Shown: piece by piece, positions 1-37,104 of the stretch | Position numbering within the stretch: position 1 is the stretch's first letter | How the letters are laid out: each line of letters starts with the position of its first letter | Assembly (NCBI GenBank): GCA_021734995.1 | Contig: JAIPHX010000007.1 | Span: 1 to 37,104 of the forward strand | DNA length: 37,104 bases | DNA from: Minisyncoccota bacterium | Lineage (GTDB): Bacteria; Patescibacteriota; Minisyncoccia; Phycocordibacterales; UBA9973 | Reading direction: 5' to 3' | Position numbers and translations under genes: made by a program | Notes under the pieces: generated by a model | The model's database searches: none | What the model was told of the DNA's origin: nothing | Seen by the model: the letters and a program-made list of their open reading frames with translations, nothing else

Positions 1-138
1 TATCCCAGGGCTCTGGAAGCTCTTTGAGAGCCTGCCTAAGACAAAGGATGAGCTGATCATGAAAAGTAATACTAAAGCTACCAAAAGAAGCCCTCCCTTG
101 TCTGTCTCTATTAAAATATACTTGATTTTTTTAAACAT
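1..138 (-). CDS. Truncated 5' end of a membrane-anchored protein, function unknown
   Basis: An open frame starts at ATG 138-136 on the minus strand and runs off the window edge, giving 46 residues. The N-terminus is basic (MFKKIKYILIETDKGG), followed by a hydrophobic segment at about residues 17-35 (LLLVALVLLFMISSSFVLG) and a hydrophilic continuation. This is the pattern of an N-terminal signal anchor with the bulk of the protein outside the cytoplasm. It is divergent from rpmA, with 67 bases between the two starts, so both promoters must sit there. No clear Shine-Dalgarno precedes the ATG. The rest of the gene is outside the window, so no family is proposed. Confidence 0.6.
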   Translation of the reverse strand, partial: MFKKIKYILIETDKGGLLLVALVLLFMISSSFVLGRLSKSFQSPGI

Positions 139-191
139 ATAATATATACTTCATCTACATTGCATTAAAGCATTGGGAGTTAAAAATAAGA

Positions 192-197
192 TAAAAT
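192..197 (+). promoter_or_regulatory. Candidate -10 box of rpmA
   Basis: TAAAAT ends eight bases before the rpmA ATG, with no convincing -35 and no Shine-Dalgarno. It fits the near-leaderless arrangement seen at several other genes here. Confidence 0.35.
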
Positions 198-205
198 ATA
201 AATAA

Positions 206-478
206 ATGGCACATAGAAAAGCCGGCGGTACAGCCAAAAACTTAAGAGATTCGCAACCAAAGTATCTAGGTACTAAACTTGCAGATGGTCAGACAGCAAA
301 GTCTGGCTCTATTATCGTACGTCAGAGAGGTAACCCAATCGTAGCTGGTCAGAATGTCAGTATGGGTAAGGATCACACTTTATTTGCTTTAAAAGATGGA
401 GTAGTAAAGTTTGGAGACAAAAGATTTACTTCTTTTAATGGTAAGACTAAGGTAAAGAAGACTGTGAGTGTTTTGTAA
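206..478 (+). CDS. rpmA: 50S ribosomal protein L27
   Basis: This is large-subunit protein L27 (90 residues, normal family length), whose N-terminal tail reaches the peptidyl-transferase centre. The family signature is clear: MAHRKAGG at the start, IIVRQRG at about residues 36-42, and [12 protein letters not shown] at about 54-65. The protein begins directly with the mature MAHRKAGG form, so it lacks the cleavable N-terminal extension known in Firmicutes. The usual GG(S/T)xxNGRDS segment reads [10 protein letters not shown], with Leu for Gly. The gene is monocistronic on the plus strand, without the common rplU partner next to it, and is closed by a strong terminator. No Shine-Dalgarno is seen. 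Confidence 0.97.
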
Positions 479-495
479 AAAATAAAACTTGGAAC

Positions 496-535
496 AAAAA
501 AATACCCCTATATACACAACTAGGGGTATTTTTTT
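496..535 (+). terminator. Rho-independent terminator of rpmA
   Basis: A perfect 15-base inverted repeat (496-510 with 521-535, core TACCCCTA / TAGGGGTA) encloses a 10-base loop and ends in a run of seven T. Because the left arm starts with A7, it could also work on the opposite strand. Confidence 0.93.
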
Positions 536-542
536 GTTTCAC

Positions 543-571
543 TTGACAAAATACTTTATTTATGCTATGAT
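543..571 (+). promoter_or_regulatory. Sigma-70 type promoter, TTGACA-17-TATGAT
   Basis: The -35 TTGACA (543-548) is perfect and the -10 TATGAT (566-571) matches the TATAAT consensus at five of six bases, with a 17-base spacer. It lies just after the rpmA terminator and upstream of the small membrane-protein gene at 599. The ATG has a Shine-Dalgarno AAGGAG at 588-593, five bases before it. Confidence 0.9.
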
Positions 572-598
572 TTAGTTAAATAAATTTAAGGAGTTCTT

Positions 599-805
599 AT
601 GGTTATTCTTGTTATTTTCGCTGTCAGTAGTTTGTTTTTTGGGGGACTCTATATGTACCGGCTGGGTTCCCTAAAAGCTCTTTCTTTCCTAAGTGAAAGT
701 GATGAAAACATCTCGGAAGAGATGCAAGACAAGGCAACCAAAGCCGGGATACTATTGTTTATATCTTCTACTATCTTTCTTTGCTTATTGGTTTCAAAAA
801 ATTGA
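599..805 (+). CDS. Small two-helix membrane protein, function unknown
   Basis: The 68-residue product has a hydrophobic N-terminal segment (about residues 2-20), a charged middle (SESDENISEEMQDKATK, about 32-48) and a second hydrophobic segment (about 49-65). That predicts a hairpin-like membrane protein. The start is firm: AAGGAG lies five bases upstream, and a near-consensus promoter and a following terminator make a complete single-gene unit. Its plus orientation, full 5' leader and Shine-Dalgarno differ from the surrounding minus-strand genes. No family is recognised. The same architecture (strong promoter, tiny two-helix protein) occurs again at 36899, but the two proteins do not look homologous. 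Confidence 0.82.
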   Translation: MVILVIFAVSSLFFGGLYMYRLGSLKALSFLSESDENISEEMQDKATKAGILLFISSTIFLCLLVSKN

Positions 806-809
806 GACC

Positions 810-844
810 AAAGCCGCAACTTGAAAAAGGGTGCGGCTTTTTTT
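810..844 (+). terminator. Terminator between convergent genes (599 gene and rplI)
   Basis: AAAGCCGCA (810-818) pairs with TGCGGCTTT (832-840), followed by T4. The T-run contains the rplI stop codon read on the other strand. On the minus strand the same hairpin is not directly followed by a T-run (GGTCTC intervenes), so it is mainly a plus-strand terminator. Confidence 0.9.
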
Positions 845-1286
845 ATTCCCCCACAACCACCACCTTCAGTGTAGCTGATTTGCTCTTTACCTTTACTTCA
901 ACATCAAACTCCCCTACTTCTTTTAGTGGTTTTTCTAAGACTAAATAATCTTCATCTATCTCTGCTCTGTATTTTTTGGTCAAAGCTTCAATGATTTCTT
1001 TTTTATGAATACCAGAAAACAAATGCCCTTTTTCATCTGCTTTAGCTTTGATCTCTACCACTTTGCCTTTGATATCTTCTAAATACTTATCTAAAAGCTC
1101 GTCTTTGATTTCTTTACGGATAGATATCTCTTGTTTCTTTTGATTGATTTTATTTGTAGCTTCAGGGGTTGCTCTTTCTGCTAATTTTCTTGGAAAAAGA
1201 AAGTTGGTAGCATAGCCATCATTTACTTCTTTCACATCATATTTTTTTCCCACTCTTGGTACATCTTGTAAGAATATTACTTTCAT
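843..1286 (-). CDS. rplI: 50S ribosomal protein L9
   Basis: L9 binds 23S rRNA at the base of the L1 stalk and helps frame maintenance. At 147 residues it is normal length. The N-terminal domain is recognisable from [15 protein letters not shown] and from [13 protein letters not shown] (about residues 24-36). A charged connecting helix follows, then a C-terminal domain with [12 protein letters not shown] (about 87-98). It is the last gene of the long minus-strand run, 62 bases after the protease gene, and converges on the small plus-strand gene. Some CPR lineages are reported to lack L9, so its presence may help place the genome (recalled knowledge, not tested). A TAAAAT box ends nine bases before the ATG. 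Confidence 0.96.
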
Positions 1287-1348
1287 GATTTTTATATTTT
1301 ATTTAAATTAATAATTTTTGCGCTATCTCTATTGTATTTTTTGTGGGC

Positions 1349-2596
1349 TTATTTTATCCCAGGCCAGCTTTTCAATAGCTCTACTGCTTTTTGTAATTGT
1401 AAATCTGTCTTTTTATCTGCTTCTCCTTTATCATCTTTTTTATACTTTTCTACCACATAGTCTGGAGTAAGTCCTTTTTTGGAAATGGAATTCCCGTTTG
1501 GAGTGAGCCACTTTGCAACCGTAACTTTAAGAATAGTATCAGGTGTAACTTTTACCACTTCTTGTACGGATCCTTTCCCAAAGCTTTGCTCTCCTACCAA
1601 TATCGCTTTTTTATAATCTTGTAGAGCTCCTGCCAATATCTCAGATGCTGAAGCAGAGCCACCATTTATCAATACTACTAATTTTAACTTATCTGAAAAT
1701 ACATTATATCCTACACTGCGATATGTTCTTTGTTTCTTTTCAAGACTATAATCTTCTATTACCACAGTCTTGCCTTTTGGTAAAAACCAGCTTGTCATAT
1801 CTACTGCGGCGTCTAGATATCCTCCAGGGTTACCTCTAAGATCTAAAATGAGTTTGTCTGCTTTTGTTTTAGAAAATTCCTCTAGAGCGTTTCTAAAAAG
1901 TTTTGTGGAATTTGCTGAGAAGCTATATAGACTAATCACAAAGATTTTATCATCTCTTAACTCAGTCTTTAGTACAGGCACATTGATAACATCTCTTGTA
2001 ACTTTTATTTCCTTTGCTTTTTCAAAGCCATCTCTATAGATACTAAGGGTTACATCTGTACCTTTTTCGCCTCTGATAAGCTTTATAGCTTCTTCTATAC
2101 TCATATTAAGAGTCTCAGCGTCGTTGATCTTTAGAATCTTGTCACCAGACTCAATCCCAGCTTTTTCTGCAGGGGTATCTTTTAATGGAGCAATGACTGT
2201 CAGGACTTTGTCTTTTATTCCTACTTCCATTCCAACACCACTAAAATTTCCAGCTATATCTTCTTGAAAGATAATAGTCTCTCGTGGATTAAAAAAAGTA
2301 GTGTATGGATCATCTAGAGAATCTACCAACCCAGAAATAGCACCATATACTTTATCTTTGTCTTTAATATTTTTTGCATCAGGATGTTTTTCATTTAAAG
2401 AATTCCATACTTTCCAAAAAGATGCAAAATCAGTATCTTCTACAAGAGCATTTGTTTTGTTACTTATTCCTACCACTCTGTCTATTTCTGGCTGATTTGC
2501 AGATCCTACATATATACCAAAAGCAAAAAGACTGCCGGCTACTATTATTCCTGCGAGGGTATTTTTTATATTAGAAAAATTAATTTTTTTAAACAT
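1349..2596 (-). CDS. ctpA: C-terminal processing protease, S41 family with PDZ domain
   Basis: This is a periplasm- or surface-facing serine protease of the CtpA/Prc family (415 residues). It shows an N-terminal membrane anchor (about residues 13-31), a helical region, a PDZ domain (about 115-190; carboxylate-binding-loop region GNFSGVGMEVG) and the S41 catalytic domain (about 205-385). The active-site serine lies within GGSASASEI (312-320) and the general-base lysine is Lys341 in SFGKGSVQ. LDLRGNPGG (251-259) is the usual S41 strand. It lies 15 bases downstream of a small membrane-protein gene and close to PBP2 and the MreD-like gene. A role in envelope maturation, for example processing a wall enzyme, is a reasonable inference. 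Confidence 0.93.
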   Translation of the reverse strand: MFKKINFSNIKNTLAGIIVAGSLFAFGIYVGSANQPEIDRVVGISNKTNALVEDTDFASFWKVWNSLNEKHPDAKNIKDKDKVYGAISGLVDSLDDPYTTFFNPRETIIFQEDIAGNFSGVGMEVGIKDKVLTVIAPLKDTPAEKAGIESGDKILKINDAETLNMSIEEAIKLIRGEKGTDVTLSIYRDGFEKAKEIKVTRDVINVPVLKTELRDDKIFVISLYSFSANSTKLFRNALEEFSKTKADKLILDLRGNPGGYLDAAVDMTSWFLPKGKTVVIEDYSLEKKQRTYRSVGYNVFSDKLKLVVLINGGSASASEILAGALQDYKKAILVGEQSFGKGSVQEVVKVTPDTILKVTVAKWLTPNGNSISKKGLTPDYVVEKYKKDDKGEADKKTDLQLQKAVELLKSWPGIK

Positions 2597-2611
2597 TTGT
2601 ATTTTTTAAAG

Positions 2612-2854
2612 TTAAGTGTTTGATATGGTCTGCTCCTCTACTACTATTTCTATATTTTCAGAAAAGTTATCAAAAACAGGAGTATCTTTGGATTCTTTGG
2701 CATTGGCATGAAGTCTATGTAAAGCATATGCAAGTAAAGCAATAGCGATACCTAAAAGAGCGAATAATATGTTTTTAAAGAAATAAGGAATACCTAAATA
2801 AGGCAAAATCACAACAGCAACCCCAAGAATTAAAATCAATTTCAATTTATTCAT
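2612..2854 (-). CDS. Small membrane protein, function unknown
   Basis: The 80-residue product has two hydrophobic stretches (about residues 4-23 and 27-47) separated by a short turn, then a hydrophilic acidic tail. A hairpin membrane protein with a cytoplasmic C-terminus is likely. It sits between PBP2 and the CtpA-type protease, so an envelope role is plausible but unproven. The ATG is preceded by TATAAT with only six bases between, and a 16-base perfect palindrome lies in the promoter spacer, so it probably starts its own, possibly regulated, transcript. No homologue is recognised. Confidence 0.75.
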   Translation of the reverse strand: MNKLKLILILGVAVVILPYLGIPYFFKNILFALLGIAIALLAYALHRLHANAKESKDTPVFDNFSENIEIVVEEQTISNT

Positions 2855-2860
2855 ATCTCA

Positions 2861-2888
2861 ATTATACTTCATTTTAAAATGAAATCAA
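2861..2888 (-). promoter_or_regulatory. Internal promoter, TTGATT-16-TATAAT, six bases before an ATG, with palindromic spacer
   Basis: On the minus strand, TTGATT (2888-2883) and TATAAT (2866-2861) flank a 16-base spacer. The perfect palindrome TTCATTTTAAAATGAA (2868-2883) fills almost all of it. Transcription would be expected to begin at or next to the A of the ATG at 2854. The palindrome is in operator position. Confidence 0.6.
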
Positions 2889-2916
2889 ATCAAAAAAATG
2901 TTTGACATCTTTAGCT

Positions 2917-4635
2917 TTAGATGGTTTGAAAATATTCAGGAGTATTGTTTTGCATCCAATCTACAAGCTGTCTCATTACTCCTGAAGCATTAGCGGTGCC
3001 TGTAGCGGGACCTGACTCCATCATTATTGTAAAAGCATACTTAGGGTTTTCATAAGGGAAAAATCCCATTACCCAAGAGTTCACTCTATTTTTAGATATT
3101 CCCACCTGCGCTGTTCCTGTTTTCCCTGCGATCTCTACATAAGGCACATTCAAGATAGTAGCTGTACCATTGGTCACTACTTGTCGCATTCCCTCTCTGG
3201 CTACATCATAAATTTCTTTTTCGATATCAATATCTATTTTCCTAGCATTCTTTTCTTTTTCAGTATCATTTAAAATAAAATGCGGAGCAGGAAGTGTGCC
3301 ATAATTGGCAATAGCTGATACTGCTCTAGTCATTTCTAGCACTGTGACTTGAAAGCCATACTGACCAATAGAAGTATTGTAAGTGTCTCCCAACCTCCAT
3401 GGGTCTCCAGGGAATCTTTTTGCTTTCCATTCAATACTTGGAATCACTCCCCCTTTTTCATCAGGCATATCAATACCTGTAGGATCTCCAATTCCAAACA
3501 CCTTTGCATATTTTTCAAGATTATTAATACCTATTCCCTTCTGATTTTCAAAACCACCACTGATTACATAAAAATATATGTCGCTAGATACTGCGATAGC
3601 ATCACGCATATCTACCCAGCCATGAGCTTTCCAGTCTTTAAAGATTGTTGGTTTGTCTGGGAAATATTGATTTGGAATGACTAGTGTCCCTGTAGATAAA
3701 ATCTTTTTATATGGGTCTATAATACCTTCCACCAAAGCTCCTATGGCAAAAAATGGCTTCACAATAGATCCTGGAGTATATAGTCCAGATTTTGTCCTAT
3801 CTAAAAAAACTTTCCTCTTGTCCTTAAAATAGGCATTAATAGTCGGCTTGTCTTCTCCTTTTGATAATATCTCTGAACTAAATTCAGGGAAACTAACAGA
3901 AGTGAGTATTTCTCCATTTTGTACATCCATTATGACTCCTGCTCCGCCAGTAAAAGAATGTTGCTCAGAATGATCTTTTATTATTGAAAACAATTTTTGT
4001 TGAATACCAGAATCAATACTTGTATAAATTTCTTTTCCTGCCTTTGGATTATTAATAATATTTTCAGAATGAGTATTCCCTCTTGCATCTGTCTCTATTA
4101 TCTTTGCTCCATTTTCTCCTCGTAAAAGTTCATCATATTGTTTTTCTAAGCCATCTTTACCAATAAAATCAGTCTGCCAAAATTTACCACTCTTGTCTTT
4201 TGCTGGATAGCTTACATATCCTAAAATATGGGAAAATCCAGGCGATAGATAAGCTCTTGTAGGAACTCGTCGCTCTTCTTCTCCTTCTTCAGCTAATATT
4301 GCTTCTTTCTTATTCCAAACCAACTCCTTGCCATTCTTGTCATAAATAATACCTCTATCACTAAAAATGATATGTTTTTCCAAAGTATTGTTCTCACTTC
4401 TTTGCATATAGGCCTCCCCTTTTTTGATTTGAAGATAACTAAGTCTACCTGAAAAAGTAGCAATAATTAAAAAGAAAAATACACCCAAAAAAATAATTGT
4501 TTTTTTAGAAATTGCTTTTTCTATTCTGCCTTCAAACTGTTGTTGGTCAAAATTTTCTAGATTTTGAGAATCCAAAAAAATCTCGTCTGGATCCACTCCA
4601 ATATTTTTTTTTGATTTTTTAATTTTTACTATCAT
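2917..4635 (-). CDS. mrdA: Penicillin-binding protein 2, peptidoglycan transpeptidase of the elongation machinery
   Basis: This class B PBP cross-links peptidoglycan during side-wall growth. An N-terminal membrane anchor (about residues 45-66) precedes a PBP dimerisation domain and the transpeptidase domain. All three active-site motifs are visible: SIVK (SxxK) within TPGSIVKPF, SSD in VSSDIYFY (the PBP2 form of SxN) and KTG in AGKTGTAQV. An in-frame TTG at 4653 would add six residues. I chose ATG 4635 because the extension (MTTLTK) carries no anchor or conserved feature and neither site has a Shine-Dalgarno. The start lies inside the end of the MreD-like gene (17-base overlap), a typical mreD-pbp2 arrangement. 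Confidence 0.94.
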   Translation of the reverse strand: MIVKIKKSKKNIGVDPDEIFLDSQNLENFDQQQFEGRIEKAISKKTIIFLGVFFFLIIATFSGRLSYLQIKKGEAYMQRSENNTLEKHIIFSDRGIIYDKNGKELVWNKKEAILAEEGEEERRVPTRAYLSPGFSHILGYVSYPAKDKSGKFWQTDFIGKDGLEKQYDELLRGENGAKIIETDARGNTHSENIINNPKAGKEIYTSIDSGIQQKLFSIIKDHSEQHSFTGGAGVIMDVQNGEILTSVSFPEFSSEILSKGEDKPTINAYFKDKRKVFLDRTKSGLYTPGSIVKPFFAIGALVEGIIDPYKKILSTGTLVIPNQYFPDKPTIFKDWKAHGWVDMRDAIAVSSDIYFYVISGGFENQKGIGINNLEKYAKVFGIGDPTGIDMPDEKGGVIPSIEWKAKRFPGDPWRLGDTYNTSIGQYGFQVTVLEMTRAVSAIANYGTLPAPHFILNDTEKEKNARKIDIDIEKEIYDVAREGMRQVVTNGTATILNVPYVEIAGKTGTAQVGISKNRVNSWVMGFFPYENPKYAFTIMMESGPATGTANASGVMRQLVDWMQNNTPEYFQTI

Positions 4636-4906
4636 CTTTGTTAAAGTAGTCAAACCGTGTTTTTTTCTTTGTGTACTCTATTATCAATAGCATTATAGCT
4701 GTCAAAAACATTGATAAAAATGTAAATGTTCCGTATTTTTCCTCACTAACACCAAATATCAAATCAGAAATCAAAAACAAAAATACAGCTTCTATAAAAT
4801 ATCGGAAATAAAACATCATTCCAAAAGCTAGAACAGCTGAAACCCAAAAAGGTAAAAAAATTATAGATACCCCTAGAATGACCACAGCTAAAATACGAAT
4901 TCCCAT
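4619..4906 (-). CDS. MreD-like small membrane protein
   Basis: The 95-residue product is almost wholly hydrophobic, with three or four predicted helices (about residues 4-20, 22-38, 37-52, 58-78) and a basic, then acidic C-terminus (YTKKKTRFDYFNKDDSKN). Family assignment rests on the arrangement: it overlaps PBP2, as mreD commonly does, and the ALxFGxxxYFRYFIEAVFLFLISDLIFG segment resembles the MreD core pattern of aromatic residues followed by an acidic Asp. It is much shorter than typical MreD (about 160 residues). AGAGG lies four bases before the ATG, one of the few Shine-Dalgarno sites in the long minus-strand run. It follows purB by 11 bases. Confidence 0.55.
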   Translation of the reverse strand: MGIRILAVVILGVSIIFLPFWVSAVLAFGMMFYFRYFIEAVFLFLISDLIFGVSEEKYGTFTFLSMFLTAIMLLIIEYTKKKTRFDYFNKDDSKN

Positions 4907-4917
4907 ATACCTCTATC

Positions 4918-6294
4918 TTACAACATTTTGTTGGCTAAGCCAATGTAATTGAGAGGAGTTATTTTAAGAAGTTCTTTTTTTGTTTTTGTGGGGATACTTA
5001 GAGATTCAATAAATTGAGCAAAATCTTCTAAAGATACTTTTTTACCACGAGTCATTGTTTTTAATGTTTCGTAAGGAAAAGGAAAACCATCTCTTCTAAG
5101 TATCGTCTGGATTGCTTCAGCCACAATTTCTGGATGTTCAATAAGTATTGTCTTCACTTTCTCTTCGTTGATTGTAATAGTATTTAGTCCTTTTAGAAGA
5201 TATTCATATGCGAGCAAAGAATGAGCAAACGCAGTACCAAAATTGCGTTCTACTGTAGAATCTGATAAATCCCTTTGTAATCTAGAAATTGATAGTTTTC
5301 TACCAAAAAATTCCAAGAGAGAATTTGCTAACCCTAGATTACCTTCGCTATTTTCAAATTTTATCGGATTAATTTTATGAGGCATAGTAGAAGATCCAAT
5401 AGTTCCATCTTTTGGTTTCTGTCCTATCCAATCATCACTAATATATCTCCACATATCTTGGTTGAAATCAATTAAAATGTTATTTATTTGTTTTACTGTA
5501 TCAAATATTTCTAGATAACTATCATGACATTCTATTTGAGTAGTCATTAGATTTGCCGAAAGTTTTTGTGTTCTATTTTTATTAAAACTTTCAATAAAAT
5601 CTCTGCTCCATTTTTGCCAATTTATTTTAGGATAAGCTACAAAATGAGCATTCCAGTTTCCAGTGGCACCATTCAGTTTGGCTTCAATCTTGATAGAGGA
5701 CAATTTTTTTAATTTCTTTTCTAACCTAACAGAAAAAACCTTAATCTCTTTTCCAAATGTAGTAGGACTTGCTGGTTGGCCATGAGTACGAGCAAGCATA
5801 GGTAAACTTTTATGTTTTTGTGCCAATAAATCCAATTGCTTTTTGACTTCTTCTAATTTAGGCTTTATCACTTTATCTAATGAGTCAGAAAGTAATAAGG
5901 AATATGCTAAGTTATTGGTGTCTTCTGATGTTAGAGCAAAATGAATCCACTCCAAGCTGTCCTTAATAGAAGTATTTGCAAGTTTTAACTTCAAAAAATA
6001 TTCAACAGCTTTCACATCATGGTCTGTGGCTTTAATGTTTTTGTATCCTCTTTTTTCAATATCACTAATTATCTGAACATCTGTATTTGATAAGTTGTAT
6101 AGATCACGGATTAAAGCTTTTTCTTTTTCTGAAAACTTTCTTAAATTTAATTTTGTTTCAGATAAAGCAATCAAATACTCCCCTTCTACTATTACACGAT
6201 ATTGCATTAATGCTTTTTCTGAAAAATATGGAATCAATGCTTTTGTATTTTCAAAATATCTTCCATCTATGGGGCTAATTTTTTCTTCTTTCAT
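4918..6294 (-). CDS. purB: Adenylosuccinate lyase
   Basis: PurB cleaves fumarate from SAICAR to give AICAR, and from adenylosuccinate to give AMP. At 458 residues it matches the Escherichia coli-type PurB length. The N-terminus ISPIDGRY, the TSEDTNNLAY segment (about residues 123-132), ARTHGQPASPTTFGKE (about 167-182) and the fumarase/aspartase signature GSSTMPHKINPIKFEN (about 301-316) are all present. The Ser in the signature loop and the His in THGQ are the expected catalytic pair. It is the last purine gene in the operon, 32 bases after purC. No Shine-Dalgarno is seen. Confidence 0.97.
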   Translation of the reverse strand: MKEEKISPIDGRYFENTKALIPYFSEKALMQYRVIVEGEYLIALSETKLNLRKFSEKEKALIRDLYNLSNTDVQIISDIEKRGYKNIKATDHDVKAVEYFLKLKLANTSIKDSLEWIHFALTSEDTNNLAYSLLLSDSLDKVIKPKLEEVKKQLDLLAQKHKSLPMLARTHGQPASPTTFGKEIKVFSVRLEKKLKKLSSIKIEAKLNGATGNWNAHFVAYPKINWQKWSRDFIESFNKNRTQKLSANLMTTQIECHDSYLEIFDTVKQINNILIDFNQDMWRYISDDWIGQKPKDGTIGSSTMPHKINPIKFENSEGNLGLANSLLEFFGRKLSISRLQRDLSDSTVERNFGTAFAHSLLAYEYLLKGLNTITINEEKVKTILIEHPEIVAEAIQTILRRDGFPFPYETLKTMTRGKKVSLEDFAQFIESLSIPTKTKKELLKITPLNYIGLANKML

Positions 6295-6326
6295 TTTTTT
6301 AATTAGGTTATATTTTATAAAGTTAT

Positions 6327-7295
6327 TTATTCTGTTTTTAAATCCAAAACACTCTTTGAAACTCTCTCTTTGGTTGTTTGAGAAAAATCATGTTTAAACT
6401 CATTACCTGTAATGGTTTCATAAATTTCTACATATCGTCTAGATAATTCTGCCACAAGATCATTTGGGGCTTTGGGTAATACAGGATCATTGTATGGATC
6501 GCAATTTTCTTTAAACCATAATCGTAAAAATTCTTTATCAAAATATTCAGGTTCTTCCCCTTTTTGAATTCTCTCTTCGTAAGTACTTGCTTTCCAATAT
6601 CTAGAGGAGTCTGGAGTATGTATCTCATCAATTAAAATGATTTGATTGTTCTCATCTAAACCAAACTCATATTTAGTGTCTACTAAGATTAAACCTTTCT
6701 CTAGTGCTATTTCTTGCCCTCGAGCAAAAAGAGCTTTGGATTTCTCCTCTAAAGTTTTAATAGTTTCTGCTGGTAGTAACTTTTCTGTTATTATCTCCTG
6801 TATAGTGACAGGCCTGTCATGCTTGTCATTTTTTGTAGTAGGGGTAAATACAGGAGTTTCAAGTTTTTGGTTTTTATACATTCCGTCTGGCAATACAAAA
6901 TCTCCAAAATCTCTTTTACCTTTTTTATAATGAGTCCAGAGTGAAGTGTCTGTTACTCCTGTTATATACCCACGCATCACACATTCTATCGCTAAGGGTG
7001 TACATTTTTTTGCTACCAATATGCTTGGATCTGGTGAATTTAAAACATGGTTCGCGATGATATCTTTGGTTTTTTCAAACCAGAAAAGACTGATCTGATT
7101 CAAAACCTCTCCCTTAAATGGTATCAGAGCAATATTTCTATCAAAAGATGAGTGCCTGTCAGTTGAAATTAAAGTTAAATTTTCTCCACTTGCATATATA
7201 TCTCTTACTTTCCCTTTTTTCTTTTCTCCTAGAGATGGGAAATGTGTATCTTCTAAAACATTTTCAATATTTTCTTTAATTAAGTCCAAATTCAT
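6327..7295 (-). CDS. purC: SAICAR synthetase (phosphoribosylaminoimidazole-succinocarboxamide synthase)
   Basis: PurC joins CAIR with aspartate using ATP to make SAICAR. The family marks are GKVRDIYASGENLTLISTDR (about residues 28-47), FDRNIALIPFKG (about 51-62), CTPLAIECVMRGYITG (about 98-113), and DTKYEFG followed by LIDEIHTPDSSRYW (about 201-235). The length of 322 is nearer the longer yeast Ade1-like form than the roughly 240-residue E. coli enzyme, with the extra sequence mostly at the C-terminus. It is 15 bases downstream of purM. Confidence 0.97.
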   Translation of the reverse strand: MNLDLIKENIENVLEDTHFPSLGEKKKGKVRDIYASGENLTLISTDRHSSFDRNIALIPFKGEVLNQISLFWFEKTKDIIANHVLNSPDPSILVAKKCTPLAIECVMRGYITGVTDTSLWTHYKKGKRDFGDFVLPDGMYKNQKLETPVFTPTTKNDKHDRPVTIQEIITEKLLPAETIKTLEEKSKALFARGQEIALEKGLILVDTKYEFGLDENNQIILIDEIHTPDSSRYWKASTYEERIQKGEEPEYFDKEFLRLWFKENCDPYNDPVLPKAPNDLVAELSRRYVEIYETITGNEFKHDFSQTTKERVSKSVLDLKTE

Positions 7296-7310
7296 ATTGT
7301 TTATATTTTT

Positions 7311-8357
7311 TTATTTTAATATTACTTGTCCTTTTCCTTTGATAATTTTTCCAATCCAAGATACTTTGTTGTTGTCTAAAAGTTCTTCCACTCTGTCTTT
7401 GTCTTCTGGATTAATGATAACAACAAGACCTATCCCCATGTTGAACACCCGATACATCTCTTCTTCTTTAATCTTGCCTTTTTTTTGAATATATTCAAAA
7501 ATTGGTAATACAGGCCAAGATCCTTTAGCTATCTCTGCATCTGTATTTTTAGGTAAAACTCTTGGAATATTTTCTACGAACCCACCTCCTGTGATGTGGG
7601 CAATACCTTTTATCTTTATCCCTTTATTCATTAGAGTAAATATTTCATTTGTATAACTAAGATGTGGATGTAGTAGCGCATCTCCAACACTTTCTCCAAA
7701 TGGTAATTTTGTTTTTACTGTATGTTTGGCAATTGTAAACAAAACTCTACGAGCCAAAGAAAAACCATTTGTATGTAGTCCTGAAGAAGCAAATCCCAAA
7801 AGTAAATCTCCTTTTTTAATATCTTCCCCTGTAATGATTTTGTCTTTTTCTACAATACCCGTAATGCAACCAACTAAATCATGTTCTCCTTTTGTGTATA
7901 TTCCAGGCATTTCAGCGGTCTCTCCTCCTATTAGTGAAACTCCATTTTGAACACAAGCTTTAGACATCCCCTTTACCATACTAGCGACTACTTGAGGCTC
8001 TAGCTTTTCATTCGCAATATAATCCAAAAAAGTAAGAGGTTTTGCTCCCATGGCCAAAATATCATTTACAGAGTGATTCACCACATCTTCTCCTACTGTG
8101 TCGTATCTACCCATCATTTTTGCTACTGAAAGTTTTGTCCCCACTCCATCAATACTTTGAACTAGTACAGGATTTTTATATGTTTTTAGTATTTCTGGTA
8201 AATCAAAAAGCCCACCAAAGCTACCAATATTTTTTAATACAAACTTATTGTGAGTAGAAGCTACATCTTTTTTCATTCTACTTACTGCTTCATTTCCTGC
8301 GGAAATATTTACTCCAGATTTTTCATATTCACTTTTAACTTTTTTATTTTTTTTCAT
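7311..8357 (-). CDS. purM: AIR synthetase (phosphoribosylformylglycinamidine cyclo-ligase)
   Basis: PurM closes the imidazole ring of FGAM with ATP to give AIR. The 348-residue sequence shows YEKSGVNISAGNE at the start, QSIDGVGTKLSVA (about residues 68-80), a nucleotide-binding segment HSVNDILAMGAKPLTFLDY (about 95-113), GGETAEMPGIY (about 144-154) and AHITGGGFVENIPRVLP (about 254-270). These are all hallmarks of PurM in the PurM/PurL ATP-binding superfamily. It is nine bases downstream of purE in the operon. No Shine-Dalgarno is apparent. Confidence 0.97.
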   Translation of the reverse strand: MKKNKKVKSEYEKSGVNISAGNEAVSRMKKDVASTHNKFVLKNIGSFGGLFDLPEILKTYKNPVLVQSIDGVGTKLSVAKMMGRYDTVGEDVVNHSVNDILAMGAKPLTFLDYIANEKLEPQVVASMVKGMSKACVQNGVSLIGGETAEMPGIYTKGEHDLVGCITGIVEKDKIITGEDIKKGDLLLGFASSGLHTNGFSLARRVLFTIAKHTVKTKLPFGESVGDALLHPHLSYTNEIFTLMNKGIKIKGIAHITGGGFVENIPRVLPKNTDAEIAKGSWPVLPIFEYIQKKGKIKEEEMYRVFNMGIGLVVIINPEDKDRVEELLDNNKVSWIGKIIKGKGQVILK

Positions 8358-8366
8358 TTTTAAAAA

Positions 8367-8891
8367 TTATTTTTCTTCTAAATATTTTTTATATCCTTTT
8401 GTATATAAATTTTTACTTTTTAATTTTACTTCTTTATTCATTTTTCCACGATATTCTTCCAATTTTTTTGCTAATAATTTATCATTTAAAGCAAGAATTT
8501 CTGTTGCTAGTAACCCTGCATTTTTTGCACCATTTACTGCCACACTAGCCACAGGGATCCCAGGAGGCATTTGAGCAATAGAAAGAAGTGAGTCTAACCC
8601 ATCCATTGTTTTTGTTTTAATTGGTATACCAATCACAGGTAGTGTTGTCATAGATGCAACCATTCCAGGGAGATGGGCTGAACCTCCTGCCCCAGCAATA
8701 ATTACTTGAAGTCCATTGTTCCTAGCTTCTTTTGAGTATTTATATAACATCTCAGGTGTTCTATGAGCAGATACTACCAATATTTCATATACCACCCCAC
8801 AATCTTCTAAAACCTTTGCCGACTCTTGCATAACAGGTAAATCTGAATCTGACCCCATTATGATACTTACTTGTGTTTTTGTTTTTTTCAT
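8367..8891 (-). CDS. purE: N5-CAIR mutase, PurE class I
   Basis: PurE converts N5-CAIR, the product of PurK, to CAIR. The class I core is visible: IIMGSDSDLPVM near the N-terminus, SAHRTPEMLYKY with the catalytic-region His, and IIAGAGGSAHLPGMVA. I start the gene at ATG 8891 (174 residues), which begins MKKTKTQVSIIMGSDSD. An upstream in-frame ATG at 8945 would add 18 residues copied from within the purK coding region, with no family match. With this start purE overlaps the purK stop by a few bases, which fits translational coupling. Confidence 0.95.
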   Translation of the reverse strand: MKKTKTQVSIIMGSDSDLPVMQESAKVLEDCGVVYEILVVSAHRTPEMLYKYSKEARNNGLQVIIAGAGGSAHLPGMVASMTTLPVIGIPIKTKTMDGLDSLLSIAQMPPGIPVASVAVNGAKNAGLLATEILALNDKLLAKKLEEYRGKMNKEVKLKSKNLYTKGYKKYLEEK

Positions 8892-8895
8892 TATT

Positions 8896-10038
8896 TTATA
8901 TTGAAATTTTTTTTCTAGCTTCCACAGCTTTGGCTTCTGCTTCATCTAGATTGTCTGATAATACTGTTATATGACCCATTTTCCTCTCTACTTTTGTTTT
9001 AACTTTACCATATATATGAGCTTTTGTGTATCCAAGAGATTCCGCCTCTTCTATCCCTTTCGGTTCTGCTTCGGACTCTCTTTCTCCTAGTATATTTATC
9101 ATAACAGCATGTTTAGACAATGGTTCTAAGTCTAACAAATGCATACCTGTAATAGCTCTAATGTGTTGCTCAAACTGAGAAGCATTGAAAGCTTCTATTG
9201 TGTGATGACCTGAGTTGTGCACTCTTGGAGCAATTTCATTTACAAGAATTTCTCCATCTGTTGTTAAAAACATTTCTATCCCAAAAACCCCTACCCCCCG
9301 CAAAGCATCTAGCACTTTGTTGGCCATACCTTCAGCTTTCTCTCTGGTCTCTTTTTCTATTGGAGCAGGAGATTTTACAATATGACAAATATTATTTTTG
9401 TGAATTGTTTCCACTACAGGGAAAGATACTATGCGTCCATACACATCTCTAGCAGAAACTACTGCCAACTCTTTTTTAAATTTGATAAATTTTTCTGCAT
9501 ACAAAGGGCTTTGAGAAAGTTTCTGAAAAGCACTCTCTATCTCTTTTTTAGAATTCACTACACAGTTCCCTCTTCCATCATAGGCGTCAAATCTCGCCTT
9601 CAAAAGATATGGGTAACTAAATATTTCTCCCTGCTTTAAAGCATCATCCATAGATCCAACAAGAGCAAAAGGAGCTACGGGAATATTGTGTTCTTGTAAA
9701 AAAGCTTTTTGTTTAAATTTATCTTTTATAATCCGTAAAGTTTCTGGGTTAGGATTGACTGGCATTCCACTGTCTTTGATTTTTTGAAGAGTTTCATTGT
9801 CTGCTGATTCTATTTCAAAGGTCATAAAATCAGACACAGAAGCTAATTCTAGGATCTTTTCCCGATCTTTAAAATCTCCGACAATCTGTCTATCAGCAAT
9901 CTGCCCTGCAGGAGAGTTTGGGGTTGGATCTAAAACAATTATTTTAAAACCAAGTTTATGCCCAGCTTGTGTGAGCATTCTACCCAGTTGCCCACCTCCT
10001 ACTATACCGATTATCTTTTTGTTTTTTTTCTGATCCAT
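8896..10038 (-). CDS. purK: N5-CAIR synthetase (PurK), ATP-grasp enzyme
   Basis: PurK carboxylates AIR with bicarbonate and ATP to give N5-CAIR, which PurE rearranges. At 380 residues it is the normal length. The sequence has an N-terminal Rossmann-like segment (GIVGGGQLGRMLTQAGHKLG, about residues 11-30), VLDPTPNSPAGQIAD, the ATP-grasp segment LLKARFDAYDGRGNCVV (about 145-161) and metal-binding NEIAPRVHNSGHHTIEA (about 268-284). The PurK/PurE pair indicates the bacterial two-enzyme route. The gene follows the kinase-like gene by nine bases and overlaps purE. Confidence 0.97.
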   Translation of the reverse strand: MDQKKNKKIIGIVGGGQLGRMLTQAGHKLGFKIIVLDPTPNSPAGQIADRQIVGDFKDREKILELASVSDFMTFEIESADNETLQKIKDSGMPVNPNPETLRIIKDKFKQKAFLQEHNIPVAPFALVGSMDDALKQGEIFSYPYLLKARFDAYDGRGNCVVNSKKEIESAFQKLSQSPLYAEKFIKFKKELAVVSARDVYGRIVSFPVVETIHKNNICHIVKSPAPIEKETREKAEGMANKVLDALRGVGVFGIEMFLTTDGEILVNEIAPRVHNSGHHTIEAFNASQFEQHIRAITGMHLLDLEPLSKHAVMINILGERESEAEPKGIEEAESLGYTKAHIYGKVKTKVERKMGHITVLSDNLDEAEAKAVEARKKISI

Positions 10039-10047
10039 AAAAATAAT

Positions 10048-11154
10048 TTATTTAGTAAAATATTTCCAGTAATCTATATCAGGTATTTCTTCTTTCTTTG
10101 GTAAAATTTCAATTCTTTCTTTGATATCTACAATCTCAGCAAAACCATTTAAAAATCTTATTACATTTAAATTACCTTTTAAAGCCTTGATGTCACTTGT
10201 CCTTAACTTTTTCTTTTCAGATATTTTATTTAACATATCCTTAGAATCTTGTATGATATTATATTTGGTACTAAGTAAAACATCAATTAATTGGTAATCC
10301 CAAGATCCATCTTTTTTGTTAAAAAAGATAATATTATTACTACCAATACAATCAAAAAAAATATCATTTTTATTGATGAAATTAATAGCTTTGGTTAAAA
10401 AATCTTTAAAGACTATCTTAAAAGATTCATTAGTATTTATCATAGATATCAGCTCTTTTGTTTGTAAAGAGGAGTACATTTTTATAAAATTTTCTTGATG
10501 TTCTTTGTCTTGTAAATTTATATTTGAATGTTTACCAAAAATTAAATGTTCTGTAATTAGATTATATAAATTAATAATTTCTTTTTTTTCTTTAAGACCT
10601 AATTGTGATATTACATCTTCAACTATAGGAGTATTAAAAGAAATAGTATTATCATTATTAACATAATGACTTTTCTGCTGAATTAATATTACTGTCCATA
10701 TATCTTGATTATCTTGAACTTTACTTTCAACATGACTTCGCTTGGAATCCATATCATAAATGTTGTAAATAATTTCTTTACTTACTGGAATTTGTTTCAA
10801 GTAAATTTTTTGATTCAAAACTTTATCTTGCCCAAAAGATTGTTTTAAAGTAGAAAAATTTTTAATTAATTCATTCACAAATAAAATAATTCTCTCTTTT
10901 CGCTCCTTAGGCATATATCCTAAAGGTTCTTTGTTTTTTATGTTTAAATTGAGTAACTTTTTTATATTACGATAATATGCTTTAGCTACTAAGTTTGGAT
11001 GTCCTGCGATGTCATATACAATTTGTTCTCCCCCCATGTCTAAAAACGAAAGTTTGTAACCTTCTACCGAAAGTTTGTAGTCCTCTTTTGAGGGGATATA
11101 ACATCCCATTGACCCACTTCCTGTTGTTTTAAAAAGATTTTTGTTAGTGTCCAT
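10048..11154 (-). CDS. Unannotated protein with kinase-like fold signature, inside the purine operon
   Basis: The 368-residue product is not a known purine enzyme. Its layout suggests a divergent protein-kinase or aminoglycoside-phosphotransferase-like fold: an N-lobe start MGGEQIVYDI (about 40-49), a possible beta-3 lysine in NLVAKAY (Lys58), and a hinge-like strand WTVILIQQ (about 153-160). A catalytic-loop-like FFDCIGSNNIIFF follows, in which Asp268 and Asn273 have the DxxxxN spacing. A later LIDV (Asp291) is in place of the metal-binding DFG/D motif. These four positions are my reading by eye. It lies four bases after purD and nine before purK, so it must be co-transcribed. What it phosphorylates, or whether it is active, cannot be told. 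Confidence 0.62.
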   Translation of the reverse strand: MDTNKNLFKTTGSGSMGCYIPSKEDYKLSVEGYKLSFLDMGGEQIVYDIAGHPNLVAKAYYRNIKKLLNLNIKNKEPLGYMPKERKERIILFVNELIKNFSTLKQSFGQDKVLNQKIYLKQIPVSKEIIYNIYDMDSKRSHVESKVQDNQDIWTVILIQQKSHYVNNDNTISFNTPIVEDVISQLGLKEKKEIINLYNLITEHLIFGKHSNINLQDKEHQENFIKMYSSLQTKELISMINTNESFKIVFKDFLTKAINFINKNDIFFDCIGSNNIIFFNKKDGSWDYQLIDVLLSTKYNIIQDSKDMLNKISEKKKLRTSDIKALKGNLNVIRFLNGFAEIVDIKERIEILPKKEEIPDIDYWKYFTK

Positions 11155-11158
11155 CTTA

Positions 11159-12457
11159 CTATATATATTTTATATTTAAACTTTTAAACCCTATATCTTT
11201 ACGATATTGCATACCTTCAAAAGATATATTATTTTCTATCGCGTTATAGGCTTTCTTTAATGATTCTTTTAAATCTGACCCAATAGCACTTACCCCCAAC
11301 ACTCGTCCTCCATTTGTAATAAAATCACCCTCATTATTTAATTTTGTCCCTGCTTGGAAAACCACAATATCTTTTTCTTTTTCTGCTTCTTGTATCCCTT
11401 TTATAATACTACCTTTTTGATAATTCCCGGGATAGCCACTAGAAGCTAAAACAATAGTACACGCAAAATCTTTTTTCCAATTTACTGAGATATTGTTTAT
11501 GTTCCCATCTATGCATGCATTTACAATTTCTAGTAAATCAGAATCTAAAAGACGCATATAACTTTGTGTTTCAGGATCTCCAAATCTCGCGTTGAATTCA
11601 AGTATTTTAGGTCCATTTTTAGTTAGTATTAATCCTGGATACAAAATACCCTTAAAAGGAAATCCTTCTTTTTGCATTCCAAGGAGCGCTGGTTTAACCA
11701 CAGACTCTTCTATTTCTTTCAAAAGATCTTGGGAGACGAAAGGTAAGGGGGAAATCGTACCCATTCCTCCTGTATTCAACCCTGTATCCCCTTCTCCAAT
11801 CCTTTTATGATCTTGGGATGGAGGGAAAATAGCATAATTGTTTCCATCAGAAAATAAGTGTATAGAGATCTCTGGGCCTGTCAAAAATTCCTCTATCACT
11901 ATCTGCTTCCCTGCCTCTCCAAAAAGTTTATCTACCATTATTTCGTCTATTCTTTTTTCAGCTTCTTCTTTTGTTTGGCAAATAAAGACACCTTTTCCTA
12001 AGGCTAAGCCACTAGCTTTTACAACAACTGGTAAAGTGTGCGTATTAAGATATTTTTTTGCTTCTTTTTCGTCTTCAAAAATTTGAAAAGAAGCAGTAGG
12101 AAGATTGTATTTCTGCATAAAATTTTTAGCAAAAGCTTTTGAGGATTCTAGACGCGCAGATTCCTTTGTGGGCCCAAATATTTTTAACCCTACTTTTTCA
12201 AATTCATTTACAATACCAAGAGCAAGAGGGTCATCAGGGAGAGCTAGTGTTATGTCTATATTATTTTCTTGCGCAAAAATCTTTAAAGCTTCTATATCAA
12301 TAGCTTTAATATCTATATTTTCTCCAAGCATGCTTGTGCCTGCATTGCCAGGAGCAAAATACATTTTATCTACAAAAGGAGATTGGGCTATTTTCCAACC
12401 AACAGCGTGTTCCCTACCTCCGCTTCCTATTATTAAAATTTTTTGTTTTCTTGTCAT
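11159..12457 (-). CDS. purD: GAR synthetase (phosphoribosylamine-glycine ligase)
   Basis: PurD couples phosphoribosylamine to glycine with ATP, giving GAR. The 432-residue protein starts ILIIGSGGREHAVGWK (about residues 6-21) and continues YFAPGNAGT. The ATP-grasp core has VVKASGLALGKGVFIC (about 145-160), a GPEISIHLFSDG strand, and the metal-binding EFNARFGDPETQ near residue 290. Length and domain order are those of ordinary monofunctional PurD, not the fused eukaryotic form. It lies 37 bases downstream of purN and four bases before the kinase-like gene. Confidence 0.97.
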   Translation of the reverse strand: MTRKQKILIIGSGGREHAVGWKIAQSPFVDKMYFAPGNAGTSMLGENIDIKAIDIEALKIFAQENNIDITLALPDDPLALGIVNEFEKVGLKIFGPTKESARLESSKAFAKNFMQKYNLPTASFQIFEDEKEAKKYLNTHTLPVVVKASGLALGKGVFICQTKEEAEKRIDEIMVDKLFGEAGKQIVIEEFLTGPEISIHLFSDGNNYAIFPPSQDHKRIGEGDTGLNTGGMGTISPLPFVSQDLLKEIEESVVKPALLGMQKEGFPFKGILYPGLILTKNGPKILEFNARFGDPETQSYMRLLDSDLLEIVNACIDGNINNISVNWKKDFACTIVLASSGYPGNYQKGSIIKGIQEAEKEKDIVVFQAGTKLNNEGDFITNGGRVLGVSAIGSDLKESLKKAYNAIENNISFEGMQYRKDIGFKSLNIKYI

Positions 12458-12494
12458 CTTTATATTAAATCATAAAAAAAAATATTTTACATAC

Positions 12495-13247
12495 TTATCC
12501 ATTGGGATACGCTTTTACAGCAATTTTTTTGCATTTTTCTAATATTTCAATTTCTTCTTTAGATTTTATTAATGGAATCTTTCTTTTAAAAATCTCTACA
12601 CTTCCCTCACTAAAATCTCTTAACGCCTCAATTTGAGTTTGGTGTTCTATTGGCAGAAGTTTCATTTGCACTTTCTTTGTAGAGTCCCTTTCTTCTATTT
12701 TCATTTGAATTCTTTTTACTACTTTACCTTCATCAAACTTTTCAGTCACATAATGACAAGTAGCTTCTGTCCAGTAATCTCTTTTTACTCTTCTAATGAA
12801 TTCCAATCTAGCTTTATGGACACGAATACCATACATTCCTTTTCCTCCAAAATCTGGTTTCCCTGTATCTAGTGGTCCAGGATGCTGGTTTACAATATGC
12901 CCTTTGTATTCTGTTATAACATTCTTAGGGGTAAGGACAAGCCAACCATATTGGCCAATAAAATTTACATTTCTTTTTTTACATTCTTTTAAAACCTTCT
13001 CCCCAAATTTTTCTCTGTTTTTGAATTCTTTTGGGTTTATTACTAAAATATCTTTTGGGGATATACCTAGATTTTTTGCTTTTTGTATCCCCCCTGCTTC
13101 TATTGTACTTGCAATCACCAAGACAGGTTTAACATTTTTTAATGTTTTATTCTGACAGGCTTTAATAATAGATTCCATAGTACTCCCGCTTCCAGAAATC
13201 AATAAAGCTAACCGTAAAATATTTTCCTTTTTAAGATTTGGGGACAT
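12495..13247 (-). CDS. purN: GAR formyltransferase, PurN-like
   Basis: The fold and position in the operon support a 10-formyl-THF-dependent GAR transformylase. The N-terminal ALLISGSGSTMESII (about residues 14-28) is the phosphate-binding start. The formyltransferase catalytic triad is present as Asn120 and His122 in VNQHPGPL and Asp172 in FDEGKVV. At 250 residues it is longer than E. coli PurN (212). The motif reads NQHPGPL rather than NIHPSLLP and is followed by an unusual segment DFGGKGMYGIRVHKARLEF before the Asp region. This is a divergent subgroup, so substrate assignment rests partly on its neighbours. It overlaps purF by 17 bases. Confidence 0.87.
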   Translation of the reverse strand: MSPNLKKENILRLALLISGSGSTMESIIKACQNKTLKNVKPVLVIASTIEAGGIQKAKNLGISPKDILVINPKEFKNREKFGEKVLKECKKRNVNFIGQYGWLVLTPKNVITEYKGHIVNQHPGPLDTGKPDFGGKGMYGIRVHKARLEFIRRVKRDYWTEATCHYVTEKFDEGKVVKRIQMKIEERDSTKKVQMKLLPIEHQTQIEALRDFSEGSVEIFKRKIPLIKSKEEIEILEKCKKIAVKAYPNG

Positions 13248-14628
13248 CGTAATTTACTTCATTTTTCCTTTCTAAAATATCTATTGGGTATTCACCTGTA
13301 AAAAAAGATGTACAGAGTTCTTCTTTTGGTAATCCTACAGCATCAACAAGTCCTTCTAAAGACAAAAAATTAAGGGAGGTAGCTCCAATAAATTCTCTCA
13401 TTTGTTCTACTGTGTTAGAAGAGCCAAGAAGTTCTTCTTGTTTAGGAGTATCAATTCCGTAAAAATCAGGGAAACGCACAGGTGGAGATGATATCAGTAA
13501 ATGCACTTCTTTTGCCCCTGCTTCAAAAAGCGTCTGTACCAATCTTTTTGAAGTATGACCTCTTACAATAGAGTCGTCTATCACTGCAATTTTTTTATCT
13601 TTTAAAACCTCATTCATTGGGATTAATTTTAAGGCAACACTTTTTCTCCTAGAATCCTGATCTGGCTCAATAAAAGTTCTGTGCACATATCTATTTTTTA
13701 TTAAACCAAGCTCCATAGGAATTCCAGACTCTTGAGTAAAACCCAAGGCAACAGGAACAGCAGTATCAGGAACAGGAATGATAAAGTCTACATCTAATTT
13801 GTTTTCTTTTGCTAGATTTATGCCGAGATTTTTTCGTACTTGATATACCAATTTCCCAGCTAAAACACTGTCTGGTCTTGAAAAATATACATATTCAAAC
13901 ACGTCGTGTTTAGGATTTTTTTCAGCAAGTTTAACACTTTTTAAACCTTCTTTATTTAGAATAATCATTTCTCCTTCGTTTATTTCTCTTACAAAAGAAG
14001 CCCCAATTGTTTTTAGAGCACAAGACTCAGAAGCAATAATATATCCATCTAATAGTTTCCCTAGGCAAAGGGGGCGCATTCCGTATTTATCTCTTACTGC
14101 CACTAGACTGTCTTTGCTCATCATTACCAAAGAGAATGAACCTGTCAGTAGTGGAAAAACTTCTTGTACAGCTTTTTCAATATTTAACCCTGTATCTAGA
14201 TAAAAACCAATAGCATCAGCTATTAATTCAGAATCCGATCTATCTTGTTGGAGCACTCCTTTTTCTTTTAAAAATTTTTCTAAAGCTTTTACACTAGGAA
14301 GGTTCCCATTATGAGCCAATGCGAAATTTTCTTTTAAATTTACAACAGGCTGAGCATGAGACAATGCTCCCCCTTGGGAAGTAGAATACCTATTGTGGCC
14401 TATGCAAATATTTCCTTTCAATTTTAAAATAGACTCTTCATTATAAACAGAAGATACAAGTCCAGCTCCTTTATGAGTATGGAAATCAATACCATTTGTG
14501 CTTGTGATACCAGAAGCTTCCTGTCCTCTATGTTGTAGGGCAAATAAAGAAAAAAAAGCGTACTTCGCCACTTCTGTTTTTTCGGTAAAAATACCGACTA
14601 CTCCACATTTTTCTTTTAGTTCATTCAT
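13231..14628 (-). CDS. purF: Amidophosphoribosyltransferase
   Basis: PurF makes phosphoribosylamine from PRPP and glutamine, the committed step. The 465-residue protein starts MNELKEKCGVVGIF: Cys8 is the expected glutaminase nucleophile, so a seven-residue propeptide must be removed, as in the Bacillus-type enzymes. The Ntn glutaminase domain has HNGNLPSVKALEKF and GHNRYSTSQGG. The PRTase domain has the PRPP loop IAVIDDSIVRGHTSKRLV (about residues 346-363). CXXC-type iron-sulfur cysteines are not obvious. Its ATG overlaps the purQ stop as ATGA (14625-14628), indicating translational coupling. Confidence 0.97.
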   Translation of the reverse strand: MNELKEKCGVVGIFTEKTEVAKYAFFSLFALQHRGQEASGITSTNGIDFHTHKGAGLVSSVYNEESILKLKGNICIGHNRYSTSQGGALSHAQPVVNLKENFALAHNGNLPSVKALEKFLKEKGVLQQDRSDSELIADAIGFYLDTGLNIEKAVQEVFPLLTGSFSLVMMSKDSLVAVRDKYGMRPLCLGKLLDGYIIASESCALKTIGASFVREINEGEMIILNKEGLKSVKLAEKNPKHDVFEYVYFSRPDSVLAGKLVYQVRKNLGINLAKENKLDVDFIIPVPDTAVPVALGFTQESGIPMELGLIKNRYVHRTFIEPDQDSRRKSVALKLIPMNEVLKDKKIAVIDDSIVRGHTSKRLVQTLFEAGAKEVHLLISSPPVRFPDFYGIDTPKQEELLGSSNTVEQMREFIGATSLNFLSLEGLVDAVGLPKEELCTSFFTGEYPIDILERKNEVNYDVPKS

Positions 14629-15443
14629 TTTGTAAAATATTCAATTGCATTTTTAAAAATTTTAAGACTATCTCCGTTTAAGTTTGATAATTTTGCAGTA
14701 GACTTACCTTTTCTTTTTAGTATTTCTTTTTCTTTTTGCCATAAAGGACTTTGATGAAAGAAAATATTCCTTTCTGGATGAGGCATCATTCCCAAAACCC
14801 TGCCATTTTTACTTAAAACACCAGCAATATTGTACATTGCTCCATTTGGGTTTAAATCTAAGTTTTGGAATTTACATATTGGACCTTTTTCATATACAAA
14901 AGCCACTTGATTGCTTTTCTTTAAATTTTTATATGTTTTGGTATCTACAATATATTTACCTTCTCCATGAGCTATGGGTAAAGAAATATTCTTGATACCC
15001 TTAAGCCATGGACTTTTACCTGTGACTTTTAAATCCACCCATCTATCTATATACCTACCACCACTATTATGAGTCAGAGCACCAGACAAAATTCCAAGAT
15101 TAGTCAGAATTTGAAAACCATTACAAATACCAATACACAGAGTATCTCTAGAGAGAAATTCATGCAGTTCTAAAGAAAGGTGATTTCGTATTTTATTTGC
15201 AAAAGCCTTACCAGAGCCTGTGTCATCTCCAAAAGAAAATCCTCCAGGAAAAGCTAAAATATCACATGTATCTAGTAAAGTTGGTTTTACTACTAAATCA
15301 TTAATATGCACAATTTGAGCAACCCCTCCCGCAAGTTCAAAAGCAAATTTTGTCTCTTCTTCACAATTTAAGCCGTAACCAGAAAGGACAATAATATTTG
15401 GCTTTTTTGTTTTTCTTTTATTTTTTACAATTTGTTTTTTCAT
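14625..15443 (-). CDS. purQ: FGAM synthetase glutaminase subunit
   Basis: PurQ releases ammonia from glutamine for PurL. It is a class I glutamine amidotransferase. The oxyanion and nucleophile region reads LCIGICNGFQILTNLG (Cys in GICNG), and the catalytic His and Glu are in MMPHPERN near residue 228. The N-terminus shows VLSGYGLNCEEETKFAFELA. At 272 residues it is longer than the Bacillus PurQ (227) and resembles the glutaminase domain of large fused PurL enzymes. Here it is a separate gene directly after the PurS-fused purL (11 bases apart), so the large enzyme appears split at this domain boundary. Confidence 0.96.
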   Translation of the reverse strand: MKKQIVKNKRKTKKPNIIVLSGYGLNCEEETKFAFELAGGVAQIVHINDLVVKPTLLDTCDILAFPGGFSFGDDTGSGKAFANKIRNHLSLELHEFLSRDTLCIGICNGFQILTNLGILSGALTHNSGGRYIDRWVDLKVTGKSPWLKGIKNISLPIAHGEGKYIVDTKTYKNLKKSNQVAFVYEKGPICKFQNLDLNPNGAMYNIAGVLSKNGRVLGMMPHPERNIFFHQSPLWQKEKEILKRKGKSTAKLSNLNGDSLKIFKNAIEYFTK

Positions 15444-15454
15444 TTTTTAAAAAG

Positions 15455-18412
15455 TTATTGAGTATTCGAAAACCTATGGTAAGCTTTTTTTAATTTAACA
15501 ATATCGGTATCTATAAATTTTTTGTTATTTGTCTCTAGAACTACAACTTTTTTATCTTTGGAAACATTTCCAATTTTTTTACAGGAAATATTAGAAAAAT
15601 GTTTTTCAAAAATCTTCGCTTTTTTTGGATCAATGGATACCAAAATTCTGCCTTGACTCTCTGAGAATATTTTTTCGTCTGGAGATACTGCGTTCCCATA
15701 AAAATCTTTCAGGGAAATTTTGGCTCCAATCATTCCCCCAACACAAGATTTCGCCAAAGCAATCGCTAAACCTCCAGAATGAATAGATATTGCAGAAGAA
15801 AGTAACTCTTTTGAAATAGCACTCTGTACAAGATTATATATTAGTGAATTTTTTTTCCAATCTACTTTAGGAACATTATTACCTATTAGTTCAATATCTT
15901 TAGCTTCATTGGCAAGCATTCTATAGTACTCACTAGCTCCCAACTCTTGATCTGTATCTCCTAGTAAATAAATACAATCACCAGCTTCTTTAAACTCAGG
16001 AGAAATTGTTTTTGATATGTCATTTGTAACACTAATAGCTGAAATCAATAACGTCGGTGGTATAGAAATCTTTATTGAATTCTCATTCTCATCATAACCC
16101 TTAAAATCATTAAACATACTATCTTTCCCAGAAATAAATGGAGTATTATATCCAATAGAATAATCATAACAAGCTTTCACAGCATCTTTTAATTGTCCCA
16201 ATCTAAATTCTTCATTAGAAGAGCACCAACAAAAATTATCCAGTAGGGCTAGTGTGTTCAAATCACCCCCTGCACAGATAATATTTCTTATTGCTGTGTC
16301 TATTGCACAAGCAGACATATCATAAGTACTTATATCTCCATAAAAAGGATACAGACTAGACGATACAACAGCTCCTTTCTTGGAATTTAGTAATGGCTTC
16401 AAAACTTGTGCATCTGTATTTATCCTTCCTTCACCAGAAATAGGTTTTAGCACTGAAGATGATTGTACTTCATGATCATATTGTTCAGAAATATATGCAA
16501 AGCTACCTATATTTAACTCACCAACTAATTTTTCAAATAATTTTGTTCTATTAGAATTTTTAGGCAACTGAGGTTCTTTGTATATTTTTTGAATATACGT
16601 AGTTTTTAAATCTTTTTCTGGTAATCCATCATGCAAAAAATCCATAGAAATATCCATGATTTTTTTATCATTATTGTACACTATACATTTCCCAGAATTA
16701 TTAAATTCACCTATAATGGTTGCCTCTACACCCCTACTATCCATTAATTTTTTGAAAACTTCCCATTTCTTTTTTGGAACAGCTAAGGTCATTCTTTCTT
16801 GTGATTCTGATATCCAAATTTCCCAAGGAGTTAATCCTTCATATTTTAAAGGTATTTTTTCTATATGCACTTCTGCCCCACCACACTCTTTAGCCATTTC
16901 AGCAACCGAACAAGACAATCCTCCTGCTCCATTGTCTGTAATACTATTATAAAGATCCATATCTCGCGCTTCTTTTACAAGAGCATCGCTTAATTTTTTT
17001 TGAGTAATTGGATCACCTATTTGCACTGCAGTAGCAGGAGAATTTGAATCCATTGTGACAGAAGAAAAAGTAGCTCCATGAATACCATCTGCTCCTACTC
17101 TACCTCCTACCATGACAACATAATCATCTACCTGAGCTTCTTTTTCGTACGAATTCTTTCCATTTATTTTTTTTGGGATAATTCCTATAGTACCAGCAAA
17201 TACAAGAGGTTTTCCTCGATATCTATCTTCATATTTTATAAAACCAGAAACAGTAGGGATACCTGAACAATTACCTCCTACATTGATACCCTTCACCACT
17301 CCATCCAAAATTCTTTTAGTAGGGAGCATTTTTTGTGTTTTGTTTTTTCCTTTATACAAAGACCTTGTGTCGTTTGGATTTCCAACACAAAAACCAAAAG
17401 TGTTAGCAATCGGTTTTGCTCCCTTTCCAAAACCTATTGCGTCTCTATTTACCCCTCCAATTCCTGTAATTGCTCCACCAAAAGGATCAAGAGCTGAAGG
17501 GCTATTATGAGTCTCTACTTTGTGGGTTATTAGATATTCATCATCAAAATCAATAGCTCCAGAATTATCAGAAAAAACAGAGACACAGAAATCTTCCTTC
17601 CCTTTTTTTTGACGAATAATTTTTGTAGATCCTTTTATATAGGTACGATAAAGACCATCTGTAATCTCATCTATTGGATTTGCAAAAATAGTATGCTTGC
17701 AGTGTTCTGACCATGTTTGAGCCAAAGATTCTATTTCTATATCAGTGGGGTCTCTGCCCAATTCAAAAAAATATTTTTGAATTACTTTCATTGAATCTAA
17801 ATCTAAAGCAAGAGGACCTCTTCTTCCATTTTCATCTAAAATACCTTCCTTCCCTATTTTTTCCAATTCTTCATCAGATACTTTTAAAGAAACTTTTTTT
17901 ACAAGTTCTTTTGTTTCTAAAATTACTTTTGGTACTTTGATAGACAGACTTCCATTGTTTATAATAGCGCTACTTTCAATTAATGGATTATGTAAAGAGA
18001 AAACTATTTTTTCTAAATCTATTTTTGTTAAACTTCCTTTGATTAAAAATATTTTAGATGTATAGACCTTCCAATTTGTATTTTTGTCTACTTGAAAAAA
18101 ATCATAAAGAGTTTCCAGTGCTGTATTTCCAATATTATCAGTTACTCCAGGCAAAAACCCTATCTCAATAGCATTTTTAAATTTAATTTTCGAAGGTAAT
18201 TCGTTTAAGAAAAATTCTTCTATATTTGGGTTTGAAAAAAGTCTTCCTATTTTTTGCAAATCTGCATCTTCTAAATCTGAATCTATAGTATAAGAATCCA
18301 AAATTTGCACAGAACTAACTTTACCTTTAATACCCAATGCGCGCCAAGATGCCATATATATTTTTTCTCTACTGTCTTTTATTTTCGGTAAAATATATAA
18401 ACGTGAAATCAT
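15455..18412 (-). CDS. purL: FGAM synthetase, PurL with fused N-terminal PurS-like region
   Basis: PurL turns FGAR into FGAM with ATP and ammonia from PurQ. At 985 residues it is neither the small PurL (about 740) nor the full fused PurL (about 1,250-1,300). The first roughly 165 residues correspond to the PurS-like N-terminal region of the large form. A linker with SEELEKIG-like sequence and LAQTWSEHCKHT (about 231-242) follows. The catalytic domains then show KVETHNSPSALDPFGGAITG, DNGAGGLSCSVAEMAKECGG and SGKDSMFND. The PurQ domain is encoded separately downstream. An exact TATAAT ends eight bases before the ATG, so a second transcript may start here. Confidence 0.96.
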   Translation of the reverse strand: MISRLYILPKIKDSREKIYMASWRALGIKGKVSSVQILDSYTIDSDLEDADLQKIGRLFSNPNIEEFFLNELPSKIKFKNAIEIGFLPGVTDNIGNTALETLYDFFQVDKNTNWKVYTSKIFLIKGSLTKIDLEKIVFSLHNPLIESSAIINNGSLSIKVPKVILETKELVKKVSLKVSDEELEKIGKEGILDENGRRGPLALDLDSMKVIQKYFFELGRDPTDIEIESLAQTWSEHCKHTIFANPIDEITDGLYRTYIKGSTKIIRQKKGKEDFCVSVFSDNSGAIDFDDEYLITHKVETHNSPSALDPFGGAITGIGGVNRDAIGFGKGAKPIANTFGFCVGNPNDTRSLYKGKNKTQKMLPTKRILDGVVKGINVGGNCSGIPTVSGFIKYEDRYRGKPLVFAGTIGIIPKKINGKNSYEKEAQVDDYVVMVGGRVGADGIHGATFSSVTMDSNSPATAVQIGDPITQKKLSDALVKEARDMDLYNSITDNGAGGLSCSVAEMAKECGGAEVHIEKIPLKYEGLTPWEIWISESQERMTLAVPKKKWEVFKKLMDSRGVEATIIGEFNNSGKCIVYNNDKKIMDISMDFLHDGLPEKDLKTTYIQKIYKEPQLPKNSNRTKLFEKLVGELNIGSFAYISEQYDHEVQSSSVLKPISGEGRINTDAQVLKPLLNSKKGAVVSSSLYPFYGDISTYDMSACAIDTAIRNIICAGGDLNTLALLDNFCWCSSNEEFRLGQLKDAVKACYDYSIGYNTPFISGKDSMFNDFKGYDENENSIKISIPPTLLISAISVTNDISKTISPEFKEAGDCIYLLGDTDQELGASEYYRMLANEAKDIELIGNNVPKVDWKKNSLIYNLVQSAISKELLSSAISIHSGGLAIALAKSCVGGMIGAKISLKDFYGNAVSPDEKIFSESQGRILVSIDPKKAKIFEKHFSNISCKKIGNVSKDKKVVVLETNNKKFIDTDIVKLKKAYHRFSNTQ

Positions 18413-18420
18413 ATTTTTAG

Positions 18421-18426
18421 ATTATA
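18421..18426 (-). promoter_or_regulatory. Candidate internal -10 box before purL
   Basis: Exact TATAAT on the minus strand ends eight bases before the purL ATG and lies in the 19-base gap after purA. No good -35 is visible, so it is a candidate only. Confidence 0.4.
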
Positions 18427-18431
18427 ACATA

Positions 18432-19814
18432 TTACCAATATTTTTCTACAGAATGATGTTCTTCTGGTCCTGTCCCCACTCGAATAATAGGTACCCCTAT
18501 CTCTTCTTCTAGAAATTGTATATACTTCACAGCCTCTTCTGGTAATTTGCCATCATAGTCAGATAATTTACCTTTCCAAATAGGGAAAGATTGGTAAACG
18601 GGTTCTATTTCTGATCTTGATATATCAAAAGGTATATTTTTTGTCTCTTGCCCATTAATTTTATATTTCACACAAACTTTAACCTCATTAAAACCAGACA
18701 AAACGTCCAACTTGGTCATTGATAATTTATCAACCCCATTTATCTTAACTGCATAATTTAATAAAGGTAAATCAAGCCACCCAGTCCTGCGTAGTCTTCC
18801 TGTGGTAGCACCAATCTCATTACCCATTCTTCTTAAAGCAACCCCTTGCTCAAAAAGGTCTTCTGAGTTTGGGTTTGGATTTGGATAAACTTCTTTTTCT
18901 TCTGTATATTTTTTATCTCTACACCAAACAGAAGATTTTTCTCCTCCAAGTTCTGTAGGGAATGGTCCTTCACCAACTTTTGTCACATATGCCTTAAAAA
19001 TACCTAAGGCTCCGCCGACTAGTTGTGATGCCACACCTAAAGCTGGAGCTATCCCTCCTGCTATTGTATGTGATGAAGTAACATAAGGATAATTACCAAA
19101 ACGAACATCTAGCAAAGTCCCTTGTGCTCCTTCAGCAACAACATTATTACCATTCTCAAATGTTTCTTGTATTAAAAGATTAGATTCTTTAACTTCAAAT
19201 GTCTTCAAAAAATCAATACCTTCTAAAAATTTATTCTCTTTTTCTGTAAAATTATCAACTTCTGGATCATATTGATAACACTCTTTTAAAATTCTAAAAT
19301 GTTCAGTTTTTAATGCTTCATATCTTTCTTTAAAATTAACATCTAAAATGTCTCCTACTCTTAAAGCTTTTCTCCATACAAAATCTGTATATGATGGTCC
19401 AATTCCACGCCCTGTGGAACCAATCTTTTTATCTCCTAATTTTTTTTCAGATATAGTATCAAGCAAGCAATGCGTCGGTAATGTAAGCACTGCATGAGGA
19501 GACACAGAAATTCTATGCTTTTCATTTTCAAAATCAGGAATTTCAATAGTTTCTTGTTTTAATGAATACGGATCAATAACCATACCTCCACCTAAATGCA
19601 TTTTTGCTTTTCCAAAAGCCCCTGAAGGTATCAAATGGAAAACAAAACATTTACCATTGTACCAAATAGTGTGTCCAGCATTATTTCCTCCTTGAAATCT
19701 AACAATGACATCATTTTCATTTAAGCTAGAGGATATTATTGCAACATCCTTACCTTTCCCTTCATCTCCCCATTGAAGCCCTATTACAGGCATTATTTTA
19801 TTTTTTGTAAACAT
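18432..19814 (-). CDS. purA: Adenylosuccinate synthetase
   Basis: PurA joins IMP and aspartate with GTP to make adenylosuccinate. The 460-residue sequence carries the N-terminal GLQWGDEGKGK P-loop (about residues 12-22), RFQGGNNAGHT (about 38-48) with the conserved His, GSTGRGIGPSY (about 131-141), GAQGTLLD and TTGRLRRTGWLDL near residue 345. ATG 19814 gives MFTKNKIMPVIG. An ATG seven codons later would also give a full enzyme and cannot be excluded. With purB in the same operon, the whole IMP-to-AMP branch is encoded. It is 16 bases downstream of guaB. Confidence 0.97.
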   Translation of the reverse strand: MFTKNKIMPVIGLQWGDEGKGKDVAIISSSLNENDVIVRFQGGNNAGHTIWYNGKCFVFHLIPSGAFGKAKMHLGGGMVIDPYSLKQETIEIPDFENEKHRISVSPHAVLTLPTHCLLDTISEKKLGDKKIGSTGRGIGPSYTDFVWRKALRVGDILDVNFKERYEALKTEHFRILKECYQYDPEVDNFTEKENKFLEGIDFLKTFEVKESNLLIQETFENGNNVVAEGAQGTLLDVRFGNYPYVTSSHTIAGGIAPALGVASQLVGGALGIFKAYVTKVGEGPFPTELGGEKSSVWCRDKKYTEEKEVYPNPNPNSEDLFEQGVALRRMGNEIGATTGRLRRTGWLDLPLLNYAVKINGVDKLSMTKLDVLSGFNEVKVCVKYKINGQETKNIPFDISRSEIEPVYQSFPIWKGKLSDYDGKLPEEAVKYIQFLEEEIGVPIIRVGTGPEEHHSVEKYW

Positions 19815-19830
19815 TATATTTTAATTATGT

Positions 19831-21303
19831 TTATTGTTTATAATTAGGTGTTGGATCAACCATAAAAATATCATGAATATGGCTTTCTCTAAGACCTGAG
19901 TTAGTAATAATGTAAAAAGATGCTTCACGAGTATCTGTAATCTTTTTTGCTCCTATATATCCCATTCCAGACCTTAGACCCCCAATATACTGATGAACAA
20001 CATCAGACAATGAACCTTTGTATGGCACATGAGCAGAAACTCCTTCAGGAACTAATTTTGTAGTGTCATATTGTTCTTCTTGAAAATATCTATCTTTGGA
20101 ACCTTTTTGCATGGCATCAATTGACCCCATTCCTCTGTATTTTTTAAATTTTTGGTTGTTGGCAATAATAGTGTCTCCAGGAGATTCATCTGTACCAGCA
20201 AAAGCACTACCCATCATTACAATATTTGCACCAAAAGCAAATGCTTTGACTACATCACCGCTATATTTAATACCTCCGTCTGCAATAATAGGTAAATCCA
20301 AAGAAGCACAAGCTTTATAAACATCAGCCACAGCGGAAAGTTGGGGCACTCCTACTCCTGATACAATCCTAGTAGTACAAATAGAACCAGGACCTATCCC
20401 TACCTTTACAGCACTAACTCCAGCTTTATACAAAGCTTTAGCAGCCTCACCTGTAGCAATATTTCCACCAATAATGTCTAGCTTTGGATATATTGAATGG
20501 ATTTTTTTAACCATTTCAATTACATTTTTAGAATGACCATGAGCAGTATCTACACAAATAAAATCCACTTCACTTTCCACTAATGCTTTTACTCTATCTA
20601 AAGTATCTATTGAGGTTCCCACAGCCGCTCCTACTTGCAACCTACCTAGCTTGTCTTTAGTAGCTAATGGATATTCTTTACTCTTTGCCATATCACGGTA
20701 AGTAATAAGTCCAACCAAAACACCTTTTTTGTTGATTAATGGTAATTTTTCAATTCCATATTTTTTAAAAATCTTATTTGCTTCTTGAATAGAGGTGTCT
20801 TCATTACCAGTAATTAACTCTTTTGTCATTATTTCAATAATAGGAGTTTTTATATTTTTTTCAAAACGCAAATCACGATGAGTAATAATTCCTTTTAATA
20901 CACCGCTATCATCTACAATAGGAATGCCTCCAATTTTATATTTATTTTGTATATCTAACGCATCCCCTACATTTCCTGATATGTTTAGGGTAATAGGATC
21001 TACTATCTTACCAGCTTCATATCTTTTAACTTTAGAAACTTCCGACGCTTGTTCTCCTATTGAAAGATTTTTATGAATTACCCCTATACCTCCAAGCTGA
21101 GCCATACCTATTGCCATAGCAGATTCAGTCACAGTATCCATCGCAGCAGACATAAAAGGGACATCCAGCCATATATTTTTTGTTAGTTTTGTTTTAATAT
21201 CAACATCTTTTGGTAATACTTCACTATATCCAGGGGCAAGTAAAACATCATCAAAAGTGAGACCTTGACCTAGATTTTTGGGAGATATATTTTTTTTAAT
21301 CAT
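19831..21303 (-). CDS. guaB: IMP dehydrogenase
   Basis: GuaB oxidises IMP to XMP with NAD, the first step to GMP. At 490 residues it is full length. The catalytic barrel begins [17 protein letters not shown] (about residues 15-31), is interrupted by two CBS domains (about 95-205, [20 protein letters not shown] and [20 protein letters not shown]), then resumes. The active-site loop [18 protein letters not shown] contains the catalytic Cys, and the flap region [18 protein letters not shown] follows. guaA is not in the window. It is 29 bases after zwf, and TAAGAT ends six bases before its ATG, so it may start a separate near-leaderless transcript. Confidence 0.97.
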
Positions 21304-21332
21304 ATTTTTATCTTACAACTTATTTTACCTAA

Positions 21333-22640
21333 TTACAACAATCGTATATCTTGACCTTTTGGATATATAAACAAATCATCTTTTCGCTCTTTCCATTTTT
21401 GTTGAACTGGATCCAAAATTCTCCACGATTCCAATATCTCTTTACCTCCTGCAAAAAGACTACGGTCACCTTTCACAGCACTCCAAATGACTTGTTCATA
21501 AGCTTTTGGTAGTTTTCCATAATGTTCTTTAAAAGCAAAACTCAACGCTTTGAATTCTTTTTGATGATCAAATCCAGGTTTTTTAGTCCAAATATCAAAC
21601 TCTATTGCTTCTTTTGGTTGAAGACATAGTGAAAGCTTATTGCTCTCTGCTTCTTTATTTTTTTTGTAAGAAATAATTATTTGTGTAAATTTTTCAGACA
21701 TATTTTTGCCAGTTTTAAGCAGGATCGGTACATCTTTCCAATTTGGATCTTTTGAAAAAAGCTCCAAAGACATAAAAGTCTCTACTCCAGAAGTAGGATT
21801 CTGCACTTCATTTTGATAACCTTCATATTGACCTCTTTTTACTTTTTGTATATCTGATATATATAAATTTTTTAAAGCTTCCAATCGCAAATCTGGAACT
21901 TTCTCATATTCTTCATTTTCAGGCAGGTTCATCAGTATTAAAGCTGATAATTGCAATAAATGACTTTGTGTAAAATCTCGTAAAGCACCTGTCTGTTCAT
22001 AAAAATTTGCTCTACCTTCTATACCGATTTGTTCACTCACAATGATCTCTATTTTCTCAATAAAATCTTTGTTCCATGTTTTCTTGAATAAAGAATTCCC
22101 TGTTCTAAATACAATAATATTTTGTGCTGTCTCTTTTGCTAAATAATGATCAATACGGTATACATTTTCTGAAGGAAAGTGGTTTTTTATATGTAAAGAT
22201 AATTCCTCAGCACTTTTTAAATCTGTGCCAAAAGGTTTTTCTAGCAAGAGTTTTGAATTTTGGAAACCAACTTTTCCTAGATTTTCTATAATTACCCCAC
22301 AAGCTTCAGGTGGGACAGAAAGATAAAATATATACTGAGCTTCTTCTCCAAAAGAATCTTTAATATTTAAAACTTTATTTTTTAATAAATTATACTCATC
22401 AAAATTGTTTACATCCATACTAAAAATCTCAATATTTTCTTTTAAGAAAGAATTGTTTTGGATGCTTTTTATAGCTTCTTCAATATTAAAATCTTTTTGA
22501 CGCGTAATTCCAATTACCTTAAACTTATCTGGTAGTACTTTTGCTTCTGCAATATCTGCAATAGCAGGCAAAAGAGATCTTTTAGATAAATCTCCAGAAA
22601 TACCAAATATTACTAAAACTGTAGGCTCATCTGTCTTCAT
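21333..22640 (-). CDS. zwf: Glucose-6-phosphate dehydrogenase
   Basis: Zwf oxidises glucose-6-phosphate to 6-phosphogluconolactone, making NADPH. The N-terminal nucleotide-binding loop reads VIFGISGDLSKRSLLPAI (about residues 10-27), and the substrate-binding signature RIDHYLAKETAQNI (about 163-176) has Ala in place of the usual Gly. At 435 residues it is shorter than typical bacterial Zwf (about 480-500), mostly in the C-terminal domain. It directly abuts gnd with no spacer, and the pgl gene lies upstream, so all three enzymes of the oxidative pentose phosphate branch are made from one transcript. Confidence 0.95.
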   Translation of the reverse strand: MKTDEPTVLVIFGISGDLSKRSLLPAIADIAEAKVLPDKFKVIGITRQKDFNIEEAIKSIQNNSFLKENIEIFSMDVNNFDEYNLLKNKVLNIKDSFGEEAQYIFYLSVPPEACGVIIENLGKVGFQNSKLLLEKPFGTDLKSAEELSLHIKNHFPSENVYRIDHYLAKETAQNIIVFRTGNSLFKKTWNKDFIEKIEIIVSEQIGIEGRANFYEQTGALRDFTQSHLLQLSALILMNLPENEEYEKVPDLRLEALKNLYISDIQKVKRGQYEGYQNEVQNPTSGVETFMSLELFSKDPNWKDVPILLKTGKNMSEKFTQIIISYKKNKEAESNKLSLCLQPKEAIEFDIWTKKPGFDHQKEFKALSFAFKEHYGKLPKAYEQVIWSAVKGDRSLFAGGKEILESWRILDPVQQKWKERKDDLFIYPKGQDIRLL

Positions 22641-23552
22641 TTATTTCTTTTCTTCATTTATCTTATGCCCACCAAAAGCATTTCTAGTAAGAGCCAACAT
22701 TTTTGTAGCAAAATTTGTTTTTCCTTTTTGAGATTCTAAACGAACATCAAAAGATGCTTGTATTGAAGGCATCTCAATATTTTTTTCTTTTGCTACTTCA
22801 AGTGCCCATCTAGCTTCACCGGACTCTGCTACAAAGCCATCTATTTTGTCAAAGTCTGGCTTTTCTTTTAAAGCATTAGTGATAAGTTCATTGAGCCAAG
22901 AAGCGATCACACTCCCATTTTGCCATACTTCTCCCGCAGAGATTAAATCTAAATCTTTATAATGACCTTCTTTTAAGAGTCTATATCCTTCAGCAAAGGA
23001 TTCCATCATTCCGTATTCAATTGCATTATGTACCATTTTTACATAGTGCCCAGAACCACTACTACCAAAATGTTTATATGCTCCCTTAGGGTTTGCTAAA
23101 CATACCAATAAAGATTCTATTTTTTCAAAAGCATCTCTGTCTCCTCCTACCATCATAGAAAATCCATTTTTATAACCCCACACCCCACCGCTAGTACCAA
23201 TATCCAACAAAACAGAGCCAGCTTCTTCTACTTTTTTAGCCCTACGAATAGTATTTTTAAAATTTGAATTACCTCCATCAATCAAAACACTTCCTTTTGG
23301 CACTATTTTAAGCCAGCTATCCAATTCTTCATCTACTACTTCTGCTGGTATCATAATCCATATTATATTTATTTCTTCTCCAAAAAAATTTACGATATCT
23401 TCTTTCTGCAAAGAACCTGACACCCCAACAGATCGCATCTCTTCTATTTTTTGAATGGATCTATTGTGTACCATTACTTCATAACCCCCTTCAAAAAGTT
23501 TTTGTGCTATCTGAGAACCCATTCTACCAAGACCCGCAATTGCAATTTTCAT
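22641..23552 (-). CDS. gnd: 6-phosphogluconate dehydrogenase (short type)
   Basis: Gnd oxidatively decarboxylates 6-phosphogluconate to ribulose-5-phosphate. A Rossmann start IAGLGRMGSQIAQKL (about residues 4-18) is followed by HNRS, LIDGGNSNFKNT (about 90-101), the signature GTSGGVWGYKNGFSMMVGGD (about 118-137) and KMVHNAIEYGMMESFAEGY (about 172-190), which holds the catalytic Lys. At 303 residues it belongs to the short form (YqeC/GndA-like), often NAD-dependent, not the 470-residue NADP form. HNRS after beta-2 lacks the NADP-type NRT/R pattern in an obvious way, but cofactor use is not decided by this. Confidence 0.94.
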   Translation of the reverse strand: MKIAIAGLGRMGSQIAQKLFEGGYEVMVHNRSIQKIEEMRSVGVSGSLQKEDIVNFFGEEINIIWIMIPAEVVDEELDSWLKIVPKGSVLIDGGNSNFKNTIRRAKKVEEAGSVLLDIGTSGGVWGYKNGFSMMVGGDRDAFEKIESLLVCLANPKGAYKHFGSSGSGHYVKMVHNAIEYGMMESFAEGYRLLKEGHYKDLDLISAGEVWQNGSVIASWLNELITNALKEKPDFDKIDGFVAESGEARWALEVAKEKNIEMPSIQASFDVRLESQKGKTNFATKMLALTRNAFGGHKINEEKK

Positions 23553-23556
23553 AGTT

Positions 23557-24183
23557 TTAAAATTTAAAAATTTTTAATATTGGAACTTTTTTTAATGTTT
23601 GTGCAGGCATTAAAAAAAAATCCTTATCTTCATTTTCTAACTGTAATATTATATCATCCTTCTCCCCTTCTTTGGCTACCAAGACAGCTTCATCCAACAT
23701 TCTAATACATTTTGGTGTAATGGTAATTCTGTTGTATTTCTCAGTACTGTATTGAAAAGCTAAACTTTCGGCTTTTACAGCCTCGCTTTTTGGTAGGATA
23801 CCTGCAGTATGACCATCACCCCCAATACCAAAAATACCTATCTTATAGTCTGTAGCACCCAAAAGCCACTTTAAATTTCCTTCAAAATTCTTTGTAGTAT
23901 CTACAATATTTTCACCTAAAAGTACGGGATACATTTTTGCTTGCAATGTATCTAAACCTTCTTTTTGCATTAAAGTCCAATTGGAATCAATATGCCCTAC
24001 TGCTCCATATCTTTCATCTACCAAAGAAACATATAAATTATCTAAATTATGATTTTTTAGAATTTTAATTATTTGTAAATTTACAGAAACAGAAGAACCT
24101 CCGGAAAGTAACAACAAGACTTTTTTTTCGTCTGCCAATTTTTCTAATATCAAAGATGATATATAACTGACCGCTTCTTCCAT
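23557..24183 (-). CDS. pgl: 6-phosphogluconolactonase, DevB type
   Basis: Pgl hydrolyses 6-phosphogluconolactone, linking zwf and gnd. The glucosamine-6-phosphate isomerase-like fold is indicated by LLLLSGGSSVSVN (about residues 23-35), YVSLVDERYG (about 51-60) and GIFGIGGDGHTAGILP (about 114-129), with the Glu and His of these motifs in family positions. At 208 residues it is slightly shorter than the usual 230-250. It lies four bases before gnd, and the preceding gene (112 residues) ends next to its ATG. Confidence 0.93.
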   Translation of the reverse strand: MEEAVSYISSLILEKLADEKKVLLLLSGGSSVSVNLQIIKILKNHNLDNLYVSLVDERYGAVGHIDSNWTLMQKEGLDTLQAKMYPVLLGENIVDTTKNFEGNLKWLLGATDYKIGIFGIGGDGHTAGILPKSEAVKAESLAFQYSTEKYNRITITPKCIRMLDEAVLVAKEGEKDDIILQLENEDKDFFLMPAQTLKKVPILKIFKF

Positions 24184-24522
24184 TTAGCTTTTAGTATTCT
24201 TGATTATTGTTTTCCAATGTTTTTTTAAATCCTTAGCAAGCATCTCTGCTTCTTTTTTGTTTTCTGCTGATAGGTATTTTTTCATAACAGTATCTACTAT
24301 TTTGTAGTATGTGGGCTCAGATATTTCTTTAGCTTTTTCAATTTTTTCTAGCACTTCCCCTTTTGCTTTTAATGTCCAACCTTTTATTTTCTTAATATTC
24401 TTTTTCCCATCTGGGCCTAATAAAAAATACCCAGCAGTAGCTAGAGCTACTACTCCTGCTCCTAATGCGACTAGATTACCTGTACTTGTATCCGAACTTT
24501 TTTTATTTGTTGTTTTTTTCAT
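24184..24522 (-). CDS. Small membrane-anchored protein, function unknown
   Basis: The 112-residue product begins with a hydrophilic Lys/Thr/Ser-rich tail (about 1-15), then one hydrophobic helix (GNLVALGAGVVALATAGYFLLG, about 15-36), then a Lys/Glu-rich helical region to the end. The form resembles YtxH-like stress or envelope proteins, but I see no certain family signature. It is the first gene of the pgl-gnd-zwf run, abutting pgl with no spacing. Candidate -10 TATAAT at 24562-24567 overlaps the end of the DedA gene, giving a leader of about 30 bases without Shine-Dalgarno. Confidence 0.72.
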   Translation of the reverse strand: MKKTTNKKSSDTSTGNLVALGAGVVALATAGYFLLGPDGKKNIKKIKGWTLKAKGEVLEKIEKAKEISEPTYYKIVDTVMKKYLSAENKKEAEMLAKDLKKHWKTIIKNTKS

Positions 24523-24561
24523 TTTTAATTGATGTTAAATTTATAAACGACATTACTGTAT

Positions 24562-24567
24562 ATTATA
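24562..24567 (-). promoter_or_regulatory. Candidate -10 of the pgl-gnd-zwf-(pur) transcript
   Basis: Exact TATAAT on the minus strand, overlapping the DedA stop codon, is the only strong -10 in the 40-base gap before the 112-residue gene. No recognisable -35 lies 16-18 bases upstream. Confidence 0.4.
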
Positions 24568-25183
24568 CTACACTTTGATCTTTCTCGCTCTTATCTGCCT
24601 TTTTTAGTATTTTCTCTAAATTAATTTTTTTAAAATATTTTACAGAAAAGAATACAATTAATACAAACAAAATTAAAAATGGATACTTTAAGTAAATTGG
24701 TATTTGATCATATATATTTCCAAAGTGAAAACCTATAAAAATCAAAGTTCCAGTCCAAATAAACCCTCCTAAAAAATTCAATAAAACGTATCTCTTAAAT
24801 GACACATGCAACATGCCGGCGGTAATAAGTACAGCAATCGCAGACCCAAAACCCATTGTAACTTTTGATAAAAACAAAATCTTATCTTGATGATGATAAA
24901 AAAGTTTTTCAGCTTGAGTAATCTTTTTGTTGTCTATTTTAAACAAATGTCCAAAGCGATTGATAAATTTTCTAGCACCAAATCTGCCGACTAGATACCA
25001 AAAAATATCTCCTATAAAATCTCCCAAGATAATAGCCATATAAAGTGGCCAGAAAGTGAATTGTTGCAAACTAAGCAAAAATCCAGAAGAAAGAGTAACT
25101 ACAGGCCCCTCCAAAAAAGCTCCTATGAAAACCAAGAAGTATTTTGAAGAATGTATTAATATTTCTATATATTGTAAATTCAT
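24563..25183 (-). CDS. DedA family membrane protein (SNARE-associated/VTT domain)
   Basis: DedA proteins are integral membrane proteins linked to lipid-carrier recycling and membrane homeostasis. This one (206 residues from ATG 25183) has the family core FLEGPVVTLSSGFLLS (about 20-35), GDFIGDIFWYLVGRFGARKF (about 54-73) and G(A/S)AIAVLITAGMLHVSFKRY (about 115-135), with four or five hydrophobic helices. An in-frame ATG at 25204 would add MFFCCQS, but it lies inside the terminator hairpin of the upstream unit, so I take 25183. DedA homologues in some bacteria flip undecaprenyl phosphate; whether this one does is unknown. Confidence 0.88.
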   Translation of the reverse strand: MNLQYIEILIHSSKYFLVFIGAFLEGPVVTLSSGFLLSLQQFTFWPLYMAIILGDFIGDIFWYLVGRFGARKFINRFGHLFKIDNKKITQAEKLFYHHQDKILFLSKVTMGFGSAIAVLITAGMLHVSFKRYVLLNFLGGFIWTGTLIFIGFHFGNIYDQIPIYLKYPFLILFVLIVFFSVKYFKKINLEKILKKADKSEKDQSVV

Positions 25184-25194
25184 ACTTTGGCAAC

Positions 25195-25215
25195 AAAAAA
25201 ACACCGCAAAGGTGT
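25195..25215 (-). terminator. Terminator after the DoxX / Gmad2 unit
   Basis: On the minus strand ACACC (25215-25211), loop TTTGC and GGTGT (25205-25201) are followed by six T (25200-25195). The stem is only five base pairs, so it may leak, allowing read-through into the DedA gene, which starts 12 bases later. Confidence 0.75.
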
Positions 25216-25224
25216 CTGTTTGTT

Positions 25225-25758
25225 TTAATATTCTATAACAAAATCAAAAGAAAGACTGGCGTCATGCTCTGGCAAACCAGAAGCATTATTTCTCTCCAGA
25301 ACTAGAGTTGCTGGGCCGATATAATACTCTGGAACCTTTATGTCACTAGTAAATGGAACAAATTTTTCAGTCATCCACTCACCTTCAGCACTAGCATACG
25401 TTTCTACCAATACTTTTTGATCTTTATCTAAAATCTTTACAGGAAAACTCCCTTCAAAAAACCACACTCCTTTTGCTTGCCCTATAATCTTAAAATCTTT
25501 ACCTGTCACTGCTCCAGGGAATGGTAAAAGCACTCTAATATTCTCAGGAGAAGAATTAATATAAATCAATCCATTATTTACATTTGCTGTGTATGTATTT
25601 TTCTGGATCTCTGAATTGTTCCCTGTATTAGAATTTTCGCTAGTATTTACAGCAGTGAATTCAGAGTTCAAATAAGTGTCTTTTCCTTTAAACAAATACG
25701 CCGAAAACATTAAGAAAATTACAGCAAAAAAAGTAACCCAATAAAGAGCGTTTTTCAT
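25225..25758 (-). CDS. Exported protein with Gmad2-type immunoglobulin-like domain
   Basis: The 177-residue product has a hydrophobic N-terminal segment (about residues 4-22, signal peptide or anchor), a low-complexity Asn/Ser/Thr linker (about 30-60), then a domain of about 100 residues. The pattern FKIIGQAKGVWFFEGSFPVKILDKDQKVL followed by EGEWMTEKFVPF closely matches the Gmad2 immunoglobulin-like domain known from spore germination and CPR surface proteins. The role is presumably binding or display at the cell surface. It abuts doxX with no intergenic base and is followed by a terminator, so the two form a transcription unit. The start is the coupled ATG next to the doxX stop. Confidence 0.82.
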   Translation of the reverse strand: MKNALYWVTFFAVIFLMFSAYLFKGKDTYLNSEFTAVNTSENSNTGNNSEIQKNTYTANVNNGLIYINSSPENIRVLLPFPGAVTGKDFKIIGQAKGVWFFEGSFPVKILDKDQKVLVETYASAEGEWMTEKFVPFTSDIKVPEYYIGPATLVLERNNASGLPEHDASLSFDFVIEY

Positions 25759-26184
25759 TTATTGAACAGAATTTTTGTTTGCTAATTTAGAAAAAAGATA
25801 GTCTACAGAATATTTACCAGATCCCAAAAACACAAGAGAAAGAGAAGCTAGTAATAACACAAAAACATATTCGTATCCATTAGTAGCTAGACTAAATCCG
25901 TTGGCAAAATGAACCTTAAACATTGCTACAGCCATTATTACAGCGAGAACAACCCCAGCTTTTCTAGTAAACAACCCAAGCAATACCAAGATACCACCCG
26001 CTAGCTCTGCCCAAGATACAAAATATGCAAGAAATGTTCCAAATCCAAGAGATTGAAAGAATCCAGCGACCATATCTATATTATTTACTTTCATTAAACC
26101 TGCGTAAATAAACACGACTCCTACCAATAATCTCACCAAAAAAGTTCCTAAATCCACATTATGTAAACGTTTTAATAAATCCAT
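25759..26184 (-). CDS. DoxX family membrane protein
   Basis: The 141-residue product has four predicted helices (about residues 14-32, 45-68, 71-92, 100-122). DoxX signatures are FLVRLLVGVVFIYAGLMKV (about 15-33), the polar SWAELAGGILVLLGLFTRKAG (about 56-76), and ANGF before the last helices. DoxX proteins are associated with thiol/oxidative stress or quinone chemistry in other bacteria, but the specific role here is not visible. It forms an operon with the Gmad2 protein. A candidate extended -10 (TGT-TAAGAT, minus strand, 26245-26237) lies in the 99-base upstream gap. Confidence 0.85.
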   Translation of the reverse strand: MDLLKRLHNVDLGTFLVRLLVGVVFIYAGLMKVNNIDMVAGFFQSLGFGTFLAYFVSWAELAGGILVLLGLFTRKAGVVLAVIMAVAMFKVHFANGFSLATNGYEYVFVLLLASLSLVFLGSGKYSVDYLFSKLANKNSVQ

Positions 26185-26283
26185 ATACTTATTATTTTTA
26201 ATTTAATTATTTTTTAATATCGACAACACTGATACTATCTTAACATATAAATACTTATTTTCTACATGTGAAAATTATTTAAG

Positions 26284-26691
26284 TTATTCATCTGCGTTAG
26301 GAATATTTCCATGTTCTTTATTGTATCCTTCTTTTAAATTATTAATTCGGTCCATCATTATACCAAAGTCCACATTACCAAAGTCCACATTACCAAAGTC
26401 CACATTAGGGATATTCCCACATTCTTCATTGTATTCTTTTTTTAACTTTTTAATTTCTTCTTTTAAATTATCAATTCGAGCCATTGTTACACTAGGGGCT
26501 TCTTTTATTTTTAAATAATAAAGAGAAAGTTCATTTTCTTTGTCTGGATCAGGAATAATTTCCTCTTTCAACTTTTTTAAGTGTGTTTCTTCGCCTCTGA
26601 TCTTAAGATTAAGTTCTTTCATATGTTTTACATATTTTATCATTTTATCTCCTGGTTTTGGATCATTATTTACACCTTCTAAATCAGACAT
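26284..26691 (-). CDS. Charged coiled-coil protein with perfect 15-base tandem repeats, function unknown
   Basis: The 135-residue product is almost wholly hydrophilic and helical, rich in Lys/Glu with heptad-like spacing, and has no membrane segment. The C-terminal half shows an internal duplication: IDNLKEEIKKLKKEYNEECGNIPN is echoed by INNLKEGYNKEHGNIPN (compared in parts by eye). Between the two copies the pentapeptide NVDFG occurs three times, encoded by three identical 15-base units. No enzyme motif is seen. It is probably a structural or scaffolding protein. No Shine-Dalgarno precedes the ATG. Confidence 0.7.
   Translation of the reverse strand: MSDLEGVNNDPKPGDKMIKYVKHMKELNLKIRGEETHLKKLKEEIIPDPDKENELSLYYLKIKEAPSVTMARIDNLKEEIKKLKKEYNEECGNIPNVDFGNVDFGNVDFGIMMDRINNLKEGYNKEHGNIPNADE
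26362..26406. repeat. Three perfect 15-base tandem repeats
   Basis: ACCAAAGTCCACATT occurs three times in tandem on the plus strand, inside the coiled-coil gene. Each unit encodes five residues (NVDFG register on the minus strand), so gain or loss of a unit keeps the frame. Confidence 0.95.
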
Positions 26692-26767
26692 ATAATTTTA
26701 ATTATTTATTACTAATATATTTTATTATAAACCTTTAAACTTAAGTGTCAAAATTTTATACCTATAT

Positions 26768-27673
26768 TTAATCATTCTTTAATTTCAAACACAAAATCTC
26801 TACACTATTCCAAGCTTTTGAAGCAATTTCTTGATTTAATCCTTTTTTTGCATAAGAAAGAGCTAAAAAAGGCTCATTTTTTGTGGGTCTAATTTCAGAA
26901 ACAAAACCCATATCTGTGTAGAATTTTAAAGATTCTTCTTCATCTTTAAAAGGATAATTGATTTTATCAAATGCTTCAACCTTCTCTTTTGGAAGTTTTT
27001 CTATCATGAAATTGTTTATACATAAATCTGAAGTGATCCACATACTATCTGGGTTTTTTTCAAGTATATATTTTATATTTTCAACTATTCTTTTTTTATC
27101 CTCTAGAGTAAAGTAACGCAAAAGACCTTCTGTTACTATGACTATTGGTTCATTTTCAGGAAATAACTTAAAAATCGTCTCAAAGTCTTTTCTGTTTAAA
27201 GCATCTCCATTTTTTAGTTTTAAGTTATCTGGTTTATTAATATTTGCTTCTTTAATTATTTCTTCTTTTTTGGAAATTACATCCTTTAAATCCAACTCTA
27301 CTACTGTATTATTTGGATCTTGCGCATATATTAGTCCCCTTGTGTCATAACCAGAACCTATCTCAAAAATATTTTTAAAACCTCTTTCGTTGATTATAAT
27401 ATTTATAAGTTTAAATCTTGCTTCCAACTGAACAAAAGAGTAAGTATTCGCATCAGCTCCTACTGATTCGTCGCTTATTTCAATACCAGTATCTTTTTTT
27501 AAAACTGCATATATTTTTTCGGCAAATGGGATATCAGTTATCGATCGTATAGCTGCAATTCTTACTGCCATTTGATTTAACCCTAATATATTTTCATCTT
27601 CTGGAAATTTTAAAGATAATTGCTCTTCACCTTCTTCTGGTGCCATAGTTATATGTAAATGACCTTCATCCAT
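26768..27673 (-). CDS. LCM-type SAM-dependent methyltransferase
   Basis: The 301-residue product matches the leucine carboxyl methyltransferase family (class I SAM fold). The SAM-binding motif I is NIFEIGSGYDTRGLIY (about residues 101-116), an acidic VVELDLKDV (about 124-132) follows at motif II, and IVTEGLLRYFTLEDK (about 179-193) is the family-specific motif IV region. The family's usual phase-setting N-terminal stretch (VRIAAIRSI) is also present. Bacterial members modify small molecules or protein C-termini, and no substrate is evident here. TATAAT ends seven bases before the ATG, with TTGCCT at -35 (16-base spacer), so the gene probably has its own promoter. Confidence 0.85.
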   Translation of the reverse strand: MDEGHLHITMAPEEGEEQLSLKFPEDENILGLNQMAVRIAAIRSITDIPFAEKIYAVLKKDTGIEISDESVGADANTYSFVQLEARFKLINIIINERGFKNIFEIGSGYDTRGLIYAQDPNNTVVELDLKDVISKKEEIIKEANINKPDNLKLKNGDALNRKDFETIFKLFPENEPIVIVTEGLLRYFTLEDKKRIVENIKYILEKNPDSMWITSDLCINNFMIEKLPKEKVEAFDKINYPFKDEEESLKFYTDMGFVSEIRPTKNEPFLALSYAKKGLNQEIASKAWNSVEILCLKLKND

Positions 27674-27680
27674 AAATATA

Positions 27681-27708
27681 ATTATACAACTAAAGCTTTA
27701 AAAGGCAA
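27681..27708 (-). promoter_or_regulatory. Candidate promoter of the methyltransferase gene, TTGCCT-16-TATAAT, seven bases before ATG
   Basis: The -10 is exact TATAAT (27686-27681 on the minus strand) and the -35 is TTGCCT (27708-27703, four of six). The mRNA would have almost no leader. Confidence 0.55.
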
Positions 27709-27738
27709 TATTAAGGATTTCAGTTGCTAAACAAATAT

Positions 27739-27954
27739 TTATCCTTTTTTATTAACCTTAAATTGCACACCATCTATTGCTTTCTTTAGAGAATCTAATA
27801 TGTCAATTATTTTTTTAGATTCTAGTGGATCAATAATATTCACTCTAGACAATTGTAAAACCTGAAAATTTATATTTGCAATATAGTTTTTTATATTTAC
27901 GAAACTCCTTTCTATTTCTATTGGTAATTTCTCTTCTGGATCTGTTCCTTCCAT
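27739..27954 (-). CDS. Small hydrophilic protein, function unknown
   Basis: The 71-residue product has no membrane segment. The pattern of hydrophobic residues (LPIEIERSFVNIKNYIANIN and IIDPLESKKIIDILDSLKKA) suggests two or three amphipathic helices, as in small regulatory or four-helix-bundle proteins. No family is recognised. The gene is supported by its upstream region: TTGAGA (five of six) is separated by 18 bases from TATAAT, which ends eight bases before the ATG. It stands between the HIT and methyltransferase genes with its own promoter. Confidence 0.68.
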   Translation of the reverse strand: MEGTDPEEKLPIEIERSFVNIKNYIANINFQVLQLSRVNIIDPLESKKIIDILDSLKKAIDGVQFKVNKKG

Positions 27955-27962
27955 ATACTTTA

Positions 27963-27992
27963 ATTATACCACTTTCTATACTTAATTCTCAA
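27963..27992 (-). promoter_or_regulatory. Promoter TTGAGA-18-TATAAT, eight bases before ATG
   Basis: On the minus strand the -35 is TTGAGA (27992-27987) and the -10 is exact TATAAT (27968-27963), with the 71-residue gene beginning eight bases later. This is the best-matched of the near-leaderless promoters. Confidence 0.7.
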
Positions 27993-28019
27993 GACTTCTT
28001 TATATTTATCCACAAAAGA

Positions 28020-28421
28020 CTATTTATTTAGTAAATGCACTGTTTCTTCAAACTCCTCAGGTGTATATTTTTGTATACTACCTTCCAATATTCTTTTTGA
28101 AGTAATATCAGTAGTATCATTCATGGGTACTACGTGTATATGTGTATGCGGGACATCCCAGCCGGCTACCATAACCCCTACCCTTTTGGGTTTTATTTTT
28201 TCTTTTATTAAAAGAGATATTTTTTTTACAGTGGACATTAGAGATGTGTATTGTAAATCTTCTAAATCTTGAAATTCTGGTTCGTGTTTTTTAGGGATAA
28301 CCAAGACATGTCCTTTATTGATAGGATTAATATCTAAAAAAGCAAGAGTACTCTCATCTTCGTATACTTTATATGCTGGTATCTCCCCGTTTATTATTTT
28401 ACAAAAAATACAATCTTGCAT
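28020..28421 (-). CDS. HIT family nucleotide hydrolase
   Basis: The histidine-triad motif is HTHIHVVP (His92, His94, His96). The N-terminal CIFCKIINGEIPAYKVYED is the standard start of HinT-like proteins, with Cys4 and Cys7 as likely zinc ligands. HIT enzymes hydrolyse AMP-linked substrates such as adenosine phosphoramidates or dinucleoside polyphosphates. At 133 residues it is typical. I choose ATG 28421 because an in-frame ATG at 28442 adds MYYNINN, whose codons overlap an exact TATAAT (28436-28431) nine bases before 28421. A promoter there would exclude the longer form. Confidence 0.92.
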   Translation of the reverse strand: MQDCIFCKIINGEIPAYKVYEDESTLAFLDINPINKGHVLVIPKKHEPEFQDLEDLQYTSLMSTVKKISLLIKEKIKPKRVGVMVAGWDVPHTHIHVVPMNDTTDITSKRILEGSIQKYTPEEFEETVHLLNK

Positions 28422-28430
28422 GTTATTTAT

Positions 28431-28436
28431 ATTATA
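28431..28436 (-). promoter_or_regulatory. Candidate -10 box of the HIT gene
   Basis: Exact TATAAT on the minus strand ends nine bases before the HIT start and just after the Nudix gene stop. It supports the shorter HIT start. Confidence 0.4.
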
Positions 28437-28445
28437 ATACAAACT

Positions 28446-28946
28446 TTAATAAATACCTCTTTTCTTTAAACTTTCTATGCCTTGTTGTAGAAAATATATC
28501 CAATGATCAAAATCTTTATTCTCATTATGCGCTTCCCATTTATCGAGCATTTCTTGTGCATCTACATATACTAAATTAAAATTCTCATGGTCTTCTAGTT
28601 GGGTTTCTATTAAATCCGTATTCTTTAATATTAATAAATAACAGACACTCTCAGCGCAACGGTTTACGTTTTTAGTTCTATTAAAATAATGCACAAACAC
28701 TTTGGCTAACTCTTCTGTTTCTAAAAAATTACAAAGACCACTTTCTTCTCTAACTTCCCTTAGAGTTCCCAATAACGGGTCTTCATTTTTATCAAAACCA
28801 CCACCAAAAAGTCTTAGAATGTTGGCACCCCAATTATCTCTTCCTACCGCAAATTTTTTAGTCTCAGGATCAAAAATAACAGCACAACCCCCATCTCTTC
28901 TTTCTTCATTTTCTCTTTTTATACCAAATTCTAAAAATGTATTCAT
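28446..28946 (-). CDS. Nudix hydrolase
   Basis: The 166-residue product carries a full Nudix box: Gly49, Glu55, then REVREESGL (residues 63-71) with exact GX5EX7REUXEEXGU spacing. Nudix enzymes remove a nucleoside-diphosphate-linked moiety, and the specific substrate cannot be told. The preceding GGCAVIFDPETKKFAVGRD is typical of the first strands. The gene lies two bases after the 235-residue unknown gene, and the HIT gene follows 25 bases beyond the stop, so the two hydrolases may share a transcript. No Shine-Dalgarno is visible. Confidence 0.93.
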   Translation of the reverse strand: MNTFLEFGIKRENEERRDGGCAVIFDPETKKFAVGRDNWGANILRLFGGGFDKNEDPLLGTLREVREESGLCNFLETEELAKVFVHYFNRTKNVNRCAESVCYLLILKNTDLIETQLEDHENFNLVYVDAQEMLDKWEAHNENKDFDHWIYFLQQGIESLKKRGIY

Positions 28947-28948
28947 AA

Positions 28949-29656
28949 TTATTTCTTTTTTATCTTAATATTTAGATCCATGAATGGATTTTTATCCAAA
29001 TATTTTTTGGCTTGTTCCCCTTCAAAATAATCTACAAAAGATATATTAGTACTTCCTTGTTCATCTAGATTAATAAAAAAATCAGCATAAAGTTTTTTGT
29101 TTTCAAAATCTTCTCTTTTTAAAGATTTATTAAAGAACTTACAAATCTCCATTAAAAATTTCTTCTGTTCTTCGCTGGGATTATTTTTATATCTAAAACT
29201 AATATCTATTTTACCAGTTGTACCTTGAGTATCTAATTCAGCAACATAATAAATACTATCATTATTAAGAAAATATGAATCTTGGTCAGTCATTTCAATA
29301 ATTACATGACCATCATTTATTACAATACCACCACTATATAATGGCTTAAAAGTCTCAAAAATCAAAACGTCTGTTTTTTCATCTAATGTGGTTAAAAGTT
29401 CTACTGCTTCTTGATAACTAAGTCCACCATGTCGAGCTACTTTGTTGTCCGCTTTTTTAATTCTCACAAAATATTTTTTATCTTTTACTTTTTCAGGAAG
29501 TAGTTTTAAAAAACTTTTTTTTCTATAACTTACATTTATAGGTAAACCACTCTCTTTCAATCTTTTTTCTTTTGATACATTTTCAGCATCCTCAACAATC
29601 CTTGGATCACGAGAATACCATTCCCCTATACCTGCTCTTCTGTTTCCTTTATCCAT
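28949..29656 (-). CDS. Soluble protein between two Nudix genes, function unknown
   Basis: The 235-residue product has no membrane segment. The first 45 residues are charged and probably disordered (RDPRIVEDAENVSKEKRLKE). A middle part of alternating strands follows (KYFVRIKKADNK, TDVLIFETFKPLYSGGIVIN, HVIIEMTDQD, IYYVAELDTQG). An all-charged helical region (SEEQKKFLMEICKFFNKSLKRE) and a C-terminal DLNIKIKKK tail complete it. The repeated short beta strands could suit a nucleotide- or ligand-binding fold, but I recognise no motif. It is tightly packed between two Nudix hydrolases, two bases from one and ten from the other, so a related role is likely by context. Confidence 0.7.
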   Translation of the reverse strand: MDKGNRRAGIGEWYSRDPRIVEDAENVSKEKRLKESGLPINVSYRKKSFLKLLPEKVKDKKYFVRIKKADNKVARHGGLSYQEAVELLTTLDEKTDVLIFETFKPLYSGGIVINDGHVIIEMTDQDSYFLNNDSIYYVAELDTQGTTGKIDISFRYKNNPSEEQKKFLMEICKFFNKSLKREDFENKKLYADFFINLDEQGSTNISFVDYFEGEQAKKYLDKNPFMDLNIKIKKK

Positions 29657-29666
29657 AAGTATATAA

Positions 29667-30077
29667 TTAATCTTTTAAAATATCTTCTTTTAAGATCTCT
29701 GCAACATAAATATCTAAATCTTCTTGCTTTTTCATTTCATTAATAGTGAGCCATTGGTATTTTGTATTTTCTGATATATCTAAGACCGGCTCTCCTTCAG
29801 TGTCTCCACGGTATGAAATTCGAACAACATGCATCTCGTTTTGATGAATGATATCTTGTGTGTAGAGTAACACAGGATTGGAAATAATTTTTAACCCTGT
29901 TTCTTCAAAAACTTCTCTTTTGAGATTTTCCAATAAGCTAGATCCTGGATTAATTCTACCTCCAACAATATCCCAAGACCCCTTGGTGTCTTTATATTTT
30001 TCAGCAGATCTTTTAAGTAAAAGATACTTCCCTTCTTTATTCCTTAAAAAAATTTTTACTCCTACTTGTAGTGTCAT
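29667..30077 (-). CDS. Nudix hydrolase with altered Nudix box
   Basis: The 136-residue product follows the Nudix fold: GVKIFLRNKEGKYLLLKRS at the start, WDIVGGRINPG, then REVFEETGL (residues 54-62). In the motif GX5EX7REUXEEXGU the first Glu is replaced by Ser46, while Gly40 and Arg54-Glu55/Glu58-Glu59 are kept. Glu58/Glu59 are the main metal ligands, so the enzyme may still be active. The shape (mutator MutT-like or NUDT-type) cannot fix the substrate. It lies 10 bases upstream of the unknown 235-residue gene. Confidence 0.9.
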   Translation of the reverse strand: MTLQVGVKIFLRNKEGKYLLLKRSAEKYKDTKGSWDIVGGRINPGSSLLENLKREVFEETGLKIISNPVLLYTQDIIHQNEMHVVRISYRGDTEGEPVLDISENTKYQWLTINEMKKQEDLDIYVAEILKEDILKD

Positions 30078-30157
30078 ATATTTATTGTTAATAATATTAA
30101 TGTTTATTTTTTATGTCTTACCTTCATATTTTACTAAAACTTGTATTTTCTCGTATA

Positions 30158-30547
30158 TCAATATCCCTTCTTTCTGTGTTCTTTTTTAATTTTCCAATAA
30201 ATACTTTTAGAATCAGTGTATACTTTTTTATCTCTATTTTTAAATAAATGTGCAGGGTATTTTTCTTTTACTTTCTCTAATTTATTTAAGAATATTTTCC
30301 CCATATCAAAATTCAAAAGAACTCCCATATTAAAACAATATATAAGAACATCAGCTAATTCTTTTTTAATTTTTTCTATCTGCTCTTTATCTTTTTTTAC
30401 TTCTTCCAACTCTTGATTTGTCCATTGGAAAAGCTCCAATAACTCAGAAGCTTCTATTGATATAGATTTTGCTATATCTGCTGGACGTAAATTATCCCAA
30501 TCTCTTTCTTTTAAATATTTCTTTACCTCTGTTTGATATTTTTTCAT
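30158..30547 (-). CDS. MazG-like nucleotide pyrophosphohydrolase
   Basis: The 129-residue product has the all-alpha NTP pyrophosphatase fold. ERDWDNLRPADIAKSISIEA leads into the metal-binding helix with Glu32, Glu35 and Glu38 (EASELLELFQW), and the second metal pair is Glu63/Asp66 in ELADVLIY. This EAxELLExFQW pattern is the dCTPase/RS21-C6-like branch of MazG enzymes, which hydrolyse non-canonical or excess dNTPs. The length is right for a single-domain member. It is downstream of the Cys-rich gene and 80 bases upstream of the Nudix gene, and adds to the nucleotide-cleaning group here. Confidence 0.88.
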   Translation of the reverse strand: MKKYQTEVKKYLKERDWDNLRPADIAKSISIEASELLELFQWTNQELEEVKKDKEQIEKIKKELADVLIYCFNMGVLLNFDMGKIFLNKLEKVKEKYPAHLFKNRDKKVYTDSKSIYWKIKKEHRKKGY

Positions 30548-30607
30548 TTTTTATGTTAAAAAACCCAACCTAATGAATGCTTTTTTATTCTAGTAAAATC
30601 AAACAAG

Positions 30608-32332
30608 CTAATATATCTCCTGCTGATAACATTTTTCACAATACACTATATCTGGTTGATCAAGGGAATAAGAAGTTCTAAAAGACGCATCACATTTACC
30701 TTCAAGATGTGTATGTTTTTTATTACACATACACGCACGATCATATAATTTAATTTTATTAATAAATTGATAACGATCTAGAAAACGACAATTATGACAT
30801 TTATGTGGTATTGGTATTCCAATGCGTTTATAAAACTGAAATTCATTATTAATAATCCGATAGGCACGCTTACAACTTTCACATTGAATTACTTCATTTA
30901 ATATATCTTCAGAAACATTTTTAATTGAATCTGCTAAATCTTTAGCGATAATCGTTATATCAAATTCACGGGGGTTTGGTTCACGCCACAAGAATCCTTT
31001 TTCTTTTGCTTCTTTAGAATCTAATGGAATGTAATCTTGTACCAAACTTTCATTGTATGCTAATGGAGAAAATTCAGCAGGGAAAAATTCACCATATTTA
31101 AATTTTCTATTTAAAGAATCTACATAAGGTAATTCATCCATATGTTTTATAATCTTTTCTCTTAATTCAAAGTATTCTTCTTTGGTATATTGTTTATTTA
31201 AAATACAATATTGCTTATTTTTTAAACCTACACAACCAAAACAATTGGAAGATCCTACGCAATATGCAGAATATTCTAAGTCCCTTGACTCTTCCCAGCA
31301 ATTAAAAGAATATTTTAGATTATATACACCCTCCCCACAAGTAACACATTCATATGCATTTTCAGCCCCTAGGAATAGTTGGACACAATCATAGGAATTA
31401 GTAGCTTTTAATACGCTGATTTGGACATACCTCAGATTCTCTCCTCCCTGAATTGAGACAGAGTCTAAGACATTTTTTGAATCACTAATCCTTTCCCCTG
31501 TGCAATTTATATTTCTGATACCATGATAATATTTTACTGGAAATTTTTTCCAAAAATCTAAAACTTTTTGACGTAGAGATATTATTGATTGATGAGAATC
31601 TAAATTCAATTGAGATATTTTATTTTCATATTCTTCTTTAGATAATGGTTCATTAAAAAAATAATAAGATTTACCCGTTAGATTTACACAACCAAAACAA
31701 TTAGTACAAGCTTTAAGTCCTTTAGAAAACCACACATCTACACAGCTTTCACAATCTAAAGAAAAAAATGTTCTATAAGATTTATATACCATTACATCTT
31801 CATAGCAAAGCTCATTTTCTATAACTTCGTGGGAATCAAAAGAATTATTCACATTAGTTGCTTTAACAAGATATGCTGAGTTTTCTACAAAATCAGCATC
31901 AAAACATAGATATGCATTACGTAAACTACTTACTTCATTACAATAATCAGAATTAACCATAAAACCAGCAGTGGATTTAGCAGGTAGTGGTACCTTAGAA
32001 AATAATTCCTTGAACTGTTCAAAAAAAGGTTTAGAAAAATCATAACTCATTTGATAATCTGTAGGATCCCATTGGTCTCCAAACCAATAATCATTTTCAT
32101 AAGTATTCAAATTAGCTTCTGGAGGAAATCCAGAAAATAAATCTTTATCTGTAAGTGCATTTTTTCTACGAAATAGACTACGCTCATTTCTAAATACTAG
32201 ACGGCGAACCATTCTACATTCTGAGCACCAAGAAGGTAATGGAACTTTCATTCTTTCATAAAAAAGTAAATCATTAGACTCAATAAGGAAGTCTTTTTTG
32301 CAGTTTTGACATGCTTTAGTTTCTGTCTCCAT
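30608..32332 (-). CDS. Large cysteine-rich protein with zinc ribbons at both ends, function unknown
   Basis: The 574-residue product has no signal peptide or membrane segment. Cys8/Cys11 and Cys36/Cys39 form one CxxC...CxxC ribbon with LLFYERMKVPLPSWC between. Cys484/Cys487 and Cys512/Cys515 form a near-copy near the C-terminus (FQFYKRIGIPIPHKC). More Cys follow at 534, 536, 547, 565 and 568. The centre repeats NCFGCVxLxxKxY...N...(S/T)KEEY twice and has many Asn-Ala/Ser-Tyr-x-Cys steps suggesting a solenoid. I associate this type with CPR genomes, but know of no function. An extended -10 TGG-TAATAT ends six bases before the ATG. Confidence 0.8.
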   Translation of the reverse strand: METETKACQNCKKDFLIESNDLLFYERMKVPLPSWCSECRMVRRLVFRNERSLFRRKNALTDKDLFSGFPPEANLNTYENDYWFGDQWDPTDYQMSYDFSKPFFEQFKELFSKVPLPAKSTAGFMVNSDYCNEVSSLRNAYLCFDADFVENSAYLVKATNVNNSFDSHEVIENELCYEDVMVYKSYRTFFSLDCESCVDVWFSKGLKACTNCFGCVNLTGKSYYFFNEPLSKEEYENKISQLNLDSHQSIISLRQKVLDFWKKFPVKYYHGIRNINCTGERISDSKNVLDSVSIQGGENLRYVQISVLKATNSYDCVQLFLGAENAYECVTCGEGVYNLKYSFNCWEESRDLEYSAYCVGSSNCFGCVGLKNKQYCILNKQYTKEEYFELREKIIKHMDELPYVDSLNRKFKYGEFFPAEFSPLAYNESLVQDYIPLDSKEAKEKGFLWREPNPREFDITIIAKDLADSIKNVSEDILNEVIQCESCKRAYRIINNEFQFYKRIGIPIPHKCHNCRFLDRYQFINKIKLYDRACMCNKKHTHLEGKCDASFRTSYSLDQPDIVYCEKCYQQEIY

Positions 32333-32338
32333 ATAAAA

Positions 32339-32347
32339 ATATTACCA
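32339..32347 (-). promoter_or_regulatory. Candidate extended -10, six bases before the Cys-rich gene
   Basis: On the minus strand TGG-TAATAT (32347-32339) ends six bases before the ATG. No -35 is obvious. This matches the leaderless spacing of several other genes. Confidence 0.35.
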
Positions 32348-32439
32348 TTTTTCTTCTCTAGATATCAACTCTATTTATTAAAGTCTAATTTTCTTAAAAA
32401 ATAGATATTTAATATGTGAGGAAAATCACTTTGTTGTTT

Positions 32440-33147
32440 TTACATTACTTTTTTTATCTTTTCAAAAAGAGGCTGGTAGATATCCTCTCTGGGGTTGATA
32501 ATAAGTTCTTTTTTATTAACCTTATTCACAAATTCAACAGGAACATCTAAAACCAAAGCAAGTGGATATTGTTCTTTCCCTTCTCCCATACAAAGAACTG
32601 CACTAGTCGCCAAGCTATCTGCAATGTCAGTTTTAGACATTTTTAACTTTCTGCCAAAAATATCTTTTTTACCAACATAATTTCTAATTCCTTTAAATCC
32701 TGCATAACCCAAAGCAACACCGACAACTCCAGCACGTAATGGGAAAAGCCTGCTATCAGTAATCAAGACACCTAATTGTTTAATCTTAAATATTTTTTTA
32801 AATTCTCTTCTCAACAGATCAGCAGAACGAAAACTATCTTTTGGTAAAAGAATAATTTTTCCATTTGCATTAGACTCATCAACACCAGATGAAGACATCA
32901 CCATTCCATCCTTTATGGTAAGCCATACATACTTTGTTTTAATAGCAAAATCGCTTTCTTTTTTTATAAGTTTTATTTTTTCCTCTTCATCTTTACATAT
33001 AGCTATTCTTCCTTCTGAAAGTGCAACGATCTTTGAAGTCACAACTATAATCGATTTCTCTGGAAGTTTTTTTATATATCTTTTGATAAATTCTACTAAA
33101 TTCTCATTCTCTTTAAAAACTCGTGTTTTAATTGGTTGTATTTTCAT
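32440..33147 (-). CDS. CofE-like F420-0:gamma-L-glutamate ligase family protein
   Basis: The 235-residue product matches the CofE family, which in F420 producers adds L-glutamate to F420-0 with GTP. Family marks are VVTSKIVALSEGR (about residues 35-47), SSSGVDESNANGK (about 85-97), LPKDSFRSADLLRREF, LGVLITDSRLFPLRAGVVGVALG (about 125-147, Asp131-Ser132) and YVGKKDIFGRKLKMSKTDIAD. No other F420 gene is in the window, so the substrate is doubtful; it could be a related glutamyl or amide ligase. It overlaps the transporter gene by 20 bases. The chosen ATG at 33147 lies inside that upstream gene, consistent with coupling. Confidence 0.87.
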   Translation of the reverse strand: MKIQPIKTRVFKENENLVEFIKRYIKKLPEKSIIVVTSKIVALSEGRIAICKDEEEKIKLIKKESDFAIKTKYVWLTIKDGMVMSSSGVDESNANGKIILLPKDSFRSADLLRREFKKIFKIKQLGVLITDSRLFPLRAGVVGVALGYAGFKGIRNYVGKKDIFGRKLKMSKTDIADSLATSAVLCMGEGKEQYPLALVLDVPVEFVNKVNKKELIINPREDIYQPLFEKIKKVM

Positions 33148-33778
33148 AATGTTTTTTTTCTTTTAAAAAATAAATTCCTAAGTAAGAAAGAGGAGTGTAC
33201 AAAAACCCCAAGAGTACTTTATAGATCCACCATGGAATAATGATTAATACTATTGCTTTTAATGGCATAACCCCCAGGTAAGCAATAACCATAAATATCA
33301 CTGAATCCAATAACTGCGACCATATATTAGAAAGGTTGGATCTCAACCAAAAATATTTATTATTAAATTTATTTTTAAAGAAGAAAAAAGAAAAAACATC
33401 TTGATATTCTGCAATAACAAAGGCCACAAGTGATGCAATTGAAAAACGAACAGAGAGACCAAATATCTGCTCATATCCATCTTTTACCCATAATCCATCT
33501 TTAGACCATGGCATAAGAGCTGATATAATAGAATACATTAAAAATATAATTATACTCACTACTCCTGCAAAAACAAAATTCTTTGCCATTTTTTTCCCAT
33601 AAATTTCACCAATTACATCTGTCATTATAAAAATTATTGGAAAAGAAAAAATAGCTACTGATAAGTGAGTGCCAAACAAAAATGGCATTAATTTTACCCC
33701 TAAAGTATTGGCTGCAAAAAGTGAAGTAACATATATAGCAAGACAAATAAAAATCTTTTTTAAGTTTGGATTATCCAT
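33128..33778 (-). CDS. Queuosine-precursor transporter family protein (VUT/YhhQ)
   Basis: The 216-residue product has about six helices. The family motifs are LGVKLMPFLFGTHLSVAIFSFPIIFIMTDVIGEIYGKK (split here as LGVKLMPFL then SFPIIFIMTDVIGEIYG, about residues 26-63) and LRSNLSNIWSQLLDSVIFMVIAYLG (in the C-terminal half). YhhQ in E. coli imports 7-deazaguanine precursors of queuosine. The family assignment is good, the substrate inferred. It overlaps the CofE-like gene by 20 bases, so the two are probably made together. TTTAAT ends five bases before the ATG, and a hairpin lies upstream. Confidence 0.88.
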   Translation of the reverse strand: MDNPNLKKIFICLAIYVTSLFAANTLGVKLMPFLFGTHLSVAIFSFPIIFIMTDVIGEIYGKKMAKNFVFAGVVSIIIFLMYSIISALMPWSKDGLWVKDGYEQIFGLSVRFSIASLVAFVIAEYQDVFSFFFFKNKFNNKYFWLRSNLSNIWSQLLDSVIFMVIAYLGVMPLKAIVLIIIPWWIYKVLLGFLYTPLSYLGIYFLKEKKHYENTTN

Positions 33779-33841
33779 AGATAATTAAAATTACTAAGTT
33801 AATAATCTGTTCCGACAACAGAAAAAAACCACCAGGTAAAA

Positions 33842-34249
33842 TTAGCATGGATCAAATCCATCTTTTAATAAATTTTCTATTGATAAAAATAATGGCTTGG
33901 GTAAATTATTCCACTCAACCCATTTCCATTCCTCACATTTTTCTGGTTCCCTTATCTCAGGTTCTCCATTTTCCCAATTAGTAATCATAAACAATGTAAC
34001 ATAATGTTTATTTTCTTTATCAAAAATATCATTAGTAAATTTTCCTTTTTCAAAATTACCCACAATCAATCCTGTTTCTTCCTCTACTTCCCTTTGTGCA
34101 CAATCTTCTATTCCTTCTTTAAATTCTAAATGCCCTCCCGGAAATGACCATGTGCCTTCTCCGTGAGAATTTTTCCTCTTCCCTATAAGAACTTTATTAT
34201 CTTTTTTTATAATTACACCAATTCCAATTTTTGGTCTGTTATTTTCCAT
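33842..34249 (-). CDS. Nudix hydrolase, NUDT15/MutT-like
   Basis: The 135-residue product has an intact Nudix box: Gly39, Glu45, and REVEEETGL (residues 53-61) with exact spacing. GVGVIIKKDNKVLIGKRK-like start (here GIGVIIKKDNKVLIGKRK) and WSFPGGHLEF are typical of the MutT/NUDT15 group, which hydrolyses (oxidised) nucleoside triphosphates. Substrate not determined. TATAAT ends exactly six bases before the ATG, and a short palindrome (CAGTAATACTG, 34277-34287) overlaps the -35 position, so this gene probably has its own regulated promoter. Confidence 0.92.
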   Translation of the reverse strand: MENNRPKIGIGVIIKKDNKVLIGKRKNSHGEGTWSFPGGHLEFKEGIEDCAQREVEEETGLIVGNFEKGKFTNDIFDKENKHYVTLFMITNWENGEPEIREPEKCEEWKWVEWNNLPKPLFLSIENLLKDGFDPC

Positions 34250-34255
34250 GACTCA

Positions 34256-34287
34256 ATTATACAATATTTATTTGATCAGTAATACTG
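34256..34287 (-). promoter_or_regulatory. Candidate promoter of the Nudix gene with palindrome at -35
   Basis: Exact TATAAT (34261-34256, minus strand) ends six bases before the ATG. The -35 region (about 34279-34284) is not conserved, but CAGTA-A-TACTG (34277-34287) is an 11-base palindrome covering it, a likely operator position. Confidence 0.5.
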
Positions 34288-34328
34288 AAAGTATGTTTCC
34301 AAAGTAATTTACAGATATAGTAATACCC

Positions 34329-34733
34329 TTATTTGTTTAAAAATGTAACTGTTAGCTGTAAACATGTAGCAAATAACCCCCATAAAAGATAAGGAATGTT
34401 AACATAAACAACCCAACGGAGCGTGGGTACATTGTGCCAGATTGAATACAATGCCCAAATGAGTGTGCCTATAACAAGTAGAATATCAATTGAAGCAAGA
34501 AAATTATTTTTCAAACCAAATTGTATTGGTGTGAAAGCAAAGTTAAAAACAAGATTCAAGGCAAAAGGTAATGCTACTATCCATGGGATTTGCTTAGTAA
34601 ATGCTTTGTAAAAAATAGTACCAAAAGATATAGCAATAATAGCATACAAGACTGTCCACACTGGCCCAAAAAGCCAACTCGGTGGAGCCCATGAAGGTTT
34701 TAATAATTCTGCATATTGTGTTGTCTCATTCAT
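34329..34733 (-). CDS. TspO/MBR family membrane protein
   Basis: The 134-residue product has five predicted helices, as expected for TspO (translocator protein). The family signature is present as KPSWAPPSWLFGPVWTVLY (about residues 12-30), a conserved FALNLVFNFAFTPIQFGL-type second half (about 57-74) with the Asn/Phe pair, then ALYSIWH and the Tyr-rich PYLLWGLFATCLQLTV. TspO binds tetrapyrroles and lipids. It is a single-gene unit. An extended -10 (TGC-TAAAAT, minus strand, 34748-34740) ends six bases before the ATG. Confidence 0.93.
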   Translation of the reverse strand: MNETTQYAELLKPSWAPPSWLFGPVWTVLYAIIAISFGTIFYKAFTKQIPWIVALPFALNLVFNFAFTPIQFGLKNNFLASIDILLVIGTLIWALYSIWHNVPTLRWVVYVNIPYLLWGLFATCLQLTVTFLNK

Positions 34734-34739
34734 AGATTT

Positions 34740-34748
34740 ATTTTAGCA
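34740..34748 (-). promoter_or_regulatory. Candidate extended -10 of tspO, six bases before ATG
   Basis: TGC-TAAAAT on the minus strand ends six bases before the tspO ATG, giving a leaderless spacing. No clear -35. Confidence 0.4.
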
Positions 34749-34801
34749 TGTATATTGCTATATACTATACATGAATAGAATTTTATATATCTTTTAAGAT
34801 A

Positions 34802-35572
34802 CTAACTTTGAATTTGGGCTGGGGGACAGGGGCTCGAACCCCGATTTTTTGGACCAAAACCAAACGTCCTACCATTAGACGATCCCCCAATATTTTTATG
34901 AATTCCTTTAAACCAACCATTGATCTTCCTTACAAAAGAAGAACTATTTCTTACCTGCACACACATAAGACCAAAATAATTTTCAGAGATATTTTTTCTC
35001 TTTGTTTTTATTTTGTTTCTTTTCCAGTAAAGTCTAGAAAAATGGTTTACAGGGAACCCCGTTACTTTTGACCAATATTTCTTTACTTGGTCAACTCTAT
35101 CTTTATGATTTTCATGAAGATATATGCTGAAATATATCATACTTTTTTCTACTTTGCACGCTTTTAGTAACCATACAATAATTAGCTGTATCATATAAGG
35201 ATCCATGTTGCTAAAACTAAAACGAGCACTGGGACACCAAGTTTTCTCTTTTCTTCCCTCCGCCCAATACAAACATACCCCCATTAAAAACAACTCTCGC
35301 TTAGAAATATTCCCAATTTCTTTTAATGCCTTTTCATAAATATCTTTTTGATTTTTAATTCTTTGTTCTTTCCTAGCTAACCCTCCTTTTTTAGAAGCTT
35401 CAATCTTTGCTTGAGTAATTTTTTGTTTTTGTTTTTTGGCAAGTTGTACAGATCTAAGCCAAACAGAAAGAGTAGATTTTGATACTGAGACCAAACTCAA
35501 AATTTGAGAATATGTTTTCCCTTTTTTTCTCAAAAATATTGCTTTCTTTTTTTCTTTATATTTGATGACCAT
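34802..35572 (-). CDS. HTH protein whose reading frame continues through tRNA-Gln
   Basis: The frame is 256 codons. Residues 1-40 contain a helix-turn-helix (GKTYSQILSLVSVSKSTLSVWL, about 18-39, split in part here). A basic linker with KKGGLARKEQRIKNQKDIYE follows, then a domain of about 130 residues with LFLMGVCLYWAEGRKEK, SFSNMDPYMIQLIIVWLLKA and IYFSIYLHENHKD. I recall this layout in CPR proteins that look like HTH plus LAGLIDADG-type regions, but the family is tentative. Residues 228-251 are encoded by the tRNA-Gln gene itself on the same strand, and the stop is 17 bases beyond it. The genuine C-terminus probably ends near residue 227; I cannot tell whether the full product is made. Confidence 0.55.
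   Translation of the reverse strand: MVIKYKEKKKAIFLRKKGKTYSQILSLVSVSKSTLSVWLRSVQLAKKQKQKITQAKIEASKKGGLARKEQRIKNQKDIYEKALKEIGNISKRELFLMGVCLYWAEGRKEKTWCPSARFSFSNMDPYMIQLIIVWLLKACKVEKSMIYFSIYLHENHKDRVDQVKKYWSKVTGFPVNHFSRLYWKRNKIKTKRKNISENYFGLMCVQVRNSSSFVRKINGWFKGIHKNIGGSSNGRTFGFGPKNRGSSPCPPAQIQS
34819..34889 (-). tRNA. tRNA-Gln (anticodon TTG)
   Basis: The 71-base minus-strand gene folds as a canonical cloverleaf: acceptor TGGGGGA/TCCCCCA, D-stem GTCT/GGAC, anticodon stem TTTGG/CCAAA with loop TTTTGGT (anticodon TTG), and T-stem CGGGG/CCCTG with loop TTCGAAC (one G-T pair). A U1-A72 pair and G73 are identity features of bacterial tRNA-Gln. The 3' CCA is not encoded (CCC follows G73). It overlaps the 3' part of the HTH reading frame on the same strand. 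Confidence 0.97.
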
Positions 35573-35602
35573 TAAATCAAATTAGCAACTCAATGGTCGT
35601 CA
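35563..35602. repeat. Inverted repeat around the start of the HTH gene
   Basis: TGATGACCAT (35563-35572) and ATGGTCGTCA (35593-35602) are 10-base arms with nine matches, separated by 20 bases. One arm contains the start codon; the spacer contains the candidate -10. Confidence 0.6.
35579..35587 (-). promoter_or_regulatory. Candidate extended -10 of the HTH gene, six bases before ATG
   Basis: TGC-TAATTT on the minus strand ends six bases before the ATG and lies between the arms of the inverted repeat 35563-35602. Confidence 0.35.
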
Positions 35603-35613
35603 GATTATTTATA

Positions 35614-36651
35614 CTATTCCCCCAACATCTCCACTATTGCCACCTCAAGAGGAAGCTCTGGAATAAATGCATTGTCTATATTTTCATAAGCCTTCAATAA
35701 AATCACTAGGGTACTAGAATTAAACATTTCTTTTGACACCGCTAAACTTTTCAAAAAAACTAGATCGTCTTCGGACAAATCCCCCATCATTTCTTTTTCC
35801 ATTTTTGGAGCATATTTTAAAATAACAGCCATTCTAAATTTTTGTATGACTAACTTTATATACAACTTTAAATCCATTCCTTCCTTTGCTGTTTTTTGGA
35901 TTGTCATTAAAGCTTGCTCAAGGTTTTTCTCTGATATGGCTTGAATAAAATTATTAACAAGTAAGGTTTTAGGAGCTCCTGTAATTTCTTCTATGTCTTC
36001 TCTTTTAATCTTTTTTCCTTTAGAAAAATTTAAAACCTTTTGTAAAATACCAAGAGCATCTCTAAAAGATCCATCTCCTATAATAGCTAAAAGTTCTGCT
36101 GATCCAGCCCCCAACTCAAAGCCTTCTTTCCCAGCAATCTTTAAAAGAATATCTTTTAAGATAGCTTCTGATGGTTTGCGAAAATTGAATACCTGACAAC
36201 GAGAAATAATAGTCTCGGGTACTTTATGAAATTCTGTGGTAGCTAAAATAAAGATTACATGTGCGGGTGGCTCTTCAAGAGTCTTAAGCAAAGCTCCCCA
36301 AGCATCTTTGGAAAGCATGTGTACCTCATCAATGATATACACCTTGTATTTGGAATCAAAAGGAAGTACTCGCACACCATCTCTTAATGTCCTAATATCT
36401 TCGATACCACGATTGGAGGCTGCATCTATCTCATACATATCATTGGTAGATACTCCAAGCTCTTTAGCAAAGATTCTAGCCACAGAAGTCTTTCCTGTGC
36501 CTCTAGAACCCACAAAAAGATAGGCATGTGATACTTTCCCTGCTTCAATAGAGCTTTCCAACACATTTACAATATGATCTTGCCCCTCTACTTCTTTAAA
36601 TATTTGTGGTCTGTATTTCCGATATAAAGCTAAGTTACTTTTTTCTTTCAT
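35614..36651 (-). CDS. dnaX: DNA polymerase III clamp-loader subunit (gamma form), zinc module missing
   Basis: DnaX drives loading of the beta clamp. The AAA+ domain has Walker A GSRGTGKT (residues 48-55), Walker B VYIIDEVH (104-111), ATTEFHK sensor 1 and the SRC arginine-finger motif (150-152). At 345 residues it is a short gamma-like protein, lacking the tau C-terminal domains. The four zinc-binding Cys that normally lie between Walker A and EIDAASN are absent: FAKELGVSTNDMYEIDAASNRG spans residues 61-82 with no Cys. Most of the module is therefore deleted, about 20-25 residues. TATAAT ends exactly six bases before the ATG. Confidence 0.93.
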   Translation of the reverse strand: MKEKSNLALYRKYRPQIFKEVEGQDHIVNVLESSIEAGKVSHAYLFVGSRGTGKTSVARIFAKELGVSTNDMYEIDAASNRGIEDIRTLRDGVRVLPFDSKYKVYIIDEVHMLSKDAWGALLKTLEEPPAHVIFILATTEFHKVPETIISRCQVFNFRKPSEAILKDILLKIAGKEGFELGAGSAELLAIIGDGSFRDALGILQKVLNFSKGKKIKREDIEEITGAPKTLLVNNFIQAISEKNLEQALMTIQKTAKEGMDLKLYIKLVIQKFRMAVILKYAPKMEKEMMGDLSEDDLVFLKSLAVSKEMFNSSTLVILLKAYENIDNAFIPELPLEVAIVEMLGE

Positions 36652-36657
36652 TTGAGT

Positions 36658-36663
36658 ATTATA
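36658..36663 (-). promoter_or_regulatory. Candidate -10 of dnaX, six bases before ATG
   Basis: Exact TATAAT on the minus strand ends six bases before the dnaX ATG; a -35 is not convincing (TTTTGT at 17 spacing). Confidence 0.5.
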
Positions 36664-36748
36664 TCACACCTAGCATTTATACAAAAAAAGCACTTGTTTT
36701 TTGAAGTAAAATACGATACTCTAAGTTTAGAAGAAAGGAGGTGAAATT

Positions 36749-36781
36749 ATGTCTATATTAAAATTAAATAGTTCCAATTAA
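36749..36781 (+). CDS. 10-codon ORF with a very strong Shine-Dalgarno
   Basis: ATG 36749 to TAA 36781 encodes MSILKLNSSN. AAAGGAGGTGA (36734-36744) is a perfect 11-base match to the anti-Shine-Dalgarno region, four bases before the ATG. That is by far the best ribosome-binding site in a window where most genes have none. The ORF is followed after 12 bases by a terminator. The peptide has no membrane or toxin-like feature. Too short to judge by conservation without comparison. Confidence 0.45.
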   Translation: MSILKLNSSN

Positions 36782-36793
36782 TTCATTGCCGGA

Positions 36794-36825
36794 GGGGGTC
36801 AGCAAAAACTGATCCCCGTTTTTTT
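36794..36825 (+). terminator. Terminator after the 10-codon ORF
   Basis: GGGGGTCAG (36794-36802) pairs with CTGATCCCC (36809-36817), one G-T wobble, loop CAAAAA, then GTTTTTTT. The stem is strong and the T-run directly follows. Confidence 0.93.
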
Positions 36826-36827
36826 AT

Positions 36828-36856
36828 TTGACAATATTTATACTACATTATATAAT
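36828..36856 (+). promoter_or_regulatory. Perfect consensus promoter, TTGACA-17-TATAAT
   Basis: Both hexamers match consensus exactly (36828-36833 and 36851-36856) with a 17-base spacer, three bases after the terminator T-run. It drives the small membrane-protein gene at 36899. Shine-Dalgarno AAAGGATG is at about 36887-36893. Confidence 0.93.
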
Positions 36857-36898
36857 AATTTTAAAGTAATTTATTTTTTTAAAATAAAAGGATGTACA

Positions 36899-37096
36899 AT
36901 GAAAAGTTTAGAATTTTTCATTCCCATATTTGTGGGCATATTTTGTATATATATAATATATGCCAGTCCTTCAGATTTTCCTGAAACTTTCGGGAAAATC
37001 GAGATCTACATATCCAGGGGGATAGCATTTATTTGTCTAGTGGCCTTAGCAGGCACTGATGATAACCCTCCTGATGATGATTATGGCGAAGATTAA
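36899..37096 (+). CDS. Small two-helix membrane protein with acidic tail, function unknown
   Basis: The 65-residue product has two hydrophobic segments (about residues 6-23 and 37-51) and an acidic tail rich in Asp and Pro (DDNPPDDDYGED). The start is supported by a Shine-Dalgarno and the perfect promoter upstream. The stop is at 37094-37096 and only eight bases follow, so its terminator is outside the window. No family is recognised. It shares its layout (strong promoter, short two-helix protein, plus strand) with the gene at 599 but not its sequence. Confidence 0.8.
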   Translation: MKSLEFFIPIFVGIFCIYIIYASPSDFPETFGKIEIYISRGIAFICLVALAGTDDNPPDDDYGED

Positions 37097-37104
37097 ATCT
37101 ACCC

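Follow-up and report, generated by a model that had tools for sequence, protein, structure and literature searches.

Zinc-Ribbon Proteins with Two Predicted Beta-Solenoids, Encoded beside VirD4-Like ATPases in Patescibacteria: Candidate Cargo-Recognition Subunits

The window, by which we mean the entire 37,104-nucleotide stretch of DNA that was analyzed, encodes on its minus strand a Cys-rich protein of 574 amino acids (positions 30608–32332; start codon ATG), delimited by its open reading frame and an alignment of 98 family members. The question raised by this gene is what such a protein does. A first-pass annotation described matching zinc ribbons at both ends and a repeated center, and proposed a scaffold role or the binding of nucleic acids or proteins in a CPR-specific family. 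Hydropathy analysis of the window protein revealed no transmembrane segment and no hydrophobic N-terminal segment; the first ribbon begins at the protein start. Searches of Pfam, NCBIfam, PHROGs, PADLOC, and (by sequence) the PDB yielded no significant match for the center of the protein, the window protein alone had a significant match in none of the family libraries searched, and a literature search found no description of the family. A close match to a characterized family, which the annotation had named as a refutation of its claims, was thus not found in these libraries or the PDB for the center of the protein.

Architecture of the protein

Over a stretch of 53 residues the two terminal ribbons can be aligned without a single gap (local score of 109 versus a maximum of 50 among 2,000 shuffles), and the two ends therefore match as claimed. 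Their description as near-identical was overstated: the CxxC, FYxRxxxPxPxxC, and CxxCR motifs are common to both, but most other positions differ. A lack of conservation of the Cys pairs, also named beforehand as a refutation, was not borne out: apart from those of ribbon 2 (see below), the ribbon Cys are kept in 80–100% of 98 relatives. In that alignment C8, C36, C534, C565, and C568 are invariant (98 of 98), C11, C39, and C547 are kept in 99%, and C484, C487, C512, and C515 are kept in 80–96%.

Ribbon 1 (residues 5–45; positions 32198–32320, with this and all features below on the minus strand) is a putative zf_Tbcl-like treble clef in which Cys 8, 11, 36, and 39, kept in 99–100% of relatives, form the CxxC ... 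CxxCR metal-ligand pattern of zf_Tbcl. The PF13451 (zf_Tbcl) profile matched 10 of 20 members (best E of 2.4e-6); the window protein itself scored 10.9 bits, below the gathering cut-off of 24 (E of 0.47). Ribbon 2 (residues 53–90; positions 32063–32176), assigned from family columns to the CxxC-x17-CxxC type, is degenerate: Cys occupy its columns (residues ~58–82) in 47–68% of the family and have been lost from the window copy, leaving three intact ribbons. Ribbon 3 (residues 481–520; positions 30773–30892; Cys 484, 487, 512, and 515) aligns with ribbon 1 and is likewise putatively zf_Tbcl-like. Ribbon 4 (residues 528–574; positions 30611–30751; Cys 534, 547, 565, and 568) is provisionally assigned to the CxxC-x17-CxxC type by conservation and by profile matches of other members to TIGR04272 (8 of 20) and PF23477 (10 of 20), the window copy being unmatched. 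Many members carry the exact CxxC-x17-CxxC spacing at the C-terminus, and others, including the window copy, have an insert in the first pair. From these profiles and Cys patterns, the ends are predicted to be treble-clef ribbons of the zf_Tbcl and zf_Tbcl_2/CxxC-x17-CxxC type, with the pairing of zf_Tbcl (PF13451) and zf_Tbcl_2 (PF23477)/TIGR04272 present at both ends of family proteins. In stand-alone ribbon-pair proteins of ~100 amino acids from other Patescibacteria the pair is the whole protein, whereas here two pairs flank two solenoids.

The repeated center was also recovered. The NCFGCV...KEEY motif is present at residues 211–235 (positions 31628–31702) and again at residues 363–387 (positions 31172–31246), and the two central halves align with a score of 107 versus at most 60 among 2,000 shuffles. 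The center is confidently predicted, from models and periodicity, to comprise two beta-solenoids with 12-residue turns, one at residues 127–230 (positions 31643–31954) and the other at residues 267–382 (positions 31187–31534). In the alignment, solenoid 1 has a periodicity of 3.0 in Cys frequency and of 12 in column entropy, and solenoid 2 has an entropy period of ~12.9 with small insertions. Arranged in rows of 12, solenoid 1, to which the analysis of faces was confined, has small or hydrophobic residues at positions 2, 5, 8, and 11 (34% Cys and 22% Ser), conserved residues at positions 12, 1, 3, and 4, and hypervariable residues at positions 6, 7, 9, and 10. The conserved and variable faces differ in mean entropy (1.7 versus 3.1 bits, p = 3.7e-6). 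Across the family, inner Cys are swapped for Ser, Leu, Val, and Ala.

An AlphaFold2 model built from the 98-sequence alignment (pLDDT of 88.8, pTM of 0.89) has the order ribbon-solenoid-solenoid-ribbon, with pLDDT of only 58–79 for the opening coils of solenoid 1 and across much of solenoid 2. Each modeled solenoid (~127–230 and 267–382) is closed by the NCFGCV...KEEY motif and a helix; the model places a helical segment behind solenoid 1 (residues 231–262; positions 31547–31642) and a helix and linker behind solenoid 2 (residues 383–480; positions 30893–31186). A second AlphaFold model, of a natural solenoid-only protein, also contains solenoid strands (pLDDT of 78, pTM of 0.67). The predicted structures and the 12- and 3-residue periodicities support the beta-solenoid that the annotation had put forward for testing.

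By structural alignment, model 1 is closest to left-handed helices and model 2 to right-handed helices. The beta-helices that were matched have turns of 18 and about 22 residues. Because 113 model residues align with 174 or 205 residues of these helices, a turn in the present family would comprise ~12 residues. Foldseek returned no match with E below 1e-3 for either model, and we claim no structural relative because the best VIA Z values (5.0 for model 1 and 7.1 for model 2) fall within the range of common arrangements. Left-handed beta-helix acyltransferases and gamma carbonic anhydrases, which have 18-residue hexapeptide coils, were rejected given the 12-residue coil and best Z of 5.0 obtained here. 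Antifreeze proteins of the beetles Tenebrio and Dorcus (TCTxSxNCxxAx; PMC8038014) likewise have a 12-residue coil with inner positions 2, 5, 8, and 11 and a Cys-rich core, and the same inward and outward register has been reported for them (PMC8038014). This likeness is one of coil pattern alone and no sequence relationship is claimed: the beetle proteins are secreted, disulfide-bonded, and display a TxT ice face, whereas the present family has no TxT rows, its position 8 is often not Cys, and the window protein has no N-terminal hydrophobic segment. The absence of the Tenebrio protein from both lists of structural matches carries no weight either way.

Distribution and diversification of the family

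The genome that harbors the window encodes seven family copies, and a single array holds six of these. The 36 genomes of the genus sampled first, this one included, encode 1–22 copies each (median of about 10), often in arrays; one member of the genus sampled later encodes none. No copy was found in 24 genomes from other families of the order. A phylum-wide sample gave matches in 41 of 380 genomes, with full-length copies in roughly thirty (about 8%). Named matches were all from Patescibacteria, apart from unclassified bins and a probably mislabeled record with Burkholderiales in its title; non-CPR genomes were covered by a single scan of genome contigs. A viral origin was rejected, given one partial match among 2.9 million viral contigs and no significant viral fold match. 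As far as searched, these results uphold the proposal of a CPR-specific family.

Nearly all of the data derive from metagenome-assembled genomes in which genes were called by a simple longest-ORF method. Family copies in L068 and L065 are split into many short ORFs and are probably decayed genes or frameshifted assemblies. Natural splits also occur, including a ribbon pair whose gene neighbors that of a separate double solenoid, stand-alone ribbon pairs, and single-solenoid proteins.

The variable face is where paralogs differ most. Members a2–a6 of the array in the window's genome share 83–94% identity over the 40 leading alignment columns and up to 100% over the final 40 but mostly 18–45% in the solenoids, and the same contrast is seen in DNA. 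In a survey of part of the genus copies (103 from 29 genomes), pairs from the same genome had a mean identity of 0.19 on the variable face versus 0.61 in ribbon 1. No same-genome pair had a face identity of at least 0.5; 54 of the 103 copies had a partner in another genome with a face identity of at least 0.6. Orthologs of the window copy in three genomes (G012, G023, and G016) are 70–76% identical to it with a nearly unchanged face, and a more distant copy (G004, 60%) has a diverged face. Comparison of the window copy with the three close orthologs gives a dN/dS of 0.08–0.17 for the variable face, the synonymous sites being close to saturation. Between species, the window copy's face is therefore under strong purifying selection, and the overall pattern is that of stable, distinct specificities. 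An arms race or antigenic variation is not favored for the window copy, because its variable face is conserved between species.

Genomic linkage to VirD4-like ATPases

The largest cluster of neighbors around 196 family genes comprised VirD4/TrwB/HerA-like ATPases (29 in 22 loci). In 12 of 20 genomes from outside the genus that encode a ~745-aa ATPase of this kind, a family gene lay directly next to it, and in 17 of the 20 it was no more than two genes away. For a second type of VirD4-like ATPase from these same genomes, the corresponding count was 0 of 20 (Fisher p of 2.6e-8 on the assumption of independent genomes, although the 20 partly share ancestry). These genomes span eight families, with at least one linked case in each. 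Within the genus, an ATPase type of 700 aa, whose representative in the window's genome has 765 aa, lies within 5 kb of a family gene in at least 23 of 32 genomes and carries a zf_Tbcl_2/CxxC-x17-CxxC ribbon (E of 3.6e-11). The ~745-aa ATPases fall into a single clade (support of 0.98) with the ~500-aa type to which the family is linked within the genus; a few family loci adjoin ATPases of other clades. Walker A is intact in the linked ~745-aa ATPases, a predicted transmembrane segment is absent from 19 of 20, and an N-terminal one was predicted in 0 of 20. Every sampled genome encodes VirD4-like ATPases, genus members without the family included, and the motor therefore does not need the family proteins.

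Single-solenoid proteins, which are distant relatives (profile E of about 1e-11), were detected in six sampled genomes, one per genome and always beside the motor. Their gene lies directly behind a VirD4-like ATPase in G249, G438, G362, G405, and G126, and in G346 the single-solenoid relative is fused to the C-terminus of such an ATPase. Outside the genus, the arrays of 12 loci have TrmB-like HTH regulators (named by eye) as neighbors, often in divergent orientation, and one is also beside the ATPase-solenoid pair of G249.

In the window's genome, the minus-strand order is grpE, the array, dnaK, a 765-aa ATPase, a 481-aa ATPase, and dnaJ. The two ATPase genes between dnaK and dnaJ are at L162 490–2787 and L161 1468–2913; in the product of the former, a zinc ribbon follows the ATPase core, and the tail is long, charged, and of low complexity. 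Three unrelated ORFs within the array (L027 9029–9946, 9949–10671, and 12453–13367) were judged by eye to encode quinone-reductase-like, alpha/beta-hydrolase-like, and membrane-anchored proteins.

The window copy itself has no adjacent ATPase, adjacency being limited to array paralogs and relatives elsewhere. Its own neighbors (MazG-like, NUDIX, and F420 ligase-like) were dropped as evidence since the closest orthologs do not share them. The gene adjoining it encodes a F420-0:gamma-glutamyl ligase-like protein (positions 32440–33147; PF01996, E of 3e-38), and positions 33128–33778 encode a putative vitamin uptake transporter, Vut_1 (PF02592, E of 1.4e-38). The window also carries purine nucleotide genes on one strand (positions 4918–6294 and 15455–21303), encoding a PurB-like lyase, a 985-aa PurL-like AIRS protein, PurA, and IMP dehydrogenase, which is unusual in a streamlined CPR genome.

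Candidate functions and comparison with known systems

We propose, with a probability of roughly 40%, that family members serve a soluble VirD4-type motor as exchangeable subunits for cargo recognition, because one relative is fused to such a motor, paralog faces are stable, the ends are constant, the proteins are acidic without an export signal, and the genes are specifically linked to soluble motors. Gene neighborhood is not proof of binding to the ATPase, which we infer. The window protein would belong to a diversified group of recognition proteins that act in the cytosol with a soluble VirD4-like ATPase. Its treble-clef ends would bind zinc and be the constant part, probably docking to the ATPase or to one another, and a ribbon of the same class is present on one ATPase of the pair beside the array in the window's genome. 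The two 12-residue beta-solenoids would form a rigid rod with one conserved and one paralog-specific face. Through its own face, each paralog would recognize one specific cargo, which is probably a protein, and present it to the motor for unfolding or translocation. The scaffold or binding role suggested at the outset is compatible with these results.

The main rival, which we regard as unlikely, holds that the proteins are themselves cargo, that is, effectors or host-contact proteins fed by a VirD4-like motor into an export channel, with the conserved ends acting as an export tag and the variable solenoids binding host molecules. A multi-copy array family with constant ends and differing centers in bacteria thought to be host-dependent fits this reading, as do the adjoining VirD4-like ATPases and the TrmB-type regulators often divergent from the arrays. 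However, the fusion in G346 is what one would expect of a subunit rather than of an exported substrate, the window copy's face is subject to selection between species that is purifying rather than diversifying, the linked ATPases lack membrane anchors, and genomes with single-solenoid relatives have just one such protein, always beside the motor.

The position of the genus arrays in the grpE...dnaK...dnaJ region would fit accessory proteins of the DnaK system, with solenoids that bind unfolded clients and ribbons that resemble the zinc part of DnaJ, but we consider this improbable given that the recurrent neighbors outside the genus are the ATPase and TrmB and not chaperones. It is distinctly improbable that these are DNA- or RNA-binding proteins partnering a HerA/VirD4-type nucleic-acid translocase: treble-clef ribbons and the similarity of the linked ATPase to the central domains of TrwB and HerA agree with such a role, but the protein is acidic (pI of 5.5; family median of 6.2) and the variable faces are not basic. 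The nucleic-acid binding raised in the first-pass annotation is therefore not favored. A metal or thiol buffer, in which the solenoid-internal Cys ladder stores metal or forms disulfides, would account for 20–47 Cys per protein and for Cys at one third of inner solenoid positions, but is very improbable because the inner Cys are swapped as in a packed core and paralog-specific faces would serve no purpose.

Extending the recognition-subunit reading, we tentatively suggest, as a rather doubtful possibility, a modular sorting system of ultra-small bacteria in which soluble VirD4-type motors work with exchangeable solenoid "readers," as many as about 20 in a set particular to each genome, and the outward face shared between species is a fixed address code. 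If so, recognition would take up as much as about 5% of the DNA of a streamlined genome (at 1.74 kb per copy, 22 copies fill nearly 5% of 800 kb). The large paralog expansion occurs in genomes of only 400–1,400 kb. The family would also provide a 12-residue solenoid that is intracellular and whose faces form a natural library. It is absent from the libraries searched; its treble-clef ribbons, beta-solenoid, and VirD4-type motor are of known kinds.

The linked ATPases belong to the same class as the VirD4 (T4CP) homologs of Patescibacteria, for which the relevant passages of one survey give 5,713 homologs in 2,918 genomes with only 148 near virB4 (PMC12102498). In those passages the homologs lie mostly away from virB4, exaptation is left open by the authors, and no linked solenoid protein is reported (PMC12102498). 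Thousands of VirD4-like ATPases are encoded in Patescibacteria, most of them distant from type IV secretion genes and with no known partner, and the present family offers a specific, testable partner for one clade of them. The Legionella DotL-DotM-DotN-IcmSW complex (PMC7280309) provides a model of how such a partnership might work, as a VirD4-family ATPase with separate cargo-recognition subunits, some of which sit on the C-terminal tail of DotL (PMC7280309). DotL is membrane-embedded, whereas the linked motors here are predicted to be soluble and the family supplies many exchangeable paralogs; the likeness proposed is one of function.
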